Positions 1 through 64,000 of a DNA stretch of 64,000 nt are shown here, in pieces. The first letter of the stretch is position 1. Each line of letters starts with the position of its first letter. Source of the DNA: Muricomes intestini (GTDB lineage: Bacteria; Bacillota; Clostridia; Lachnospirales; Lachnospiraceae); the NCBI RefSeq assembly GCF_004346165.1, contig NZ_SLZZ01000003.1, positions 124,001 to 188,000 on the forward strand, in the 5' to 3' direction. The notes under the pieces are model-generated. The model was not told the DNA's origin. It worked only from the letters and a program-made list of their open reading frames with translations, and made no database searches. The translations under genes and the position numbers were made by a program.

Positions 1-1
1 A

Positions 2-286
2 CTGGAAGGCGATTCCGATGAGTTTTCCGTGGAAATCAGTGCAGAAAATGTAGACAAGCTGCAGGATTTGGACATTATCATCGCTTACGGTGACGAAACC
101 TTGATTAAAACACTTCAGGATGACCCGCGTCTCGGCACATTGCCTGCTGTGCAAAACGAATCTGTGGTAGTCCTGGAAAATGATACTCCTATTGCTGCTT
201 CCAGTACGCCAAGCGCCCTTTCCATTCCTGCCACCATCGACGAATATTTGTCCTTACTGGGAGAGGCAGCCGATAAAGTAAAATGA
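2..286 (+). CDS. Iron-siderophore ABC transporter solute-binding protein, C-terminal part
   Basis: Only the last 94 codons are present; the gene runs off the left edge, so base 2 is the first in-frame base and not a start. The visible part reads like the distal lobe of a FepB/FhuD/BtuF-type (cluster 8) binding protein: a DIIIAYGDE strand, then a helix-rich end with the TIDEYLSLL helix typical of the extreme C terminus of this family. It ends in an ATGA overlap with the first permease gene, so it is the first visible gene of an import operon (binding protein, two permeases, ATPase). The family captures ferric siderophores, haem or cobalamin outside the membrane. The ligand cannot be told from this fragment. 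Confidence 0.75.
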   Translation: MEGDSDEFSVEISAENVDKLQDLDIIIAYGDETLIKTLQDDPRLGTLPAVQNESVVVLENDTPIAASSTPSALSIPATIDEYLSLLGEAADKVK

Positions 287-1284
287 GACAATCCGAAAAA
301 GTTTTTATCACATTAATCATCAGCCTCATCTGCATCCTGTTATGCATTGCAGGCTCTCTCGCCCTGGGTTCACGAAGTGTGTCCCCGGGTGAGCTTATAG
401 ATGCTCTGTTTTTGGGTAAGGCAGGGACTTTTGGCCAGATTGTTGTAAGAGAACGAATTCCCCGCACCGTATTCAGCCTGATAGCCGGTGCGGCCCTTGG
501 CATTTCGGGAGCTCTCATGCAGGCAATTACCCGCAATCCTATTGCAGACCCAAGTGTACTGGGGGTCAACACAGGGGCATCTCTGTTCGTAGTAATGGGG
601 ATTGCCTTTTTAAATATCCAGACAGCAGGCCAGTACATCGTGCTTGCACTTCTGGGCGCGGCAATCACTGCCGTATTCGTCTATGGTATTGGTTCCCTGG
701 GGGCAGGCGGAGCTACACCAATCAAACTTGCCCTGGCCGGATCAGCTACCAGCGCCGCTTTATCCTCATTTGTGAGTGCAATTATGCTACCCCGCTCTAA
801 TGTTATGGACAATTTCCGTTTCTGGCAGGTAGGCAGCGTCAGTGGGGCAAACTGGACAAACATCCGTGCAGTTCTTCCCCTCCTGATTATTGGTTTTCTG
901 ATCAGCATCCTGTTGGCGCCGGTTCTAAACGCCATGGCTCTGGGGGATGAGATGGCATCCGTGCTGGGCGTGCACACAGGTATCGCGAGAGCAATCGGTG
1001 CTCTGGCAGGAGTAGTGCTATGTGGTGCCATTACGGCCGTAGCCGGGCCAATCGGCTTCGTTGGGCTCATGGTTCCGCATGTAATGCGTCTTCTGTTGGG
1101 ACCCGACCAGCGAATCATCATGCCAATGTCCGCCGTGGGCGGGGCTTTAATATTGACTGCGGCAGATATTGCAGGCCGGATACTCGGCAATCCCGGCGAA
1201 CTTGAATCCGGAGTTGTCACCGCCTTCCTTGGCGCTCCAGTACTGATAATAATAGCTGTAAAATCAAAAGGGAGTTCATTATGA
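283..1284 (+). CDS. FecCD-family iron-siderophore ABC transporter permease (first subunit)
   Basis: A 333-residue, very hydrophobic protein of the BtuC/FecCD type, expected to cross the membrane about ten times. The family signature is visible: RIPRTVFSLIAGAALGISG followed by MQAITRNPIADPSVLGVN near residues 60-100, and the cytoplasmic coupling region GPIGFVGLMVPHVMRLL near residue 260. It pairs with the next gene to form the channel for a ferric siderophore or cobalamin. The ATG overlaps the stop of the binding-protein gene (ATGA), and the gene itself ends in an ATGA overlap with the next permease, so translation of the operon is coupled. Confidence 0.93.
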   Translation: MRQSEKVFITLIISLICILLCIAGSLALGSRSVSPGELIDALFLGKAGTFGQIVVRERIPRTVFSLIAGAALGISGALMQAITRNPIADPSVLGVNTGASLFVVMGIAFLNIQTAGQYIVLALLGAAITAVFVYGIGSLGAGGATPIKLALAGSATSAALSSFVSAIMLPRSNVMDNFRFWQVGSVSGANWTNIRAVLPLLIIGFLISILLAPVLNAMALGDEMASVLGVHTGIARAIGALAGVVLCGAITAVAGPIGFVGLMVPHVMRLLLGPDQRIIMPMSAVGGALILTAADIAGRILGNPGELESGVVTAFLGAPVLIIIAVKSKGSSL

Positions 1285-2315
1285 CGCCGAAAAATAAAAA
1301 CATTGTATCAGACGGCTTTCACAGAAGGAGAAGACGTTATATGTCCGTTACTCTCATCCTCACCGCAGCCGTTCTCTCATTATGTACTGCCATAATGTTA
1401 CTGGGAAACACTGTTTATTCCCCAGCTGCTGTCTGGAAGGTCCTGACAGGGGAAAATATTAAGGGAGCCACATTTGCCGTCCGAACTTTGCGGCTTCCCC
1501 GGATGCTCTCCGGTCTGCTTGCGGGTTTTGCCTTTGGAATGGCCGGCAGCACCTTTCAAACAATGCTTCGCAACCCTCTCGCAAGCCCTGACATCATAGG
1601 TGTAACCGCAGGTTCCAACGCTGCTGCTATCTTCCTTCTTATCATGATGAATCTCTCTGGAACTGCAGTGTCCCTGGGGGCTGTCCTTGGAGGTGTTTTA
1701 ACCTCCGCGTTCATCTATCTTCTCTCAAGAGGGGGCAAATTTGAAGGAGGAAGACTGATACTTATAGGTCTGGGAGTTCAGGCAATGCTGAATGCATTTA
1801 TCTCCTACCTATTATTAAGGGCTCCCCAGCACGATGTCCCGGCAGCTTACCGCTGGTTGAGCGGAAGTCTGAACGGGGTTCAGCTGTCGGACATCCCTAT
1901 GCTTGCCATTATAATTATTATTTTTTCACCCATCACCATACTGTTGGGGAAGCATCTGCGCATTCTGGAATTGGGTGAAAATTCTGCTGTCACACTTGGA
2001 GTTAATACGGACCGCACCAGAATTTTACTTATCTTAAGCGCTGTAATATCTATTGCATTTGCTACCGCCACCACCGGGCCCATCGCTTTTGTATCCTTTT
2101 TATCGGGCCCTATATCATCTAAGTTAGTCGGGGCAGGTACACAAAACGAACTTCCTGCCGGACTCGTAGGTGCCGTACTGGTACTTCTGGCTGACTTAAT
2201 CGGCCAGTTTGCCTTCAGCACCAAATTTCCCGTAGGTGTAATCACGGGCATACTGGGCGCCCCCTATCTGATTTTTTTACTGATTCGTATGAATAAAACC
2301 GGAGGTGCATCATGA
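1281..2315 (+). CDS. FecCD-family iron-siderophore ABC transporter permease (second subunit)
   Basis: A 344-residue paralogue of the preceding permease with the same signature: RTLRLPRMLSGLLAGFAFG, then FQTMLRNPLASPDIIGVT near residues 75-115, and the coupling segment GPIAFVSFLSGPISSKLVG near residue 275. In this second copy the usual FVGL-PH coupling motif is changed to FVSFLSGPIS, which is common in the second subunit of heterodimeric FecCD pairs. The first 20 residues are basic and cytoplasmic. Start and stop both lie in ATGA overlaps with neighbours. The substrate is inferred as a ferric siderophore from family and layout only. Confidence 0.92.
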   Translation: MTPKNKNIVSDGFHRRRRRYMSVTLILTAAVLSLCTAIMLLGNTVYSPAAVWKVLTGENIKGATFAVRTLRLPRMLSGLLAGFAFGMAGSTFQTMLRNPLASPDIIGVTAGSNAAAIFLLIMMNLSGTAVSLGAVLGGVLTSAFIYLLSRGGKFEGGRLILIGLGVQAMLNAFISYLLLRAPQHDVPAAYRWLSGSLNGVQLSDIPMLAIIIIIFSPITILLGKHLRILELGENSAVTLGVNTDRTRILLILSAVISIAFATATTGPIAFVSFLSGPISSKLVGAGTQNELPAGLVGAVLVLLADLIGQFAFSTKFPVGVITGILGAPYLIFLLIRMNKTGGAS

Positions 2316-3127
2316 ATAATGAACATCAATTAAAAGTAGAACATATTACTGCCGGATATGATGGCAGAACAATCTTAAAAGACATTGAACTGGCAATCCC
2401 CGTTAATAAAATCAGTGTAATTCTGGGAGCCAATGCATGTGGGAAATCTACACTCTTAAAAACAATTGCCAGATTGTTAAAGCCTTCGTCGGGCAAAATC
2501 ACACTGGATGGAAAGGGCATTTGGACTTTTCCCTCGAAGCATCTAGCCCGGGTGCTTGGACTTCTCCCCCAATCTCCAGTTGTCCCGGAAGGAATAGTGG
2601 TTGCGGATCTGGTAAGCAGGGGCAGATTTCCATATCAGGGGTTAATGAAAGGATTAAGCAGAGAGGATCATGCAGCTGTGGCGGAAGCCTTGGAGATTAT
2701 GGGCATTACCAATCTTGCCGACCGTCGTCTTGACGAACTCTCCGGGGGGCAGAAACAGAGGGTCTGGATTGCAATGGCTCTTGCCCAGGATACGGACATT
2801 CTCCTGCTGGATGAGCCCACTACATATCTGGATATTACCTACCAGGTTGAGATTCTTGACCTATTAACAGATTTAAACAGGAAAAAAGGAACCACAATTG
2901 TCATGGTTCTGCATGATATCAATTTATCTGCCAGATATGCCGACTATATCTTCGCACTCCGTGAAGGATGTCTCGTTTCAGAGGGAACGCCTTCTGAGGT
3001 GATTAATGAAGAACTGATTAAAGAAGTATATGGAATGAACTGCTCCGTCATCAGCGACCCGGTATCGGGGTCCCCCTTTGTTTTGCCAAAGGGAAGACAC
3101 CACGTACTAGATTCCTGCTTAGCATGA
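2312..3127 (+). CDS. FecE/FepC-family ABC transporter ATP-binding protein
   Basis: A 271-residue ATPase that powers the FecCD permease pair. Walker A is GANACGKST near residue 36 (Ala-Cys replaces the usual Gly-Ser), the signature is LSGGQKQRVWIAMALAQ near residue 140, Walker B is ILLLDEPTTYLD, and the switch His is in MVLHDINLSARYAD. Those features and the length fit the iron-chelate/cobalamin ATPases. It starts in an ATGA overlap with the second permease and is the last gene of the operon. It faces lon head-on; the 94-bp gap (3128-3221) holds no clear terminator that I can see. Confidence 0.93.
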   Translation: MNNEHQLKVEHITAGYDGRTILKDIELAIPVNKISVILGANACGKSTLLKTIARLLKPSSGKITLDGKGIWTFPSKHLARVLGLLPQSPVVPEGIVVADLVSRGRFPYQGLMKGLSREDHAAVAEALEIMGITNLADRRLDELSGGQKQRVWIAMALAQDTDILLLDEPTTYLDITYQVEILDLLTDLNRKKGTTIVMVLHDINLSARYADYIFALREGCLVSEGTPSEVINEELIKEVYGMNCSVISDPVSGSPFVLPKGRHHVLDSCLA

Positions 3128-3221
3128 CGGACTCTATAGCTGTACACTAACTTTCTATGAACAAAATGCCTAACGTGCCCGGACCACAATGACTGGAAAC
3201 GGTACATCCGGCATCCAGTGA

Positions 3222-5609
3222 TCACACTCTGGATTCTATAAGATATTTCCCATATTCTTTCTGCAGCAGCATCTGCTCAGGTCTGGGCATTGAGATTCCC
3301 AGGGTTTCTCTAAGCACATCTTCAATAGTCTCGACCGGTATAATCGTTATTTGGTCCTTTACCTCTTCCGGCACATCCCTTAAATCCTCTATGTTTTCAT
3401 TCGGGATTAATGCCCTGGTAATTCCAGCCCTCTGGGCTGCCAGAAGCTTTTCTTTCAGCCCGCCGATTGGCATAACTACGCCTCGCAATGTGATCTCTCC
3501 GGTCATTGCCAGTTTTGGATCTACCTTGATACCGGTAACCAGTGATGCCAGGGCTGTAAATAATGCAATCCCTGCAGATGGTCCATCCTTTGGCACTGCC
3601 CCTGAAGGAACATGAATATGAAGATCTCTTTCCTTAAAATTAATAGCATTCAGCGGCAGTCTGGATTTCAATAGACTTAAGGAAATCTCTGCTGATTCTT
3701 TCATAACGTCGCCCAGCTTTCCGGTCAGTAGGACTTGACCGCTTCCCGGCATGCTGGTTGCCTCTATGAAGAGGATTTCTCCGCCAACCGGTGTCCATGC
3801 CAACCCTGTAACTACTCCCGGCGGGTTATCCATCTGTGCCACATCATGCCGTGACACTCTGTGGCCGAGGATATCCTCCAGCTGATCTGCCTCTACGTGA
3901 TAAGGAGGTTCTGCCTCTTTGGATACAATTTCTGCAGAAGCTACTCTCGCAATGGCTGCCAGCTGCTTCTTCAGGCCTCTGACTCCTGCCTCCAATGTAT
4001 AGTCACTGATTATCTTTCTTATTACATCATCCGAAATCACAAGCTGCTCTTTTGTAAGCCCGTGTTCCTCAAGAACCAGCGGATAAAGATGTTCTTTTGC
4101 AATGTGAAACTTCTCCTCACTAGTATAACTGGAAATCTGTATGACCTCCATACGGTCCAGCAAAGGTTCCGGTATTGTATCCATTGAGTTTGCTGTGGCA
4201 ATGAAGAATACATCGGAAAGATCATAAGGCTGATCCAAGTAGTGGTCTGTAAATGTATTATTCTGCTCCGGATCCAGTACCTCCAGTAAAGCACTTGCCG
4301 GATCTCCGCTGAATCCACCTGTCATCAGTTTGTCTACCTCATCCAGCACCATAACCGGATTGGTGACGCCCGCCTTCTTGATACTCTGAAGAATTCTTCC
4401 GGGCATTGCCCCGATATAAGTTCTTCTGTGTCCGCGGATCTCTGCCTCATCTCTGATACCGCCAAGGCTGAGACGGATATATTTTCTTCCCAGTGCCTCT
4501 GCAATGCTCTTGCCGAGACTGGTCTTCCCTGTTCCCGGAGGACCTATCAGTAAGAGGATAGAGCCTTTCTTATCTTTCTTAAGCTGCATAACCGCCAGAT
4601 GCTGAATGATCCTGTCCTTTACCTTCTCCAGGCCATAGTGCTGGTCATCCAAAATATGTCTCGCCTCTATAAGATCAATAGACTTATCTTCCGTCTTCTT
4701 CCAGGGAAGTGAAACAAGAAGATCCAGATAATTTCGTATTACATTATATTCTGCACCATTAGGCCCCTGAGCCTGCAGCTTATCCAGTTCGTCCAGCGCT
4801 GCCTCCTTAATATCCTCTGGCATTTGGGCCGCCTCAATTTTGTCTTCATACTCCTCGTCTTTCTTTCCATGTCCTTCTTTGCCTTCATTGAGTTCTTCCT
4901 GAATTGCCTTCAGCTGCTCCCTCAAAACCTGCTCTCTGTAATGCTTATTTGCTTTATTCGAAAATCTCTCCGCCATCTGGATCTGCAGTCCGATTGCTTC
5001 TTTCTGTTTCAGAAGATAATCCATAAAACGCAGGCTTCTCTCCTTCATAGACGGGTCAGCAATCAGTTCATAGATTTCCTCATTGGAAATCTGCATAAAC
5101 CGGGATAAATATACAATAAGTGAATTCAAATCACCGAAACTTTCAACTACAGCAACATAGCGTTTTCCATCTGGGAATTTTTCACTGATTTCTCTTGTAA
5201 GCTGCTGCATATACCCCATCATATCTTTCTGACTTTTTTCATCCATATCTTTAACATCAGGACTGGTTTCAAACTGTGCATATATATAGCTGTGCTCTAT
5301 GCTCAGCTCCTTCACTTCTACTCTGTCCAGCACCTTCATAGTGAGCTGATACCCTTTCTCAATTTCCTGTACCTCTTCAATTTCAAATGTAACTCCAAGC
5401 TTATAAAAATCGTCCGCTGAAACGTCCTCACGCTTAAAGTTCTGCCTCATGGGCAGAGCAACATTTTCGATCGTCTCATCTTCCAGATACCTCATCTGGC
5501 TTTCACTCAAGTCGCTAACACTAAGCCTGGTTACCGCACCCGGCAGTAATACTATATTGGATATTGGAATAACAATTCCGCTTCTTATAGCTTTTTCTGA
5601 GTTCATCAT
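3222..5609 (-). CDS. lon: ATP-dependent protease La (Lon)
   Basis: Soluble AAA+ serine protease that unfolds and degrades damaged and regulatory proteins. From the chosen start it is 795 residues: N-terminal substrate domain (1-200), coiled-coil linker, AAA+ module with Walker A GPPGTGKTS near 360, then the protease domain with the Ser-Lys dyad (PKDGPSAG, Ser about 678; GGLKEK, Lys about 721, 43 apart as in characterised Lon). The frame opens at 5633, but that ATG has no ribosome site; the ATG at 5609 has AAAGGA 11 bases upstream. The promoter region carries a 19-bp sequence (5643-5661) that is also in the promoter of the adjacent TetR gene, so lon is probably repressed by that regulator. Confidence 0.97.
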   Translation of the reverse strand: MMNSEKAIRSGIVIPISNIVLLPGAVTRLSVSDLSESQMRYLEDETIENVALPMRQNFKREDVSADDFYKLGVTFEIEEVQEIEKGYQLTMKVLDRVEVKELSIEHSYIYAQFETSPDVKDMDEKSQKDMMGYMQQLTREISEKFPDGKRYVAVVESFGDLNSLIVYLSRFMQISNEEIYELIADPSMKERSLRFMDYLLKQKEAIGLQIQMAERFSNKANKHYREQVLREQLKAIQEELNEGKEGHGKKDEEYEDKIEAAQMPEDIKEAALDELDKLQAQGPNGAEYNVIRNYLDLLVSLPWKKTEDKSIDLIEARHILDDQHYGLEKVKDRIIQHLAVMQLKKDKKGSILLLIGPPGTGKTSLGKSIAEALGRKYIRLSLGGIRDEAEIRGHRRTYIGAMPGRILQSIKKAGVTNPVMVLDEVDKLMTGGFSGDPASALLEVLDPEQNNTFTDHYLDQPYDLSDVFFIATANSMDTIPEPLLDRMEVIQISSYTSEEKFHIAKEHLYPLVLEEHGLTKEQLVISDDVIRKIISDYTLEAGVRGLKKQLAAIARVASAEIVSKEAEPPYHVEADQLEDILGHRVSRHDVAQMDNPPGVVTGLAWTPVGGEILFIEATSMPGSGQVLLTGKLGDVMKESAEISLSLLKSRLPLNAINFKERDLHIHVPSGAVPKDGPSAGIALFTALASLVTGIKVDPKLAMTGEITLRGVVMPIGGLKEKLLAAQRAGITRALIPNENIEDLRDVPEEVKDQITIIPVETIEDVLRETLGISMPRPEQMLLQKEYGKYLIESRV

Positions 5610-5642
5610 ATAAATCACGTTCCTTTCTACCATAATATATTC

Positions 5643-5661
5643 ATAAGTGAATGTTCATTTA
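5643..5661 (-). promoter_or_regulatory. TetR-type operator upstream of lon
   Basis: The 19 bases ATAAGTGAATGTTCATTTA lie just upstream of lon. The same 19 bases occur, in inverted orientation, in the tetR promoter at 6316-6334. The core TGAATGTTCA is a near-palindrome of the kind bound by TetR dimers. No other copy was noticed in the window. Binding is inferred. Confidence 0.7.
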
Positions 5662-5724
5662 ATGGACTGTAAAACAATTGCGAGACTCTGTGAACTACAA
5701 TTTTCACCCCAAATCTCGCTCAAA

Positions 5725-6291
5725 CTAACTCATCAACAATGCTTCCTGAATAATGTAAATAAATTCCTTTAACAGTTCTTCTTTTTCTTCCTCGCTTTTA
5801 CAATGATCCACTGCAATTGATTTAACCGGAGAAAAGATGAGTGCCACCAGATTGTCATTACTGTAATCCTTAATCATCCGGTCTGCCTTCATATTTAAAA
5901 TCAGGTCATTTACCTTACACATGCCCTGCCTCTCCTCACAGCGATTTGCAAGGGAGGGGCAACTGGAAAACTGCTCCAGAAAACTGAATATTTCTTTATT
6001 TCCCCGGATGTAATTATAATAACTGGTAATTAAAGTTTCAATTAATTGCCGGCCTTGCATCTGGCGGTTGATGCCGTCAAGCAGATGACTGAAAATATCT
6101 TCCGAGTATTCATTGTATATATCCTGGAGCATAACCTCCTTATTTTCAAAATAAATATAAACTGTTGCAGGAGAAACTCCGGCTCTCTTAGCAATTTTTG
6201 AGATAGAGGTGCCGTGAAAGCCTTCTTCCAGAATCAACTTTACGACCGCTTTCTTTATGCTCTCTTCCTTTCCATCATCCTTCTTACGCAT
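5725..6291 (-). CDS. TetR/AcrR-family transcriptional repressor
   Basis: A 188-residue one-component regulator. The N-terminal helix-turn-helix is clear: GFHGTSISKIAKRAGVSPA then TVYIYFENKEVML, residues about 20-55. The C-terminal ligand domain is divergent, with three Cys residues (SCPS, RCEE, MCKV) in its middle. A GTG at 6300 and an ATG at 6297 also open the frame, but the GAGG ribosome site is 8 bases before the ATG at 6291, which is taken as start. It is transcribed in the same direction as lon and sits upstream of it. An identical operator lies in its own promoter spacer and in the lon promoter, which points to autoregulation plus control of lon. Confidence 0.92.
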   Translation of the reverse strand: MRKKDDGKEESIKKAVVKLILEEGFHGTSISKIAKRAGVSPATVYIYFENKEVMLQDIYNEYSEDIFSHLLDGINRQMQGRQLIETLITSYYNYIRGNKEIFSFLEQFSSCPSLANRCEERQGMCKVNDLILNMKADRMIKDYSNDNLVALIFSPVKSIAVDHCKSEEEKEELLKEFIYIIQEALLMS

Positions 6292-6311
6292 ATTCATCAC
6301 CTCGTATCTTT

Positions 6312-6340
6312 ATAATAAATGAACATTCACTTATTGTCAA
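6312..6340 (-). promoter_or_regulatory. tetR promoter with operator in the spacer
   Basis: On the minus strand, TTGACA (6335-6340), 17 bases, TATTAT (6312-6317). The 19-bp operator TAAATGAACATTCACTTAT (6316-6334, plus-strand reading) fills the spacer, so a bound repressor would block RNA polymerase directly. It is the inverted twin of the lon-upstream site. Confidence 0.75.
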
Positions 6341-6379
6341 TTAATTTTTTACACTTTATAAAAAGATAATAATACAAGA

Positions 6380-6413
6380 ACATCCCCAACCATAAAGTGA
6401 TGATTGGAGATGT
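6380..6413 (-). terminator. Possible terminator after the MurNAc PTS operon
   Basis: An inverted repeat (ACATCYCCAA against TTGGRGATGT, 14-base loop) lies just downstream of the EIIA gene stop at 6429. On the minus strand it is followed by an AT-rich stretch (TCTTGTATTATTATC) rather than a clean T run, so it is only a candidate. Confidence 0.35.
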
Positions 6414-6428
6414 AAAAAATCTTATTCA

Positions 6429-6911
6429 TTATTTTTCTTGTATAAAAAGTACATCGTCGCCTGCCAGAACATTTTGTTTGGATATTCCCTCTACCAATGC
6501 GTAATCTCCTGTATTACAAATCACCATCAGAGTAATTGGATCATATCCCCGCTCTCTTACTTTATTTATATCCACGTTTAATAAAAGATTGCCCTTCTTT
6601 ACCTTGTCTCCTGCTTTCACATGCCCCACAAAGCCTTCACCTTTCATCTCTACCGTATCAAGCCCCACATGAATCAAAATTTCCGTCCCGTATTCCGTCA
6701 TCATACTTACAGCATGCAATGTATCAAAAACCATTGTGATTTCTCCATCCGCCGGTGCATAAATCCCGTTATCAGATGGAATCACTCCAATTCCTTTTCC
6801 CAGCATCTCTTCACTAAACGTGGGATCCTTCACCTCCTGCAGCAAGACCGTCTTTCCTTTGACAGGAGAACCAAGCCAATGTTCCTTTTCCTTTTTTAAG
6901 AATTTAAACAC
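6429..6911 (-). CDS. PTS glucose-type EIIA component
   Basis: A 160-residue soluble phosphocarrier of the EIIA-Glc/Crr type. It takes phosphate from HPr on the active-site His in EILIHVGLDTVEMKGEGF (about residues 85-102) and passes it to EIIB. The standard VFxTLHA, PADGEI and GAEILIHVG-like landmarks are present. It is the last gene of a five-gene MurNAc operon whose EIIBC lacks an EIIA domain, so it most likely serves that permease. The start is a GTG at 6911 with GGAGG 7 bases upstream. Its N-terminal stretch MFKFLKKEKEHWLGSP is short and basic, as in stand-alone EIIA proteins. Confidence 0.93.
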   Translation of the reverse strand: MFKFLKKEKEHWLGSPVKGKTVLLQEVKDPTFSEEMLGKGIGVIPSDNGIYAPADGEITMVFDTLHAVSMMTEYGTEILIHVGLDTVEMKGEGFVGHVKAGDKVKKGNLLLNVDINKVRERGYDPITLMVICNTGDYALVEGISKQNVLAGDDVLFIQEK

Positions 6912-6926
6912 CTTACAACCTCCGCT

Positions 6927-7820
6927 CTAAAGACATTTCCTCACAAAGCCTTTCGCTTCGTAAAGTTTTTTTTCAGCTTCCTCCCTCGACGCTCCTGTCA
7001 GAAGCATAACAATTGCCGTCTTAATTGACTGGTCTGCCTCCCGCAGGGCCAAAACTGCCTGCTTTTCTGAACACTGTGTACTTTCCATAACAATTCGTTT
7101 TGCCCTCTCCTCCAGCTTATGATTTGTGGCCCTCATGTCTACCATATAATTGCCATATACTTTCCCGATCCCCACCATTGCTGCAGTCGATATCATATTC
7201 AAAATCAGTTTTTGACATGTTCCCGCCTTCAGCCTTGTAGAGCCCGTCAATACTTCCGGCCCTGCATCCACCTCAATTGCAATATCTGCAAGATCAGAAA
7301 TAATAGCATGGTAATTACACGCAAGGCTGATACAAGCTGCCCCTTTGTCTTTGGCAGTCCTCAGTGCACCGATACAGTACGGAGTTCTTCCTGATGCTGC
7401 AATAGCTAAAACCACATCTTGTTTTCTTAGGTCGATTCTTTTCAAATCCTTCGCCGCCAGTTCCTCGGAGTCCTCCGCGCCTTCCTGCGCATGGACAAAA
7501 GCCCTCTCCCCCCCTGCCATAATTGCCATTACCTCATCTGTCGTAGAGAAGGTAGGAGAGCACTCTACCGCATCCATTACTCCCATTCTCCCACTCGTAC
7601 CAGCACCGGCGTAAATCAATCTTCCGCCGTTTTCCAATGCATGAATTACCAGCTTTACTGCCCGCTCAATTTCAGGGATGGCTTTTCTGACTGCTTTTAT
7701 CACATTCTCATCTTCTTGATTCATTAAAAGCAGTAACTCGCGGGTTCCCATGTTATCCATCTCTTTTGATTTGGGATTGCGCACCTCTGTATTTAGCTGT
7801 TCCCACTGTTCTTCTATCAT
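6927..7820 (-). CDS. murQ: N-acetylmuramic acid 6-phosphate etherase
   Basis: A 297-residue cytoplasmic SIS-domain enzyme that cleaves the lactyl ether of MurNAc-6-phosphate to give GlcNAc-6-phosphate and D-lactate, so recycled or host-derived peptidoglycan sugar can enter amino-sugar catabolism. Diagnostic segments are YAGAGTSGRMGVMDAVECSP (residues about 70-89), IAIAASGRTPY and the LKAGTCQKLILNMISTAAM helix. Length matches the family. It lies between the RpiR regulator and the EIIA gene in an operon with short gaps (15-18 bases). Confidence 0.96.
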   Translation of the reverse strand: MIEEQWEQLNTEVRNPKSKEMDNMGTRELLLLMNQEDENVIKAVRKAIPEIERAVKLVIHALENGGRLIYAGAGTSGRMGVMDAVECSPTFSTTDEVMAIMAGGERAFVHAQEGAEDSEELAAKDLKRIDLRKQDVVLAIAASGRTPYCIGALRTAKDKGAACISLACNYHAIISDLADIAIEVDAGPEVLTGSTRLKAGTCQKLILNMISTAAMVGIGKVYGNYMVDMRATNHKLEERAKRIVMESTQCSEKQAVLALREADQSIKTAIVMLLTGASREEAEKKLYEAKGFVRKCL

Positions 7821-7838
7821 TTTAACCCCTTCTCCTAA

Positions 7839-8693
7839 CTACATACCGTCCTCTTTCTCCTTTGGTATATATGTTTTCTTCATTTTTGCTGCAGCCTCAT
7901 CAAAATGCCGATTCAAATATGCTGTGTATAAAATGTCCACAACATTTAGCTGAGAAATGCGCGAGGACATTGCTCCGCTTCGAATCAAAAATTCTGATGC
8001 CGCTACATATAGCTTGTAGTCAGCTATTTCTGCTAATTTTGAATCCACAAATCTGGTGATTGCAATCACAGATGCCCCCATCATTTTTGCTGTTTTTGCA
8101 CATTTCACCATTTCTTCCGTAAGCCCTGAGTAGCTAATTACAATTGCCACATCTTTTGAAGTCATGTTCTTTGCCTGTAAAAGCTGTACATGCCAATCTT
8201 CATGAATAAAACAGGCCTTACCTATCCTTAAAAATTTCATATATGCGTCCTGAGCTACCAAAAGAGAAGATCCCATGCCGAAAAAACAAACATTCCGGCA
8301 CACTTCCAACAAATCCACACACTGCTTCAGTACATCTTCATCCAGCAATTTGCTGGTCTTTTCCAGAGAGACAATGTTCTTATAAGTAATCTTCGCAATC
8401 AAATCCTCCAATTTATCTTCCCTCTGGATTTCTTCACTTTTTGCATCTTCGCTCTGTTCACGAATAGTCATTTCGGCAATCAATGCCTTTTGAAACTCTT
8501 TATATCCTGAAAACCCTGTTTTCTTACATAATCTTACTATGGTAGAAGAGGAGGAAAAGGCAGCTCCTGCCAACTGATGTATACTATATGAGGATGCCTC
8601 TTTTGGATGCTCCAGAATAAACCGGACAATCAACTTTTCTGCACTGCTTGCCTTTTCTTCATATTCTTGAAATCTAACAAGTACACTTTTCAT
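7839..8693 (-). CDS. RpiR-family (MurR-like) transcriptional regulator
   Basis: A 284-residue regulator with an N-terminal winged helix (SSSSTIVRLCKKTGFSGYKEF, residues about 48-68) and a C-terminal SIS phosphosugar-binding domain (FGMGSSLLVAQD near 145, VISYSGLTEEM near 195). By family and context the effector is likely MurNAc-6-phosphate, the substrate of MurQ in the next gene. It starts 5 bases after the stop of the EIIBC gene. A palindrome of the type used by RpiR proteins (11130-11146) lies upstream of the operon promoter, so it probably controls its own operon. Confidence 0.92.
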   Translation of the reverse strand: MKSVLVRFQEYEEKASSAEKLIVRFILEHPKEASSYSIHQLAGAAFSSSSTIVRLCKKTGFSGYKEFQKALIAEMTIREQSEDAKSEEIQREDKLEDLIAKITYKNIVSLEKTSKLLDEDVLKQCVDLLEVCRNVCFFGMGSSLLVAQDAYMKFLRIGKACFIHEDWHVQLLQAKNMTSKDVAIVISYSGLTEEMVKCAKTAKMMGASVIAITRFVDSKLAEIADYKLYVAASEFLIRSGAMSSRISQLNVVDILYTAYLNRHFDEAAAKMKKTYIPKEKEDGM

Positions 8694-8698
8694 ACTCT

Positions 8699-10033
8699 TT
8701 ATTCTTCCTCTGGATCAGTAAATCCTAATAACATACAGAACAAAAAACCTGCTGCATATGATATTGCGACCGCTATTAAATACTTCACCGGACTGGTTGT
8801 AATCAAAGAGAGCTGCAGGCCCGATAATTCTGGAATCTTTGCTGCTACGTGCATCATTGCCATAGCGCTTCCTCCCACAGCCCCTCCAAGACAGGATGCA
8901 AGAAATGGTTTGCCTAAGGGAACCGTCACACCCCACATCAGCGGCTCTCCAATTCCCAGCATTCCAACCGGGAGTGCATTCTTACATATCTTTTTAAGGC
9001 GCTTATTTTTTGTCTTCAGAAATACATAGAATGCTGCTCCTACCTGTCCTGCTCCTGCCATACATGTAACCGGCAGCAGATATGTCACTCCAAAATCACT
9101 GATCAGCTGTGCATTAACAGCAATTAATCCATGATGCATACCTGTCATAACCAGAGGCAGATATACCAAGGTTGCCAAACCGGCCAGCGCTGGAACATTG
9201 TAAATAATATACTGAACAAAATTTCCGACAGCATCTGATACAAATCCTGCAATGGGCTGAAATACAATGAGTCCAAGGAATGTCATAATAAAGATGGTAA
9301 ACAATGGCGTAAGGAAAGTGTCCAGGATTTCCGGCATTTTTTTCCTGATTGCACGTTCGAGCTTTGCGCCTATTGCAGCAACAATCAGGACAGAAATTAC
9401 ACCGCCCCTGCCGGCCTCACATTCAATTCCCAGAATATGAACTCCGGTAATAGCGGACGCATTTAAAATGGATGCCAGTACTGCACCCAAAATCGGTGAG
9501 CCGCCAAATTCTTTTGCAGTATTATAACCTACAATAATAGGCAAAATTGTAAATACAGAATATGCTATCGCCGACAATATCTTTCCAAAGTCCGATTCCT
9601 TTAATCCCGGAAAGAACACATAACCGGCTTCGTAAATGGCAACCATCAATCCACAGGCAATAAATGCCGGCAAAATAGGAATAAATACATTTGCAACCTT
9701 TTTTAACACCCTCTTAAAGGGAGTGTTATTTTTTTCCCTGTTCTCTTCCTTCCGCACTGCCGCTTCATCAATTTCACTACTTTTTATTCCTGTAATCTCC
9801 GACATTTCCGCTGCAAGCTTGCTGCTCTTCCCCGGGCCTACAACAAGCTGTACATTATTATCTTGTACCGTGATTCCTAAAATATATTCTTCCTTTTTCA
9901 ACTGCTCTATTTCACATTTTTCAACATCTTTCACATTGATACGTATACGTGTCATACAGTTTTCAATAGACAGTAAATTTTCTTTTGTTCCCATTTTTTT
10001 GATGATATCCAATGCCATCTCTCGATTATTCAT
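8699..10033 (-). CDS. PTS EIIBC transporter of the glucose/MurNAc/sucrose superfamily
   Basis: A 444-residue membrane permease that imports and phosphorylates a sugar. Residues 1-75 form the EIIB domain with the phosphocysteine in IENCMTRIRINVKD (Cys about 26). The rest is the EIIC domain with about ten membrane segments and the conserved TGMHHGLIAVNAQ and GIGEPLMWGVTVPLGKPF regions. The operon (murQ, MurR-like regulator, EIIA) makes MurNAc the probable substrate, although sequence alone does not separate MurP from related GlcNAc or sucrose permeases. The frame opens earlier, but the ATG at 10033 has AGGAGG 7 bases upstream. Confidence 0.92.
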   Translation of the reverse strand: MNNREMALDIIKKMGTKENLLSIENCMTRIRINVKDVEKCEIEQLKKEEYILGITVQDNNVQLVVGPGKSSKLAAEMSEITGIKSSEIDEAAVRKEENREKNNTPFKRVLKKVANVFIPILPAFIACGLMVAIYEAGYVFFPGLKESDFGKILSAIAYSVFTILPIIVGYNTAKEFGGSPILGAVLASILNASAITGVHILGIECEAGRGGVISVLIVAAIGAKLERAIRKKMPEILDTFLTPLFTIFIMTFLGLIVFQPIAGFVSDAVGNFVQYIIYNVPALAGLATLVYLPLVMTGMHHGLIAVNAQLISDFGVTYLLPVTCMAGAGQVGAAFYVFLKTKNKRLKKICKNALPVGMLGIGEPLMWGVTVPLGKPFLASCLGGAVGGSAMAMMHVAAKIPELSGLQLSLITTSPVKYLIAVAISYAAGFLFCMLLGFTDPEEE

Positions 10034-10099
10034 AATCTTTCCTCCTCGCACCCGTACTGGTACTCTTTAAAAGTTGTCTGGCGTCTCTTACTCCAAAAA

Positions 10100-11038
10100 T
10101 TATAGTTCTTTTTTATAGGAAACAAAAGTTCTGAACGTTTGTAGGCCGTGCCGTTCATAATATCTTCTTCCCGGTTCATCCGTTGTGACAAAATACATTC
10201 TGTATATTCCTTTTTTACACATTTCATAACATTGGAGCTCCAGAAGAATCCCTCCAATTCCAGCATTTCTTTCTGACTCTGCCACACCAATAGGCCCAAA
10301 TCTCATTGGGTTTCCATCGATAGCTCTCATGCAAAATCCGCAGATGTTTCCTTCTTTGTTTAGTACAAGCAAAATCACATCTTCCGCCGTTTCATTTTGC
10401 ATTGCAATCAGTGCATTGCGCTTCCAACCGCCTCCAAATTCTATACGCAGAAATTCTAACAATTCCAGAGTATACTTATAATCAAATTTCACAAATTGAT
10501 AGCCCTTTTTCTCAGCCTCTCTTTGCTTCTGAAGCGTATCCCCCGGTATCCGGTAGCCATGAAGATTCTTTCCCATTGAATAATGCTTTTCCTGTGATGC
10601 ATATCCTCTTTTTTCAAAAAAACGGATTGCCGATGGATAATTTTCGAAATCTACACCCGGGAAAAAATAATTGGGAGAATATGCCCCCAATGTGATATTT
10701 GTGCATCCGACTTCTTTTAAAGCATTTTCACAATTTGTAAGTAATTCAGCTCCAATACCGCAGCACTGATACTTTTCATCTACAAACAGCACATTCACCC
10801 ACCCGCGCTCCGGCTCCAGCCCTCGCTCCAGATATGGGAATTTCCGCTTTGTCCCATAAATGAAGCCAATGACCTTTTCCTCATCTACTGCAACCCAACT
10901 TAAATCCGTGTTGAAATTTTCATCCAATATTGCTTGTCTGCGAAACTTTCTGACATCAATAGCGTCAAAGGTGCAGGTGCGGTTCCATAAATCAACAATC
11001 TTTTCTTCATCTGCCTGAACATAATGCCTGATTTCCAT
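10100..11038 (-). CDS. Tandem GNAT-family N-acetyltransferase
   Basis: A 312-residue cytoplasmic protein made of two GNAT folds. The first (1-150) has the acetyl-CoA loop VDEKYQCCGIGAELLTNCE; the second (175-312) has VAESERNAGIGGILLELQ followed by the typical YRMYFVTTDEPGRRYYERHG end. The substrate is unknown. It is the first gene of the MurNAc PTS operon, 66 bases before EIIBC, with a clear promoter at 11087-11114 and GGAGGG 5 bases before the ATG. The position suggests an amino-sugar, muropeptide or other cell-wall-derived amine as substrate, but this is only context. Confidence 0.85.
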   Translation of the reverse strand: MEIRHYVQADEEKIVDLWNRTCTFDAIDVRKFRRQAILDENFNTDLSWVAVDEEKVIGFIYGTKRKFPYLERGLEPERGWVNVLFVDEKYQCCGIGAELLTNCENALKEVGCTNITLGAYSPNYFFPGVDFENYPSAIRFFEKRGYASQEKHYSMGKNLHGYRIPGDTLQKQREAEKKGYQFVKFDYKYTLELLEFLRIEFGGGWKRNALIAMQNETAEDVILLVLNKEGNICGFCMRAIDGNPMRFGPIGVAESERNAGIGGILLELQCYEMCKKGIYRMYFVTTDEPGRRYYERHGLQTFRTFVSYKKEL

Positions 11039-11086
11039 ACATTCCCTCCTTCCAAATCATCACACTTCGAGTAACATTATAGATAG

Positions 11087-11146
11087 ATATTATCACCCGA
11101 AACAATTTTGTCAATTCATTTTTATAATGATGAAATTTTATTTCAT
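11087..11146 (-). promoter_or_regulatory. Promoter and candidate RpiR operator of the MurNAc operon
   Basis: On the minus strand, TTGACA (11109-11114), 16 bases, TAATAT (11087-11092), about 50 bases before the acetyltransferase start. Immediately upstream lies the palindrome ATGAAATTTTATTTCAT (11130-11146; arms ATGAAAT/ATTTCAT, 3-base centre), the shape of RpiR-family operators. The operon encodes an RpiR regulator. Confidence 0.65.
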
Positions 11147-11235
11147 ACTTTGGATGAATTATACTATTTTCTAATCTATTTTTGATTTTTTTATACATAT
11201 ATGTTAACTTCCAGAAATTTTCCGCCTAAATAACT

Positions 11236-11273
11236 AAATCCTGCCACCAGTCTTAATGCTAGTGACAGGATTT
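11236..11273 (-). terminator. Hairpin downstream of the 56-residue small gene
   Basis: A 12-bp stem (AAATCCTGCCAC against GTGACAGGATTT, one G-U pair on the minus strand) with a 14-base loop sits 5 bases beyond the stop of the small gene at 11278. The minus-strand tail is only moderately T-rich. Confidence 0.45.
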
Positions 11274-11277
11274 ATTT

Positions 11278-11448
11278 TTATTCTGCTTTTGCAGAATCGG
11301 TATTTAGGAATGCCAGTATCTCTTCATAGGAACGGCCGCTCTTCTCAACAGCAGCAATCAACTCCTCTTTTCTGATGGCATCTCTTTTGTTCAAAAGCTG
11401 CTTCAGATTTGCAGTTGCATTCTTGCTGTTTTTTCTCACTCTTGCCAT
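11278..11448 (-). CDS. Small hypothetical protein (56 residues)
   Basis: A 56-residue basic protein starting MARVRKNSKNATANLKQLLN and ending with an acidic helix (KEELIAAVEKSGRSYEEIL). It is not a family I recognise. It is supported by a purine-rich ribosome site (GGGGGAAAG) before the ATG, an uninterrupted frame and a hairpin after the stop. It resembles the small helical proteins found in accessory gene islets. It lies in a patch of gene debris between the MurNAc operon and two tRNA genes, so it could be a leftover of a larger lost element. Confidence 0.5.
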   Translation of the reverse strand: MARVRKNSKNATANLKQLLNKRDAIRKEELIAAVEKSGRSYEEILAFLNTDSAKAE

Positions 11449-11495
11449 TTTCACTTTCCCCCTGATTTATTGTTTTATTTCCTCTAATTCTTTAC

Positions 11496-11702
11496 TCAGT
11501 TCAGTTCCTGTTCAATGATACCGGCCTTTTCTTCCGGGAGTAAAGATGTATGGCTCTTCTCATCATAATGAAGGTAGAAATACTTTTCAAATCCCGGCCC
11601 AAACTCCTTCGCTTCATTGCTATGCTTTTTCAAAAACATGGTCATACTTTTATCATCATTTAGCCAGGACTGTATCTCATTTTGTTCCAGGACAAGAGGA
11701 AC
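11496..11702 (-). pseudogene. 3' remnant of an SRAP (YedK/HMCES-like) gene
   Basis: An open stretch of 68 codons without a start codon; an in-frame TAA lies directly before it. The translation begins VPLVLEQNEIQSWLNDD, which resembles the conserved RMPvil...WL segment near the C terminus of SOS-response-associated peptidases (SRAP), the proteins that crosslink to abasic sites in single-stranded DNA. The N-terminal catalytic Cys part is missing. Sequence upstream (11703-11850) shows no continuation in any minus frame, so it is a truncated relic. The SRAP assignment rests on this short motif only. Confidence 0.4.
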
Positions 11703-11850
11703 TTATTTCCTCAAGCCGTTTTTAACTAAAAAAAATTAAGTTTCGGTTGCCAAGAGTAAACGAGTAAATTCGGTATATCTGAGAGTTACTCTCGCACCGA
11801 TACTCTTACCCTATTATTATAAACAAAAAGGTAACTTAAAACATTTACCC

Positions 11851-12090
11851 CTAAGTGGTTTCTTTACTCTCTGCGGTTTCGGTCCAAAAGTAGTATATTG
11901 GATATGTCTTAAAGCTTTCTTGTTCTTCTTCCGTAAGCTTATTAAAATGAACTTGGGCAGCAACTTGATTCGAAAGCAATAGGTATGCACCTACCTTCAA
12001 ATCTTCCTTACTTTCCGAACTCTCTGCTATTTCACATAGTTTCTGAACCTCTTGCAGCGTAAGCTCTCTTTTTCGTTTTACAATTTGCAA
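11851..12090 (-). CDS. Hypothetical protein (79 residues) of uncertain status
   Basis: A charged, mostly helical 79-residue frame (ELTLQEVQKLCEIAESS ... YFWTETAESKETT). No internal Met exists; the only possible start is a TTG at 12090 and I see no ribosome site before it. It may therefore be a 3' fragment of a longer lost gene rather than a working gene. I do not recognise the family. Its amino-acid pattern (amphipathic helices, no low complexity) argues that it was once real coding sequence. It lies in the same debris patch as the SRAP remnant. Confidence 0.35.
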   Translation of the reverse strand: MQIVKRKRELTLQEVQKLCEIAESSESKEDLKVGAYLLLSNQVAAQVHFNKLTEEEQESFKTYPIYYFWTETAESKETT

Positions 12091-12299
12091 AGAATTGAGA
12101 TGCCTAATTTGTAATTTATTTGATTGTCAGCCAGACAAAATCATGGAATATGTCCCTAGTACTCAAAAACATTAATGCCTGAGATTAGGTCTTTTGAGCA
12201 TAGAATAGCCAACAATAGAGAAGGAAAAGAGAAGAATCGTATTCTAAATTATGTATTATGTCCCCATAAAAAAGATAATGATATTATAATAGAAAACAG

Positions 12300-12329
12300 T
12301 TGAAAATGTTATTTGAAGTGTGTTAGAAT
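12300..12329 (+). promoter_or_regulatory. Promoter of the antisense antitoxin RNA
   Basis: TTGAAA (12300-12305), 18 bases, TAGAAT (12324-12329) on the plus strand, about 100 bases before the strong plus-strand terminator at 12396-12431. No open reading frame follows, as expected for a small RNA. Confidence 0.6.
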
Positions 12330-12335
12330 AAAATC

Positions 12336-12435
12336 ATAAAGAACAATCACCACTGAGTGGTAACCATTAGTCTAAGTAAATTGCCTTAAGGCAACGACCT
12401 ATCCTGTTGGCCGACAGGATAGGTCATTTTTATTT
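12336..12435 (+). ncRNA. Antisense RNA antitoxin of a type I toxin-antitoxin pair
   Basis: A non-coding transcript of about 100 nt is predicted from the plus-strand promoter at 12300-12329 to the factor-independent terminator at 12396-12431 (12-bp stem GACCTATCCTGT/ACAGGATAGGTC, 6-base loop, then TTTTT). It runs head-on into the 3' end of the holin-like toxin mRNA, so the two RNAs would pair over their shared stem region. This is the layout of the txpA/ratA and bsr families. The ends are estimated from sequence only. Confidence 0.65.
12396..12431 (+). terminator. Strong rho-independent terminator of the antitoxin RNA
   Basis: Perfect 12-bp stem (12396-12407 with 12414-12425) and a T run at 12427-12431. 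On the minus strand the same stem lies directly after the toxin stop codon, so it forms the zone of sense-antisense pairing. Confidence 0.8.
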
Positions 12436-12525
12436 TCGCTTATTATTCCTATCTATGTAGGTAAGCAATGCAATTAAGAATAAACCAAAGGTCAACATCA
12501 ACGATATTGCATCTGATATATCCAT
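12430..12525 (-). CDS. Holin-like small membrane toxin (type I toxin-antitoxin)
   Basis: A 31-residue peptide beginning MDISDAISLMLTFGLFLIAL and ending TYIDRNNKRK: one membrane helix followed by a basic tail, the pattern of the putative holin-like toxins (TxpA/BsrG/Fst-like). The ATG at 12525 follows a very strong ribosome site (GGGGAGGTGG). In the leader, CCTCCC (minus strand, near 12555) can pair with that GGGAGG, so translation may be held back by structure. The promoter is an extended -10 (TG-T-TATAAT, -10 at 12592-12597). An antisense RNA gene converges on its 3' end. Members of the family depolarise or permeabilise the host membrane when overproduced. Confidence 0.82.
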   Translation of the reverse strand: MDISDAISLMLTFGLFLIALLTYIDRNNKRK

Positions 12526-12827
12526 TTGCACCACCTCCCCTCTTTATAAAAGTTTGGGAGGCTACCACCCTGTACACGGCTGTTCTGATGTATTATAACA
12601 AACAACCAGTTGTAAATTAAAATTCTATTTCTATTAATACTACATAATTTTAAACCTAATGTATAGTTCTTATTATTGATTTACTCAAAATGTCTGAACT
12701 GTATATCGTCAATTATCCTTAATTCGAAAAAAATTCTTAGGTAAAATTCTTAGGTAAACCAAAATTAGCAAAGTAAAAGGGCTTGCAATGTGCTTGCAAA
12801 CCCTTGTGTTTACTGGCTTCCCAGTAA
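12526..12827. other. Gene-free stretch between toxin and tRNA-Pro
   Basis: Holds the toxin leader and promoter (12526-12600), then about 170 bases of AT-rich sequence in which I see no gene or repeat, then the terminator of the two-tRNA transcript. Confidence 0.6.
12777..12805 (-). terminator. Terminator of the tRNA-Gln/tRNA-Pro transcript
   Basis: On the minus strand a 12-bp stem (AAGGGTTTGCAA with TTGCAAGCCCTT, one G-U pair, 5-base loop) is followed by TTAC-TTT. It lies 23 bases after the tRNA-Pro 3' end. Confidence 0.75.
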
Positions 12828-12901
<74 letters not shown>

Positions 12902-12956
12902 ATATGCATTTTCTTCTTAAATAAATATTCAAAATTTACCCTTGTAAATCTCCAAG

Positions 12957-13027
12957 CTACGGATAGAGGATTTGAACCTCTACTAACAGAGTCAGAGTCT
13001 GCTGTGCTGCCGTTACACCAATCCGCA
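12957..13027 (-). tRNA. tRNA-Gln (anticodon CTG)
   Basis: Acceptor TGCGGAT/ATCCGTA with discriminator G, anticodon stem GCAGA/TCTGT around loop CTCTGAC, T loop GTTCAAAT. Cotranscribed with tRNA-Pro from a promoter at 13064-13092. Confidence 0.94.
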
Positions 13028-13063
13028 TTGTCATGATATGTCCATGTCAGACGCAACATGATT

Positions 13064-13092
13064 ATTATAACCAGTGTCTCCAAAAAAATCAA
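13064..13092 (-). promoter_or_regulatory. Promoter of the tRNA-Gln/tRNA-Pro pair
   Basis: On the minus strand, TTGATT (13087-13092), 17 bases, TATAAT (13064-13069), 36 bases before the tRNA-Gln 5' end. Confidence 0.75.
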
Positions 13093-13120
13093 GTACTTTT
13101 TCAATTTTTTTGAGAAATTG

Positions 13121-13177
13121 GAACAGTTCAGCCATGCGAATTTTCAGTAGTGGAATTGATCTGATGGCTGAACTGTG
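13121..13177. repeat. Repeat family C, copy 1 (short form)
   Basis: Inverted repeat with ends AACAGTTCAGCCAT and ATGGCTGAACTGT enclosing about 30 bases. The same end and the following GCGAATTTT occur at 17912 and 48088, and the other end at 35784. Lies between the tRNA promoter and dapL. Confidence 0.75.
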
Positions 13178-13189
13178 GCGGCTATTTGA

Positions 13190-13233
13190 CAGAATATTCT
13201 GACTTTGGAGAGCAAAAGGGTCAGACCCCTTTT
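13190..13233. repeat. Repeat family A, copy 1 (half element)
   Basis: Contains the central palindrome CAGAATATTCTG (13190-13201) and the right arm AAAAGGGTCAGACCCCTTTT (13214-13233). The left arm of the full element is missing. The arm forms the last codons and the TGA stop (13221-13223) of dapL. Confidence 0.8.
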
Positions 13234-14435
13234 ATTCTTTCGATGGCTGCTGTTGTATTTTCGTAGCTTCCGAATGCGGTCAGGCGGAAGTAACCTTCTC
13301 CGCTGGGGCCGAATCCTGAGCCGGGGGTTCCTACTACGTTCGCTTTCTCCAGAAGGTAGTCAAAGAATTCCCATGAGGTCATTTTTTTTGGTGTCTGCAG
13401 CCAGATATAGGGTGCGTTGACTCCTCCGGATACGGTGTAGCCGGCGTCTTTTAGTCCTTCATAGATAATTTTGGCATTATTCATATAGTATGCTATCTGT
13501 TTTTTCAGCTGTTCTTTACCCTCCGGGGAATAGGCCGCTTCTCCGGCTCTCTGCACAATGTACGGGGCACCGTTGTACTTTGTCCCGTGACGCCTTGCCC
13601 AGAGAGAATGGAGGGTTACATCACCGGATTTTAAATCTTTCGGTATGATAGCCGCCCCTAAGCGCACCCCGGTGAAGCCTGCGTTTTTTGAGAAGCTTCT
13701 GAGCTCAATTGCACAGGTTCTCGCACCTTCACATTCATAAATTGTGTGAGGGACGTTTTCTTCGGTAATATACGCCTCATAAGCTGCATCGTAGATAATA
13801 ACTGCCCCTACTTTATTTGCATAGTCCACCCACTCCTGAAGCTGAGACTTTGTGATGGTGGAGCCGGTCGGGTTGTTTGGGAAACATAGATAGATAATAT
13901 CTGGTGTCTCTTTTGGCAGCTCCGGTGCAAAGTTTGTCTGAGCCGTACAGGGCATGTATATGACATCGCTCCACACCTCGGTCTTGGGATTGTAAGTCCC
14001 TGTTCTCCCGGCCATGACATTTGTATCCACATATACGGGATATACCGGGTCACACACGGCAATTTTATTATCTGTGCTGAATATTTCCTGGATATTTCCT
14101 GAATCACACTTGGCTCCGTCTGAAATAAACACTTCATCGGGTGAAATATCACAGCCCCGTGCTTTATAATCGTTCTGGGCCATGGCATTTCTCAGAAATT
14201 CATAGCCCAAATCCGGTGCATAGCCATGAAAAGTCTCTGCATTTCCCATTTCATCTACTGCACTATGCAAAGAGTCTATAATAGCCGGTACAAGGGGCTG
14301 TGTCACATCACCTATTCCGAGCCGGATTATAGATTTATCTGGGTTAGCTTCTGTATATGCTTTCACCCTTTTTCCAATCGTTGAGAATAAATAACTCCCA
14401 GGTAATTTCAGATAATTATCATTAATTTTAAACAT
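13221..14435 (-). CDS. dapL: LL-diaminopimelate aminotransferase
   Basis: A 404-residue PLP-dependent class I/II aminotransferase that converts tetrahydrodipicolinate plus glutamate directly to LL-diaminopimelate for lysine and cell-wall synthesis. Visible are the substrate-binding start [19 protein letters not shown], the [10 protein letters not shown] motif, [10 protein letters not shown] and the PLP lysine in [17 protein letters not shown] (Lys about 235). The ATG at 14435 (GGAAGG 9 bases upstream) lies 8 bases inside dapF, so the two are translationally coupled. The C terminus is odd: the last codons (Lys-Gly-Val) and the TGA stop come from a copy of repeat family A, so the native end was replaced by the repeat. 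Confidence 0.96.
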
Positions 14436-15273
14436 CTTTTTCTTCCTTCCATTCTCCGTCAAACACAACTTCGGCCGGGCCTGTCATATACACGGTGTCT
14501 TTTTCCCAATCCCACTCTATAAATAAATCGCCGCCCAGCAGTCTGACTGTGATTTTCTCCTCCGTAAGCCCACCCAGCACACAGGCCACTGCAACCGCAC
14601 AGGCACCGGTTCCGCAAGCAAGGGTTTCACCTGAGCCCCGCTCCCAGACTCTCATTTCTACAGTATTTCTGTCTAGTACTTTTACGAATTCCGTATTGAT
14701 ACGGTTAGGAAAACACTCGTGATTTTCAAATTTAGGACCTATTCGTTCAATGTCCAAATGTTGAATATCGTCCATGTAAATAACCACATGAGGATTTCCC
14801 ATCGACACGCCTGTCATTTTATATTCTCTCCCATCCACTTCTATAGGAACATTTATTACAGTTTCCCCTTCTGCCAAAATAGGAATCCTATCAGGCTTCA
14901 GTTCAGGTTTACCCATATCTACCCGAACCTGCACCACCTTTTGGTTTTCAACAGTCAGCACCAGATATTTTATCCCGCTCAAAGTTTCTACGGATATCTG
15001 CGTCTTATCAATCAGACCGTAATCATAGACATATTTTGCTACACAGCGGATTCCATTTCCACACATCTCTCCCCGGGAGCCGTCCGCATTATACATCTCC
15101 ATTTCAAAATCGGCCACTGAGGACGGATTAATCAATATCAAACCATCTGAGCCGATTCCAAAGTGTCTGTCACTTATTTTCACAGCAAGTTCCGCCGGAT
15201 TTCCTATCTTTTCTATGAAACCATTTATATAAACGTAGTCATTTCCCAAGCCCTGCATTTTCGTAAATTTCAC
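14428..15273 (-). CDS. dapF: Diaminopimelate epimerase
   Basis: A 281-residue cofactor-independent racemase that turns LL-diaminopimelate into the meso form, the next step after DapL. Both catalytic Cys motifs are present: [18 protein letters not shown] (first Cys near residue 74) and [14 protein letters not shown] (second near 217). The N terminus [16 protein letters not shown] is standard. Start is a GTG at 15273 with GAGGAG upstream. It overlaps dapL by 8 bases and follows the ANTAR gene by 23 bases, so all three are probably one transcript. Confidence 0.97.
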
Positions 15274-15296
15274 TTTTCTTTCTCCTCATATAACTT

Positions 15297-15845
15297 TTAT
15301 TCTGACATAATTGTCAGTATCATCTGGGCGGTCTCCAGTATATTAGTTCCACTGTCCATGCTGCTTTTCTGAAGATACCGGTGAGCTTCCTCTTCCGTCA
15401 TTTGATTGCGTACCATCAACAAGGCCTTCGCCTCCTCGATGATTGCCTTCTGCTCGGGATTTCGCTTTTTTGCCATCTCCCGCCGTTGCCGCCGTTTCTT
15501 TTGGAGGGCCTCAAGCATCATTTCTACAGTATTCAGAAGATCATATACCTTTACCGGAGTGGGCAGACCCACAACCCCTTCAATCAGGCCCTCGCCCCAT
15601 TTATCCGGGGAGGCTATCAACAACATTTCAAATGTCTCGGGAAGCCACTCCCTTAATTCTGAATATAACATATCCTGCATCTTATATCCACAGATAATAA
15701 TACCACAGTCAAAATCGTCTGCAGACTGAAGTGCCTGGGCACCGGTAGTACAGATATCCGATATATCAATACCGCCCCGTACTAATATGTTGCGAATATT
15801 TGCTGCTGTCTCTTTTTTGGGAAACACAACTATGACGCTGCTCAT
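15297..15845 (-). CDS. ANTAR-domain RNA-binding response regulator (NasT-like)
   Basis: A 182-residue protein with a degenerate receiver domain (1-105; SVIVVFPKKETAANIRNIL start) and a C-terminal ANTAR domain (about 115-175: KAIIEEAKALLMVRNQMTEEEAHRYLQ). ANTAR proteins bind paired hairpins in leader RNAs and prevent termination. Most receiver acidic residues are not obvious, so phosphorylation is doubtful. It lies directly downstream of glnA, the usual place for clostridial members of this family that respond to nitrogen status, and 23 bases before dapF. Repeat family D sits between glnA and this gene. Confidence 0.9.
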   Translation of the reverse strand: MSSVIVVFPKKETAANIRNILVRGGIDISDICTTGAQALQSADDFDCGIIICGYKMQDMLYSELREWLPETFEMLLIASPDKWGEGLIEGVVGLPTPVKVYDLLNTVEMMLEALQKKRRQRREMAKKRNPEQKAIIEEAKALLMVRNQMTEEEAHRYLQKSSMDSGTNILETAQMILTIMSE

Positions 15846-15900
15846 ACCCGCTCACACCTCCTGCCCGCTCTCACTTCAAATTATATAAGTTTCCATTACA

Positions 15901-15979
15901 CTAGTGTACTGTCCCGTTGACTTTCAGCTGAAAATCCAGGCAAGCTATTTAGCGAAATGTCAATGGGACAGCACACCAG
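15901..15979. repeat. Repeat family D, copy 1
   Basis: About 79 bp bounded by CTAGTGTACTGTCCCGTTGA and TCAATGGGACAGCACACCAG (imperfect inverted ends), with the internal CAAGCTATTTAGCGAAA. Related copies lie at 22038-22094 and 44621-44690. It fills the glnA-ANTAR gap. Confidence 0.75.
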
Positions 15980-15995
15980 CTCTGCGTGGGAAATG

Positions 15996-17327
15996 TTACA
16001 TCTTATACAGATAGTTGGCAATCTCCCACTCTGTGACCTGCATGCTGTAATCCCGGTATTCCTTCTTATACGCAGCAATCATTTTTGCTGCCAGATCCTC
16101 CCCCAGCACTTTGCAGATAAAAGTATCCTTCTCAAGCTCATGAACCGCCTCCAGAAGGCTTCCCGGAAGTGCCTCCAGATGCAGTTGCTCCAGCTGCTCT
16201 GCCGACATGTCCTGTATATCTTCATCCACACTGTTCTGGGGCACAATTTTATTCCTAATGCCATCCATACCCGCTGCCAGCAAAACTGCCAATACCAGAT
16301 ACGGATTGGCCGACGGATCTGGACTCCTAAGCTCGATTCTCGTCTTTTCCCCTCCCACAGAGGGAATCCTGATTAAAGGACTCCTTGTTTTTGCAGACCA
16401 TGACATATATACAGGAGCCTCATATCCGGGCACAAACCGCTTATAAGAATTCACAGTCGGATTTGCTATACATGTGATTGCCTTCATGTGCCGGAACAGA
16501 CCACCTATAAAATAATATGCCTCCTGACTCAGCCCATTTTTATCACTGCTGTCCTGAAATATATTGGTGCCTTCTTTTGACAGGGACAGATTGATATGCA
16601 TCCCTGAACCGTGAGCCTCGCTTTTGGGCTTCGGCATAAATGTTGCATGAAGCCCATGGCGCTTTGCAATGGTTCTGACAACCAACTTAAAGGTCATAAT
16701 GTTGTCTGCTGCAATAAGAGCTTCATCATATCGGAAATCTATCTCATGCTGGGCGGGAGCAATTTCATGATGAGATGTCTCTATTTCAAATCCCATCTGT
16801 TCCAGAGTCAGAACCATGTCTCTCCTTGCATTTTCACCAAGATCAAGAGGCCCTACATCAAAATATCCTCCCTGCTCATGGGTGATTGTTGTGGGAATGC
16901 CATTCTCATCTGTGTGGAACAGAAAAAACTCACACTCCGGCCCCACATTCACGGTATATCCCATCTCCGCCGCCTCACGGACAGCTTTTTTCAGAATATA
17001 CCTGGAGCCGCCCTCATAAGGTGTCCCGTCCGCGCGGTGCACGTCACAAATAAAACGTGCCACCTTGCCCTGCTGCGGCCTCCACGGAAATATCTCAAAT
17101 GTATTCAAATCAGGATATAAGTACATATCCGGTGATTCTGAATTTGGATAGCCCTTTATGGCAGAGCTGTCAAACATGCATTCATTGTTCAGCACCTTCT
17201 CCAGCTGGCTTGCCGTAACAGCCATATTTTTCATAGTGCCGTAAATATCCGTAAACTGAAGGCGAATGAACCCCACATCCTCTTCTTCCACCAATTCCAG
17301 GATATCCTCTCTCGTGTAATTATGCAT
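15996..17327 (-). CDS. glnA: Glutamine synthetase, type I
   Basis: A 443-residue dodecameric enzyme that makes glutamine from glutamate, ammonia and ATP. Landmarks: N-terminal beta-grasp region with FIRLQFTDIYGTMKN, VGPECEFFLF (metal-binding Glu), HHEIAPAQHEIDFRYD, HGSGMHINLSL (catalytic loop His/Asn), and SRSP-like NRSP region SAKTRSPLIRIP. The adenylylation Tyr loop typical of the enterobacterial long form is not evident, consistent with the feedback-inhibited GSI-alpha type of Firmicutes. It has a perfect sigma-A promoter (17472-17500) and a 140-base leader. The ANTAR regulator follows it. Confidence 0.97.
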   Translation of the reverse strand: MHNYTREDILELVEEEDVGFIRLQFTDIYGTMKNMAVTASQLEKVLNNECMFDSSAIKGYPNSESPDMYLYPDLNTFEIFPWRPQQGKVARFICDVHRADGTPYEGGSRYILKKAVREAAEMGYTVNVGPECEFFLFHTDENGIPTTITHEQGGYFDVGPLDLGENARRDMVLTLEQMGFEIETSHHEIAPAQHEIDFRYDEALIAADNIMTFKLVVRTIAKRHGLHATFMPKPKSEAHGSGMHINLSLSKEGTNIFQDSSDKNGLSQEAYYFIGGLFRHMKAITCIANPTVNSYKRFVPGYEAPVYMSWSAKTRSPLIRIPSVGGEKTRIELRSPDPSANPYLVLAVLLAAGMDGIRNKIVPQNSVDEDIQDMSAEQLEQLHLEALPGSLLEAVHELEKDTFICKVLGEDLAAKMIAAYKKEYRDYSMQVTEWEIANYLYKM

Positions 17328-17471
17328 AGCATTACCTCCTAACCGTAAAATCCAGTGTACTGTATCATTTTGCCGCCCTATAGTTTTCTGAAAACCAGTT
17401 CTGTAATTCTTAGTTTTCCCACAATTTAAAAAGGAATGCTTTTCCTGAGAAAAACACCCTTGTTTTGTACT

Positions 17472-17500
17472 ATTATAATTATTTGACGGAGAAATGTCAA
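17472..17500 (-). promoter_or_regulatory. glnA promoter
   Basis: On the minus strand, TTGACA (17495-17500), 17 bases, TATAAT (17472-17477): a consensus sigma-A promoter. The leader between here and the glnA ATG (17327) is about 140 nt and contains several short hairpins, but no clear pair of hexaloop ANTAR targets. Confidence 0.85.
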
Positions 17501-17514
17501 TCTATCTTCGTGCA

Positions 17515-17763
17515 CTATCTTATAAATTTGCCGATTTGAATCCTAAGCTGCTCAAAATCACCATTATGTACCAGAAGTTCCATTTGTTCCTGTATATTCA
17601 GACTGTAGATTCCTAAAATAGATTTGGCATCTACTGTTCTCCTTCCCTGAATCAGGTCCGTGTCCCCTTTATAATTCCTGACCAACCATGCAAATTCCTG
17701 GATTTCGTCCAATGTTAAAAACCTCAGACTTACTGAATTTACTGCCGATGTTCCTCCCATCAT
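17515..17763 (-). CDS. HPr-like protein lacking the phosphorylatable His (Crh-like)
   Basis: An 82-residue protein with the HPr fold pattern. The region around regulatory Ser46 of HPr is kept: VDAKSILGIYSLNIQEQMEL aligns with the VNLKSIMGVMSLGIAKGAEI segment of HPr. The GIHARPA loop with the PTS phosphocysteine-donor His15 is absent, so it cannot be a phosphocarrier. That is the condition seen in Crh, a catabolite-repression cofactor. Start ATG at 17763 with AGGAGG 8 bases upstream. It is monocistronic, with its own -10 (TATAAT) and a leader inverted repeat. Function as a regulator is inference. Confidence 0.72.
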   Translation of the reverse strand: MMGGTSAVNSVSLRFLTLDEIQEFAWLVRNYKGDTDLIQGRRTVDAKSILGIYSLNIQEQMELLVHNGDFEQLRIQIGKFIR

Positions 17764-17787
17764 AGCTTTATCCTCCTGCCTTCTGCA

Positions 17788-17836
17788 AATAATTGTCTGC
17801 CGCTTTCAGTAAAACTGCCTGTACGCGGCAATTATT
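17788..17836 (-). promoter_or_regulatory. Leader inverted repeat of the HPr-like gene
   Basis: AATAATTG (17788-17795) and CAATTATT (17829-17836) are perfect inverted arms, with CCGC/GCGG nested inside. It lies between the -10 and the ribosome site of the HPr-like gene and could be a regulatory hairpin or attenuator stem. Role unknown. Confidence 0.4.
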
Positions 17837-17911
17837 TTTTAAAAACAGGATTGATTATACACCATTTCATGAAATAAAAAAAGAGGACTTTTCTAATCAT
17901 TTTATAACCTG

Positions 17912-18112
17912 GTAACAGTTCAGCCATGCGAATTTTCGACAGCGTAGGCAGGAGAAAGCTTGCTTTCGTATGCATATGCTGCCGAAAATTCATATAGCGC
18001 TCTGCCACAGCGAGATGAAGCGCAGCACATGTCCTTGGTTAGCAACCGTAGTGTGGTTGTTTAACAAGGACGGTACCCTTGGGGTGGAATCGAGCTGATG
18101 GCTAACTGTTAC
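17912..18112. repeat. Repeat family C, copy 2 (full-length, about 200 bp)
   Basis: Begins GTAACAGTTCAGCCATGCG and ends GATGGCTAACTGTTAC, inverted ends of about 15 bp. The interior has further hairpins. No open reading frame. It fills most of the 345-base gap 17764-18108 and runs 4 bases into the fructokinase gene, supplying its TAA stop (18109-18111). Length and terminal repeats fit a MITE-like element. Confidence 0.75.
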
Positions 18113-19062
18113 ATAACCTGAAGTACCTCTTCTTTTTCCGGCATGGAACGTATCGCTCCTTTCCGTGTAGTAATCAATGCTGCTGCTGCATTTGCAAAGG
18201 TAAGCATCTCTCCAAGTTTTTCCTCTGTCAAGTTGTCAAGGCCATACTCCAGCACATAATTCAGTGCACTGCCGCAAAAAGTATCCCCCGCGCCGGTTGT
18301 TTCAATCGTGTCCACCTTATAACCTTTTCTCTCCACCCGCATATCTTTATAATAAGCCCGGCTTCCATCCTTTCCAAGGGTGAGCAGAATCAACGGAATA
18401 TGATACTCCTCCTGAAGATACTGAACCGCCTCATCGTAATCCTCTTTGCCGGAAACAAACTGAACCTCATTGTCCGAAATTTTCAGGACATCACAAAACC
18501 CGAAACCATACTCCATCTGCTCTTTCGCCAAATCCAGTGAGCTCCAGAGAGGAGGACGTAAGTTTGGGTCAAAAGAAATCAACAGACCATTCTCCCTAGC
18601 GATATTCAAGGCCTTCTTCGTCGCCTTTCGAACTCCTTCATGGGTCATTGACAATGTACCGAAATGAAAGATTTTTGACTGTTTCAGAAATTCAGGATCA
18701 ATCTCCTCTTCTGTCAGCATCATGTCTGCTCCCGGATTTCTGTAAAAAGAAAACTCACGGTCTCCATCGGGATATGTATGAACAAAAGCCAGTGTTGTGT
18801 TGACTTTTGTATCCATCTGAAGATTAGAGGTGTTGATTCCAGCCTCGTCCAGTGTGTCCTTTAGCAGGACACCAAACTGATCTGTTCCTACTTTTCCGAG
18901 GAATGCCGTTTTTTTTCCCATCTTATTCAGCATAGCGAGCACATTGCAAGGCGCTCCGCCGGGGCAGGCCTCAAACATATTATTGCCCTGCTCACTCTCT
19001 CCATTCATTGTAAAATCAATTAATAACTCTCCCAGCGCGATTACATCCAGCTTCTTTTCCAT
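18109..19062 (-). CDS. PfkB-family fructokinase
   Basis: A 317-residue ribokinase-family sugar kinase, best matched by fructokinases (ScrK): fructose plus ATP to fructose-6-phosphate. N-terminal VIALGELLIDFTMNG, the sugar-binding FEACPGGAPCNVLAML, and the C-terminal catalytic ETTGAGDTFCGSALNYVLE (base Asp near residue 254) are all typical. It is flanked by repeats on both sides (family C downstream, E upstream). The final TAA is part of the terminal GTTAC of repeat C, so the natural C terminus has been set by the insertion. No sucrose hydrolase or transporter gene is adjacent. Confidence 0.9.
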   Translation of the reverse strand: MEKKLDVIALGELLIDFTMNGESEQGNNMFEACPGGAPCNVLAMLNKMGKKTAFLGKVGTDQFGVLLKDTLDEAGINTSNLQMDTKVNTTLAFVHTYPDGDREFSFYRNPGADMMLTEEEIDPEFLKQSKIFHFGTLSMTHEGVRKATKKALNIARENGLLISFDPNLRPPLWSSLDLAKEQMEYGFGFCDVLKISDNEVQFVSGKEDYDEAVQYLQEEYHIPLILLTLGKDGSRAYYKDMRVERKGYKVDTIETTGAGDTFCGSALNYVLEYGLDNLTEEKLGEMLTFANAAAALITTRKGAIRSMPEKEEVLQVM

Positions 19063-19087
19063 AACCGTCTCTCCTTTGTTTATTATT

Positions 19088-19175
19088 GTAACTATTCAGA
19101 ACCAAGCTCGAAAACCCATCGTTTTCTCACGGTTTGGCTCTCTCCAAATATATCTGCTTGTTTCTGAACAGTTAC
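19088..19175. repeat. Repeat family E, copy 1
   Basis: About 88 bp with inverted ends GTAACTATTCAGAACCAAGC and GCTTGTTTCTGAACAGTTAC. Its reverse complement shares the order CAGA-CA-GCAGATATATTTGG, GAGAGCCAA, GAAAAC, GGTTTTC with the element at 43699-43835. It sits between the fructokinase start and the stop of the CobW-like gene. Confidence 0.65.
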
Positions 19176-19177
19176 AC

Positions 19178-20125
19178 TTAATTGAAATACACCAGTTCCT
19201 CTATAGGTTCTGCTGCTTCTATGTGCTCTGCCTCCAGAACCGGTCCTATGCCGCGGTACACAGATACTCTCTTAAAACCTACCTTGGCCCGCACAGTTAC
19301 CCACTGTCCCGGATTCAATTTAGGTGTGTAGGCGCTTTTACAGACATAACCGAGAAATGTAGTGTCGTCCGCACAGCAGGTCATTGCCATACGTCCCGGG
19401 AAAAATACCTTGGAGGGAAAGCCTTTGGGCTTTACCACTCTTGCCGTAAATTCTACGGTCTTGCCTTTATACCGGTCTGGATTGTCCATCACATCCACAT
19501 ACCAGATTCCGTAATCTTCTCGGTGCACCTCAATTACCGGAGCATCCAAGTCATAGGGAACATCACCCTCAAAAATGTCTTCCACTTCGCCATTTCCATC
19601 TTCAAATATTACCTCGGCCTGGGGGCTTACCACCTTAACACTGCGTCTGTAGCCTGCCAGCGGCTTTCTGTCCGCACAGCGGTTAAAAATAACCATCTCC
19701 GAATCCCGAACCATCTCTACAAACAGGGGCTTGAGATTTGTCAGATACATCTGAAAGGTACTGGCATCTACCGTAGTTATTTTTTGCTCAATTCCCCAGC
19801 CTTTGGGCAGCTTAAGCTTTTCAAAATCGCTGACCTTCCACATGCCGTTATACTCTACAACAACACGCTCCGGATGATACTTCTTATCCATCTTTTCAAG
19901 CCAGTCTTCTGTCAAATCACCTTGTTCCTTCACGCATTCTACCTTCACGTTATATTTTAACATGTCCTGGGGACTGTACTCACCTTCGCCTTCCTCGCAT
20001 AGAATCAAAAGCGTTGTGCCCTCAATCTGGAAATAATCCTGCTTGAGTGTAAAGTTCAAAAACTCTGTCTTCCCACTGTCCAGAAATCCCGTCATCAGAT
20101 ATACCATTACATCAGGTTCTGTCAT
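19178..20125 (-). CDS. CobW-like GTPase fused to a DUF1980 (YcgQ-type) domain
   Basis: A 315-residue protein. Residues 1-185 are a G3E/CobW P-loop domain (GFLDSGKTEF Walker A; the metal motif CxCC is missing). Residues 200-315 resemble the C-terminal DUF1980 domain of YcgQ, with VEFTARVVKPKGFP and the conserved MAMTCCADDTTFLGYVC. In Bacillus, ycgQR and a CobW-family gene both belong to zinc-limitation responses, so a role in zinc or other metal allocation is likely. It follows the His-rich CobW gene by 53 bases, probably in one operon. Loss of CxCC suggests a partner rather than a stand-alone metallochaperone. Confidence 0.75.
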   Translation of the reverse strand: MTEPDVMVYLMTGFLDSGKTEFLNFTLKQDYFQIEGTTLLILCEEGEGEYSPQDMLKYNVKVECVKEQGDLTEDWLEKMDKKYHPERVVVEYNGMWKVSDFEKLKLPKGWGIEQKITTVDASTFQMYLTNLKPLFVEMVRDSEMVIFNRCADRKPLAGYRRSVKVVSPQAEVIFEDGNGEVEDIFEGDVPYDLDAPVIEVHREDYGIWYVDVMDNPDRYKGKTVEFTARVVKPKGFPSKVFFPGRMAMTCCADDTTFLGYVCKSAYTPKLNPGQWVTVRAKVGFKRVSVYRGIGPVLEAEHIEAAEPIEELVYFN

Positions 20126-20178
20126 TTCTTCATCTCTCCAATTCTCCCTGCAGATTTTTGATCTGGCAGGCCGTCAGC

Positions 20179-21243
20179 TTATTCTGCTTTAAATAATTCG
20201 GCCAGCTTTGCTTCATTTAACTTAGAGCCGATTACACAGATTCTGCCTGTATATTCAGCTGCACCGCTGCGCACCTCATGTTCTCCCGGAACCATATCAA
20301 AATAAATCCATTCTCCGTCGCCTGCAACTATGCCTTTGGCACGAAGAATAACCCCAAATGATTCATCCTTTTCCAGGGTTGTCAGGATGTCCCCGATTTC
20401 ATCCTTTGTATACTTCCGGATTGTTTCACGGCCCCAGCTTGAAAAGACCTCATCTGCATGGTGATACTCTTCATGGTGATGGTCATGTTCCCCGTGATGA
20501 TGCTCGTGTTCTTCATGATGGTGCTCATGGCTGTGCCCCTCACAGTGGTGATCATGGTCATGCCCGCAGCCGCATGTACCGCCGTGTTCGTGATGTTTTC
20601 CGCATTCGGGGCATATGATTTCAGCCAGCAGCTCTTCCTCAAGAGACTTACTTCCCTCCATGGTTTCCAAAAGCTTTTCCCCTGTCAGCTGTTCAATCGG
20701 CGTTGTGATAATCGGAGCTTTTTGGTTCAGCTCTCTGAGAATCTGATAACTTTCCTCAATTTTTTCCGGTTTTGCCTTATCTGTTCGGCTCAAAATAATT
20801 GCTCCGGCATATTCCACCTGATTGCTGAAAAACTCTCCAAAGTTATTCTTATAAATCCGGCATTTTGTAGCATCCACCATTGTTGTAAAGCTATTGAGTT
20901 GCGCATCAAGCTCACCCTGTACGTCCTGAACCGCCTTTATGACATCTGAAAGCTTCCCCACTCCCGATGGCTCAATTATGATTCTGTCCGGATGGTATGT
21001 ATCCACCACTTCCTTCAGAGATTCGCCGAAGTCACCCACCAGAGAACAACAGATACACCCGGAATTCATCTCACGGATTTCAATCCCTGATTCTTTGAGG
21101 AATCCACCGTCTATCCCGATTTCTCCAAACTCATTTTCAATAAGTACTACCTGCTCTCCCTTAAATGCTTCCTTCAACATTTTCTTAATAAATGTTGTCT
21201 TTCCGGCTCCGAGAAATCCGGAAATAATATCAATTTTAGTCAA
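20179..21243 (-). CDS. CobW/G3E-family GTPase metallochaperone with His-rich insert
   Basis: A 354-residue GTPase of the COG0523 group. Walker A GFLGAGKTTF (residues 9-18), metal-binding GCICCSL (Cys 63, 65, 66), and the C-terminal CobW_C domain (about 275-354). Between them (about 205-265) is a strongly metal-binding segment: CPECGKHHEHGG, CGCGHDHDHHC and repeated H/E blocks. Such proteins deliver zinc, cobalt or nickel to client enzymes at the cost of GTP. It follows xthA by 24 bases and precedes a second CobW-like gene, in the same direction as a peptide/nickel-type importer further upstream. Metal identity cannot be read from sequence. Confidence 0.92.
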   Translation of the reverse strand: MTKIDIISGFLGAGKTTFIKKMLKEAFKGEQVVLIENEFGEIGIDGGFLKESGIEIREMNSGCICCSLVGDFGESLKEVVDTYHPDRIIIEPSGVGKLSDVIKAVQDVQGELDAQLNSFTTMVDATKCRIYKNNFGEFFSNQVEYAGAIILSRTDKAKPEKIEESYQILRELNQKAPIITTPIEQLTGEKLLETMEGSKSLEEELLAEIICPECGKHHEHGGTCGCGHDHDHHCEGHSHEHHHEEHEHHHGEHDHHHEEYHHADEVFSSWGRETIRKYTKDEIGDILTTLEKDESFGVILRAKGIVAGDGEWIYFDMVPGEHEVRSGAAEYTGRICVIGSKLNEAKLAELFKAE

Positions 21244-21267
21244 AATAACTGCCTCCTGTTTTTGCTT

Positions 21268-22020
21268 TTATCGTATATCAAGTTCAACGGGGCAATGGTC
21301 TGAGCCCATAACCTCTGTCAGTATCTTCGCATCAACCAGTCTCTCCTTTAAACTTTCTGAAACGCAGAAATAATCAATACGCCACCCTGCATTCTTCTCT
21401 CTTGCACGGAAGCGATAAGACCACCATGAATAGATTCCCTCCTGGTCAGGATAAAAATACCGGAAAGTGTCGATGAACCCGGAGTCCAGAAGCTCTGTGA
21501 ACTTTTCTCGTTCCTCGTCCGTAAACCCGGCATTCTTCCGGTTTGTCTTTGGATTTTTCAGATCAATTTCTTTGTGGGCCACATTCATATCTCCTGTAAC
21601 TATAACCGGTTTGCTTTCTTCCAGCTTTTTAAGATATGCCCTGAAATCATCCTCCCATTTCATGCGGTAGTCCAGCCTTGCAAGCTCATTCTGGGAGTTT
21701 GGTGTATATACTGTCACAAAGAAAAAATCTTCAAATTCCAAGGTAATGACACGCCCCTCCTGGTCATGTTCCTCAATTCCGATGCCATATAACACAGACA
21801 GCGGCTCCTTTTTTGTAAATACAGCCGTTCCTGAGTATCCTTTCTTAACCGCGTAATTCCAATATTGGTGATATCCCTCCAGGTTCAGCTCCAGCTGTCC
21901 TTCCTGCATCTTCGTTTCCTGCAGGCAAAATATATCCGCATCCGCCTGAAGAAAGAAATCCATGAAGCCTTTCTGCACACATGCACGGATTCCATTTACA
22001 TTCCATGATATAAGTTTCAT
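21268..22020 (-). CDS. xthA: Exodeoxyribonuclease III (AP endonuclease)
   Basis: A 250-residue Mg-dependent repair nuclease that cuts 5' of abasic sites and removes blocked 3' ends. N terminus [19 protein letters not shown], catalytic FCLQETKM (Glu about 35), [14 protein letters not shown] (Asp/Asn), [12 protein letters not shown] and the terminal [10 protein letters not shown] (catalytic Asp-His) are all present. The frame is open to 22068, but GGAGG sits 5 bases before the ATG at 22020, which also starts the conserved fold. It lies between truA (repeat D in the gap) and the CobW genes. Confidence 0.96.
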
Positions 22021-22037
22021 ACCTACCTCCTTATCTC

Positions 22038-22094
22038 CCGGTGCACTGTCTTGTCGGCATTTTGCCAAATATCTTCAATGAGACAGTGCACCAG
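22038..22094. repeat. Repeat family D, copy 2 (shortened)
   Basis: About 57 bp: CCGGTGCACTGTCTTGTCGG to CTTCAATGAGACAGTGCACC. Ends match family D at 15901 and 44621; the internal part is shorter. It separates truA from xthA. Confidence 0.65.
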
Positions 22095-22134
22095 TATATC
22101 AGTCAGTCGACGCGAACTTCATGCCGTACCAACT

Positions 22135-22872
22135 TTATTCATAATAGACTTCTTTCAGAAACAGTCCCATGGCAGGCGCAAGAAACCCGGCATATTCCCG
22201 CTGCCCGGCCTCCAGGGCCTTCGCGGCTTCTTTCGGTGCTCTCTTACCGATGCCGATCTCCAGCAGCGTCCCTGTCAAAATGCGGACCATATGGTACATA
22301 AAGCCTGTCCCACAATATTCCATCCGTACCTTGTCGCCCTGTTTCTCAATGATTATATCATAAATTGTCCGGATTGTGGATATTTCATCTTTTTTATCTG
22401 TAAATCCTGCAAAATCATGTGTGCCTGTCAAATATCCCGCCGCTTCCTTCATGGCAGAAATGTTTAATTTATAAGGATAATGATAGCAGTATTTTCTTGT
22501 GAAAACATCCGGTTTCTCCCGGGTATCCACAAAATATTCATATCGCTTGCCTTTGGCATTTTGCCGCGCGTGAAAGCCATTTTTCATAAGCAGCATTTCT
22601 TTGACCCTGACATCCTCGGGCAGCACCGCATTTAGTTTCAGACGAAATTCATTTTCTGCTACCTTACCCGGCAGAGTCACACTTGCAGTCTGGCCCTTTG
22701 CATGTACACCCCCGTCTGTCCTGCCGGAGCCGTCTATTTTTGTTTCCCGTCCTGCCACCTGAGTGATTGCCGTTTCCAATACCTCCTGTATAGTCATCTC
22801 TGTTGTCTTTTGTCTCTGCCAGCCCTGATACCTTGTTCCGTCATACACTACAGTCAACTTATATGTCCGCAT
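22135..22872 (-). CDS. truA: tRNA pseudouridine synthase A
   Basis: A 245-residue enzyme that makes pseudouridine at positions 38-40 of the tRNA anticodon arm. The N-terminal VYDGTRYQGWQRQ, the catalytic GSGRTDGGVHAKGQ (Asp about 53) and the YMVRILTG-like FMYHMVRILTGTLLEIG segment are standard. It overlaps the end of the ABC ATPase gene by 14 bases (22859-22872), which couples it to the importer operon, an unusual partner for truA. Confidence 0.96.
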   Translation of the reverse strand: MRTYKLTVVYDGTRYQGWQRQKTTEMTIQEVLETAITQVAGRETKIDGSGRTDGGVHAKGQTASVTLPGKVAENEFRLKLNAVLPEDVRVKEMLLMKNGFHARQNAKGKRYEYFVDTREKPDVFTRKYCYHYPYKLNISAMKEAAGYLTGTHDFAGFTDKKDEISTIRTIYDIIIEKQGDKVRMEYCGTGFMYHMVRILTGTLLEIGIGKRAPKEAAKALEAGQREYAGFLAPAMGLFLKEVYYE

Positions 22873-23515
22873 ATTCCTTCACTTCTCCATCTTTTAAAAA
22901 GAGTACCCTGCTGCACAGCATACTCACTACATCCAAATCATGGGATACAAACAGGTAACATATTTTTTCCTTTTCCTGCAGTTCGCGAAGGAGCTCAATA
23001 ATCTGAGCCTGTACGGTCACATCCAGTGCAGACAAAGGCTCATCTGCTAAAATCAGCCTTGTTCCCGTCATAAGTGACAGCGCAATGCTTGCACGCTGCC
23101 TTTGCCCCCCGCTTAATTCTCTTGGGTATCGGGCATAGATTTCCGGCAGAAGATGTACCTGTTTCAGCATTTCCTCCGCTTTCCTGCGGCGTTCATCCTT
23201 TGAATATCCCCCCTGAATTCTCAAGGGTTCTTCCAGAATCCATCCGATAGTCTTTCTTGGATTTAAAGACCTAAAGGGGTCCTGAAATATCATCTGGGGA
23301 CGTTTTGTATAATGAACAATTTCTCCTTCATAATCCTTTAGCAGACCAAGGACACATTTACACAGAGTGGTTTTTCCGCTGCCGCTTTGTCCTGCCAGAC
23401 CCACAGCTTCTCCTTCATGTAATGTGAAAGAAACATCTTCCAGTACTTGTTTCCTTTGTCTTCCTTCTCTATAAAATGCATTCAGATGCTTTACTTCCAG
23501 AATCTTTTCCGCCAT
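22859..23515 (-). CDS. Peptide/nickel-type ABC transporter ATPase (DppF/NikE-like)
   Basis: A 218-residue ATPase of the oligopeptide/nickel family. Walker A GQSGSGKTTLCK near residue 42, signature LSGGQRQRASIALSLM near 133, Walker B LILADEPLSALDVTVQAQI. It is short for the family and lacks the usual C-terminal oligopeptide/dipeptide extension, like NikE-type subunits. Its ATG (23515) follows the previous gene's TAA by one base, with AGGTGA as ribosome site. The 3' end overlaps truA. Confidence 0.9.
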   Translation of the reverse strand: MAEKILEVKHLNAFYREGRQRKQVLEDVSFTLHEGEAVGLAGQSGSGKTTLCKCVLGLLKDYEGEIVHYTKRPQMIFQDPFRSLNPRKTIGWILEEPLRIQGGYSKDERRRKAEEMLKQVHLLPEIYARYPRELSGGQRQRASIALSLMTGTRLILADEPLSALDVTVQAQIIELLRELQEKEKICYLFVSHDLDVVSMLCSRVLFLKDGEVKEYADI

Positions 23516-23516
23516 C

Positions 23517-24341
23517 TTACTCACCTGCCTCTGCACATAAAAGTTCATAAAAAGCAGTACTTCTGGTGTGCCCCGGAATTGCAGCAATCAGTTCCTTTGT
23601 ATACTCTGTCCGGGGATTCTCAAATATTTCCCGGGTTATACCTTCCTCCAGTATTACACCGTCTTTCATCACCAGTACACGGCTGCACAGCTCATTTACA
23701 GCTCTCAGATTGTGTGAAATGAACAGAATCCCCATGTCATACTTTCTATTCAGCTTTTTCAGCAATTTTAATATACTCTCCTGTGTTCCTACATCCAGCG
23801 CAGTCGTCGGCTCATCTGCAATTAAAAGCTTTGGCTTACATACAATCGCCGCCGCAATCATAACCCTCTGACGCATTCCGCCGGATAACTCGTGTGGATA
23901 TTTTCCGTACAGCAAATCCGGATGATCCAGCTCTGCATCCTCCAAAGCACGTATAACTGTTTTCCTGCGCTCCGTTTTGGAAAGCACCGTGTGAAGAATC
24001 AAAGCTTCCTCTACTTGCTTTCCAATTTTCATCGTCGGGTTCAGTGCGGTCATAGGCTCCTGGAATATCATACTGATATCCTTGCCCTGGATTTTCCTCA
24101 TTTCCGCCGAGGGCAATTTCAGCAAATCAGTATCGTCCAGCAAAATACTTCCTCTTTCCAAAATCTCATGTTCCTTTGTGAGACCTGCTATAGTCAAAGC
24201 CGTCATCGTTTTCCCGGAGCCGGACTCCCCCACAATTCCAAGGATTTCTCTGTCCTGCATCTGAAACGAGATGTCCCTCACAGCCTCCTGTATTTTTCCG
24301 TTGTCCTCAAAATAAATGGACAGATTCTCTACTTTAAGCAT
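23517..24341 (-). CDS. Peptide/nickel-type ABC transporter ATPase (DppD/NikD-like)
   Basis: A 274-residue ATPase that pairs with the next gene. Walker A GESGSGKTMTALT near 45, the family's MIFQEPMTALNPTMKIGKQ, signature LSGGMRQRVMIAAAIVC and Walker B LLIADEPTTALDVGTQ. The ATG at 24341 overlaps the stop of the permease gene by one base (TAATG). The frame opens further upstream inside the permease gene, but that stretch is not similar to the family. Confidence 0.92.
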   Translation of the reverse strand: MLKVENLSIYFEDNGKIQEAVRDISFQMQDREILGIVGESGSGKTMTALTIAGLTKEHEILERGSILLDDTDLLKLPSAEMRKIQGKDISMIFQEPMTALNPTMKIGKQVEEALILHTVLSKTERRKTVIRALEDAELDHPDLLYGKYPHELSGGMRQRVMIAAAIVCKPKLLIADEPTTALDVGTQESILKLLKKLNRKYDMGILFISHNLRAVNELCSRVLVMKDGVILEEGITREIFENPRTEYTKELIAAIPGHTRSTAFYELLCAEAGE

Positions 24342-25183
24342 TATCTTCCACCCCCGAACCTGTCCAGAATACCTTCCCCGAGCATATTTACCCCAAGTAT
24401 CAAAAGTATCAAAAAGATTCCCGGGAAAATTGCACACCAGGGCCCGCTTGCCAGATATGTCTGGGACTCCGACAGCATCAATCCCAAGCTTGCATCCGGC
24501 GGCTGTACACCGATTCCAAGATAGCTCATCCCGGCCTCCTGTACCACAGCATTGTTAAATCCGATAGCCAGTGCGGATAAAAGCGCTGGCATAATATTCG
24601 GCAGGATATGAACAAACAAAATTCTGGGGGCAGACACGCCTATGAGCCTGGCGCTGACTATATAATCCTCTTCCCGGCAGCGTAAGAACTCTCCCCGTAC
24701 AATTCTGGCAAAGCTGGGGATAAATGCAATGCCCAGTGCCAGCATGACTTTGTATTTTCCTGTTCCCCATACACTGATGATCACTAACGCCAGAAGCACA
24801 CTGGGAAATGCTGCCAGGGCGTCATTTACCCGCATCAATATCTCATCCAGCCATCCTCCGAAATATCCGGTCACTGCTCCTGCCAGAATTCCAACTCCCC
24901 CGCCGATTACAATGGTTCCCAGCGCCACAATCAATGTGTTGCCGGCACCCACCAGTATCCGGCTGAACACATCCCGTCCAAACTGATCCGTACCAAAAAC
25001 ATGGGCCAGTGCGGGACCACTCAGTTTGAGAGACCCCTGCATGGCCTCTGGATCATAGGGGGACCAGAAGAATCCCAGTATAATAAGACCCACCATCACA
25101 GCTGTAAGGACCAGACCAAATACAAAGTTATAACCAGTTTTTCCCAATTTCCTTTTTCTTATTCTCAACTGCTTCAATTTCAT
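24341..25183 (-). CDS. Peptide/nickel-type ABC transporter permease (DppC/NikC-like)
   Basis: A 280-residue inner-membrane subunit with about six helices. After a basic N terminus (KLKQLRIRKRKLGKTG) come the OppC-type segment GTDQFGRDVFSRILVGAGN and the EAA loop EEDYIVSARLIGVSAPRILF with HILPNIMP. The start is taken as ATG at 25183, which lies 8 bases upstream-overlapping the stop of the partner permease (25188). It is followed directly by the two ATPase genes. Confidence 0.93.
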   Translation of the reverse strand: MKLKQLRIRKRKLGKTGYNFVFGLVLTAVMVGLIILGFFWSPYDPEAMQGSLKLSGPALAHVFGTDQFGRDVFSRILVGAGNTLIVALGTIVIGGGVGILAGAVTGYFGGWLDEILMRVNDALAAFPSVLLALVIISVWGTGKYKVMLALGIAFIPSFARIVRGEFLRCREEDYIVSARLIGVSAPRILFVHILPNIMPALLSALAIGFNNAVVQEAGMSYLGIGVQPPDASLGLMLSESQTYLASGPWCAIFPGIFLILLILGVNMLGEGILDRFGGGR

Positions 25184-25187
25184 GCCC

Positions 25188-26126
25188 CTACACTTCAATA
25201 CGCCTGTCCAATTTCTGATACAGCAAGTCTACCAGCACATTAACTACCAGAATCACCGCGGCAATTAGAACAATAATTGCTTCCACCACAGGGTAGTCTC
25301 TCTTTGAGATAGAAGAAATCAATGTCCGGCCAAGTCCCGGTATGCCAAACACCTGCTCTATAACGATACTGTTTGCAATCATATCCGCAATTGCCATCCC
25401 AAGGAAGGTAACTACAGGAGAGATACCGTTGCGCAGTACATGCCGCACCAGCACCCGCCAAGGATTATTTCCCCTGCTCTGCGCCGTACGCACATAGTCC
25501 TGTCTCATCTCTGCCAGTAGGGAATTGCGAAATAATTTTATCGTCATAGCCGCCTTGGGCAGTGCAATTGCAATTCCGGGCAATATAAGATACTTAAAAA
25601 AGCCGCTTACACTCTCTTCATAAGACACATAGCCGCCCGGAGTAAAAAGTCTGAACACCAGTCCAAACAGCACCGTGAAGATAATTCCTATAAAGAACGG
25701 CGGAACCGACATAGTAATCTGATTCAAAATCGTAAATAGCTTGTCTATAAATTTGTTTTCATACCTCACACACAGTATACTGATTGGTGTAGAAAATAAA
25801 AGAATAAATAAAAATGCAATCGCCGTCAGTGTAAGAGTGATTGGAATCTTATCTCCAATCATCTCCCTCACAGGAGTTTGGTAGGAGTAAGAAATACCCA
25901 TATCTCCCCCAACAAAATCTTTAACCCACCGTCCATAGCGCTGCGGCAGGGGACGGTTTAAGCCCATCTCCTCCCGCAAAGCCTGGACTTTGCTCTCCGT
26001 AGCCTCTGTGCCCAGAATACTCCTGGCAGGATCTCCCGGAATCACCTCAAAAGCAAGAAAGGCAAGTATGCTGACAATTAATAATGTGATTATAAGACCT
26101 GATAATTTTCTGATAACAAATTTCAT
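25188..26126 (-). CDS. Peptide/nickel-type ABC transporter permease (DppB/NikB-like)
   Basis: A 312-residue permease, six helices, with the hallmark N terminus (IRKLSGLIITLLIVSILAFL, then FEVIPGDPARSILG) and the EAA loop MRQDYVRTAQSRGNNPW followed by LRNGISPVVTFLGM. Ribosome site GGAGG 5 bases before the ATG. A family A palindrome (26141-26229) separates it from the binding-protein gene and may reduce read-through, giving more binding protein than permease. Confidence 0.94.
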   Translation of the reverse strand: MKFVIRKLSGLIITLLIVSILAFLAFEVIPGDPARSILGTEATESKVQALREEMGLNRPLPQRYGRWVKDFVGGDMGISYSYQTPVREMIGDKIPITLTLTAIAFLFILLFSTPISILCVRYENKFIDKLFTILNQITMSVPPFFIGIIFTVLFGLVFRLFTPGGYVSYEESVSGFFKYLILPGIAIALPKAAMTIKLFRNSLLAEMRQDYVRTAQSRGNNPWRVLVRHVLRNGISPVVTFLGMAIADMIANSIVIEQVFGIPGLGRTLISSISKRDYPVVEAIIVLIAAVILVVNVLVDLLYQKLDRRIEV

Positions 26127-26140
26127 ACCTGCCTCCTTTT

Positions 26141-26229
26141 AAAACGGGGTCTGACCCTTTTGAGGCCCGTTTTTCGAATTGTTTCCAACAATTCGGAAAA
26201 TGGCGGGCAAAAGGGTCAGACCCCTTTTT
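26141..26229. repeat. Repeat family A, copy 2 (full palindrome)
   Basis: About 89 bp: left arm ACGGGGTCTGACCCTTTTG, a central inverted repeat (CGAATTGTTTCCAACAATTCG), right arm CAAAAGGGTCAGACCCC. It abuts the stop codon of the binding-protein gene (26230) and lies inside the importer operon. Confidence 0.85.
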
Positions 26230-27774
26230 CTACTCTATCATATATATTGTGGACATGTCCTGTACATATAAGGGATAGAATACATATCCGTCATATTTAT
26301 CGCTGACTGCAACCAAATTTGCAAGATCCTGAATATATACATTAGCAGCCTTGTCAATGAGTATCTCTTCCAATTGTTTATAAAGTTCTGTCTGCTTTGC
26401 TTCATCTGTGGCAGAAATTGCCTCTTTAAATATCTTGTCATACTCTGCATCACTGAAATTGATAAAGTTTCCGGAATTACCTGTTGTGAACCTCTCAAGC
26501 ATTGCCCGGGCGGATAAGTTTGCAGCATCCACACCGACTACAGTGGACTGGTAGTGGTGGTTCGCATAAACATCCTCCAGCCAAGATTCCCATTCAATCG
26601 GCTTAATTTTCACATTAACACCGATATTTTTCAATTCTTCTGCAATTACCTGGGCAGTATCCACATGTGGCTGATCTGCTGAGCTCACTGTGATCTCCAA
26701 GTCGAAGCCATCCGGGTATCCCGCCTCCTTTAATAACTTCTTTGCCTTGTCATAGTCCTGCTCATAATAACTTGCGTATTCATCATCATAGTACTTCTTA
26801 AGTCCCGGATACATACTGGTTCCAATGCGCACGCCTTTTCCGTCTGACACGATATCCATGATTTCATTCGGATTGATTGCATAGCTCAGCGCCTTTCTTA
26901 CCTTTTCGTCATCCAGTGGCTTTACAGCATTGTTCAGATACAGGGCCTGAACCAGGTTCATGGTTCCCTCTTCAATATGGAACCCGCTTTTAAGTTCTGC
27001 CGCCTGACCGGATGTCAGCCGCATTGCCATATCAATGGAACCGCCCTTTAAATTAGTTACCAGCATATCCGCATCTGCCACAATCTTAAATTCAACCTTA
27101 TCTAAATGTGCCTTTTCTCCCCAATAGTCCTCATTCTTTTCTAGAATAACATTTTCCTGAGGACTGCGTGAGACAAACTTAAAGGGGCCAGTCCCCACAG
27201 GTGCCGTCTCAAGGGCATCATAATCTTTCGGGATAATCGCGGTCGTCATATAGGCGAGGAACTCTGTATTTGGTTCTTTCAGACGTATCTCCACTGTTTT
27301 ATCGTCCAGGATATTCACACTGTCAATAATAGAATACGCTGATACCAATGGATCCCCATTTGACGTATCAGCGCATCTGTCTATTGAATATTTCACATCT
27401 TCCACCGTCACACCATTCCCATTATGAAACTTTACTCCATCACGCAAAGTAAACGTATATACCCTTGCATCATCAGAAATTTCATAACTACTCGCTACGG
27501 CTTCGACTAAATTACCACTCTTATCCGGCTTTACTAAGCCTTCATAAATGTTAAATAAAACCTCTTTCGTTCCTGCCGCAACTGCTTTGTGTGGGTCAAG
27601 ACTGTCCAAATCCTGGGAAATACCAACCTTAATACTTCCACCTTCGACCGGGTTTCCTGAAAGCTTATTCTCAGTAGTTGACGGTGCCGCCTTCTTATCA
27701 CCTGAGCACCCGCCCAGTGCAATAGCTGCAGCTACTGTGAGTACCAGAATTGTCTGTGCTACTCTTCTTCTCAT
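26230..27774 (-). CDS. Peptide/nickel-type ABC transporter substrate-binding lipoprotein
   Basis: A 514-residue extracellular family 5 solute-binding protein. The N terminus is a lipoprotein signal: MRRRVAQTILVLTVAAAIAL then the lipobox ALGGC. The mature part has the family pattern DLDSLDPHKAVAAGTKEVLF, YEGLVKPDKSGN and LRDGVKFHNGNGVTVEDV. The ATG at 27774 has GAAGGAG 6 bases upstream; an upstream TTG is less likely. It is the first gene of the importer operon. The ligand could be a peptide, nickel or a metal-chelator complex; two CobW GTPases downstream make a metal complex worth considering. Confidence 0.92.
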   Translation of the reverse strand: MRRRVAQTILVLTVAAAIALGGCSGDKKAAPSTTENKLSGNPVEGGSIKVGISQDLDSLDPHKAVAAGTKEVLFNIYEGLVKPDKSGNLVEAVASSYEISDDARVYTFTLRDGVKFHNGNGVTVEDVKYSIDRCADTSNGDPLVSAYSIIDSVNILDDKTVEIRLKEPNTEFLAYMTTAIIPKDYDALETAPVGTGPFKFVSRSPQENVILEKNEDYWGEKAHLDKVEFKIVADADMLVTNLKGGSIDMAMRLTSGQAAELKSGFHIEEGTMNLVQALYLNNAVKPLDDEKVRKALSYAINPNEIMDIVSDGKGVRIGTSMYPGLKKYYDDEYASYYEQDYDKAKKLLKEAGYPDGFDLEITVSSADQPHVDTAQVIAEELKNIGVNVKIKPIEWESWLEDVYANHHYQSTVVGVDAANLSARAMLERFTTGNSGNFINFSDAEYDKIFKEAISATDEAKQTELYKQLEEILIDKAANVYIQDLANLVAVSDKYDGYVFYPLYVQDMSTIYMIE

Positions 27775-27858
27775 AATTGTCTCCTTCTTCAAACATAACC
27801 TTCATTATTAAATTGTCGACTTTTATTTTATAGGATTTGTGGCTCTTTGACAAGCTTT

Positions 27859-28308
27859 TTATGCCAGAAATTTCTTCAGCTCTGACATAAATGTATTCAC
27901 ATCCTTAAATTCTCTGTATACAGAGGCAAATCTGACATAAGCAACCGGATCCAGCTCCTTTAGCTTGTCCATGACAATCTCGCCGATCAGGCTGCTGGGA
28001 ATCTCTTTTTCTTCCCTGTTAAAGATTTCCAGTTCCACCGCATCTATCGTCTTCTGAATTTTGTCTGCCGGAACGGGTCTCTTATAGCAGGCTCTTAGAA
28101 TTCCTGATTCAATCTTAGAACGGTCATACTGCTCCCTGTTGTTGTCCTTCTTGATTACAATCAGCGGAATAGTTTCAATCTTTTCATAAGTCGTGAAACG
28201 CTTTCCGCACTCATCACAAGAACGCCTCCTGCGGATTGAACTGTTATCCTCCGCCGGCCTGGAATCAATTACCTTGGTATCAGGATGTCCACAATAAGGG
28301 CATTTCAT
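27859..28308 (-). CDS. nrdR: Transcriptional repressor NrdR
   Basis: A 149-residue repressor of ribonucleotide reductase genes. N-terminal zinc ribbon: CPYCGHPDTKVIDSRP and CDECGKRFTTYEKIE; then an ATP-cone (VIKKDNNREQYDRSKIESGI) that senses ATP/dATP. Standard length. It lies 48 bases downstream of the ylmC-like gene in the same direction, a common clostridial arrangement. No nrd genes are in the window. Confidence 0.97.
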   Translation of the reverse strand: MKCPYCGHPDTKVIDSRPAEDNSSIRRRRSCDECGKRFTTYEKIETIPLIVIKKDNNREQYDRSKIESGILRACYKRPVPADKIQKTIDAVELEIFNREEKEIPSSLIGEIVMDKLKELDPVAYVRFASVYREFKDVNTFMSELKKFLA

Positions 28309-28356
28309 AATATATTCCGCCTTTCTTCTAATCTTTCACCCCATTATACACAATAT

Positions 28357-28611
28357 CTAGTACTTTTGCAAAAACTTTTCCTCCCGGATTTCTACTAATA
28401 TGATGTCCGGTCCGATCTTCTTTATACATTCCCAGGGAATGACATATTCGCTGTCCGTGCCCAGAAAACCGCATATCTTTGCCGGACCCGGTATAATAAT
28501 AGCTTCTATCCTGCCATCCTTAATGTCTATTGCCACATCTACAACACAGCCAAGCCGCTTGCAGTCGCACACATTAATTACTTCTTTTTCTCTTAATTCA
28601 CATAGTCTCAT
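28357..28611 (-). CDS. YlmC/YmxH-family PRC-barrel protein
   Basis: An 84-residue PRC-barrel protein (MRLCELREKEVINVCDCKRL, FLGTDSEYVIPWECIKKIG) of the YlmC/YmxH sporulation-associated family found in endospore formers. The exact role is not known; the fold often mediates RNA or protein contacts. The ATG at 28611 has AGGTG upstream; a longer frame to 28659 has no such support. Probably cotranscribed with nrdR. Confidence 0.88.
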   Translation of the reverse strand: MRLCELREKEVINVCDCKRLGCVVDVAIDIKDGRIEAIIIPGPAKICGFLGTDSEYVIPWECIKKIGPDIILVEIREEKFLQKY

Positions 28612-28635
28612 ATTTTCACCTGGTTTCCTATTGCA

Positions 28636-28692
28636 CCAAAAATGCCCGCAACAGAGCAAAAGTCTCTCTCACTTTTACTCTATGCAGGCATT
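28636..28692 (-). terminator. Terminator of the NatAB-like operon
   Basis: Long stem on the minus strand (AATGCCTGCA paired with TGCGGGCATT, inner AGAG/CTCT and AAAAGT/ACTTTT) followed by TTTTTGG. It lies between the permease stop (28716) and the ylmC-like gene. Confidence 0.8.
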
Positions 28693-28715
28693 CCACGGCA
28701 CGTGATAAACTGTGC

Positions 28716-29912
28716 CTAAATTGACATTACTTTTTCACTTTCAAATGCTTTTCCTATGACTCCAATTAAAACTGCACCAAATACAAGTGTCATCCCCAGG
28801 GTTATTCCATACTGCATCGTTGTAACCTCCTGGGTCAGTATACCCTGCAGAGCCAGGGAAGTATTATAAATCGGCACCGCATACACCCACTCACCGGGAG
28901 TCTTTGTTGTAAACATTGTGGTCATCCCCAGAACAAGAATCAACATATAAACGGGCATTACATAGGAACTGGCTTCTTTCGTTGTCCTGGCAAACACGGA
29001 AACCAGAACAATGATTGCAGAATACAAAAAGGCGATTGCAACAAGCAAAACGGCCAGCATGGCAATCTGTTTCGGGTTTAATGTAAGATTCATCCCCAGA
29101 TCCGCCCCCCCTATCATCTGCGGCATGAACGCAACCAACGCTCCCACATAAATAACTGAGGAAACACCGGAAATAATCATCAGGGCAATTACTTTTCCCA
29201 ATACAATGGAGCTTCTCTTTATTGGAGAAACCAGAAGACTTGCCATAGTTCCCCGCTCTTTTTCTCCCGCTACCATATCTGTTCCGATCCCCATAGCCCC
29301 GGCAAATAATAGGATGGTCACGAAATACGGGAGCATCATGCCCAGAATCTTGCCGCCGGCTTTTTCTTCATCCTGAATCACCATATCCGGGTTATCCGAA
29401 TTTACTGTAAATACCGTCAGTCCTTCCATATTATCTACTCTTTGAGACAAAAGACTCTGGCGATATGCTTCTAGTACTCCTGTTGAAATAGTGTCATATG
29501 CGGCGCGGGAATAGTCCTCTGAAGGATTATAGTATGTCTTTATCTGGGGAATGACATCTCCCTGCTTATAACCAGATACCATATCCACAAAATTTTCCGG
29601 AAATTTAATCAGTAAATCTGCATCTCCGTTCTTAATCATTTCTGTTGCTTTTTCCCAGTCGCTCATCTCATAAATTTTACAATCCTTGTCTGCTGCTTTT
29701 AGAAACTGAGGAAATCCGACAGGGGAATTTTGAATATAAACAATGGAGGTGTGAGCCTCTACATCCTTCTGGGCATTGTTGCTTAAATTTCCCACCAGTG
29801 ACATAATCCCAACCATAATGATGACCGGAAGAAAGAAAACAGAGAAAATCATCTTTCTGTCCCGGAACACTCTGTCCAGTTCTTTTCCACATATAAGTTT
29901 GATTCCGCTCAT
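28716..29912 (-). CDS. ABC-2 type permease (NatB-like)
   Basis: A 398-residue membrane subunit: one N-terminal helix (MIFSVFFLPVIIMVGIMSLV), a long extracellular domain (about 45-220), then five helices with the family's GTDMVAGEKERGTMASLLVSP motif near residue 235. NatAB exports Na+ in Bacillus; here the substrate is unknown. The ATG at 29912 lies 1 base after the ATPase stop, with AGGAGG before it. The frame extends upstream to 30029 over the ATPase gene and that part is ignored. Confidence 0.9.
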   Translation of the reverse strand: MSGIKLICGKELDRVFRDRKMIFSVFFLPVIIMVGIMSLVGNLSNNAQKDVEAHTSIVYIQNSPVGFPQFLKAADKDCKIYEMSDWEKATEMIKNGDADLLIKFPENFVDMVSGYKQGDVIPQIKTYYNPSEDYSRAAYDTISTGVLEAYRQSLLSQRVDNMEGLTVFTVNSDNPDMVIQDEEKAGGKILGMMLPYFVTILLFAGAMGIGTDMVAGEKERGTMASLLVSPIKRSSIVLGKVIALMIISGVSSVIYVGALVAFMPQMIGGADLGMNLTLNPKQIAMLAVLLVAIAFLYSAIIVLVSVFARTTKEASSYVMPVYMLILVLGMTTMFTTKTPGEWVYAVPIYNTSLALQGILTQEVTTMQYGITLGMTLVFGAVLIGVIGKAFESEKVMSI

Positions 29913-29913
29913 T

Positions 29914-30687
29914 TTACTTTCCTCCTTTTTGGTGTCTGTAAAGTTCAAAGAAAGCATCTTCCAAGTCCTCTGCATTTGTATCATGAAGTATCTGACCAAG
30001 TGTCCCCTCCGCCACTTTTTGCCCGTCAATAATTACTCCTATCCTGTCGCAGATTTTCTCCGCCTCGGACATAACATGGGTAGATATAATCACCAGCTTT
30101 CCCTCAGCTTTAAGTTTTTTTAAATAGTCGGTCACACTTCTGGCTGTAATAACATCCAGCCCATTCGTAGGTTCATCGAAAATGATAATTTCCGGATCAT
30201 GCACCAGGCACACTGCAATAGCGGCCTTCTGGGCCATCCCCGTGGACAGTTCCTTTATCTTTTTATGGGAGAAATCCTTAATTCCAAAATAAGTAAACAA
30301 TTCTTCCTTCCTGGCTGCAAGTTTATCTTCCTGAATATGATGGAGCCTGCCAAAAAAGTTAAACATATAATCCACTGAAAATTGAGGATCCAGCTTAATA
30401 TCCCCTGTCAGAAAGCCAATCTTCTCTCTCACCTTCTCAGGTTCTCTCTTCACCTCATGCCCAGACACAAATATCTCCCCCCTTGTAGGCTTGATAATTG
30501 TGGAAATACAGCGCAGAGTAGTGGTCTTGCCGGCACCGTTAGGTCCCAAAAGCCCATATATCTCCCCTGGCCTTGCAGTAAGACTTAAGTTATCCACAGC
30601 AGTCTTTAAGGTATCTGTGGTCTTGGATTCCTTCATTTGTTTTTTGTTTAATTTATAAATTTTAGTCAGATTTTTAATCTCTATCAT
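29914..30687 (-). CDS. ABC transporter ATP-binding protein (NatA-like)
   Basis: A 257-residue ATPase partner of the ABC-2 permease. Walker A GPNGAGKTTTLR near 48, the signature LSTGMAQKAAIAVCLVHDP (a Thr replaces the second Gly of LSGGQ, as is common in Nat-type ATPases), Walker B IIIFDEPTNGLD and switch ISTHVMSEAEKICDR. Basic N-terminal insert KKQMKESKTT. First gene of a two-gene operon. Confidence 0.92.
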   Translation of the reverse strand: MIEIKNLTKIYKLNKKQMKESKTTDTLKTAVDNLSLTARPGEIYGLLGPNGAGKTTTLRCISTIIKPTRGEIFVSGHEVKREPEKVREKIGFLTGDIKLDPQFSVDYMFNFFGRLHHIQEDKLAARKEELFTYFGIKDFSHKKIKELSTGMAQKAAIAVCLVHDPEIIIFDEPTNGLDVITARSVTDYLKKLKAEGKLVIISTHVMSEAEKICDRIGVIIDGQKVAEGTLGQILHDTNAEDLEDAFFELYRHQKGGK

Positions 30688-30812
30688 AATGCCCCTCCTC
30701 TCATTGTACTATTGTGTTAATACAAATATATCTTTTTGAAATATATTTGTCAATAAGGATTTTTATCACAGCCACCCCTTTTTTTCTTTTCCAAAATATA
30801 CTACAATACTAA

Positions 30813-30860
30813 GATACCAGGATTGTGGGAGCACAAAGTGCGGAGCAATCTGCAGGTATC
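30813..30860 (-). repeat. Repeat family B, short form, copy 1 (inverted)
   Basis: 48 bp bounded by GATACC and GGTATC, with nested hairpin arms GATTG/CAATC and GCAC/GTGC. It is the reverse complement, with few changes, of 35828-35875, and matches the first hairpin of the long B copies. It overlaps the open frame upstream of the DUF3783 gene, one reason the later TTG start is chosen there. Confidence 0.8.
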
Positions 30861-30890
30861 ATACTTACAGAAAATAGGGAGGACCAAGCT

Positions 30891-31262
30891 TTGAAAGAAA
30901 CCATATTAATATTCTATGTTCCAGATAAAGAAAAACGACTGAAAATCGAAATGGCACTGTTTCCGCTCCATGTGCGGCTAAAGTACATAAAGCAGGAAGA
31001 TTACCACCAGCCCCTCGGCGTGCTGGCCGGCATAAAAGATGCCGTCCCCGCTGAAGGCAGTTACACCGGTGAAGAGCTTCCAAACACCATGATTGTCTTT
31101 GCTTTCTTCAACGACAGCCGCCTGAATCAGGCACTGGCCGCCCTAAGAAAGAGCGGTGCCGGCTCATTTCCCTACAAAGCAATCCTGACCCCCACCAACC
31201 AGTTCTGGACTGCCCAGGAATGCTTTGCCGAACTCAAACAAGAACATGAAGCTTTGAATTAG
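30891..31262 (+). CDS. DUF3783-domain protein
   Basis: A 123-residue soluble protein. The C-terminal half (EELPNTMIVFAFFNDSRLNQ ... then YKAILTPTNQFWTAQECFAE and a final EH) is the DUF3783 pattern; function is unknown. A longer frame starts at 30825 but that part is repeat B; the TTG at 30891 has GGGAGG 8 bases upstream and begins a typical beta strand (KETILIFYVPD), so it is taken as start. A family A repeat follows the stop directly and probably terminates the transcript. Confidence 0.8.
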   Translation: MKETILIFYVPDKEKRLKIEMALFPLHVRLKYIKQEDYHQPLGVLAGIKDAVPAEGSYTGEELPNTMIVFAFFNDSRLNQALAALRKSGAGSFPYKAILTPTNQFWTAQECFAELKQEHEALN

Positions 31263-31337
31263 AAAAGGGGTCAGACCCTTTTGCGGCTGGTTTTCAGAAT
31301 ATTCTGAAAATTATGGGTGTAAAAGAGTCTGACCACT
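31263..31337. repeat. Repeat family A, copy 3
   Basis: Left arm AAAAGGGGTCAGACCCTTTT, central palindrome TTTTCAGAATATTCTGAAAA, degenerate right arm AAAAGAGTCTGACCACTC. It fills the gap between two convergent genes (stops at 31262 and 31338) exactly. Confidence 0.85.
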
Positions 31338-31817
31338 CTACAACTTTTTTTCAAAATATTTTTTAAGGACTGCCGCCAAAATACAATATGTCATCACCAT
31401 TCCCCACACTGACCAAAATACTGCCATGTTGAAAAAGCCAGACACCAGCATGACCACATAGCATACTCCCATGATAATCACCCCGGCCCAGTACATAGCT
31501 TTCTCTGCAATCATATGATTTCTTTCATCCGATTCTTTCAGGCGTTCCGCATGCAGCAGCTTTTCATTTTTCAACATTTTTTTCGTCTTCAGTATGTGCT
31601 TAAGTGCAAAAAAGAATATAACTGCTCCTGTCCCCGTGAACACCCCGCTCAAAAAGGATCCCTGAACCCCGTTGTCCGTCATCATCCAGAGCAGGGCAAC
31701 TATAATTGTAACCACACCAAATATACATAATACTCTATCCCGCTTTATCCCAGAAATAAGTTTATTCTTGTACTCCTCATCTGTCTTTGCGCCCTGACTC
31801 AATGTTTGTATTAGCAT
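31338..31817 (-). CDS. Small multi-pass membrane protein paired with an XRE regulator
   Basis: A 159-residue protein with four predicted membrane segments in two pairs (VLCIFGVVTIIVALLWMM, GTGAVIFFFALKHI, YWAGVIIMGVCYVVMLVSG, FWSVWGMVMTYCILAAV) and basic ends. Not a named family that I recognise with certainty; it resembles DUF2178-type proteins that are regularly encoded beside a small XRE repressor. It starts 7 bases before the XRE stop (overlap 31811-31817) with GGAGG upstream, so the two are coupled. Confidence 0.75.
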   Translation of the reverse strand: MLIQTLSQGAKTDEEYKNKLISGIKRDRVLCIFGVVTIIVALLWMMTDNGVQGSFLSGVFTGTGAVIFFFALKHILKTKKMLKNEKLLHAERLKESDERNHMIAEKAMYWAGVIIMGVCYVVMLVSGFFNMAVFWSVWGMVMTYCILAAVLKKYFEKKL

Positions 31818-32023
31818 ATATTTTCCTCCTCCAAGTTAAATATAAAAATATCTTCAATTGTCATATCAAAATACTGCGCAATCTTATGTGCCAAAATAAG
31901 CGATGCATTGTATCTGCCGCTCTCCAGAGAAATAATCGTCTGCCGTGTCACTTCGACTGCATCAGCCAGTTCATTCTGTGTGATTTTACGCTCCTTTCTC
32001 AGTTCTTGAATACAGTTTTCCAA
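31811..32023 (-). CDS. XRE-family transcriptional regulator
   Basis: A 70-residue Cro/CI-type DNA-binding protein (RKERKITQNELADAVEVTRQ, then TIISLESGRYNASLILAHKI). It belongs to the short group that controls an adjacent membrane-protein gene. The start is a TTG at 32023 behind GAGGAGGG. Its promoter contains three identical TTTACATTT boxes at a strict 23-bp spacing, very likely its own operators. Confidence 0.9.
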   Translation of the reverse strand: MENCIQELRKERKITQNELADAVEVTRQTIISLESGRYNASLILAHKIAQYFDMTIEDIFIFNLEEENIC

Positions 32024-32063
32024 AAATATCCCTCCTCGAAAATGTTTATAGCGTACAGTTCAC

Positions 32064-32118
32064 TTTACATTTTTAGTATAGTTTACTTTACATTTCTTGT
32101 CAAGCGTATTTTACATTT
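32064..32118 (-). promoter_or_regulatory. XRE promoter with three operator boxes at 23-bp period
   Basis: On the minus strand, TTGACA (32098-32103), 17 bases, TATACT (32075-32080). The 9-mer TTTACATTT (plus-strand reading) occurs at 32064-32072, 32087-32095 and 32110-32118: downstream of -10, within the spacer and upstream of -35. The strict 23-bp step puts all boxes on nearly the same face of the helix. Confidence 0.75.
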
Positions 32119-32138
32119 TAGAAAGGTATAAAGAAAAA

Positions 32139-32208
32139 AGCCTTCCCCTTTCGCGTTCAGTTTTCAGAATATTCTGAAAACCGGCTGCAAAAGGGTCTGA
32201 CCCCTTTA
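32139..32208. repeat. Repeat family A, copy 4
   Basis: Degenerate left arm (CCTTCCCCTTTCGCG), central TTTTCAGAATATTCTGAAAA, intact right arm CAAAAGGGTCTGACCCCTTT. It ends 14 bases before the stop codon of the ABC exporter gene. Confidence 0.75.
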
Positions 32209-32221
32209 ATGACCGCCCACA

Positions 32222-33964
32222 TCAATGTGCAAATTGACTCTCATATAATTTTTTGTAGAACCCTCCCCGGGCCAGTAATTCTTCATGTCTGCCCTGTTCG
32301 ATGATGTTCCCGTCTTTCATGACTAATATGACATCCGCCTCACGGATGGTAGATAGCCGGTGGGCCACAATAAAGCTGGTCCGCCCTTCCATCATATGCT
32401 GGAAAGCTTCCTGAATCTTGATTTCTGTCCGTGTATCAATAGAAGAGGTTGCTTCGTCGAGAATCAGCATAGGTGGAAGGTTCAGCATAACCCTTGCAAT
32501 ACATAGAAGCTGTTTCTGTCCCTGAGAGAGGTTTCCGCCATCCTCCTGAATAAATGTATCATAGCCATCTTCCATTCTTCTAATAAAACTATGAGCATGT
32601 GCAGCTTTTGCCGCAGCCACAATTTCCTCCCGGGGCGTATGAAGCCGTCCATAGGCAATATTTTCTGCTACCGTCCCTGCTTTCAGCCACGTTTCCTGCA
32701 GCACCATGCCGTAGTTTCCGCGGAGACTGTCCCGGGTTACCTCTCTGATGTCATGGCCGCTGAGGATAATCTGTCCGGCATCCACATCATAAAAGCGCAT
32801 CAGCAGATTAATCAATGTGGTTTTACCGCAGCCGGTTGGTCCCACAATTGCTATTTTCTGTCCCGGCTTAGTTTCCAGATTCAGATGCTTCAAAAGTGGT
32901 ACGTTCTTGTTGTAGGAAAAGGAAACATCTTTTAGACTAAGATTCCCATCTTCTTTCCTTAAAACAGCCGCGCCAGCCGCATCCGGAACCTCTGGAGTCT
33001 CTTCTATAAAATCAAAAACACGTCTGGCACAAGCAAATGCATTCTGCAGCTCCGTCACTACACTGGAAATTTCGTTGAATGGCTTTGTGTACTGATTTGC
33101 ATAGCTCAAAAAAGCTGAAAGCTGCCCTACGGAAATTGCTCCGTGTATGGCGGTAAACGCTCCCACAATGCCAACCCCGGCATAAACAAGACTATTGACA
33201 AACCGGGTGGTAGGATTTGTAACGGAAGAAAAGAAAATTGCCTTCAGACTCACCTTCTGTAATTTTCTATTCACTTCGTCAAATCGTTCCATCGCCCTGT
33301 CACCGTATCCAAAAGCCTGGACCACCTTCTGATTCCCCACCATCTCATCCACAAGAGATGTCATTTCCGCCCTCGTCTCCGACTGTGCCTTGAACATTAC
33401 ATAAGTCCGCCTGGCAATAGAGCTTGCCACAAATAGCGACAGCGGTGTAATCACAATGACAACCAGAGCAATTTTTACATTTATGGAGAGCATGAAAATC
33501 AGTGTTCCCAAGATAGTCACTATTCCTGTAAACAGTTGAGTGAAGCCCATCAGCAGGCCATCTGAAAATTGCTCCACATCCGTAATGATACGGCTGATTA
33601 CCTCACCATACTGATGGCTGTCAACATAACACAGCGGAAGTATCTGCAATTTAGAAAATGCATGAATCCTTATGTCCTTTACTACCCTGTAGGTTATAAT
33701 GTTGTTGCACAGATTCATCAGCCACTGCGCAAGGCTCGTAATAAATATCACCACAGCCAGCACTTTTAAAATGTAAAATATTGCTTCAAAATCTACTCTG
33801 CCTTTTCCAATCACAAAATCAACCGCATCTCCTGTAAGAATGGGTGCATACAATGTAAGGGTAACTGAAATCAGAGCAAACACCAATGAAAGTATCATAT
33901 AGGGCAAATAGGGCTTAATTAAAAGTAAAATCTTCTTTGTCGTTTCGTCTTTTTTACCTGACAT
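32222..33964 (-). CDS. ABC exporter half-transporter, second subunit
   Basis: A 580-residue fusion of a six-helix exporter domain (about 20-310) and an ATPase: Walker A GPTGCGKTTLINLL, signature LSQGQKQLLCIARVML, Walker B MLILDEATSSID with the catalytic Glu present, and IVAHRLSTI. In heterodimeric exporters of this type (BmrCD/LmrCD), one site is degenerate; here the degenerate motifs lie in the partner. The ATG at 33964 follows the partner's stop by one base, with GGAGGTG as ribosome site. Substrate unknown (drug, lipid or peptide). Confidence 0.93.
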   Translation of the reverse strand: MSGKKDETTKKILLLIKPYLPYMILSLVFALISVTLTLYAPILTGDAVDFVIGKGRVDFEAIFYILKVLAVVIFITSLAQWLMNLCNNIITYRVVKDIRIHAFSKLQILPLCYVDSHQYGEVISRIITDVEQFSDGLLMGFTQLFTGIVTILGTLIFMLSINVKIALVVIVITPLSLFVASSIARRTYVMFKAQSETRAEMTSLVDEMVGNQKVVQAFGYGDRAMERFDEVNRKLQKVSLKAIFFSSVTNPTTRFVNSLVYAGVGIVGAFTAIHGAISVGQLSAFLSYANQYTKPFNEISSVVTELQNAFACARRVFDFIEETPEVPDAAGAAVLRKEDGNLSLKDVSFSYNKNVPLLKHLNLETKPGQKIAIVGPTGCGKTTLINLLMRFYDVDAGQIILSGHDIREVTRDSLRGNYGMVLQETWLKAGTVAENIAYGRLHTPREEIVAAAKAAHAHSFIRRMEDGYDTFIQEDGGNLSQGQKQLLCIARVMLNLPPMLILDEATSSIDTRTEIKIQEAFQHMMEGRTSFIVAHRLSTIREADVILVMKDGNIIEQGRHEELLARGGFYKKLYESQFAH

Positions 33965-33965
33965 A

Positions 33966-35723
33966 TCAGCGCACCTCCTCCTTTGACATCTGTGAATAGC
34001 AGATTTCCCGATATACCGGACAGTCCTCCAAAAGTTCTTCATGAATTCCATAACCGGCTATCTCCCCATCATCCAGCACAATAATCCTGTCTGTATACCG
34101 GATGGACGCCGCCCGCTGGGAAACGATAAAGACAGTCATTCCCGAGGTGTCCTCAGAAAGAGATTTCCGAAGTCTATAGTCCGTAGCAAAATCCAGTGCC
34201 GATGCACTGTCGTCCAAGATCAACACCTGTGGCTGCCTTACCAGTGCCCTTGCAATTGTCAGACGCTGCCGCTGCCCTCCGGAAAGGTTTTTTCCACCTT
34301 CGCTGATTATCGTGTCAAGACCTGACTGCCTGGACTCCACAATTTCAAGTGCCTGCGCTGTTTTCAATGCAGCAAAAATCTCGCCATCCGTGGCGTCAGC
34401 CTTTCCCATCTGCATATTCTGACGGATTGTTCCATGAAACAGAACCGCCTTTTGCGGAACAATTCCTACCTTGCCCCTTAAAATATCCATTCTCCATTCT
34501 TTTACATTCACACCATTCACAAGTACACTGCCCTCTGATGTGTCGTAAAATCTTGGAATCAGATTCACAAGAGTGCTTTTCCCGCTGCCTGTTCCCCCTA
34601 TAATGCCGATAGTCTCTCCGGCATATGCCCGAAAAGTGATATTTGACAAAGCCGGCTCCTGGCTGTTCTGGTAGTAAAAAGTAACATTTTGCATTTCTAC
34701 CCTGGCCGATTCCTGCTGTTCTTCACTGGCCTCTTCTCTTCCTTCAGCGGTTCCGTCCTTAATCCCTGGTTTTAAATCAAAGACTTCATTAATTCTGCCG
34801 GCAGATGCCATTGCCTTTGTAAAAGAAATAATCAGATTTGCAATCATTACCAAAGCCAGCAGAATCTGGCTCATATAATTCACAAGGGCAATGACCTCAC
34901 CCTGTGTAATTCTCCCTACATTTACCGCGCCCCCTCCGTACCAGACAACCGCAATAATCCCCAAATTTACAAATACATAAGTGATAGGATTCAATAATGC
35001 CGATATCCTGCCGACCTTCAATTGAAGCTGCATTAAGCTGCTGCTCTTCTCTTCGTACTCCTGCATTTCCTGATTTTGTGTCCGAAAAGCCCGTATCACA
35101 CGGATACCCGCCAGATTTTCCCTTGTGGAAAGCAGCACCTGGTCAAGTCTCTTCTGTACCTTTTTATACAGAGGAATTGTCAGCATCATAATTCCATAAA
35201 TGACAAAGGCAAGCAGGGGTACCGCTATCAAAAATATAACTGCAGTCTTCACATCTATGGTAAAAGCCATAATCATAGCTCCCACTACAATAAATGGTGA
35301 TCTCAGAAATAATCTTAACACCATATTCACCCCTGTCTGCACCTGATTGATATCACTGGTAATACGTACCACAAGAGTGGAACTTCCGGCCCTATCAATC
35401 TCCCCGTAAGACAGTTGCTGAATATGGTGAAACATAGCATGGCGCAGTGCTGTTCCGAATCCTACCGCCGCCTTTGCCGCAAAATATTGTGCAGTTAAGG
35501 ATGATGCAAGTCCCAGCACGCCGAATATAACCAGAATGCCTCCCAGTTTCCATATATAAGAAACATCCTGATTTTTTATCCCTACATCTATAATCCGGGC
35601 CATTACAAGCGGCACAATCAATTCAAATGTAGCTTCAAGCATTTTAAACAGTGGTGCAAAAACGCTTTCTTTTTCATATCCCCGCAGAAAATGTAATAAT
35701 TTCCTCACATTTTTTTCCTCCAT
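33966..35723 (-). CDS. ABC exporter half-transporter, first subunit (degenerate catalytic site)
   Basis: A 585-residue exporter-type ABC protein with six N-terminal helices and an ATPase domain: Walker A GGTGSGKSTLVNLI, signature LSGGQRQRLTIARALV, Walker B VLILDDSASALD. The residue after Walker B Asp is Asp where a catalytic Glu is expected, and the switch is VSQRAAS with Gln in place of His. Both changes are usual for the non-hydrolysing subunit of a heterodimeric exporter. It forms a two-gene operon with the next gene. Confidence 0.93.
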   Translation of the reverse strand: MEEKNVRKLLHFLRGYEKESVFAPLFKMLEATFELIVPLVMARIIDVGIKNQDVSYIWKLGGILVIFGVLGLASSLTAQYFAAKAAVGFGTALRHAMFHHIQQLSYGEIDRAGSSTLVVRITSDINQVQTGVNMVLRLFLRSPFIVVGAMIMAFTIDVKTAVIFLIAVPLLAFVIYGIMMLTIPLYKKVQKRLDQVLLSTRENLAGIRVIRAFRTQNQEMQEYEEKSSSLMQLQLKVGRISALLNPITYVFVNLGIIAVVWYGGGAVNVGRITQGEVIALVNYMSQILLALVMIANLIISFTKAMASAGRINEVFDLKPGIKDGTAEGREEASEEQQESARVEMQNVTFYYQNSQEPALSNITFRAYAGETIGIIGGTGSGKSTLVNLIPRFYDTSEGSVLVNGVNVKEWRMDILRGKVGIVPQKAVLFHGTIRQNMQMGKADATDGEIFAALKTAQALEIVESRQSGLDTIISEGGKNLSGGQRQRLTIARALVRQPQVLILDDSASALDFATDYRLRKSLSEDTSGMTVFIVSQRAASIRYTDRIIVLDDGEIAGYGIHEELLEDCPVYREICYSQMSKEEVR

Positions 35724-35783
35724 ATCACTTTCATTAACAATAGAATTGTAACAGACAATCCTTCTGCTGTAAATGTCCTGCCG

Positions 35784-35811
35784 GATTCCAGCTGATAGCT
35801 AAACTGTTACA
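35784..35811. repeat. Repeat family C, solitary end (copy 3)
   Basis: GATTCCAGCTGATAGCTAAACTGTTAC resembles the right end of the 17912-18112 element (GAATCGAGCTGATGGCTAACTGTTAC); no left end is nearby. It lies directly before a short B repeat, so two families are adjacent here. Confidence 0.55.
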
Positions 35812-35827
35812 GCTTGCTTGATGCTCT

Positions 35828-35875
35828 GATACCTGCGGATTGCTACGCACTTTGTGCTCCCGCAATCCTGGTATC
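35828..35875 (+). repeat. Repeat family B, short form, copy 2
   Basis: 48 bp from GATACC to GGTATC with the nested hairpin GGATTGC-GCAC / GTGC-GCAATCC. Nearly the reverse complement of 30813-30860, and like the first 40 bases of the long B copies. Confidence 0.8.
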
Positions 35876-35884
35876 ATAAAAGTA

Positions 35885-35913
35885 TTGACTTTTTATTCAC
35901 AAAATAATATTGT
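35885..35913 (+). promoter_or_regulatory. Promoter of the MacAB-like operon
   Basis: TTGACT (35885-35890), 17 bases, TATTGT (35908-35913), about 40 bases upstream of the ATPase ribosome site. Confidence 0.55.
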
Positions 35914-35960
35914 ATTATTTAAGTAATACAGATATACTATTAAATACGGAGGTATCTTTC

Positions 35961-36662
35961 ATGGAATCGCTCATCAAAATTGAGAACATACATAAAATCT
36001 ATAACCCCGGTGAAAATGAAGTCCGCGCATTGGACGGTATTGACCTGAGTATTCAAAAGGGTGAATTCGTAGCAATCATTGGACACTCCGGGTCTGGAAA
36101 ATCTACGCTTATGAATATGCTGGGCTGCCTGGATGTTCCAACCTCAGGAAAATATTACCTGAAAGGGCACGATGTTTCGCAATTGACGGACAATCAATTA
36201 TCAGAAATCCGCAATGAAGAAATCGGTTTTATTTTTCAAGGCTTCAATCTGGTCGCAAACCTGGATGCTGTGGGGAATGTAGAGCTCCCCCTCATTTACC
36301 GCGGACTCGGGAAGCAGAAGCGCCGCAGAATTGCTGTGGAAGCTCTAAAAAAAGTAGGCCTGGGTACCCGGCTTAAGCACAAGCCCAATGAACTGTCCGG
36401 CGGGCAGCAGCAGAGAGTTGCTGTTGCACGTGCCATTGCTGCCCAGCCGCCAATCGTATTGGCAGATGAGCCTACAGGCAACCTGGATACAAAGTCTACA
36501 AAAGAAATTATGGAAATACTAAAAGGACTTCACCGGGGAGGGCGCACCGTTATCATCATCACACACGATGATGATATTGCTGCTCAAGTCAACCGGATTG
36601 TCCGCATCGTTGACGGCCGCGTAGAAAACGACTATCTAAATGAAGAAAGGGAGGATGCATAA
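35961..36662 (+). CDS. MacB/LolD-type ABC ATPase
   Basis: A 233-residue ATPase of the MacB N-terminal/LolD family: [20 protein letters not shown], Walker [35 protein letters not shown], Walker [13 protein letters not shown]. It powers a MacB-like permease encoded two genes downstream, with an adaptor in between. The ATG at 35961 follows ACGGAGG; the frame opens 51 bases earlier without support. These tripartite-like systems in Gram-positives export antimicrobial peptides, antibiotics or lipid-linked molecules. Confidence 0.93.
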
Positions 36663-36663
36663 T

Positions 36664-38394
36664 ATGTTTTCCAAGAAGAAAAGGGAACAAGATAAAGATT
36701 TAGACACCATTATCACAGAGACTCTGGAGGAGGATGCAGTTCATGATGAAGATTCCTATGAGCTGGAAGACAGTGGAGCAGCCAACCCACCCAGAAAAAA
36801 GCTGCCCGGCTGGGTTATTATTCCAGTAATCGCAGTCCTGGCTGTTATCATTATTGCAGTCTCCTTCCTTTCTAAGGGAAACGACAGCGGGAAAGGCACT
36901 CCCCTTCAGGTTTCAAAGGTGACCACAGGGGACGTCCGCGAAATATACAACGCAAGCGGTAAAATTGAAAGCGAAAATACAAAAACATATTATTCTCCCG
37001 TTACTGCTCCTATTGCAAAATGCAATGCTGTCGTGGGAAATGCCGTGAAATCGGGAGAGCTTTTAGTTTCATTTGACACAACCAATCTGGAGCGCGACAA
37101 CCAACAGGCTCAGCTGACACTGAAGTCCAGCCTGAACAGTTCCCTTGTTGCAAAGGCGCAAAATGCAAAGGCCATCGATGCAGCAAACGCAGCAAATACA
37201 CAGGCTGCGGAGCAGGCAAATCAACTGGCTGATAAGGTAAATGAATTGGCAGCACAGGTGGATGCGGCATATGCAAAATATCAGGAAAATTTGGCCGCTG
37301 CGGAGGCGGCAGCCCCCGATCAGGCTAAATTGAAAGCAGAAATTGTAGCACAACAGAATATAATACAGATAAACGATGCTGTTATTCAGAAAATTACCGA
37401 TAGTTATGGCAATAACTTTCCGGATTTAGATGCTGCATTGGCAAAGCCCGATGAAGAAAAGAATAATGATGATCTGGCAATAATTCAATATCACGAGGCC
37501 AAAACTGAGATTGCAAAGGCTAATGAAATAATAAATAAGATCACCCCCCAAATTAAAGACGGCCCTGTCGACGATGCCGGTTACAATGAACTCAATGCCC
37601 AGCTGGAGACTGTCTACGCCCAATGGGAAGCTGCCTACAATGCGGCATCTGCCCCCTCTGCGGATACGGGTATGTCTTCCGCCGAACTGGAAGGCCTGGT
37701 CATCAGTGACAATCTGGCTGAGCTGACAGCGCTGTCTCCTGCTGAGCTAGTAGCAAAGGGTAAGGAGGGGATGGCCGCCGACATGGACGGGGTTATTGCT
37801 TCCGTAGGTCTTTTGGAGACCAATACGGCAACTCAGGGAATGGCTATGTTTACAGTTGCCAGCACGGAAAAGGTGCGGGTAAAAATTGAAGTGTCACCCG
37901 ATGATTATGATAAGATAAAAGTTGGAAATAAAGCGGAAATTACTATCGGGCAATACAAATATCAAGGCACGCTGACCAAAGTCAACAAAATTGCACTTAA
38001 CAACGAAAAGGGCAATCCAGTCATCGGCGCCGAAATACACATCGACAATCCTGATGAGAATGTCTGCATCGGTGCTGCCGCAAAGATTTCCATGACCGTA
38101 GCTGAATCCAGTGATGTTCTTCTCGTTCCGACTGAAGTAATCAACACCTCCTCCGAAGGTGACTTTGTGTACGTCATCAAGGATGGGATTGTAAAGAAAA
38201 AACCGGTCGAGCTTGGAACCGCATCTACGACTAAGATTGAGGTGAAGAGTGGCTTGAAAAAGGGCGACCAGGTTGTAAATGACCTAAACGTAGACATTAA
38301 GGACGGGATGAAGGCCACTGCCTCGGAGAAGAAAAACACGGACACCGCACAAAAGGAGACGGAGTCACCCGTTTCGGTAAATGTGACAAATTGA
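36664..38394 (+). CDS. HlyD/MacA-type efflux adaptor (membrane fusion protein)
   Basis: A 576-residue membrane-anchored extracytoplasmic protein. An acidic N-terminal tail is followed by one membrane helix (WVIIPVIAVLAVIIIAVSFL, about 45-65). Then come a barrel-sandwich half (YYSPVTAPIAKCNAVVGNAV), a long Ala-rich coiled coil (about 130-340), the beta-barrel (RVKIEVSPDDYDKIKVGNKA) and a membrane-proximal end. The hairpin is unusually long and Ala/Gln/Asn-rich. The ATG at 36664 has GGGAGG 9 bases upstream and follows the ATPase stop by one base. Confidence 0.88.
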   Translation: MFSKKKREQDKDLDTIITETLEEDAVHDEDSYELEDSGAANPPRKKLPGWVIIPVIAVLAVIIIAVSFLSKGNDSGKGTPLQVSKVTTGDVREIYNASGKIESENTKTYYSPVTAPIAKCNAVVGNAVKSGELLVSFDTTNLERDNQQAQLTLKSSLNSSLVAKAQNAKAIDAANAANTQAAEQANQLADKVNELAAQVDAAYAKYQENLAAAEAAAPDQAKLKAEIVAQQNIIQINDAVIQKITDSYGNNFPDLDAALAKPDEEKNNDDLAIIQYHEAKTEIAKANEIINKITPQIKDGPVDDAGYNELNAQLETVYAQWEAAYNAASAPSADTGMSSAELEGLVISDNLAELTALSPAELVAKGKEGMAADMDGVIASVGLLETNTATQGMAMFTVASTEKVRVKIEVSPDDYDKIKVGNKAEITIGQYKYQGTLTKVNKIALNNEKGNPVIGAEIHIDNPDENVCIGAAAKISMTVAESSDVLLVPTEVINTSSEGDFVYVIKDGIVKKKPVELGTASTTKIEVKSGLKKGDQVVNDLNVDIKDGMKATASEKKNTDTAQKETESPVSVNVTN

Positions 38395-38410
38395 GAAAAG
38401 AGGATATAAC

Positions 38411-39649
38411 ATGGGACAGTTTTTAGAATATGTAAAAATGGCTCTTGACAACATCCGTTCCAATAAAGGCCGCTCCTTTTTGACCATGCTGGGCATCATT
38501 ATCGGCATCACTTCTGTTGTCACTATTGTTTCCATCGGAAACGGCCTGAAAAAGGACGTAGTGGATGCTTCAAATGAGCAGAACAATACTGTCACCGTAC
38601 AGGCAAATACGGATGTGGTTTCCGATCCAAACAGCATTACCGGAGATGATATTGCTTTTTTAAGAACTTCTCTGGATGAATCGGTACAGAGTGTATCTGC
38701 TTATACGCAAACCTCCGGGACCATTGACACCCGCAAAGGGAGCTTTGATGCGTATATCTGGCTGGCGACACCGGATTATGAAAATGCGCAGTATACTGAG
38801 CCCCTGGTAAAAGGAAAGTACTTTACAGACAACGACGTAGCTAACGCAAATATGGTGTGCGTAATTGATGAACTGACGGCCTTATATTTATTTGGAAATA
38901 CAGATGTCATAGGCATGAGTGTTGAACTTAAAGTTGACAGCAGTATACAGAATGTAAATATTATAGGTATTCGCAAAACTTCACAGGAAATGATGGAGGC
39001 CGAAAAGCAATATCAGGCCATGGGGATGGATAAAAGCATCAGCCTGGAAATGCCTTTCACAGTTTCCAATGCCTTTGGAAATCCTATTGAGGCATTTCCA
39101 GCTGTTTCTATCACTGCATATGATAAAGAGCAGGCAGCAAGCGTTGCAAAAAATGCGGTTCAAATATTAAATTCCAGGCACCAGAACCTGGGGGACTCAC
39201 CATTTATACAACAGAAACCCATGGACTTCTCGGATATGTTCGGCTCCATTATGGACGGAGTCACCGCATTTGTCGCTCTGGTTGCAGGCATCTCTCTTGT
39301 TGTAGGGGGAATCGGTGTTATGAACATTATGCTTGTATCCGTTACCGAGCGCACCCGGGAAATCGGTATCCGCAAGGCACTGGGTGCTAAAACCGGTTCT
39401 ATTGTGGCTCAGTTTCTCTGTGAGTCCGCAATCATTTCAGGGATGGGCGGAATTATAGGTATCATACTGGGGGCCGCACTGACAGCGCTCATTACCGCTC
39501 TCGGTGTAGGCGGAATCAAAGCGCAGCTTTCATTCCCGGCTATTTTAGTAGCCACAATCTTCTCATGCAGCGTCGGAATTGTATTTGGAATCTATCCTGC
39601 CAGGAAGGCAGCAAAATTAAGTCCGATTGAAGCATTGCGTAGAATGTGA
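38411..39649 (+). CDS. MacB-like ABC permease (FtsX domain)
   Basis: A 412-residue permease: N-terminal helix within SFLTMLGIIIGITSVVTIVS, a large extracellular MacB core domain (about 55-270), then three C-terminal helices forming the FtsX module with VGGIGVMNIMLVSVTERTRE and IGIRKALGAKTGSIVAQFL. It completes the three-gene operon (ATPase, adaptor, permease), 16 bases after the adaptor. Confidence 0.94.
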   Translation: MGQFLEYVKMALDNIRSNKGRSFLTMLGIIIGITSVVTIVSIGNGLKKDVVDASNEQNNTVTVQANTDVVSDPNSITGDDIAFLRTSLDESVQSVSAYTQTSGTIDTRKGSFDAYIWLATPDYENAQYTEPLVKGKYFTDNDVANANMVCVIDELTALYLFGNTDVIGMSVELKVDSSIQNVNIIGIRKTSQEMMEAEKQYQAMGMDKSISLEMPFTVSNAFGNPIEAFPAVSITAYDKEQAASVAKNAVQILNSRHQNLGDSPFIQQKPMDFSDMFGSIMDGVTAFVALVAGISLVVGGIGVMNIMLVSVTERTREIGIRKALGAKTGSIVAQFLCESAIISGMGGIIGIILGAALTALITALGVGGIKAQLSFPAILVATIFSCSVGIVFGIYPARKAAKLSPIEALRRM

Positions 39650-39705
39650 TATTATTTATAAATAACACTTAGTTTAAAAATCAAAACATCGAGGAGGGTT
39701 TTTGC

Positions 39706-40086
39706 ATGAAAAAACGAAGCACATTATTAAAAGTATTATCGATTATCCTAATTGTCCTGGGGGCTTTCAGCCTAATCTCCAGCATCATTGCGGTCGCTGC
39801 CGGCAGAATGGTCCCTGAGGAAACTTATGCTTCTCTGGGAGTAGCGGCACCAACTACCTTTAGCTATATTCTGTCTTTTGTCGGCTCCTTTATTTTCTTA
39901 ATTTCGGGTATCATGGGGATAGTCTACAAATCCAAACAATCCGTACTCATTATGGGGATTTTACTGGCTGTATATTATATTTTCAATATTATATATTCAG
40001 CTACAATCGCGTCATTTTCCGCGCTCAGTCTGATTGATCTGATATTCCCCATTCTCTATCTCTGGGGCTGGTATCAGTCTAATTAG
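39706..40086 (+). CDS. Small four-helix membrane protein
   Basis: A 126-residue hydrophobic protein with four membrane segments (LLKVLSIILIVLGAFSLISS; TFSYILSFVGSFIFLISGIM; VLIMGILLAVYYIFNII; IDLIFPILYLWGW). I do not recognise a named function; such proteins are widespread in Lachnospiraceae. GAGGAGG lies 7-8 bases before the ATG. It is 56 bases after the MacB-like permease and may be cotranscribed with it. A long B repeat follows. Confidence 0.75.
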   Translation: MKKRSTLLKVLSIILIVLGAFSLISSIIAVAAGRMVPEETYASLGVAAPTTFSYILSFVGSFIFLISGIMGIVYKSKQSVLIMGILLAVYYIFNIIYSATIASFSALSLIDLIFPILYLWGWYQSN

Positions 40087-40103
40087 AACAGTTATATGAT
40101 GTT

Positions 40104-40280
40104 GGGGTCAAAAGGTATTTTGCCCCTTGATACCTACGGATTGCTACGCACTTTGTGCTCCCGCAATCCTAAAAACATTCGAAATCCGCCCTGCTCGGGC
40201 TACTTTCTCATGTTTTGCGGGTCCCAAAGTCATGCTTTTTCATGCAAGCATGAAACGCATGACCTTTTGACCCTGGTATC
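40104..40280 (+). repeat. Repeat family B, long form, copy 3
   Basis: About 177 bp. Outer inverted ends GGGTCAAAAGGT and ACCTTTTGACCC; then GATACCTACGGATTGC with nested hairpin, a conserved CATTCGAAATCCGCCC, GGGCTACTTTCTCATG, CATGCTTTTTCATG, and a final GGTATC. It takes up most of the gap between two genes and has no coding frame. Confidence 0.85.
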
Positions 40281-40320
40281 GTTATATTAATTTTCAAATG
40301 AACCAAGAAAGGATATTATC

Positions 40321-40872
40321 ATGGACGAGATACACGTAAGCAAAGAACATTTTACAAGTAAACCGGACTGCTCGAACCGCACAGACAAGGAGGCAAAAAC
40401 TTATGACCTGCTGGACAAACTGCATATTCCATACGAAGGTGTAGATCACGATGTTGCCCCCACAATTGAGGCGTGCAGAGCTATAGAGGATGAACTTGGA
40501 ATTCTTCCCTGCAAAAATCTGTTTCTGAGAAATCGTCAGAAAACCACATTTTTTCTTCTTTTGATGCCGGGGGACAAAAAGTTTTTAACAAAGGATTTAT
40601 CCAGCCAGTTGAATATTTCCAGGCTTTCCTTTGCAGAGCCTGAGTTTATGGAAGAATTTCTGAACCTCACACCGGGCTCTGTCAGCGTGCTGGGACTTAT
40701 GAATGACAGGGACTGGGACGTTGACCTTCTGATTGATAAAGAATTACTTGAAAGCGAATATCTAGGCTGCCATCCTTGTATGAACACATCCACCCTGAAA
40801 ATAAAAACCGAAGATATTCTGAAAAAATTTTTAAAACATACCGGCCACCGCTACACTATTGTCACACTTTAA
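40321..40872 (+). CDS. YbaK/ProX-family aminoacyl-tRNA deacylase (PrdX-like)
   Basis: A 183-residue member of the prolyl-tRNA synthetase editing-domain (INS) superfamily, closest in pattern to stand-alone ProXp-ala/PrdX proteins: HIPYEGVDHDVAPTIEACRA, the catalytic-pocket CKNLFLRNRQKTTFFLLLMP (Lys) and the end segment GCHPCMNTSTLKIKTEDIL. These enzymes clear mischarged Ala-tRNA(Pro) or Cys-tRNA(Pro). Cytoplasmic. It lies upstream of carbamate kinase with a 69-base gap. Confidence 0.85.
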   Translation: MDEIHVSKEHFTSKPDCSNRTDKEAKTYDLLDKLHIPYEGVDHDVAPTIEACRAIEDELGILPCKNLFLRNRQKTTFFLLLMPGDKKFLTKDLSSQLNISRLSFAEPEFMEEFLNLTPGSVSVLGLMNDRDWDVDLLIDKELLESEYLGCHPCMNTSTLKIKTEDILKKFLKHTGHRYTIVTL

Positions 40873-40941
40873 CGTTGATTTTTGATTTAGAAAATACTAT
40901 ACTTGCTAATGTAAATCTTTGAAAAAACAGAGGGCACGCAT

Positions 40942-41871
40942 ATGAAAAAAAGAGTCGTCGTTGCACTGGGACACCGGGCACTGGGAACCACCCTTCCCGA
41001 ACAGATGGTGGCTGTAAATAAAACAGCAAAATCCATTGCAGATCTGATTGAGGAAGGCTACCAGGTCGCCATAACCCACAGCAATGCACCACAGGTAGGC
41101 ATGATACACACTGCCATGAACGAATTTGGCAAGACCCATGACAATTACACCTCCGCTCCCATGTCCGTATGCTCCGCAATGAGTCAGGGGTATATCGGAT
41201 ATGATTTGCAGAATGGAATCCGCGAAGAACTTCTGAACCGCGGTATTTACCGCACGGTCAGCACCGTTCTCACCCAGGTAATCGTGGATCCTTATGATGA
41301 AGCATTCTACACTCCCACAAAAGTCCTAGGACGTTACATGACTGCTGAAGAAGCTGAGGAAGAACGCAGGAAAGGAAATTATGTAGTAGAAGAACCGGGC
41401 AAAGGTTTCCGCCGTGTCGTAGCTGCACCCAACCCAGTACAAATAGTCGAATTGGATGCCGTAAAGGCTCTTCTGGATGCAGACCAGCTTGTAATCGCAT
41501 GCGGAGGCGGCGGTATACCCGTTTTGGAACAGGACAATCACCTTAAGGGTGCCAGTGCTGTCATAGAAAAGGATTTAGCTGCCGGGAAACTGGCAGAAGG
41601 AATTGATGCAGATAAACTGATTATCCTGACGAGCGTAGAGCAGGTCTGCATCAACCTGGGGCATCCGGATGAAGAAAAACTGGGAGAGATTACTGTAGAG
41701 CAGGCAAAGAAGTACATGGAAGAAGGACATTTCGGCATTTATAATATGCTTCCTAAATTCCGTGCTGCAGTAGAATTCATAGAACAACGTGACGGCAGAA
41801 GTGCTCTTATAACCTCTTTTGATAAAGTAAAGGATGGGATTAAGGGCAGAGCCGGAACTATTATAGAATAA
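40942..41871 (+). CDS. arcC: Carbamate kinase
   Basis: A 309-residue enzyme that makes ATP from carbamoyl phosphate and ADP, the last step of arginine deiminase-type or purine/allantoin fermentation. VVALGHRALGTTLPEQM shows the family's N-terminal phosphate loop in a variant form (GGNAL replaced by GHRAL). The ITHSNAPQVG, VLTQVIVDPYDEAF, VIACGGGGIPV and TSVEQVCINLG segments are standard. No arginine deiminase or carbamoyltransferase gene is adjacent. A family A palindrome begins 2 bases after the stop. Confidence 0.93.
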   Translation: MKKRVVVALGHRALGTTLPEQMVAVNKTAKSIADLIEEGYQVAITHSNAPQVGMIHTAMNEFGKTHDNYTSAPMSVCSAMSQGYIGYDLQNGIREELLNRGIYRTVSTVLTQVIVDPYDEAFYTPTKVLGRYMTAEEAEEERRKGNYVVEEPGKGFRRVVAAPNPVQIVELDAVKALLDADQLVIACGGGGIPVLEQDNHLKGASAVIEKDLAAGKLAEGIDADKLIILTSVEQVCINLGHPDEEKLGEITVEQAKKYMEEGHFGIYNMLPKFRAAVEFIEQRDGRSALITSFDKVKDGIKGRAGTIIE

Positions 41872-41872
41872 T

Positions 41873-41958
41873 AAAAGGGGTCTGACCCTTTTGAACGCCA
41901 ATTTCTGAATTGTTGAAACAATTCAGAAATTGAGCCTCAAAAGGGTCAGACCCCTTTT
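41873..41958. repeat. Repeat family A, copy 5 (best-preserved palindrome)
   Basis: 86 bp: AAAAGGGGTCTGACCCTTTT, then CAATTTCTGAATTG / CAATTCAGAAATTG, then AAAAGGGTCAGACCCCTTTT. An almost perfect 86-base palindrome that fills the gap between convergent arcC and the helicase gene (4 bases from its stop). It can end transcription in both directions. Confidence 0.9.
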
Positions 41959-41962
41959 CGTA

Positions 41963-43546
41963 TTATTTCTGGTTGGCAGGTTCTACAGCTATGGACTTTC
42001 CTTTTATCTTGGTATGAGTCATAGCATTTAATACCTCTCTTGCATATTCCTTCGGCACCTCTACGAACGTGTATTTATCATACATATCGATGGAGCCGAT
42101 TACTTTTCCCGGGATACCACTTTCTCCTGCAATGGCACCAACAATGTCGCCGGGTTTTGCTTTGTTTTTCTTGCCGATATTGATGAAAAGACGTACCATT
42201 CCCGCCTCTTCCGCACCGGTATCTCCAAATTCTGCCTCCTCAGGACTTATTTCATTTTGTCCGGAGGTAAGCTTCAGAAAAGCAGCTGCCATATCCATGG
42301 CTGTATAATCGGAGTCATTTACTTTATTTTCAATAGCCTGAAGGTACCTTGTCAAATCTTCTGTTTCAACGATCTGATCAATTTCATCCAGAATATTTTC
42401 CATTTTAGTACTTGCTACATCATTTAAGGAGGGAACCTTCTGCGCGTAAATCTTTGTTTTGCAGTAACGCTGGATTTCCTTTAATTTATATGCCTCCTTG
42501 CCGGACACAAAGGAAAAAGATCTTCCTTCCCGTCCTGCTCTCCCGGTTCTTCCTATTCGATGTACATAATATTCATCATCCTGGGGCAGGTCATAATTAA
42601 ATACGGCCTCAACCTCTTCCACATCAATTCCTCTTGCCGCTACATCCGTAGCTACAAGAATATCTGTTTTTCCCGAACGGAATCCCTGCATTACCCGGTC
42701 CCTCTGTATCTGTTTCATATCTCCATGCAGACCGGCCGCAAAATATCCTCTGCCGAGAAGTCCATTTACCAGGATATCAACCTGTTTTTTCGTATTGCAG
42801 AAAACAACTGACAACTTCGGTGTATAAATATCCAGCAGGCGGGAAAGTACTTCTTCCTTATTCTTAGGCTTTACTTCATAATAAAATTGCTCGATATTCG
42901 GCACCGTCAGCTCTTTTTTCGTCACCTTGATAAGCTCAGCTTTTTTTTGAAACTTCTTTGTAATATCTAATATAGCCTGGGGCATTGTTGCAGAAAACAA
43001 AACTGTCTGGCGCTCCACAGGAACTCCTTCCAGAATTGTCTCAATATCCTCACGGAATCCCATATTGAGCATCTCATCTGCCTCATCCAGAACAACTGTG
43101 TGGACTTCTTCCATTTTTATGGTCTTTCTTCTCATGTGGTCCATCACACGTCCTGGTGTGCCAATAACCAGCTGTGCTCCGCTTTTTAAAGAACGAATCT
43201 GGGTAACAATTTCTTGACCGCCATAGATTGGCAATACTTTAATCCCGTGCATATATTTTGCAAGGCTGCGGATTTCTTCCGCCACCTGAATTGCCAGTTC
43301 CCTCGTTGGACACAGGACAATCGCCTGAAGCTTTCTATCTTTTGGCTCTATTTTTTCCAAAAGGGGAATGCCGAAGGCCGCCGTCTTTCCTGTTCCGGTC
43401 TGAGCCTGCCCTATCATGTCCTTCCCTGTCCTCATAACAGGAATCGCTTTTGCCTGGATCGGTGAAGCCTCCTCAAATCCCATATTCTTTACTGCTTTTA
43501 CAATTTCGGGGAGGAGCCCCATTTCTTCAAATCTTACTTCTTCCAT
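41963..43546 (-). CDS. DEAD-box RNA helicase with DbpA-type RNA-binding domain
   Basis: A 527-residue helicase: Q motif (ASPIQAKAIPVM), motif I AQTGTGKTAAFG, PTRELA, DEAD (VLDEADEML), SAT, and HRIGRTGRAGREG in the second RecA domain. After an acidic linker (about 400-450) comes the DbpA/CsdA RNA-binding domain (VRLFINIGKKNKAKPGDIVG), which targets structured RNA such as 23S rRNA. Likely roles are ribosome assembly, RNA turnover and cold growth. Monocistronic. Confidence 0.95.
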   Translation of the reverse strand: MEEVRFEEMGLLPEIVKAVKNMGFEEASPIQAKAIPVMRTGKDMIGQAQTGTGKTAAFGIPLLEKIEPKDRKLQAIVLCPTRELAIQVAEEIRSLAKYMHGIKVLPIYGGQEIVTQIRSLKSGAQLVIGTPGRVMDHMRRKTIKMEEVHTVVLDEADEMLNMGFREDIETILEGVPVERQTVLFSATMPQAILDITKKFQKKAELIKVTKKELTVPNIEQFYYEVKPKNKEEVLSRLLDIYTPKLSVVFCNTKKQVDILVNGLLGRGYFAAGLHGDMKQIQRDRVMQGFRSGKTDILVATDVAARGIDVEEVEAVFNYDLPQDDEYYVHRIGRTGRAGREGRSFSFVSGKEAYKLKEIQRYCKTKIYAQKVPSLNDVASTKMENILDEIDQIVETEDLTRYLQAIENKVNDSDYTAMDMAAAFLKLTSGQNEISPEEAEFGDTGAEEAGMVRLFINIGKKNKAKPGDIVGAIAGESGIPGKVIGSIDMYDKYTFVEVPKEYAREVLNAMTHTKIKGKSIAVEPANQK

Positions 43547-43964
43547 AAATCTCCTTCAATGTCTATCGTTACAGTTTGCCATAAGATTGATCCCACTTCA
43601 CTTTTTCCCGCACATTCCCTTAAAAAGCCCGCGCCAAACTGTAGCTGTCAAATAGTCGCAGGTGATATCATAACAAAATTCCAATTAGATGTCAATTTGT
43701 AACCCCTCAGAACCAGGCAGATATATTTAGGAATAGGCCGTGAAAGCTCGCTTTCTAAGGCCTATTCCTAAATATATCTATTTGGCGAGAGCCAATAGCA
43801 GGAAAACCCTCCGGTTTTCCCGCTGTCTGGTTCGATATATTTTCACTAATTTCCCTTCATTTTATTCTTGCAATTTTGTTATACAAGGTGTAATATATGC
43901 ATATACTAAACATAGTTTTCAATACTACATGTAACGTTTTTAATTTCCAGGAGGTGTATCACTT
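43547..43964. other. 418-base intergenic region upstream of two divergent genes
   Basis: Contains the helicase promoter region, an inverted repeat ACAGTTTG/CAAACTGT (43573-43640 region), the large E2 repeat (43699-43835), and about 125 AT-rich bases before the hemolysin III gene. The segment CTGTCAAATAGTCGC at about 43649 is the reverse complement, with one change, of sequence just after repeat C1 near 13180. No gene was seen. Confidence 0.6.
43699..43835. repeat. Repeat family E, copy 2 with internal inverted duplication
   Basis: 137 bp. It contains a perfect 19-bp inverted pair (ATATATTTAGGAATAGGCC and its complement, 43721-43778) and a second hairpin GGAAAACC/GGTTTTCC. Its start and end match family E copy 1 (19088-19175), which lacks the 19-bp duplication. 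Confidence 0.65.
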
Positions 43965-44624
43965 ATGAACAAGAAAACTTTTTTCAAAGATCCAGGCAGT
44001 GCAATTACACATTTTATAGGAATGCTGATGGCTATATTCGCAGCGATTCCTCTATTGATAAAGGCAGCCCACGAGCCAAGCAGAATATACGTGATTTCAC
44101 TGTCTGTCTACGCTGTCAGCATGATTTTATTATATGCAGCAAGTACCACTTACCATACTTTTGATTTATCAGAAAAGAAAAATACCGTTTTGAAAAAAAT
44201 TGATCATATGATGATTTTCGTGTTAATCGCGGGGAGTTACACTCCCATCTGTCTTTTGGTACTGCGGGGGCGGACCGGTAAAATTTTACTTGGAATCGTA
44301 TGGTCCATCGCAATTGTGGGTATTCTAATCAAAGCTTTCTGGGTGTACTGTCCCAAATGGGTGTCTTCCGTATTATATATTGGAATGGGATGGGCCTGTG
44401 TACTGGCCTTTACCCAGATTTTAAATAATATGTCCAGAACCGCATTTCTTTGGCTTTTGGCCGGTGGTATTATTTATACGATCGGCGGAATCATTTATGC
44501 AATGAAACTGCCTATTTTCAATAACAGGCATAAAAATTTCGGAAGTCACGAGATATTCCACCTGTTTGTTATGGGCGGCAGCGTATGCCACTTTGTTCTC
44601 ATGTACTCTTTTGTTCTGCCCTAG
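43965..44624 (+). CDS. Hemolysin III / YqfA-type PAQR membrane protein
   Basis: A 219-residue seven-helix protein of the hemolysin III (PAQR) family: DPGSAITHFIGMLMAIFAAI, STTYHTFDLSEKKN, KKIDHMMIFVLIAGSYTPIC, and the late HEIFHLFVMGGSVCHF with conserved His residues thought to bind zinc. Cellular role is unclear (lipid or membrane homeostasis suggested for relatives). CAGGAGG lies 9 bases upstream of the ATG. A D repeat and a strong terminator follow. Confidence 0.93.
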   Translation: MNKKTFFKDPGSAITHFIGMLMAIFAAIPLLIKAAHEPSRIYVISLSVYAVSMILLYAASTTYHTFDLSEKKNTVLKKIDHMMIFVLIAGSYTPICLLVLRGRTGKILLGIVWSIAIVGILIKAFWVYCPKWVSSVLYIGMGWACVLAFTQILNNMSRTAFLWLLAGGIIYTIGGIIYAMKLPIFNNRHKNFGSHEIFHLFVMGGSVCHFVLMYSFVLP

Positions 44625-44690
44625 TGTACTGTCTCATTAATTTTCAGCAAACAAGCTATTTTGCGAAATATCAATGAGACAATGCACTAG
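44621..44690. repeat. Repeat family D, copy 3
   Basis: 70 bp: CTAGTGTACTGTCTCATTAA to TCAATGAGACAATGCACTAG with inverted ends and the shared interior CAAGCTATTTTGCGAAA. It overlaps the last bases of the hemolysin III gene: the leading C-T-A-G supplies the TAG stop (44622-44624). Confidence 0.8.
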
Positions 44691-44701
44691 TGTATGCATA
44701 C

Positions 44702-44744
44702 GAAAGCAGGAGTAAATGAATGGATGTCATTTACTCCTGCTTTC
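44702..44744. terminator. Bidirectional terminator between convergent genes
   Basis: Perfect 18-bp stem (GAAAGCAGGAGTAAATGA / TCATTTACTCCTGCTTTC) with a 7-base loop, 3 bases before the stop of the nucleotidyltransferase gene. Confidence 0.85.
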
Positions 44745-44746
44745 TA

Positions 44747-45313
44747 TTATTCAAACATATGGTTTAAAGCCTGTATTCTTTTATCTATTCCATGTTCTAT
44801 GATATATTCGCTCACGGTTTTGGGCACGTGCTGCTGCCATTCCAGACCTTCCGCAATCAATTGTCTTATTTCGGTTCCTGTAATCCCTCTTTCTTCCTCT
44901 ATCTTTCTCCAGAGAACCTCCGTCTCTAAGCCTAGCCTCTGCAGGATCTGACAGCGTTCTTCATCCCATTCGCTGCAGATACTCATAAAATAAACTGCAT
45001 CTCTTGGGGCATATTGAGTGATTAAGTCCGGCTGGCTCACAGGAAATGGAATCATCTCATATTCTTCTCTTTTCACGCCAAAATCAGTCAGGGCACCCTG
45101 TATCATCTCAAGACGTTCAAAATAGGTAAGGGGATTGTCCCGTTTTGTTGTTCCATGCAAATCCAATGCAGATGTTGCGGCAAAGGCGACAATATCCGAA
45201 TGTGTAATCCCGATATATAACTTCCTGCATCTCATTTTGGCTGCCAGTAAATACTCCATATGCTTTAAGTGAAAGATTTGAAACCTCCCATGTATAACCC
45301 CTGTGTCGACCAT
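44747..45313 (-). CDS. NadR/NMNAT-like nucleotidyltransferase
   Basis: A 188-residue alpha/beta phosphodiesterase-fold enzyme. The nucleotide motif is GRFQIFHLKHMEYLL (HxxH near residue 14) and the C-terminal motif is GITGTEIRQLIAEG, matching nicotinamide/nicotinate-nucleotide adenylyltransferases. The expected reaction is NMN plus ATP to NAD, but related cytidylyltransferases are not excluded. A GTG at 45316 precedes; the ATG at 45313 has AGGGGGA 7 bases upstream. Monocistronic. Confidence 0.82.
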   Translation of the reverse strand: MVDTGVIHGRFQIFHLKHMEYLLAAKMRCRKLYIGITHSDIVAFAATSALDLHGTTKRDNPLTYFERLEMIQGALTDFGVKREEYEMIPFPVSQPDLITQYAPRDAVYFMSICSEWDEERCQILQRLGLETEVLWRKIEEERGITGTEIRQLIAEGLEWQQHVPKTVSEYIIEHGIDKRIQALNHMFE

Positions 45314-45373
45314 CACTTGGTCCCCCTATCTCAGCCTTAAGCTGATTTTTCTCCTAAATATATATCAGCGAGG

Positions 45374-45690
45374 TGGAGGCAAAAGATATTTTGCCCCTTG
45401 ATACGTACGGATTGCTCCGCACTTTGTGCTCCCGCAATCCTAAAAACATTCGAAATTCGCCCTATTCGGGCTACTTTCTCATGTTTTGCGGGTTCCAATG
45501 TCATGCTTTTTCATGCAAGCATGACCTTGGAACTTTATGATACCTGCGGATTGCTCCGCACTCTGTGCTCCCGCCATCCTAAAAACATTCGAAATTCGCC
45601 CTATTCGGGCTACTTTCTCATGTTTTGCGGGTTCCAATGTCATGCTTTTTCATGCAAGCATGAAACGCATGACATTGGAACCCTAGTATC
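45374..45690 (+). repeat. Repeat family B, two tandem long units (copy 4)
   Basis: Two consecutive units, about 45374-45538 and 45539-45690, over 85% alike by eye. The second has a perfect inner stem GGGTTCCAATGTCATG / CATGACATTGGAACCC, where other copies show different bases in the same place. They make up most of the 412-base gap 45314-45725; no gene is seen there. Confidence 0.85.
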
Positions 45691-45725
45691 ATATTAGTAT
45701 ATTATAGTTTTATTGGGAAAGCAAA

Positions 45726-46202
45726 TTAGATTTCCATCTTTTTTCCGTCCAGGGCAGCATACTGCAGAATATCACTTTTATCATACACCAGCTTCAGGGA
45801 AAAGAATTCTCTGTCTTCCTCAATGAGGCGGAAAAAGATTTTGTCACCTTCCCAGATATTCAGTTCAAAAAGCTTTTTTTTATCCACCCATTCCAGCTCT
45901 CCCTCATCACAGGCTATGAGATCACCTGTAAAATCATCTGCTGTGTAAAGGGATATATATTCCACAACATCTTTCCCATATACAAAGGTCAAAATTCCAC
46001 GGTATTTATATGAAGTCAATGTATACCCCGTTTCTTCTTTTACTTCGCGCAGCAGGCATTCTTCAGGGCTTTCCCTTTCTTCAAAGTGTCCCCCTACACC
46101 TATCCATTTATCCTTGTTCACGTCATTTTTCTTAACTGTCCGATGTAACATCAGATAGCAGCCGTTTTTTTCAATATAACACAATGTACTTAACTTAAGC
46201 AT
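45726..46202 (-). CDS. NUDIX hydrolase (MutT-like)
   Basis: A 158-residue NUDIX enzyme. The NUDIX box is GGHFEERESPEECLLREVKE followed by ETGY (residues about 37-60), complete with the catalytic REVKEE core. The pattern KDKWIGVGGHFE and WVDKKKLFELN resembles 8-oxo-dGTP diphosphatases. Start: ATG at 46202 preferred over the GTG at 46211, which lies too close to the GAGGAG site. Substrate not certain. Confidence 0.9.
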   Translation of the reverse strand: MLKLSTLCYIEKNGCYLMLHRTVKKNDVNKDKWIGVGGHFEERESPEECLLREVKEETGYTLTSYKYRGILTFVYGKDVVEYISLYTADDFTGDLIACDEGELEWVDKKKLFELNIWEGDKIFFRLIEEDREFFSLKLVYDKSDILQYAALDGKKMEI

Positions 46203-46235
46203 CCTTATCACTTCTCCTCTTCCTTTTATCTTTCG

Positions 46236-47978
46236 TTATTCCGGAATGCTGTCCCGCACACAGAGCGCTCCATACCCCATTTGATTATTAGGCCACGCAT
46301 CAAATCCAGGAAGCTCCCGGGCCCCTCTGCGCAGATAGGCTTTTACCTTTTCACCATACAAATAGGGATCATTTCCGTTTATAATACCCCACTCCATCAA
46401 AAGCGCTGCCCCTCCTGTCACAAAAGGTGTCGAGAAGGATGTGCCGGTAACTTCCGTATATGTACCGCCGGGCACAACTGTGGTAACCCGCACTCCCGGG
46501 GCAACCAGATCTGGTTTCACCGTGGTGGAAAATGTTCCTGTAGGGAAAATGCCCCGGCCCGAAAAGTCTGCATAACTGAAGGTAAGTGCATCATACGCCC
46601 CTACAGTAATCACCCGAACAGCTGTGGATGGTATTGTGAGAGTTGCATCACTTCTTGGGAATAAAAACCCGGTTCCCTGATTCAATACTCCCTGGCTCGG
46701 CAGCCACATTTGGTATTCCCCCGTGACAACCCTTCTTGGTGTCAGTATAATCTGCCATTCTCCGCTGTTTATATATGAGTTCCTGGGAAGAAAATCTATA
46801 AAAATTTCCTGCTTCACACTATAGGGACTCGGTTCTCCATAATACAACAGTATTTCTGTCTGCCCCAGTACAAAACGCTGGGGACCGAGAATCTGCTGAA
46901 TCGGCCCCACCCTGACCCCTGAAGGACTTTCAATAGAAATGTCCACATCATCCACATAGGACTTCCATATCTGTACGCTGACCGTTGGTTCATTCATCTG
47001 TACCCCCAGCCGGACAATTTCTTCCGTTCCCTGTACAAGAATACCTGATGTGTGGCCGCTGCTGGTTCCCTCATTTCCACTGCCTACACTTATCGTAGTT
47101 CTTCCGTAGTTCGATATATCATCCAAAAATCTCTCCAGAAGAGAAGTTCCGTCATGAGGACCATATGTATTCCCGAAGCTGATATTTATTGATACCGGCA
47201 TCTGGTACTCTATTCCCTTCCTCACAGCATAATCTACGGCTTGCATCAGCTCTGTTGTTCTGGGGAAACTATCCTCCCTCGGGTTTCCCAGCTTGACAAT
47301 CAAAAGATCACTTTGCGGTGCCACACCCGCATTCTGTCTGCTTGGACTCCCTGCTCCGTTTCCGGCTGCAATTCCGGCTACCGAGGTCCCGTGCCCCGAC
47401 GTGTCCCTGCTTGGCACGATTTCTTCTCTGGCCGCTCTATTTTCCTGGCTCAGCGCCTCATTAATCTGATCCATAGTATATTCTGTTCCAATAGAATACC
47501 CCTCGGGAGGTGCGCCCGGTATGGCCTGGTCCCACAATGCTCTTATTCTCGTTGTCCCGTCATCATTCCTGAAATCCGCAAGGGTATAATCGATTCCGCT
47601 GTCCAGAACCGCAACCAAAACACCCCTGCCAGATAATGAAAAAGGAGCTTGCCGCACCTGATTGACGCAGGAAACTCGTATTCCGTTTATTACCTGAAAG
47701 AATAACATCTTTGGTTTTTCAATGTACTCTATCTGAGGAAGGGCCGCCAGTTCCTCAATTACAGACTCTCTAATTGTAATAATTGCATATTCATTTGACA
47801 GTTGTGTCACAGCCGTGGCCAAATCACGGACAGCATCCAGAGACCCGGAATACTTAATAATCAAGTCCCACTCTCTGTCAATAGGATTATATCCCACATC
47901 CAGTTCCCGCGATTTCTGCCTTTCCTCTTCTGTAGCGTCCAATGCAAGACTCAGCATATTTTCAGTTTTCTGACTCAT
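46236..47978 (-). CDS. Subtilisin-like serine protease (S8, CspABC-like) with intact triad
   Basis: A 580-residue S8 peptidase. A 115-residue N-terminal prodomain-like part precedes the catalytic domain: Asp126 (VAVLDSGIDY), His196 (DTSGHGTSVAG), Asn in SVGSGNEG, Ser514 (VTGTSFSTPFVTGG). A beta-rich insert (about 310-450) separates the Asn and Ser parts, as in CspB-type germination proteases and related gut clostridial proteases. No signal peptide is seen. Unlike its two relatives at 50740 and 52572, this copy should be active. Possible role in spore germination or extracellular proteolysis; not proven. Confidence 0.9.
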   Translation of the reverse strand: MSQKTENMLSLALDATEEERQKSRELDVGYNPIDREWDLIIKYSGSLDAVRDLATAVTQLSNEYAIITIRESVIEELAALPQIEYIEKPKMLFFQVINGIRVSCVNQVRQAPFSLSGRGVLVAVLDSGIDYTLADFRNDDGTTRIRALWDQAIPGAPPEGYSIGTEYTMDQINEALSQENRAAREEIVPSRDTSGHGTSVAGIAAGNGAGSPSRQNAGVAPQSDLLIVKLGNPREDSFPRTTELMQAVDYAVRKGIEYQMPVSINISFGNTYGPHDGTSLLERFLDDISNYGRTTISVGSGNEGTSSGHTSGILVQGTEEIVRLGVQMNEPTVSVQIWKSYVDDVDISIESPSGVRVGPIQQILGPQRFVLGQTEILLYYGEPSPYSVKQEIFIDFLPRNSYINSGEWQIILTPRRVVTGEYQMWLPSQGVLNQGTGFLFPRSDATLTIPSTAVRVITVGAYDALTFSYADFSGRGIFPTGTFSTTVKPDLVAPGVRVTTVVPGGTYTEVTGTSFSTPFVTGGAALLMEWGIINGNDPYLYGEKVKAYLRRGARELPGFDAWPNNQMGYGALCVRDSIPE

Positions 47979-48087
47979 TTAACGCTCCCGGCGGATTTTT
48001 TATTTTACTTTCTGTAAAATTATCAGCCATATATATACTCTTTATTATACTAATATGTATCCTGGCCGTTGAATTATTCTTCTTGTT

Positions 48088-48115
48088 GTAACAGTTCAGC
48101 CATGCGGATTTTTAC
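48088..48115. repeat. Repeat family C, solitary end (copy 4)
   Basis: GTAACAGTTCAGCCATGCGG matches the left end of copies at 13121 and 17912; no right end follows before the glycosyltransferase stop at 48122. Confidence 0.6.
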
Positions 48116-48121
48116 AAATGC

Positions 48122-49138
48122 CTAGTTAAATCCGATCAGCCTTCTGGCCACACTGTAGGCCATAGAGGAAACTTTTTGTCCTGACTTTCCGGGCAGGTTG
48201 GTAGTCTGTCCAAGAATTCCATGGCGAATCCTCATGTAGGTACCATAATCTCTCTTTTTCAGATATCTCCATAGCTCTGTCTTTTTCTCAAGGTTCTCCT
48301 TTTTCTTGGAGCGAATGCACAGAATAGAGGACACCGTCATCATAATGGCAAGATAATTCACCATATATTTTTTAAGCTTTTTACTGGGTATCATTCTGAG
48401 CTCGTACATGTCTATCATCGCCCGTGTTACAAATATCTGCTGATCGATCCTGCTGATCATGACCTTCTCATTTACAGACTGATCCTCACGGCCTATAAAA
48501 TACCGGTAAAAATCCACATCCAGATAATACAGGTTCCTCACATGGGGAAGGGGATAATAGACGTAAATGTTGTCCACATAAAATGTATGCTTCGGAAGCC
48601 TGAGCTGACACAATTTCAGCATTTCAGTTCTGTAAATGACTGAATGCATCAGAATGTACTGATCCAGACGGAAATGTCCAATGTCATCCCAGTGGAAAAT
48701 CTGATTCTGTGGAAGTACATTGCGATAGTGGATTACTTTCTTGTGCTCCATTCCCACCTTCTCGTAAACATAGTTGGACACAATCATGTCCACCTCACTC
48801 TCAGCCTGAACAAATCCTTTCACGGCATCCAGTATCTTCATCAGGGCTTCTTCATCTACCCAGTCGTCGCTGTCCACCACTTTGAAATATCTTCCTGTGG
48901 CATGGGACAACCCGGAATTCACCGCGTCCCCATGCCCCCCATTCTCCTTATTTACAGCCTTTACAATCGACGGATAGCTTTCAGCATAATGCCTGGCTAT
49001 CTTCTTAGTCTTGTCTTTAGAGCCATCATTTACAATGATGATCTCTACATCCTCTCCCCCTTTTAATACGGACTGAATTGCTTTCTCCATATAGGCTTCA
49101 GAATTATAGCACGGAATTGCAAACGATATATATTTCAT
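48122..49138 (-). CDS. Family 2 glycosyltransferase
   Basis: A 338-residue GT-A enzyme that transfers a nucleotide-activated sugar. SFAIPCYNSEAYMEKAIQSV and EIIIVNDGSKDKTKKIA form the nucleotide site, NGGHGDAVNSGLSHATG follows, and the DXD region is KVVDSDDWVDEEAL (residues about 85-105). The C-terminal part is basic without clear membrane helices. The ATG at 49138 has AGAGGTG 9 bases upstream. It is alone, without other cell-wall sugar genes, so the acceptor is unknown. Confidence 0.9.
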   Translation of the reverse strand: MKYISFAIPCYNSEAYMEKAIQSVLKGGEDVEIIIVNDGSKDKTKKIARHYAESYPSIVKAVNKENGGHGDAVNSGLSHATGRYFKVVDSDDWVDEEALMKILDAVKGFVQAESEVDMIVSNYVYEKVGMEHKKVIHYRNVLPQNQIFHWDDIGHFRLDQYILMHSVIYRTEMLKLCQLRLPKHTFYVDNIYVYYPLPHVRNLYYLDVDFYRYFIGREDQSVNEKVMISRIDQQIFVTRAMIDMYELRMIPSKKLKKYMVNYLAIMMTVSSILCIRSKKKENLEKKTELWRYLKKRDYGTYMRIRHGILGQTTNLPGKSGQKVSSMAYSVARRLIGFN

Positions 49139-49181
49139 TTTAATTAACACCTCTTTATTCAGATAATGCATATTAGATGTA

Positions 49182-49358
49182 GGGGTCAAAAGGTATTTTG
49201 CCCTCTGATACCTACGGATTGCTCCGCACTTTGTGCTCCCGCAATCCTAAAAACATTCGAAATCCGCCCTACTCGGGCTTCTTTCTCATGTTTTGCGGGT
49301 CCCAAAGCCATGCTTTTTCATGCAAGCATGAAACACATGACCCTTTGACCCTGATATC
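49182..49358 (+). repeat. Repeat family B, long form, copy 5
   Basis: 177 bp, very like the copy at 40104: ends GGGTCAAAAGGT / CCCTTTGACCC, GATACCTACGGATTGC hairpin, CATTCGAAATCCGCCC, GATATC end. It fills half of the 362-base gap 49139-49500; the rest is the PFP promoter region. Confidence 0.85.
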
Positions 49359-49430
49359 ATATTATAATGCATATTTTCTAAATTTCCAACTATTTTATGA
49401 GAATTTCCGTTCTTTCCCGGTTTATATCAG

Positions 49431-49459
49431 TTGTAAAAAAAGTGTTTATCCTTTATAGT
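49431..49459 (+). promoter_or_regulatory. Promoter of the phosphofructokinase gene
   Basis: TTGTAA (49431-49436), 17 bases, TATAGT (49454-49459), about 40 bases before the ATG. Downstream, GTAACTATTCAGAA (about 49470) matches the terminal bases of repeat E. Confidence 0.6.
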
Positions 49460-49500
49460 TAAAATATCGTAACTATTCAGAATCGTTTGGAGGAATTATT

Positions 49501-50724
49501 ATGAAGAAGAATGCTATTGTCGGCCAATCCGGAGGGCCAACTGCAGTTATCAACGCCAGCCTGTACGGGGTCGTTTACGAGGTTCTCAACCGGGAAGATT
49601 CTTTTGGTACCATATATGGAATGATTAACGGTATAGAAGGATTTTTAAATGGCAGCTGCATGGATATGAAGCCACTTGAAATGTCAGGAGAATTAGAATA
49701 TATAAAGACTACCCCCGGCTCTTATCTGGGCTCCTGCAGATATAAGCTGCCTGAAGATTTAGATAATTCGGTATATGTCCGGTTATTTGACAAATTCCAA
49801 GAGATGAATATTGGATATTTTTTCTACATTGGGGGAAACGACTCCATGGATACTGTAAGTAAACTGTCCCGCCATGCAGCAAAAACAGGAAGTGATATCA
49901 AGGTAATTGGAATTCCCAAAACTATCGACAACGACCTGATAGAGACAGACCATACCCCGGGATTTGGCAGCGCTGCCAAATACATAGCGTCCACCGTCAG
50001 AGAGATCGCTGTTGATGCCTCAGTATATGATAATAAAAAATCAGTTACTATAGTGGAAATTATGGGGCGCCATGCCGGATGGCTGACTGCCGCAAGTTCC
50101 CTTGCCCGCAAATTTGAGGGAGATAACCCTGTTTTAATCTATCTCCCGGAAACTGATTTTAACCCCGAGCTGTTCCTGGAGAGTGTGGCAAAGACTTTGG
50201 AAACAACTCCCAATCTTGTTGTCTGCATTTCTGAGGGTATCCACGATGAAAACGGAACTTTTGTCTGTGAATTGGCCGGTGATGTAGGGATAGATGCCTT
50301 TGGCCACAAAATGCTGACAGGCTCCGGTAAGTATCTGGAGAATTTGGTGAAAACTCGTCTTGGGGTAAAGGTACGTTCCATCGAATTAAATGTCTGTCAA
50401 CGCTGTTCCTCTGCCATGCTTTCCGCCACAGATCAGAAAGAAGCCATTGCCTCCGGAGCCTACGGTGTAAAATGCGCTCTTGATGGTGAGACCGGTAAAA
50501 TGATTGCATTCAGGAGAATCCATAGCGAGCCTTATACTGTCGATTACGTCACCGCTGACGTAAATGTTGTCTGTAATCGGGAAAAGGCTGTTCCTCCTGA
50601 TTGGATTACAAAAGCGGGAACCGATGTCAGTGATAAGTTTCTCGCATATGCTAAGCCTCTGATTCAGGGACAGGTCAATATTCCTTTTGAAAATGGACTG
50701 CCCAAATTTGCATACAGAAAGTAA
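49501..50724 (+). CDS. pfp: Pyrophosphate-dependent 6-phosphofructokinase
   Basis: A 407-residue PFK. QSGGPTAVINASL is the phosphate loop. The donor-specificity positions read GGNDSMDT and IPKTIDNDL: an Asp in place of the Gly of ATP-type GGDGS, and Lys in PKTIDND where ATP enzymes have Gly. Both point to pyrophosphate as phosphoryl donor, making the step reversible. The MGRHAGWLTA and long C-terminal part fit the clade X/PFP long type. Own promoter, GGAGG 8 bases upstream. It converges on the pseudoprotease gene, 15 bases away. Confidence 0.9.
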   Translation: MKKNAIVGQSGGPTAVINASLYGVVYEVLNREDSFGTIYGMINGIEGFLNGSCMDMKPLEMSGELEYIKTTPGSYLGSCRYKLPEDLDNSVYVRLFDKFQEMNIGYFFYIGGNDSMDTVSKLSRHAAKTGSDIKVIGIPKTIDNDLIETDHTPGFGSAAKYIASTVREIAVDASVYDNKKSVTIVEIMGRHAGWLTAASSLARKFEGDNPVLIYLPETDFNPELFLESVAKTLETTPNLVVCISEGIHDENGTFVCELAGDVGIDAFGHKMLTGSGKYLENLVKTRLGVKVRSIELNVCQRCSSAMLSATDQKEAIASGAYGVKCALDGETGKMIAFRRIHSEPYTVDYVTADVNVVCNREKAVPPDWITKAGTDVSDKFLAYAKPLIQGQVNIPFENGLPKFAYRK

Positions 50725-50739
50725 GCATACTTCTTAGAG

Positions 50740-52410
50740 TTAAATGTAGGTCAGCAGTTGAAAAAGTGCATATACATTTAATTTTCCATACCCCCATATG
50801 TTATTGGGATAAACATACACAGGGTTCCTGGTTGCCCCCCGGATAATCAAGCCGTTCACATCTGTCCCTGTAAGAGAAGAATAATTTCCCCGGGCAACTG
50901 CCCATTCAAAAACAATAGCAACAGCACCTGCCGCATGGGCGGCAGCTGCTCCGGTTCCCGTTACAGTAGTATAGAGTCCGCCCGGGGCAGCACAGGGCAG
51001 CTGATTGCCCGGAGCGGCGGTATCTGGCTTAACACTGCCTAATCTTGTATATCCCCGGCTGGAGTCTATTATAATGCTCCCTGTATTCTGATCATAGGCA
51101 GATACAGTCAGTGCATGCCCTGCATTGCCCGGAGAAGTGATTGTCGTGTCCGGAGATGAGAGCAGAAAAAAGGTTTCATCCGAAATAAACTCACCATTTG
51201 GCAGCCAGCTGTGAAAGGAAAAAGGAACTGCATCAATGTTAGTGACACGTATACGCCAGATTCCTTCTGCTGCATTCTCAAAACGAACCAGTATAAGCTG
51301 ACTTCCATTTTCCTCCTCTATGAGTATATTATTCACCCACATCTGGGTCTGGCTAAATACGAACTGATGGTTGACACAGGTTCCGATGGACGGGTAAATA
51401 GCAGCTGTCATTTCCCCCGAAGGTGCCACAATCTGTATAGATAATCTTGCCTGAATATCAGGCCATATCTCAAAAGAGAAAAGAGGATCTCTTGGAGATA
51501 CCTTCAGTTCAAATTCCTGGTTATATGGGGCGGTACGCACATTTCCGTAGTAATGTCTGTTGTTATTTCCTTCATTCCCGGCGGCAACTACGAAATCCAC
51601 TTGTGAAAGCTGTGAAAGAAAATCTACGTTACTGCTTGTTGCCCCTACTCCCTCGTGTCCTGTCAGGCTTGCCGCCAGTCCAATACAAATCACAATCGGC
51701 ATGCCCAGCCTTTGCGCGGTCCTATATATATAACGTATCCCAAGCAGAATATCTGTTTCCTGGTAACACACTACATTCTCCTGAACACAGAAAATCCTGC
51801 GTAAATTTTGTTTTGCTTCCTTTAATTTTACCACCAGCAGCTGCGATCTCGGAACTACACCTCTAAATGAGTTTTCAGGGCTTGGACTCCCTGCTGCAAC
51901 GCTGGCCAGAGCTGTCCCATGTCCATTTTCATCAACAGTTGGCACTATAGAAAGCGGATCTTCTGCTTGTAGTGCACTGTTGATAGCCTGATTATCATAT
52001 TCCGCGCCATAAGTAAAGCCCTCAGGCACATCCCCATTCTGAATTGTCTGATCCCAGATAGAAACAATGCGGGAGGAATTACCTTCATCTCTAAACGCAG
52101 GATGAGTATAGTCAATTCCTGTATCAATGATTCCTACAAGAACCCCTGTGCCCAGCAGCGCAAGAGTAGGGTTAGACTGTATCGGTGATATATTGGAGCT
52201 GTCAAGACTCAATTGTGATGCCAGAGTATATAATGTGGGAAATCTGGGATAAGAATATAAGCCAAGATCACACATATTAAAATTGCTCATTTGCACATGG
52301 AGTATAGAATGCCTGTCATTGATAGGGGTAATATTTTCCCTTTGGCTTTCCTGCACGATCGTATTATTAATTAGAAAGTCATAATAATTTTCATCTAAAA
52401 TTTTTTCCAT
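50740..52410 (-). CDS. CspC-like S8 pseudoprotease, copy 1 (catalytic Ser replaced by Gly)
   Basis: A 556-residue S8 subtilase fold. Asp96 (VGIIDTGIDYTHPAF) and His164 (DENGHGTALASVAAG) are intact, as is the oxyanion Asn (VAAGNEGNNN). The serine motif GTSxAxP reads VTGTGAAAAHAAG: residue 487, the nucleophile, is Gly and the conserved Pro is Ala. It should therefore not be a protease. CspC of Clostridioides difficile, a germination signalling pseudoprotease, is also reported to carry Gly at this position. No signal peptide. Very similar to the next gene along the whole length, so a recent duplication. A sensory or regulatory role is inferred. Confidence 0.85.
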   Translation of the reverse strand: MEKILDENYYDFLINNTIVQESQRENITPINDRHSILHVQMSNFNMCDLGLYSYPRFPTLYTLASQLSLDSSNISPIQSNPTLALLGTGVLVGIIDTGIDYTHPAFRDEGNSSRIVSIWDQTIQNGDVPEGFTYGAEYDNQAINSALQAEDPLSIVPTVDENGHGTALASVAAGSPSPENSFRGVVPRSQLLVVKLKEAKQNLRRIFCVQENVVCYQETDILLGIRYIYRTAQRLGMPIVICIGLAASLTGHEGVGATSSNVDFLSQLSQVDFVVAAGNEGNNNRHYYGNVRTAPYNQEFELKVSPRDPLFSFEIWPDIQARLSIQIVAPSGEMTAAIYPSIGTCVNHQFVFSQTQMWVNNILIEEENGSQLILVRFENAAEGIWRIRVTNIDAVPFSFHSWLPNGEFISDETFFLLSSPDTTITSPGNAGHALTVSAYDQNTGSIIIDSSRGYTRLGSVKPDTAAPGNQLPCAAPGGLYTTVTGTGAAAAHAAGAVAIVFEWAVARGNYSSLTGTDVNGLIIRGATRNPVYVYPNNIWGYGKLNVYALFQLLTYI

Positions 52411-52515
52411 CTCTCACCCATAACCGGTACTGATAACCTTGGCATTTCACTATCTGTCCTGTTTCATTTAGTTTAAGGCCACTACGGCAGTATCCCAGTT
52501 TATAATTAAATATTT

Positions 52516-52552
52516 ATTGATAATTATGTATTCAAAAAGATAAGTATACCTG
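52516..52552 (-). promoter_or_regulatory. Conserved upstream element of pseudoprotease copy 1
   Basis: GATAATTATGTATTCAAAAA then GATAAGTATACCTG (plus-strand reading). An almost identical block lies at 54346-54382 upstream of copy 2, while the DNA around it differs. Conserved noncoding sequence upstream of both copies suggests a shared promoter or operator. Confidence 0.5.
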
Positions 52553-52571
52553 ATAAACATATTCCACAACA

Positions 52572-54242
52572 CTAAATAAAAGTCAGCAACTCGAAAAGAG
52601 CATAAGCATTTAACATTCCATATCCCCATATATTGTTGGGATAAATGTATACCGGGTTTCTGGCTGCCCCACGGATAATCATGCTATTGATATTTGCCCC
52701 TGTAAGAGTTAGATAATTTTCTCTGGAAACAGCCCATTCAAAAATCATGGCAGCCGCACCTGCTGCATGGGCAGCCGCGGCGCCTGTTCCCGTTACAGTA
52801 GCATAACGGCCGCCGGGAGCAGCACAGGGCAGCTGATAGCCCGGAGCAGCAATATCAGGCTTAACACTGCCAAGCCGTGTATATCCCCTGCCGGATTCTA
52901 TCAGGATACTCCCATTATTCTGGTTGTAGGCAGTTGTAGTTAACACATGCACTGCATTGCCCGGAGATGTAATAGTCGTGTCAGGAGAAGAAAGCAAAAA
53001 AAAGGTTTCATTTGAAATAAAATCTCCATTGGGCAGCCAGCTGTGAAAAGAGAAGGGAGTTTCATCAATGTTGTTGACACGTATACGCCAGATTCCTTCT
53101 GTTGCATCCGCAAAACGCACCAGTATAATCTGGCCTCCGCTTTCCTCCTCTATAAGGATATTATTTACCCACATCTGAGTTTGGCTGAATACAAACTGGT
53201 GATTAAAACATGTCCCGAGGGACGGATAAATAACCTGTGTCATCTCCCCTGTGGGGGCAATCACCTGTATAGATAGTCTTGCCTGAATATCAGGCCATAT
53301 CTCAAAAGCAAAAAGCGGGTCTCTGGGAGATACCTTGAGTTCAAATTCCTGATTAAACGGCGAAGAATCCACATTTCCATAATAATGTCTGTTGTTATTC
53401 CCTTCATTCCCTGCAGAAACAACAGCATCCACTTGTGAAACCTGTGAAATGAAATCCAGATAACTGCTTGTCGCCTCATTTCCCTCATGCGACGCCAGGC
53501 TCGCCCCGAGCCCAAGGCAGATTACAACTGGCATATTCAGCCTTCGTGCAGTAGCATATATATAACGTGCCCCCAGTACAACATCCGTTTCCTGATAACA
53601 TACCACCTCTTCCGGAATACAAAAGATTCTGCGTAAATTTTGTTTTGCTTGTTTTAGCTTTACTACTATCAGTTGGGATCTTGGGACAACACCTCTAAAT
53701 CCCCCATCAGGTGAAGGACTGCCTGCCGCAACGCTGGCCAGTGCCGTTCCATGCCCATTCTCATCGGCAGAGGGTACTATAGAAAGCGGCTCCTCAGACC
53801 CCAAAGCAAGATTAAGCTCCTGGTTATCATATTCCGTACCATAAGTAAATCCCTCAGGCACTGTCCCCCCCTGAATTGTCTGATCCCAAATAAAGGCAAT
53901 TCTCGAAGAATTGTCTGCATTTTTAAATGCAGGATGGGTATAATCAATCCCCGTATCAATAATTCCAACAAGAACCCCTGCTCCCAGTAATGCAAGAGAC
54001 GGGTTAGACTGTATCTGGGATATGTTGGAGCTGTCAAGACTCAATTTTGATGACAGGGTGAGTAATGACGGAAATCTGTGATAAGGATACAAGCCAAGAT
54101 CACACATGTTAAAATCACTCATTTGTACATGAAGTATAGAATGCCTGTCATTAATATGAGTGATGTTTTCCCTTTGGCTTTCTTGCACTATTGTATTATT
54201 AATTAAAAAGTCATAATAATTCTCATCTAAGATTTTTTCCAT
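52572..54242 (-). CDS. CspC-like S8 pseudoprotease, copy 2 (catalytic Ser replaced by Gly)
   Basis: A 556-residue near-twin of the preceding entry, with the same length, Asp96, His164, and the same degenerate serine motif VTGTGAAAAHAAG (Gly487). Most differences are scattered and conservative (for example HINDRH for PINDRH, LTLSSK for YTLASQ), so both copies are under selection and the Gly change predates the duplication. The ribosome sites before both ATGs are weak (GGGTGAAG here). It is transcribed before copy 1, with a 161-base gap that includes a conserved element. Confidence 0.85.
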   Translation of the reverse strand: MEKILDENYYDFLINNTIVQESQRENITHINDRHSILHVQMSDFNMCDLGLYPYHRFPSLLTLSSKLSLDSSNISQIQSNPSLALLGAGVLVGIIDTGIDYTHPAFKNADNSSRIAFIWDQTIQGGTVPEGFTYGTEYDNQELNLALGSEEPLSIVPSADENGHGTALASVAAGSPSPDGGFRGVVPRSQLIVVKLKQAKQNLRRIFCIPEEVVCYQETDVVLGARYIYATARRLNMPVVICLGLGASLASHEGNEATSSYLDFISQVSQVDAVVSAGNEGNNNRHYYGNVDSSPFNQEFELKVSPRDPLFAFEIWPDIQARLSIQVIAPTGEMTQVIYPSLGTCFNHQFVFSQTQMWVNNILIEEESGGQIILVRFADATEGIWRIRVNNIDETPFSFHSWLPNGDFISNETFFLLSSPDTTITSPGNAVHVLTTTAYNQNNGSILIESGRGYTRLGSVKPDIAAPGYQLPCAAPGGRYATVTGTGAAAAHAAGAAAMIFEWAVSRENYLTLTGANINSMIIRGAARNPVYIYPNNIWGYGMLNAYALFELLTFI

Positions 54243-54345
54243 TCTTCACCCTTATGGCAGGTACTGCCGCCCGGACATTTTGCTGTACACTCTATTTTCA
54301 GCAAAATCCACCGCACCCGTATCCTGGACTTTTATAAAATATTTA

Positions 54346-54382
54346 TAGATAATTATGTATTGAAAAGGATAAGTATGCCTGC
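54346..54382 (-). promoter_or_regulatory. Conserved upstream element of pseudoprotease copy 2
   Basis: GATAATTATGTATTGAAAAG then GATAAGTATGCCTG, the counterpart of 52516-52552. About 105 bases upstream of the ATG in both cases. Confidence 0.5.
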
Positions 54383-54467
54383 TAACAATAGTTTCATACT
54401 GAATTGAGCTCCGGTTTTGGCGTTATAGTATTTTCCCACATTGGAAAACAAATCTAATAGAAATTCC

Positions 54468-55475
54468 TTATTTCCAATATTTCCTAAAAGAGGAAGGTGT
54501 CATATTTTCATGTTTTTGAAATAGATACCTGAAATGATTTGTGTTTAATACTCCTATTTCTTTACTGATTTGTTCCACTGATTTATTCGTTGAAACAAGT
54601 AATTCTTTTGCCTTTTCCAACCTTACTCTTATAAGAAATTCATTAGGTCCCATATGTACATACTTTTTAAATTCGCGGCTCAGATGGTATTTGCTTAAAT
54701 GAAACCGCTCAGAAAGGGAATCCAAAGTGATTGGCTTCATATAACAACTCTGTATATAATAACGCATCTCATGAATCACAGGAGGTATCGTTTTATATTC
54801 ATGATTCTCTGTGTGTGTAAAAACAATAATCTCTGTCAACAGAGCAAGAATATAACTGCTGTACAACATTTCTTTTCCAGGCTGAGGTTGCTCGGCATTT
54901 TCTACCATTCTGTTAATTATATGGTAGAAACGGCTATAGGTTGACATGGAAAACTGAAGGCAATCTGCACGTTTCAGCATATGAAATAGGTCTTTTACAA
55001 CCTCTCCTTTCATACGCACAAACACACACCGCCATCCTTGTTGTGTGTGTGCAAGATATTCCTGATACTGCTGACAATCGGTAAAAAGTCCATCTCCTTT
55101 TACTAATTTTGTCTTTTTCCCATTCAAATAGACAGAGCCTGCCCCTGAAAGTGTATAGCTTAGAATATAACACGGTTCATCTGTTCGGATAAAAATACCC
55201 GACACTGGAATTTGAACAACTGAAATACGAACAGGCTGTACATTCTCTTCCAAGGCAGAAGCCCCCGGGCTGAAGAAACGTGACAATTCAATATGCATTT
55301 GATTAGAGTCAAAATTAGAATCTTTATTTGAGGAGTAATCTCCGGATAGCGCCCAGGAAACGTTGTCATCTACAAATTTATCTAGTTTATCAGATGAATT
55401 CCTTGCCTCACCATGAAGAATTGGTTCGAAGATATTTTTCTTGTTCAGATATTTTAAATATGAATCATATGCCAT
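54468..55475 (-). CDS. AraC-family transcriptional regulator
   Basis: A 335-residue regulator. The N-terminal part (about 75-165) is a cupin-like sensor (CYILSYTLSGAGSVYLNGKK, VKGDGLFTDC). The C-terminal 100 residues carry two helix-turn-helix motifs: TLDSLSERFHLSKYHLSREF and VEQISKEIGVLNTNHFRYLF. The ATG at 55475 has GGAG 6 bases upstream; a TTG frame upstream is not supported. It is divergent from the acyl-CoA dehydrogenase operon across a 262-base gap with two palindromes, so it probably activates that operon in response to a small molecule. Confidence 0.92.
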   Translation of the reverse strand: MAYDSYLKYLNKKNIFEPILHGEARNSSDKLDKFVDDNVSWALSGDYSSNKDSNFDSNQMHIELSRFFSPGASALEENVQPVRISVVQIPVSGIFIRTDEPCYILSYTLSGAGSVYLNGKKTKLVKGDGLFTDCQQYQEYLAHTQQGWRCVFVRMKGEVVKDLFHMLKRADCLQFSMSTYSRFYHIINRMVENAEQPQPGKEMLYSSYILALLTEIIVFTHTENHEYKTIPPVIHEMRYYIQSCYMKPITLDSLSERFHLSKYHLSREFKKYVHMGPNEFLIRVRLEKAKELLVSTNKSVEQISKEIGVLNTNHFRYLFQKHENMTPSSFRKYWK

Positions 55476-55603
55476 AATGAACTCCTTTTCTGCAAATAGC
55501 AAAATATCAATGTTTTCCTGGTTTAATAGCAACTTGTAGGTGAAATAGCTTGTCTTATAAAATATATGAGCTTTAAAATAACATTATTCACAATTTCAGT
55601 CAA

Positions 55604-55615
55604 CACAATATTGTG
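55604..55615. promoter_or_regulatory. Palindrome in the AraC / acyl-CoA dehydrogenase intergenic region
   Basis: CACAATATTGTG is a perfect 12-bp palindrome. A second partial site, TTCACAAT (55587-55594), lies 15 bases to its left and pairs with ATTGTGAA (55610-55617). Located about 60-90 bases upstream of the -35 of the operon, a typical activator position. Confidence 0.5.
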
Positions 55616-55677
55616 AAATTTTTAGTAATTTTCAAAAAGCACCGCAAAATATATGTGTTTTTGCGCATGATATTTTC

Positions 55678-55707
55678 TTGTCAATCTTACCAGAAGTAAG
55701 ATAAAAT
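55678..55707 (+). promoter_or_regulatory. Promoter of the acyl-CoA dehydrogenase operon
   Basis: TTGTCA (55678-55683), 18 bases, TAAAAT (55702-55707). The spacer holds a second palindrome, TCTTAC-N5-GTAAGA (55685-55701). Confidence 0.6.
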
Positions 55708-55737
55708 AAGTACATCTTATAAAAGGAGGGTTACAAA

Positions 55738-56871
55738 ATGTTATTTGATTTCACACAAGAACAGTTGATGATTCGCGATATGGTTCGTGATTTCACAGCA
55801 AAGGAAGTTGAACCGCGCGACAAATGGATGGATGAAAATGGATTTGATCATGAACTTCACAAGAAGTTATGCAATGCCGGCCTCATGGGAGTACATTTAC
55901 CAGAGCAATATGGCGGTGCTGACGGAGATGCAATCACAAGCGCAATTGTGATTCACGAACTTGCAAAGGGAAGCGCATCCACAGCTCTTTTTGTAGACGC
56001 ACACTGGCTGGCAGCTGACATCATTCTTTATCATGGTACGGAAGAACAAAAGAGTAAGTATCTTCCCATGGCCGCAGCGGGTAAAATATTTGCCTTTGGC
56101 CTTACTGAGTCCAGCGCAGGTTCTGATGCTGCCGGAATCAAATCACAGGCGGTAAAGGACGGTGATACATGGGTACTCAACGGCGGAAAAGCATGGATTA
56201 CGAATTCAGGTGTAGCTGATGTTTATATTATTTTGGCGAAAACGCAGCCTGAACTTGGCAATAAAGGTATATCTGCATTTATTGTAGAAGAAGGTACAGA
56301 AGGTTTGAAGATCGGTAAAAAAGAAGACAAAATGGGAATGCGTGGAACCTGTACCACCGAGCTTTCCTTTGATAACATTCGTTTGCCAGCAAGTGCTATG
56401 GTTGGAGCAGAAAACAGTGGGTTTAAGATTGCAATGATGGCTCTTGACGGTGCCCGTATCAGCGTCGGAGCGATTGCTGCAGGGCTAGCAGAACATGCAA
56501 TGACTATTGCCAAACATTATGCAAATGAGCGCACTACATTTGGAAAGCCAATTGCAAAACATCAGGGTATTATGTTTAAATTTGCCGACATGGCAGCACA
56601 TATTGAGGCCACCACTTTGATGACCTATAACGTGGCACGTATGAAGGCGGAAGGAAAGCGGCATACATTGGAGGCTGCTATGGCAAAACTATTTGGCAGT
56701 GAGATGTGTACAAAAACATGTATGGAGTGCATCCAGGTATTAGGAGGCTACGGATATTCAAAAGAATATCATGTGGAGCGTCTGGCACGTGATGCCAAAT
56801 TGCTTGAAATCGGTGAGGGAACCAGCGAGATCCTCCGTATGCTAATTGGTGCCACTATATTAGCAAAATAG
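55738..56871 (+). CDS. Acyl-CoA dehydrogenase (enoyl-CoA reductase direction likely)
   Basis: A 377-residue FAD enzyme of the short-chain acyl-CoA dehydrogenase family. FAD/substrate segments FGLTESSAGSDAAGIKSQAV and KAWITNSGVADVYIIL are typical. The catalytic base Glu is in LEIGEGTSEILRM (about residue 363), the place used by butyryl-CoA dehydrogenases. Standard length, cytoplasmic. It is followed within 26 bases by etfB, then etfA and a CaiB-like CoA-transferase. In anaerobes this gene set works as an EtfAB-dependent reductase of an unsaturated acyl-CoA. AGGAGG lies 9 bases upstream. Confidence 0.94.
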   Translation: MLFDFTQEQLMIRDMVRDFTAKEVEPRDKWMDENGFDHELHKKLCNAGLMGVHLPEQYGGADGDAITSAIVIHELAKGSASTALFVDAHWLAADIILYHGTEEQKSKYLPMAAAGKIFAFGLTESSAGSDAAGIKSQAVKDGDTWVLNGGKAWITNSGVADVYIILAKTQPELGNKGISAFIVEEGTEGLKIGKKEDKMGMRGTCTTELSFDNIRLPASAMVGAENSGFKIAMMALDGARISVGAIAAGLAEHAMTIAKHYANERTTFGKPIAKHQGIMFKFADMAAHIEATTLMTYNVARMKAEGKRHTLEAAMAKLFGSEMCTKTCMECIQVLGGYGYSKEYHVERLARDAKLLEIGEGTSEILRMLIGATILAK

Positions 56872-56897
56872 TTCCCGATACAAAGGAGTATTAATTT

Positions 56898-57683
56898 ATG
56901 AAAATATTAGTGTTTATTAAACAGGTTCCCGATACTATAAATGTACGTATTGATCCAAAAACCGGCAATTTGGACCGTACAGGATTAAAAGGGGTAATTA
57001 ACCCTTTTGATAACAATGCACTGGAAGCAGCACTTAAAATCAAAGAAGAAACCGGTGCAACAATCACAGTTGTAAGCATGGGACCCCCTCAGACAGAAGA
57101 GTCATTGAGAATAGCACTGGCAATGGGATGTGATGAAGCAGTTATACTTTGTGCAAAGGAGTTAGGTGGAGCAGATACTCTTGCTACGGGTTATACACTG
57201 GCAAGTGCGGTCAAAAAAATAGAAGATTATGACTTACTGCTGTTTGGACGTCACGCGGTCGATGCAGACACCGGGCAATGTGGGCCTATTGTTGCCGAAT
57301 TTCTGAATCTTCCCCAAATTACTTTTGCCACATCTATCAAAGTAGAAGAAAATCATGTTATATGTGAAAGAGATTTTGATGATTGCATACAGAAGGTGAA
57401 AGTAAAACTTCCGGCAGTTGTTACCGTATGTGCAGAAATAAATGAGCCGAGGTACCCGTCTCCCTTGGGTATTATGAAAGCTATGAAGAAACCTCTGATT
57501 ACATGGACTCATGAGGACATGGGGTGTGATACGGAACGCATTGGCAAAAACGGCTCTCCGTCTATTGTAAGAGAAATTTTTGAACCAGAGCATACACAAA
57601 AGGATACCATCATGTTCTCCGGTGAGACAGATGAAATAGCAAAATCAATTGTAGATCTGCTGGAACAGCAGCATCTGATATAA
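56898..57683 (+). CDS. etfB: Electron transfer flavoprotein, beta subunit
   Basis: A 261-residue EtfB/FixA: KILVFIKQVPDTINVRIDPK, NPFDNNALEAALKIKEETGA, and the nucleotide-binding LFGRHAVDADTGQCGP (residues about 117-132). The last motif resembles the GRxxxDxDTxQxGP segment of bifurcating EtfB proteins, which bind an extra FAD. This makes an NADH-driven bifurcating or confurcating role possible, not certain. AAGGAG lies before the ATG. Confidence 0.94.
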   Translation: MKILVFIKQVPDTINVRIDPKTGNLDRTGLKGVINPFDNNALEAALKIKEETGATITVVSMGPPQTEESLRIALAMGCDEAVILCAKELGGADTLATGYTLASAVKKIEDYDLLLFGRHAVDADTGQCGPIVAEFLNLPQITFATSIKVEENHVICERDFDDCIQKVKVKLPAVVTVCAEINEPRYPSPLGIMKAMKKPLITWTHEDMGCDTERIGKNGSPSIVREIFEPEHTQKDTIMFSGETDEIAKSIVDLLEQQHLI

Positions 57684-57695
57684 GGGAGGGCACTG

Positions 57696-58694
57696 ATGAT
57701 GGACAAATCTTTATACAAAGGAATATGGATTTTTGCAGAACAGAAAGAAGGCATTTTAAACGGAACACCATTGGAGCTTCTTGCAAAGGCTATTGAATTG
57801 AAGAAAATAAATGGGGACGAAATTACCGCCTTATTATTGGGAAATCATGTAGAGCCACTTGCGGATACGTTGATATCTTATGGGGCCGATCAGGTTATCG
57901 TAATAGATCACCCCGTATTAAAAGAGTACAAGACAATTCCTTATACAGAAGCCACTGTAAAAATGATTAAAAAATACAAACCTTCTATTTTTTTGTTTGG
58001 TGCAACAACAATCGGAAGGGACCTCGCGCCACGTATTATGGCGCGCCTTGGAACAGGACTTACAGCAGATTGCCTGGACTTGAAGCTAGAGAAAGACGGA
58101 ACTTTGGTTCAGACAAAGCCTTCTTATGGTGGAAATATAATGTGTACTATCACAATTCCTGATCATCGCCCTCAAATGTCTACGGTTCGTCCTAAAGTAT
58201 TTACTGCAATCCAGGCAGAACCTGGACGAACAGGGAAAATAGTCCTCGAAAATATTGATGTAACAGAGGACGAAAGCACACAAGTCTTGTCTGTTTCCCC
58301 GAAAGAAACGAATGGGGAACCCATTGATAAAGCTGAAATTATTGTCGCCGGCGGCCGAGGAATTAAGGCCAAAGAAGAGCTCGCTTTGCTTGAAGAACTT
58401 GCCAAACTTATCGGAGGACGGGTTGCAGTTTCCAGACCATTGGTCGATGAGAAATGGATGACCCATGAAGATCAGATTGGTCAAAGCGGAAATACAGTAA
58501 AAGCCAGGTTTATACTGAATATTGGGATTTCCGGTGCAGTTCAATATATAGTAGGCATGCAAAATTCAGACTGCATTGTGACTATCAATAAAAATCCCGC
58601 TGCGGATATTTTTCACATATCAAGTTATGGAGCAGTCGCCGACTATTCAGAACTCCTTCCAGCTATCATTACCGAAATCAAAAAACGTAAATAA
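57696..58694 (+). CDS. etfA: Electron transfer flavoprotein, alpha subunit
   Basis: A 332-residue EtfA/FixB. The N-terminal domain starts GIWIFAEQKEGILNGTPLEL; the C-terminal FAD domain has VAGGRGIKAKEELALLEELA, ASRPLVDEKW-like VSRPLVDEKWM, GQSGNTVKARFILNIGISGA and TINKNPAADIF. It delivers electrons to the acyl-CoA dehydrogenase. GGGAGGG precedes two adjacent ATGs; the first is used. 12 bases after etfB. Confidence 0.95.
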   Translation: MMDKSLYKGIWIFAEQKEGILNGTPLELLAKAIELKKINGDEITALLLGNHVEPLADTLISYGADQVIVIDHPVLKEYKTIPYTEATVKMIKKYKPSIFLFGATTIGRDLAPRIMARLGTGLTADCLDLKLEKDGTLVQTKPSYGGNIMCTITIPDHRPQMSTVRPKVFTAIQAEPGRTGKIVLENIDVTEDESTQVLSVSPKETNGEPIDKAEIIVAGGRGIKAKEELALLEELAKLIGGRVAVSRPLVDEKWMTHEDQIGQSGNTVKARFILNIGISGAVQYIVGMQNSDCIVTINKNPAADIFHISSYGAVADYSELLPAIITEIKKRK

Positions 58695-58724
58695 CTTATA
58701 AACAATCATTGGAGGTAAGAAATT

Positions 58725-59981
58725 ATGAGTGAACGTAAGTTTTTAATTCCCGAATTTGGTCCTTTTGCAGGCATGCGTATTATTACATCTGGTTCATTGG
58801 TTGCCATGCCTTTTGCCGCTACTCTCTTAGCTGACTTCGGTGCAGAGGTTATTCACATTGAACGCCCGGGTGTCGGTGATACTTTGCGAGTACTGGCTCC
58901 TTTCGCAAAGGAAGGAGAAAAAACGGTAAGTACATCATGGGCGCAGGATGGCCGTAATAAGCTGAGTTTGTCTCTGGAACTGAATCTGAAGCATCCGGAA
59001 GTAAAGGAGTTATTCTATAATTTAATCCAGGAAGCAGATGTGTTCATGGAAAACATGGTGTGGCTTGCTAAGTTGGGTATTTATGATGAAGAACTTTTGA
59101 AGGTAAATCCAAAACTTATCATAGTCCATGTCAGTGGGTATGGCACACCAGAATTTGGCGGAGTTCCGGCATACTGTGACCGGGCTTCCTATGATATGAT
59201 TGGGCAGGCTTTCTCAGGTTGGATGTATCTGCAAGGAGAGCCTGGCGGAGATCCGGTGGTCGCCAAACCATGGATGAATGATTTTGTATCTGCTTATGCA
59301 GCTCTATTTGGTGTTCTTGCAGCATATCATAGCATGTTAAAAACCGGAAAAGGCCAGGTTGTAGACGTAGCTCAGTTTGAAGCACAGGCGATGTATATGT
59401 GTGATACCTTTACATCTTATACAATGGCTGGTGTTATTCGTGAACGATCCGGAAATAATGCAGCAGCTTTCCAGCCATATGGATTGTTTAAATCTAAGGA
59501 TGGTTACGATATTGCTTTGGGTGCTTTCGGCCCAGGTGTCTATAAACGTTTTGTACAGGGTGTTGGATTTGATTTGGAATACTATAATTACAAAGAAACA
59601 TCATCAGGTGTGATGGCTGTTAATTCGGATAAAGGGAAGGAATTTAATAAAAAAGTTGTTGATTGGTGCGCTGAGCGTACAGCGCAGGAAATTGAAGATG
59701 CTATGCAGGCAGTCAAAGTTCCCTGCAGCCGCGTAAACTCAGTAAAAGATTGTCTGGAAAATGAGCATTTCCAGAAACGCGGCGATTTTATCCAATATGA
59801 AGATCAGACACTTGGAAAAGAAATCACCGCATTTGGGATAGCACCTAAATTAAGCGAAACTCCTGGGAAAGTATGGAGAGGGGCTCCAGCACTTGGACAG
59901 GATACAAATGCTATCCTGAAAGAAATTTTAGGCTATGATGATGAAAAAATCAATATTCTCCAAGAAAAAAATCTGATTTAG
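58725..59981 (+). CDS. Class III CoA-transferase (CaiB/BaiF family, CaiB-like)
   Basis: A 418-residue CoA-transferase that moves CoA between two acids through a mixed anhydride on a conserved Asp; here CDRASYDMIGQAFSGWMY (about residues 152-169) carries the likely Asp. The ends are close to carnitine CoA-transferase CaiB: FGPFAGMRIITSG near the start and PGKVWRGAPALGQDTNAILK near the end. With the upstream reductase genes it would recycle CoA from the reduced product to a fresh unsaturated acid. The true acid (crotonobetaine-like, aromatic acrylate or other) is unknown. GGAGG is 8 bases upstream. Confidence 0.92.
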   Translation: MSERKFLIPEFGPFAGMRIITSGSLVAMPFAATLLADFGAEVIHIERPGVGDTLRVLAPFAKEGEKTVSTSWAQDGRNKLSLSLELNLKHPEVKELFYNLIQEADVFMENMVWLAKLGIYDEELLKVNPKLIIVHVSGYGTPEFGGVPAYCDRASYDMIGQAFSGWMYLQGEPGGDPVVAKPWMNDFVSAYAALFGVLAAYHSMLKTGKGQVVDVAQFEAQAMYMCDTFTSYTMAGVIRERSGNNAAAFQPYGLFKSKDGYDIALGAFGPGVYKRFVQGVGFDLEYYNYKETSSGVMAVNSDKGKEFNKKVVDWCAERTAQEIEDAMQAVKVPCSRVNSVKDCLENEHFQKRGDFIQYEDQTLGKEITAFGIAPKLSETPGKVWRGAPALGQDTNAILKEILGYDDEKINILQEKNLI

Positions 59982-60061
59982 ATTTGACGTTTTTGTACTC
60001 TCTTACTATTTTGTACTTGAACCATACATATCCTTTCAAAATTTACTATTAATGTCAAGCT

Positions 60062-60098
60062 AAAAAAGGACCTCCTCTTTTCAGGGGAGATCCTTTTT
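60062..60098. terminator. Bidirectional terminator between CoA-transferase operon and tRNA operon
   Basis: Stem AAAAAAGGA-CTCC / GGAG-TCCTTTTT with an 8-base loop; A and T runs at both sides allow use in both directions. Confidence 0.85.
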
Positions 60099-60141
60099 AA
60101 TTGTGAAAAGCTCTGTAAATGCAAAGCTTTCCCCATCAGGA

Positions 60142-60222
60142 TGCGGATGACAGGATTTGAACCTGCACGTCGGGGACACTAGATCCTAAGTCTAGCGCGT
60201 CTGCCAATTCCGCCACATCCGC
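60142..60222 (-). tRNA. tRNA-Leu (anticodon TAG)
   Basis: Acceptor GCGGATG/CATCCGC, discriminator A; anticodon stem CTAGA/TCTAG around loop CTTAGGA; short variable arm typical of class II Leu tRNA. Last tRNA of the seven-gene transcript. Confidence 0.94.
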
Positions 60223-60296
60223 TTATGCTTCTTGCTGCAACTTCCGCCGGTATAATATGATAAAAAATTAGAACAAGCACCTCTGTCTTGTTCCAA

Positions 60297-60369
60297 TGAG
60301 CGTGCGGGGATTCGAACCCCGGACAACTTGATTAAAAGTCAAGTGCTCTACCACCTGAGCTACACGCCC
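60297..60369 (-). tRNA. tRNA-Lys (anticodon TTT)
   Basis: Acceptor GGGCGTG/CACGCTC, discriminator A; anticodon stem CTTGA/TCAAG around loop CTTTTAA; T loop GTTCGAAT. Confidence 0.95.
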
Positions 60370-60406
60370 ATATAATATCTGGTTACCCGTGCTTTGTACA
60401 GGTGAA

Positions 60407-60478
60407 CTGGGCTAGCTGGATTCGAACCAGCGAATGCAGGAGTCAAAGTCCTGTGCCTTACCGCTTGGCGATAGCCCA
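60407..60478 (-). tRNA. tRNA-Gln (anticodon TTG)
   Basis: Acceptor TGGGCTA/TAGCCCA, discriminator G; anticodon stem CAGGA/TCCTG around loop CTTTGAC. A second Gln tRNA (CTG) lies at 12957. Confidence 0.95.
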
Positions 60479-60525
60479 TTAGAGACTTATATCCGACACT
60501 GCGTTGCCAATAGCTAAAAATATAG

Positions 60526-60600
60526 GGTGGGTAATGGGACTCGAACCCATGATATCCAGAACCACAATCTGGCGCGCTAACCAACTGCACCATACCCACC
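60526..60600 (-). tRNA. tRNA-His (anticodon GTG)
   Basis: Acceptor with the extra 5' G of His tRNAs (G-GTGGGTA paired with TACCCAC-C); anticodon stem CCAGA/TCTGG around loop TTGTGGT. Confidence 0.94.
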
Positions 60601-60604
60601 ACAG

Positions 60605-60678
60605 CGAGCCTGGGGGGATTCGAACCCTCGACCTACGGCTTAGAAGGCCGTTGCTCTATCCAACTGAGCTACAGACTC
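60605..60678 (-). tRNA. tRNA-Arg (anticodon TCT)
   Basis: Acceptor GAGTCTG/CAGGCTC (one G-U), discriminator G; anticodon stem ACGGC/GCCGT around loop CTTCTAA. Confidence 0.94.
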
Positions 60679-60729
60679 TTATGCAGTTATCCCCTGCTCT
60701 TAAGTTCTTGCACTTATAGGCTGCAAGAA

Positions 60730-60800
60730 AGCGGGTGATGGGAATCGAACCCACGTATCTAGCTTGGAAGGCTAGTGTTCTACCATTGAACTACACCCGC
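60730..60800 (-). tRNA. tRNA-Gly (anticodon TCC)
   Basis: Acceptor GCGGGTG/CACCCGC, discriminator T; anticodon stem CTAGC/GCTAG around loop CTTCCAA. Confidence 0.95.
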
Positions 60801-60804
60801 ACTA

Positions 60805-60879
60805 TCGGGGTGACAGGATTCGAACCTGCGACCTCCTGGTCCCAAACCAGGCGCTCTAGCCAAGCTGAGCCACACCCCG
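60805..60879 (-). tRNA. tRNA-Pro (anticodon TGG)
   Basis: Acceptor CGGGGTG/CACCCCG, discriminator A; anticodon stem CCTGG/CCAGG around loop TTTGGGA. First tRNA after the promoter. Confidence 0.95.
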
Positions 60880-60915
60880 ATATTAAATGTGTCATTTCTC
60901 CGTGACACAATAACT

Positions 60916-60944
60916 ATTATATAACAGGCTTGTCTTTGTGTCAA
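60916..60944 (-). promoter_or_regulatory. Promoter of the seven-tRNA operon
   Basis: On the minus strand, TTGACA (60939-60944), 17 bases, TATAAT (60916-60921): full sigma-A consensus, as expected for stable RNA. Confidence 0.88.
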
Positions 60945-60988
60945 TATTTATTTTTTCTTTTTTACAGTGTCCTCTTTTACAGTATTTC

Positions 60989-61471
60989 TCAATCTAGGTA
61001 ACACTGCTGAAAATGAAGCTTTTCTTCCTTGTCCATTTCCATAATCATATAGCTCCCTTTACGCCCTTCCTGCCTTGGATATGAGATACTGCCGGGATTC
61101 AGAATAATAATATCTTCATTCTCCTGCAAAAGGGGTTTATGTGTGTGACCAAACATAACAATATCATCCTGACGTGCTCTTCCCTCTTCTACGATATATT
61201 CCGGATCTAAAGACACGTAATATCCGTGGCCGTGGGTGATAAAAACCTTATATTTCCCTATATAAAATTCTTCTTCTTTTGGAAACTCTGAAAAAAAGTC
61301 ATTATTTCCTCTTACTATATGCTTCTCACAGTTTATTACTGCATTCAGATATGCCTCTCCGCCCTCCACATCTCCAAGATGTATGAACATATCCATGTCC
61401 GGGACCAGCTTAAGTACTTTATCCAGATTTTTGTGATTTCCATGTGTATCACTCACTATTAAAATCTTCAT
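60989..61471 (-). CDS. YfcE/MJ0936-type metallophosphoesterase
   Basis: A 160-residue calcineurin-like phosphodiesterase. Metal ligands: SDTHGNHKNLDKV, IHLGDVEGGE, VRGNNDFF, THGHGYYV and FGHTHKPLL, a complete set. The family hydrolyses phosphodiesters in vitro; the in vivo substrate is unknown. It lies 20 bases after rdgB in the same operon, a standard clostridial pair. Confidence 0.93.
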   Translation of the reverse strand: MKILIVSDTHGNHKNLDKVLKLVPDMDMFIHLGDVEGGEAYLNAVINCEKHIVRGNNDFFSEFPKEEEFYIGKYKVFITHGHGYYVSLDPEYIVEEGRARQDDIVMFGHTHKPLLQENEDIIILNPGSISYPRQEGRKGSYMIMEMDKEEKLHFQQCYLD

Positions 61472-61491
61472 GTATTTTTCTTCCCTGTTTC

Positions 61492-62106
61492 CTACTTAAT
61501 GTATTTTTCTTTCATAATCTCACGCATTGTGCGCAGGGCCTTTCCCCGATGGCTGATATCATTCTTCTTATCCGGCTCCATCTGTGCAGTAGTACATCCA
61601 TATTCCGGCAAATAAAAAATGGGATCATAACCAAATCCATAATTCCCGGCTATATCATGTCCGATGATTCCCTCGATTGTGCCTCTGACAGTCTCCAGCG
61701 TCCCATCCGGAAATACAGCAGCTACAGCACATACAAAGCGGGCAGTTCTCTTCTCATCCGGCACTCTTTCCAATTTATCAAGTAGTGCCCGGTTCTTAAT
61801 ATCATATGAGGTGCCCTCTCCCATAAATCTGGCAGAATAAATCCCAGGAGCTCTATCCAGATAATCAATTTCAAGCCCCGAATCATCAGCCAGCACAATA
61901 TCACCGGGTAGTATTTTAGAGATAGCCTTAGCTTTAATTGCCGCATTTTCCTCAAAGGTCATTCCGTTTTCTACAATATCTATATCAATGCCGACTTCCT
62001 TCATAGAATAGACAGGAATCTCCAAATCTGCAAAAATCATGTGAATTTCTTTCATCTTATTCTGATTGCCCGTTGCAAAAATTATTCTTCTTTCCATTCT
62101 TCTCAT
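61492..62106 (-). CDS. rdgB: XTP/dITP diphosphatase (RdgB/HAM1)
   Basis: A 204-residue house-cleaning enzyme that removes dITP and XTP from the nucleotide pool. N terminus IIFATGNQNKMKEIHMIFAD, VLADDSGLEIDYLDRAPGIY, GYDPIFYLPEYG and the final KNDISHRGKALR are diagnostic. The first ATG (62106) overlaps the stop of the methyltransferase gene as ATGA; the ATG three codons later (62097), after GAGAAG, is an alternative start and begins the conserved fold. Confidence 0.95.
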   Translation of the reverse strand: MRRMERRIIFATGNQNKMKEIHMIFADLEIPVYSMKEVGIDIDIVENGMTFEENAAIKAKAISKILPGDIVLADDSGLEIDYLDRAPGIYSARFMGEGTSYDIKNRALLDKLERVPDEKRTARFVCAVAAVFPDGTLETVRGTIEGIIGHDIAGNYGFGYDPIFYLPEYGCTTAQMEPDKKNDISHRGKALRTMREIMKEKYIK

Positions 62107-63257
62107 CCCTGCTTCTTTTGTCTGGGAGGTTTGGGTCCCATAAACTGATAAAAATATGTTTTAATCATTCCATTATAGATCTTTCGGTTCTTATCTGCTT
62201 TCCTTCCAAAATACTTCTCTGCATCTTCATAGCTTGTTATCATATATGCAGACCAGCTGTCAAGGTTGCGAAAGCTTTCGCCAAATTCACGATACAGCTG
62301 CGGCAGCGTTTCCTTTTCCTCCAGCCGCTCTCCGTACGGCGGATTCGTAATAATAAATCCGTACTTTTTGGAATGTCTGAGGTCCTTCACTGCACGCTGC
62401 TGAAAATGTATCATATGTTCAACACCGGCGTCTTCTGCATTTTTCCTGGCAACCTTCACGGCCCCGGCATCTACATCATATCCCTGTATGTCCGCTCCTA
62501 TTGTATCATGAATCAGGTCATTTGCCTCATCCACTGCTTTATACCATGTGTTCTTCGAAATCAGATTTTCCCAGTCCTCTGCCAGAAAAGAGCGGTTCAT
62601 CCCCGGGGCCATGTTAGCTGCCATCATAGCAGCCTCAATCAGAAACGTGCCACTTCCACAAAATGGATCCACCAGAACGCGGTCAGCTCTCCACGGTGTA
62701 AGCATAATTAATGCTGCTGCAAGAGTCTCAGTAATCGGAGCCTTGCCGGATAACTGGCGGTAGCCTCGCTTATGCAGAGATATACCGGAAGTATCAATCC
62801 CAACTGTAACTATATCCTTCATTAAAAATACTCTGACCGGATATGATGCCCCAGTCTCTTCAAACCACGGCATATGATAATGAGACTTCATGCGCTCCAC
62901 CATAGCCTTTTTCATAATCGACTGTATATCGGAAGTACTAAACAGCTTGCTTTTGACCGACGCCGCTTTAGCTACCCAGAACTTCCCGTCTTGCGGGATA
63001 TAATTCTCCCAGGCTACAGCCCGTGTGTTTTCAAACAGCTCATCAAAAGTTGTCGCTTTAAAACTTGCCACTTTCAGCAAAATTCTCTCCGCAGTACGCA
63101 GGAAAATATTTGCCCTGCAGACAGACTGCTCATCTCCATAAAAAGTAACTCTTCCATCTTCCACCTGTGCAATCTCGTATCCCAGATCTAAAACCTCCCG
63201 TTTTAAAACGGATTCCAACCCAAAATGACAAGGTGCAATTAATTCTATATTATCCAT
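62103..63257 (-). CDS. THUMP-domain class I SAM-dependent RNA methyltransferase (RlmL/YpsC-like)
   Basis: A 384-residue enzyme. N-terminal ferredoxin-like and THUMP part (about 1-165), then the methyltransferase: RADRVLVDPFCGSGTFLIEA (motif I), GYDVDAGAVKVARKNAEDAG and the catalytic IITNPPYGERL (NPPY). This is the signature of the N2-guanine 23S rRNA methyltransferases (YpsC/RlmL N-terminal type). The ATG at 63257 has GGGAGA 5 bases before it; an in-frame ATG 12 bases upstream lacks one. First gene of the operon with rdgB and the phosphodiesterase. Confidence 0.92.
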   Translation of the reverse strand: MDNIELIAPCHFGLESVLKREVLDLGYEIAQVEDGRVTFYGDEQSVCRANIFLRTAERILLKVASFKATTFDELFENTRAVAWENYIPQDGKFWVAKAASVKSKLFSTSDIQSIMKKAMVERMKSHYHMPWFEETGASYPVRVFLMKDIVTVGIDTSGISLHKRGYRQLSGKAPITETLAAALIMLTPWRADRVLVDPFCGSGTFLIEAAMMAANMAPGMNRSFLAEDWENLISKNTWYKAVDEANDLIHDTIGADIQGYDVDAGAVKVARKNAEDAGVEHMIHFQQRAVKDLRHSKKYGFIITNPPYGERLEEKETLPQLYREFGESFRNLDSWSAYMITSYEDAEKYFGRKADKNRKIYNGMIKTYFYQFMGPKPPRQKKQG

Positions 63258-63332
63258 GAATTCTCCCATACGTTTAGCTTTTCCAAATTGCTCTTCTATT
63301 TGTACGATTTACTTATTTATATTACTATAAAC

Positions 63333-63369
63333 TTAGGGCGTAGTAAAGTTGAACTTTACTGCGCCCTAA
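63333..63369. repeat. Long hairpin upstream of the methyltransferase operon
   Basis: TTAGGGCGTAGTAAAGTT and AACTTTACTGCGCCCTAA form an 18-bp stem with almost no loop. It lies between the N-rich small gene and the methyltransferase gene. It could terminate the small gene's transcript or be a small mobile repeat; a second, shorter palindrome of like design is at 63801. Confidence 0.6.
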
Positions 63370-63428
63370 CTTGAAGTTAACGTGTACCAAAATAAGTTGT
63401 GCCTTTGTAAATACGGCTCTCTGACTAA

Positions 63429-63650
63429 TTAATAGTTGCTTTTCTCGTTGTAAGAATTCATATTCTGGCTGTTCTGACTGTTTCTGCTGTTATTAGATGT
63501 TGAGTTATTTGCAGAACTCTTGGTTGAATTAGTTGAATTTCTGTTAGCGTTTTTGTTCCTGCTCTGTTCATCAGAATAAGATGAATATGAGCTGTTCGTT
63601 TTGTTTGAAGAGTTGTTTGAAGAATTATTTGTGTTATTATTCTTTGTCAT
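63429..63650 (-). CDS. Asn/Ser-rich low-complexity small protein
   Basis: A 73-residue protein composed mostly of Asn, Ser, Thr, Lys and Tyr (MTKNNNTNNSSNNSSNKTNS at the start, QNSQNMNSYNEKSNY at the end). No hydrophobic segment or signal peptide. It is not a family I can name. It is supported by a strong ribosome site (AGGAGG 7 bases before the ATG) and a frame kept open despite biased composition. Such proteins occur among spore-coat or spore-core small proteins, which is a guess here. Flanked by two palindromes. Confidence 0.65.
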   Translation of the reverse strand: MTKNNNTNNSSNNSSNKTNSSYSSYSDEQSRNKNANRNSTNSTKSSANNSTSNNSRNSQNSQNMNSYNEKSNY

Positions 63651-63800
63651 GAGTGTCCCTCCTGAGAAAATTTATTTGGTACACTCCTATTATTTCTTTC
63701 TCGGTTACTTTTTATTCATATTTTATAAAACTTACGGTTTACTTTTAAAATATTTTTTTAATTTTGCTTGCTTTTTCCAATTTGATATATTATACTTAGT

Positions 63801-63826
63801 GTTGTAGAAAGTTCACTTTCTACAAC
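63801..63826. repeat. Perfect palindrome GTTGTAGAAAGT / ACTTTCTACAAC
   Basis: 12-bp arms with a 2-base centre. Similar in design to the hairpin at 63333-63369 (arms ending AAAGTT / AACTTT). Confidence 0.6.
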
Positions 63827-63853
63827 CCCTTATTAATTATTTATACTCCCCTC

Positions 63854-63884
63854 AAAAGACCGATGGCTCCCCCATCGGTCTTTT
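63854..63884. terminator. Bidirectional rho-independent terminator
   Basis: AAAAGACCGATGG / CCATCGGTCTTTT, 13-bp stem and 5-base loop. It likely ends a minus-strand transcript entering from beyond the right edge. Confidence 0.85.
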
Positions 63885-64000
63885 ACGTTTTAGTACTATA
63901 TCCATCTGCCGGAGCAAACTCTATCTGGACTACCTATCTGCGAAATTATTGTAACAATCCAGTCATCGATATCTGTTACCCAATATCCGGACAATTATCA

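Follow-up and report, generated by a model that had tools for sequence, protein, structure and literature searches.

A tandem pair of Csp-family subtilases in Muricomes intestini, found within the 64,000-nucleotide stretch that we analyzed (the window), carries Gly in place of the catalytic Ser in both copies. These proteins are probably catalytically dead Csp regulators, made in the mother cell and located in the spore, that would act together with CspB on the activation of pro-SleC at germination. Sequence-based support for this role comes from their family, their fold, the missing nucleophile, purifying selection, the promoter type, and the presence of CspB and SleC in the same genome. Trees of related proteins indicate, in addition, that Ser-to-Gly Csps arose separately, several times, in the Lachnospiraceae.

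Active site, family and fold of the tandem pair

The two S8 open reading frames are indeed present as initially annotated: copy 1 (52572..54242) and copy 2 (50740..52410), both on the minus strand, each encode 556 residues. In alignments, both copies retain Asp96, His164 and the oxyanion Asn (N279), and both have Gly487 where the nucleophilic Ser is expected, also in agreement with that annotation. In an alignment with the gene at 46236-47978, whose triad is complete, the Ser motif of both reads GTGAAAAHAAG; computed from the ORF starts and this alignment, codon 487 lies at 52782..52784 in copy 1 and at 50950..50952 in copy 2 (minus strand in each case). The Ala that replaces the motif Pro had been described as a further part of the damaged site, and it is there, but it plays no part in the catalytic loss: Csp relatives that keep the Ser also read GT[S]xAAAH, so we discarded the Pro-to-Ala change as an element of inactivation and regard it as a trait of the clade. 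The copies also proved less alike than the "near-identical" of the initial annotation, with 80.4% identity and a dS of 0.88, and the duplication is therefore old rather than recent.

The genome as a whole encodes three Ser-to-Gly Csps (two in the window and one elsewhere), CspB, and one more Csp with Asp, His and Ser. The neighbor of the third Ser-to-Gly gene encodes a collagen-like protein of the spore-surface type that contains a BclA_C domain. We refer to the Ser-to-Gly proteins as pseudo-Csps. A plasmid origin for the region of the window was considered and dropped, as there was no near match.

Family membership and kinship with Clostridioides difficile CspA and CspC are supported by both sequence and structure matches. 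Pfam reports Peptidase_S8 (PF00082, 2e-26) as the sole domain of each copy; the CspB prodomain PF18425 was not detected in them by Pfam and, among these three Csps, is present in the gene at 46236 alone. The nearest NCBIfam models are the CspA half of CspBA and CspC, with scores far under the curated cut-offs (285-302 bits against 1250 for CspBA; 266 and 277 bits against 675 for CspC). Sequence matches in the PDB rank C. difficile CspA (9pr8, 4e-70) ahead of C. difficile CspB, C. perfringens CspB and C. difficile CspC. AlphaFold2, given a 31-row alignment, predicts a confident model (pLDDT 88, pTM 0.90) with a small N-terminal domain at residues 1-68, the predicted prodomain of copy 1, followed by the subtilase domain with a central jelly-roll insert. 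The best Foldseek matches to this model are CspC (6mw4, 2.6e-50, TM 0.85), CspA (9pr9) and the CspC:CspA complex (9pr8), and the TM scores against the CspA structures are 0.80-0.84. Between Pfam, AlphaFold2 and Foldseek, the pseudo-Csps thus display the S8 domain, the central jelly-roll insert and the N-terminal prodomain that define the Csp family.

Distribution, origins and selection

Our survey set consisted of Csp sequences from Lachnospiraceae and other Clostridia. Asp and His combined with Gly at the Ser position were found in 52 rows (51 distinct), Cys at that position in five, and all three catalytic residues in 159. The Gly types use all four Gly codons and have the oxyanion Asn in 51 of the 52 rows. 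Neither chance nor an assembly error accounts for the Ser-to-Gly change, because a second species of the genus carries both tandem copies as well, and all 51 relatives have Gly at this site, encoded between them by all four Gly codons.

Several other architectures turned up in the survey, and we record them here by our locus labels. The Cys codon of the five exceptions (L066, L113, L114, L146 and L224) is TGC or TGT; these proteins may act as thiol proteases or represent another class of inactive Csp. An Anaerocolumna Csp (L131:9080-10792) has Gln for the catalytic His and retains the Ser. Four consecutive Ser-to-Gly Csp genes occur at L070:6297-13350 and at L121:2887-9846. A 1780-residue open frame in another Clostridia genome (G219, L230:4315-9654) contains three complete, consecutive Csp domains, and in a different family of the class (f43) fusions of 1145-1189 residues (L196, L197 and L199, from G247, G340 and G191) keep Asp, His and Ser in their second domain.

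Trees were built with the motif columns excluded, from sets that did not include C. difficile CspC. In the 205-row tree, 38 Gly types and one Cys type, the window genes among them, form one fully supported clade spanning Faecalicatena, Lacrimispora, Kineothrix and others, and the remaining Gly types are scattered among Ser-keeping Csps. The 53-row IQ-TREE gives this main clade a support of 100 and needs six further changes for the scattered Gly types, at least five of them forced by starred branches. Topology tests rejected the idea that the Gly-type Csps of the Lachnospiraceae all go back to one origin (p 9e-51, with the late group named after the first tree had been viewed), and also a tree in which C. 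difficile CspA groups with the main clade (AU test, p = 0.0003). The orientation of the residue changes is uncertain, and in some cases Ser may have been regained. The initial annotation had likened the pair to the C. difficile pseudo-Csps; the kinship stands, but the loss of the Ser does not go back to shared ancestry, as judged from the residue pattern, the tree and the AU test.

The comparison of synonymous and nonsynonymous changes that had been proposed for the two copies gives a dN/dS of 0.13 between them and 0.11-0.16 when orthologues are included (NG86), which indicates purifying selection. By the same method, other pseudo-Csp pairs have values of at most 0.19, CspB 0.09-0.11 and the Ser-keeping Csp 0.13. 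With Gly487 in both copies, this constraint lends support to the earlier suggestion of selection for a non-catalytic role.

Genomic context and probable role in germination

The third S8 gene, which had been noted 2.8 kb from the pair with its triad complete, can now be identified as CspB (46236..47978, minus strand) by its PF18425 prodomain (2.3e-33); it has the full triad Asp126/His196/Ser514 and is presumably the active partner. Between it and the pseudo-Csps lies an unrelated gene for diphosphate--fructose-6-phosphate 1-phosphotransferase (49501..50724, plus strand). We compared four members of the genus, G000-G003, the window genome included. The tandem pair is retained in G002; in G001 and G003 the pseudo-Csp and CspB genes are a few kilobases apart on a single contig, as in the window; and a 407-residue ORF, in G001 of phosphofructokinase size, occupies the intervening place in G001 and G002 as it does here. 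On its other side, CspB adjoins a NUDIX hydrolase (45726..46211, minus strand), with an NMN adenylyltransferase-like protein of the archaeal NadM type further downstream (44747-45316); both neighbors are conserved in G002, and we do not claim the NUDIX hydrolase as a component of the system. A cluster of seven tRNA genes lies elsewhere in the window (60142-60880, minus strand).

Each copy is preceded by a block of the form GNATACTTATC-N(9)-ACATAATNATC, also found upstream of the orthologues in all four genus members. For copy 1 this sigma-E-type block (GCATACTTATC..ACATAATTATC) is at 54348..54378 and for copy 2 at 52519..52549, both on the minus strand and both with an ATA - 16 bp - CATA arrangement; the window has these two matches, against 0 expected from shuffles. 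The resemblance to sigma-E sites was judged against the C. difficile consensus, in which the -35 element is ATA and a spacing of 16-18 bp is called classical, and the C. difficile csp operon itself has a sigma-E promoter and is sigma-E dependent (PMC3789822). Using a pattern that we defined ourselves, we found sigma-E-like sites upstream of 11 of the 52 Gly-type genes (0.2 expected), many of these being orthologues of one another; the same scan gave no clear site upstream of CspB.

The host is a spore-forming member of the Lachnospiraceae and belongs to the same genus as Faecalicatena contorta. It has both CspB and a SleC homologue, of whose 426 residues 21-425 match solved pre-pro-SleC (9h68, 1.9e-135), and SpoIVA is present in all four genus genomes. 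Taken with the sigma-E-type promoter and the BclA-type gene, these make the link to sporulation suggested in the initial annotation appear sound. Of the membrane receptors, GerAC (PF05504) was detected in none of the four members, and GerAB (PF03845) was not detected in two of them, the window genome included, the weak matches (1e-7) in the other two being possibly other permeases. One orphan GerA-type gene occurs in each of G000 and G002 (L226:8273-9640 is the locus given for the orphan protein). A nutrient sensor other than a Csp is therefore possible, given this orphan and the precedent of C. botulinum group II, in which germination with L-alanine is reported to require an orphan GerA-type protein (PMC5935672). 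Pseudo-Csps are not confined to genomes devoid of Ger proteins across the family, as six related genomes (G027, G036, G056, G084, G129 and G148) carry them together with the GerA/B/C families.

In C. difficile, CspC and CspA regulate the activation of SleC by CspB. By analogy, the mother cell would produce the pseudo-Csps as it sporulates and deposit them in the spore; at germination, CspB would activate the cortex hydrolase pro-SleC, with the pseudo-Csps as non-cleaving regulators of that step. They may do so in physical partnership with CspB or other Csp paralogues, and may also take in a signal. We slightly favor an input role, meaning reception or transduction of a germinant or co-germinant as for CspC:CspA, over a pure scaffold, because pseudo-Csps are multiplied (three in the window genome, five in F. 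contorta) in a genus with no detectable GerAC or convincing GerAB.

We consider it rather unlikely that the pseudo-Csps receive no signal and serve purely as structural or inhibitory partners, stabilizing CspB, holding it in check or helping other Csps into the spore as chaperones. Gene arrangement gives this idea some weight: of the Gly-type genes whose flanks are in view, 24 have another non-B Csp as a tandem neighbor and 14 stand alone (27 and 35, respectively, for Ser-type genes). Moreover, in the ancient paralogue pairs of one lineage, Ser is present in the first gene in 8/8 cases, whereas the second has lost it to Gly in 5/8. There is precedent too, as scaffold roles of pseudoenzymes have been described and the incorporation of C. 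difficile CspC into spores needs CspA (PMC12880746). However, a partnership of this kind leaves unexplained the several divergent pseudo-Csps in a genus that lacks detectable GerAC and convincing GerAB, and scaffold and sensor roles can coexist.

That the proteins still cleave substrates, through another residue or by substrate-assisted catalysis, seems very improbable: retention of Asp, His and the oxyanion Asn throughout the Gly group would fit such activity, as would the five Cys-bearing relatives if they are thiol proteases, but the old clade has Gly in 38 of its 39 members (and Cys in one), and neither Ser nor Cys was found in the aligned motif of the window copies. We give almost no credence to the idea that they are functionless, decaying duplicates. 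The catalytic residue is gone from both copies, as decay could bring about, yet the neutral decay that the initial annotation had named as grounds for abandoning its proposal is not seen: the frames are intact in two species, dN/dS is low, the promoter block is conserved, the fold is predicted with confidence and the old clade covers many genera. A regulatory role alongside CspB remains our preferred reading; weighing against it are the orphan GerA-type protein, the co-occurrence of pseudo-Csps with the GerA/B/C families in related genomes, the unconserved C. difficile heterodimer contacts, the lack of a clear sigma-E site upstream of CspB and the absence of YabG.

Relation to known Csp systems

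According to two papers, one of 2019 and one of 2026, every Csp of the Lachnospiraceae is catalytically intact and Csp pseudoproteases are special to the Peptostreptococcaceae (PMC6636752, PMC12880746); the survey underlying the statement on intact triads is Kevorkian 2016, as cited by both. Our survey contradicts this view as it is presented in those two papers. Proteins of this kind were known; new, as far as the examined literature shows, are the family in which they occur here, their residue pattern of Ser-to-Gly alone, and their separate origin on repeated occasions.

A broader interpretation, whose chances we put somewhat short of even, is that the Lachnospiraceae evolved soluble pseudoprotease germinant sensors of their own, independently of C. 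difficile and repeatedly, each time by exchanging Ser for Gly while retaining Asp and His. In Faecalicatena, such sensors would stand in for the membrane GerA/B/C receptors, so that the environment would be sensed via dead proteases. Spores of gut Lachnospiraceae germinate with bile acids (PMC7490687, PMC8401671), and the proteins bear on how they sense these and other signals. Recurrent Ser-to-Gly change in an otherwise intact site would turn pseudoprotease signaling into a general, recurrent solution in Clostridia rather than an oddity of C. difficile. The repeated changes also offer many natural replicates for comparing sensor with protease members.

None of the four genus genomes gave a match to YabG (PF05582), described as a sporulation signature protease, though a Bacillus subtilis control did. 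C. difficile CspA, the pseudoprotease half of CspBA (9pr8, 9pr9), is made fused to CspB, whereas the window genes are separate in a host lacking YabG. CspA and the window copies have in common the Csp fold, a dead protease, an SAHAAGA-like stretch past the Ser position and the company of CspB and SleC; the substitutions differ, CspA having Gln for His and Ala for Ser. We had to discard conserved heterodimer contacts as proof of pairing: the equivalents of the CspC:CspA interface residues that could be mapped (R896, D1008, R1036, Q1094 and T1098 of C. difficile) are not conserved in the window copies, and any pairing would therefore use different contacts.

C. difficile CspC (6mw4), the proposed bile-acid receptor, is the closest match in fold and has Gly at the Ser position (G485), as the window copies do. 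A short, uncleaved prodomain is expected as a further shared feature. CspC and the window protein are about 26% identical in the Foldseek alignment, and CspC has also lost the His (T170). Like those of CspA and CspC, the triad of the window copies is broken, here by Gly487, whereas His164, and the His of all Gly-type relatives found, is retained. C. perfringens CspB and the window CspB are subtilases with a jelly-roll insert and the same catalytic geometry as the pseudo-Csps, but the CspBs have the full triad, and the window CspB has PF18425 as well. Ser-keeping Lachnospiraceae Csps, such as the C6 gene of this genome, belong to the same non-CspB clade as the window pair and have also lost the motif Pro, but they retain the catalytic Ser.
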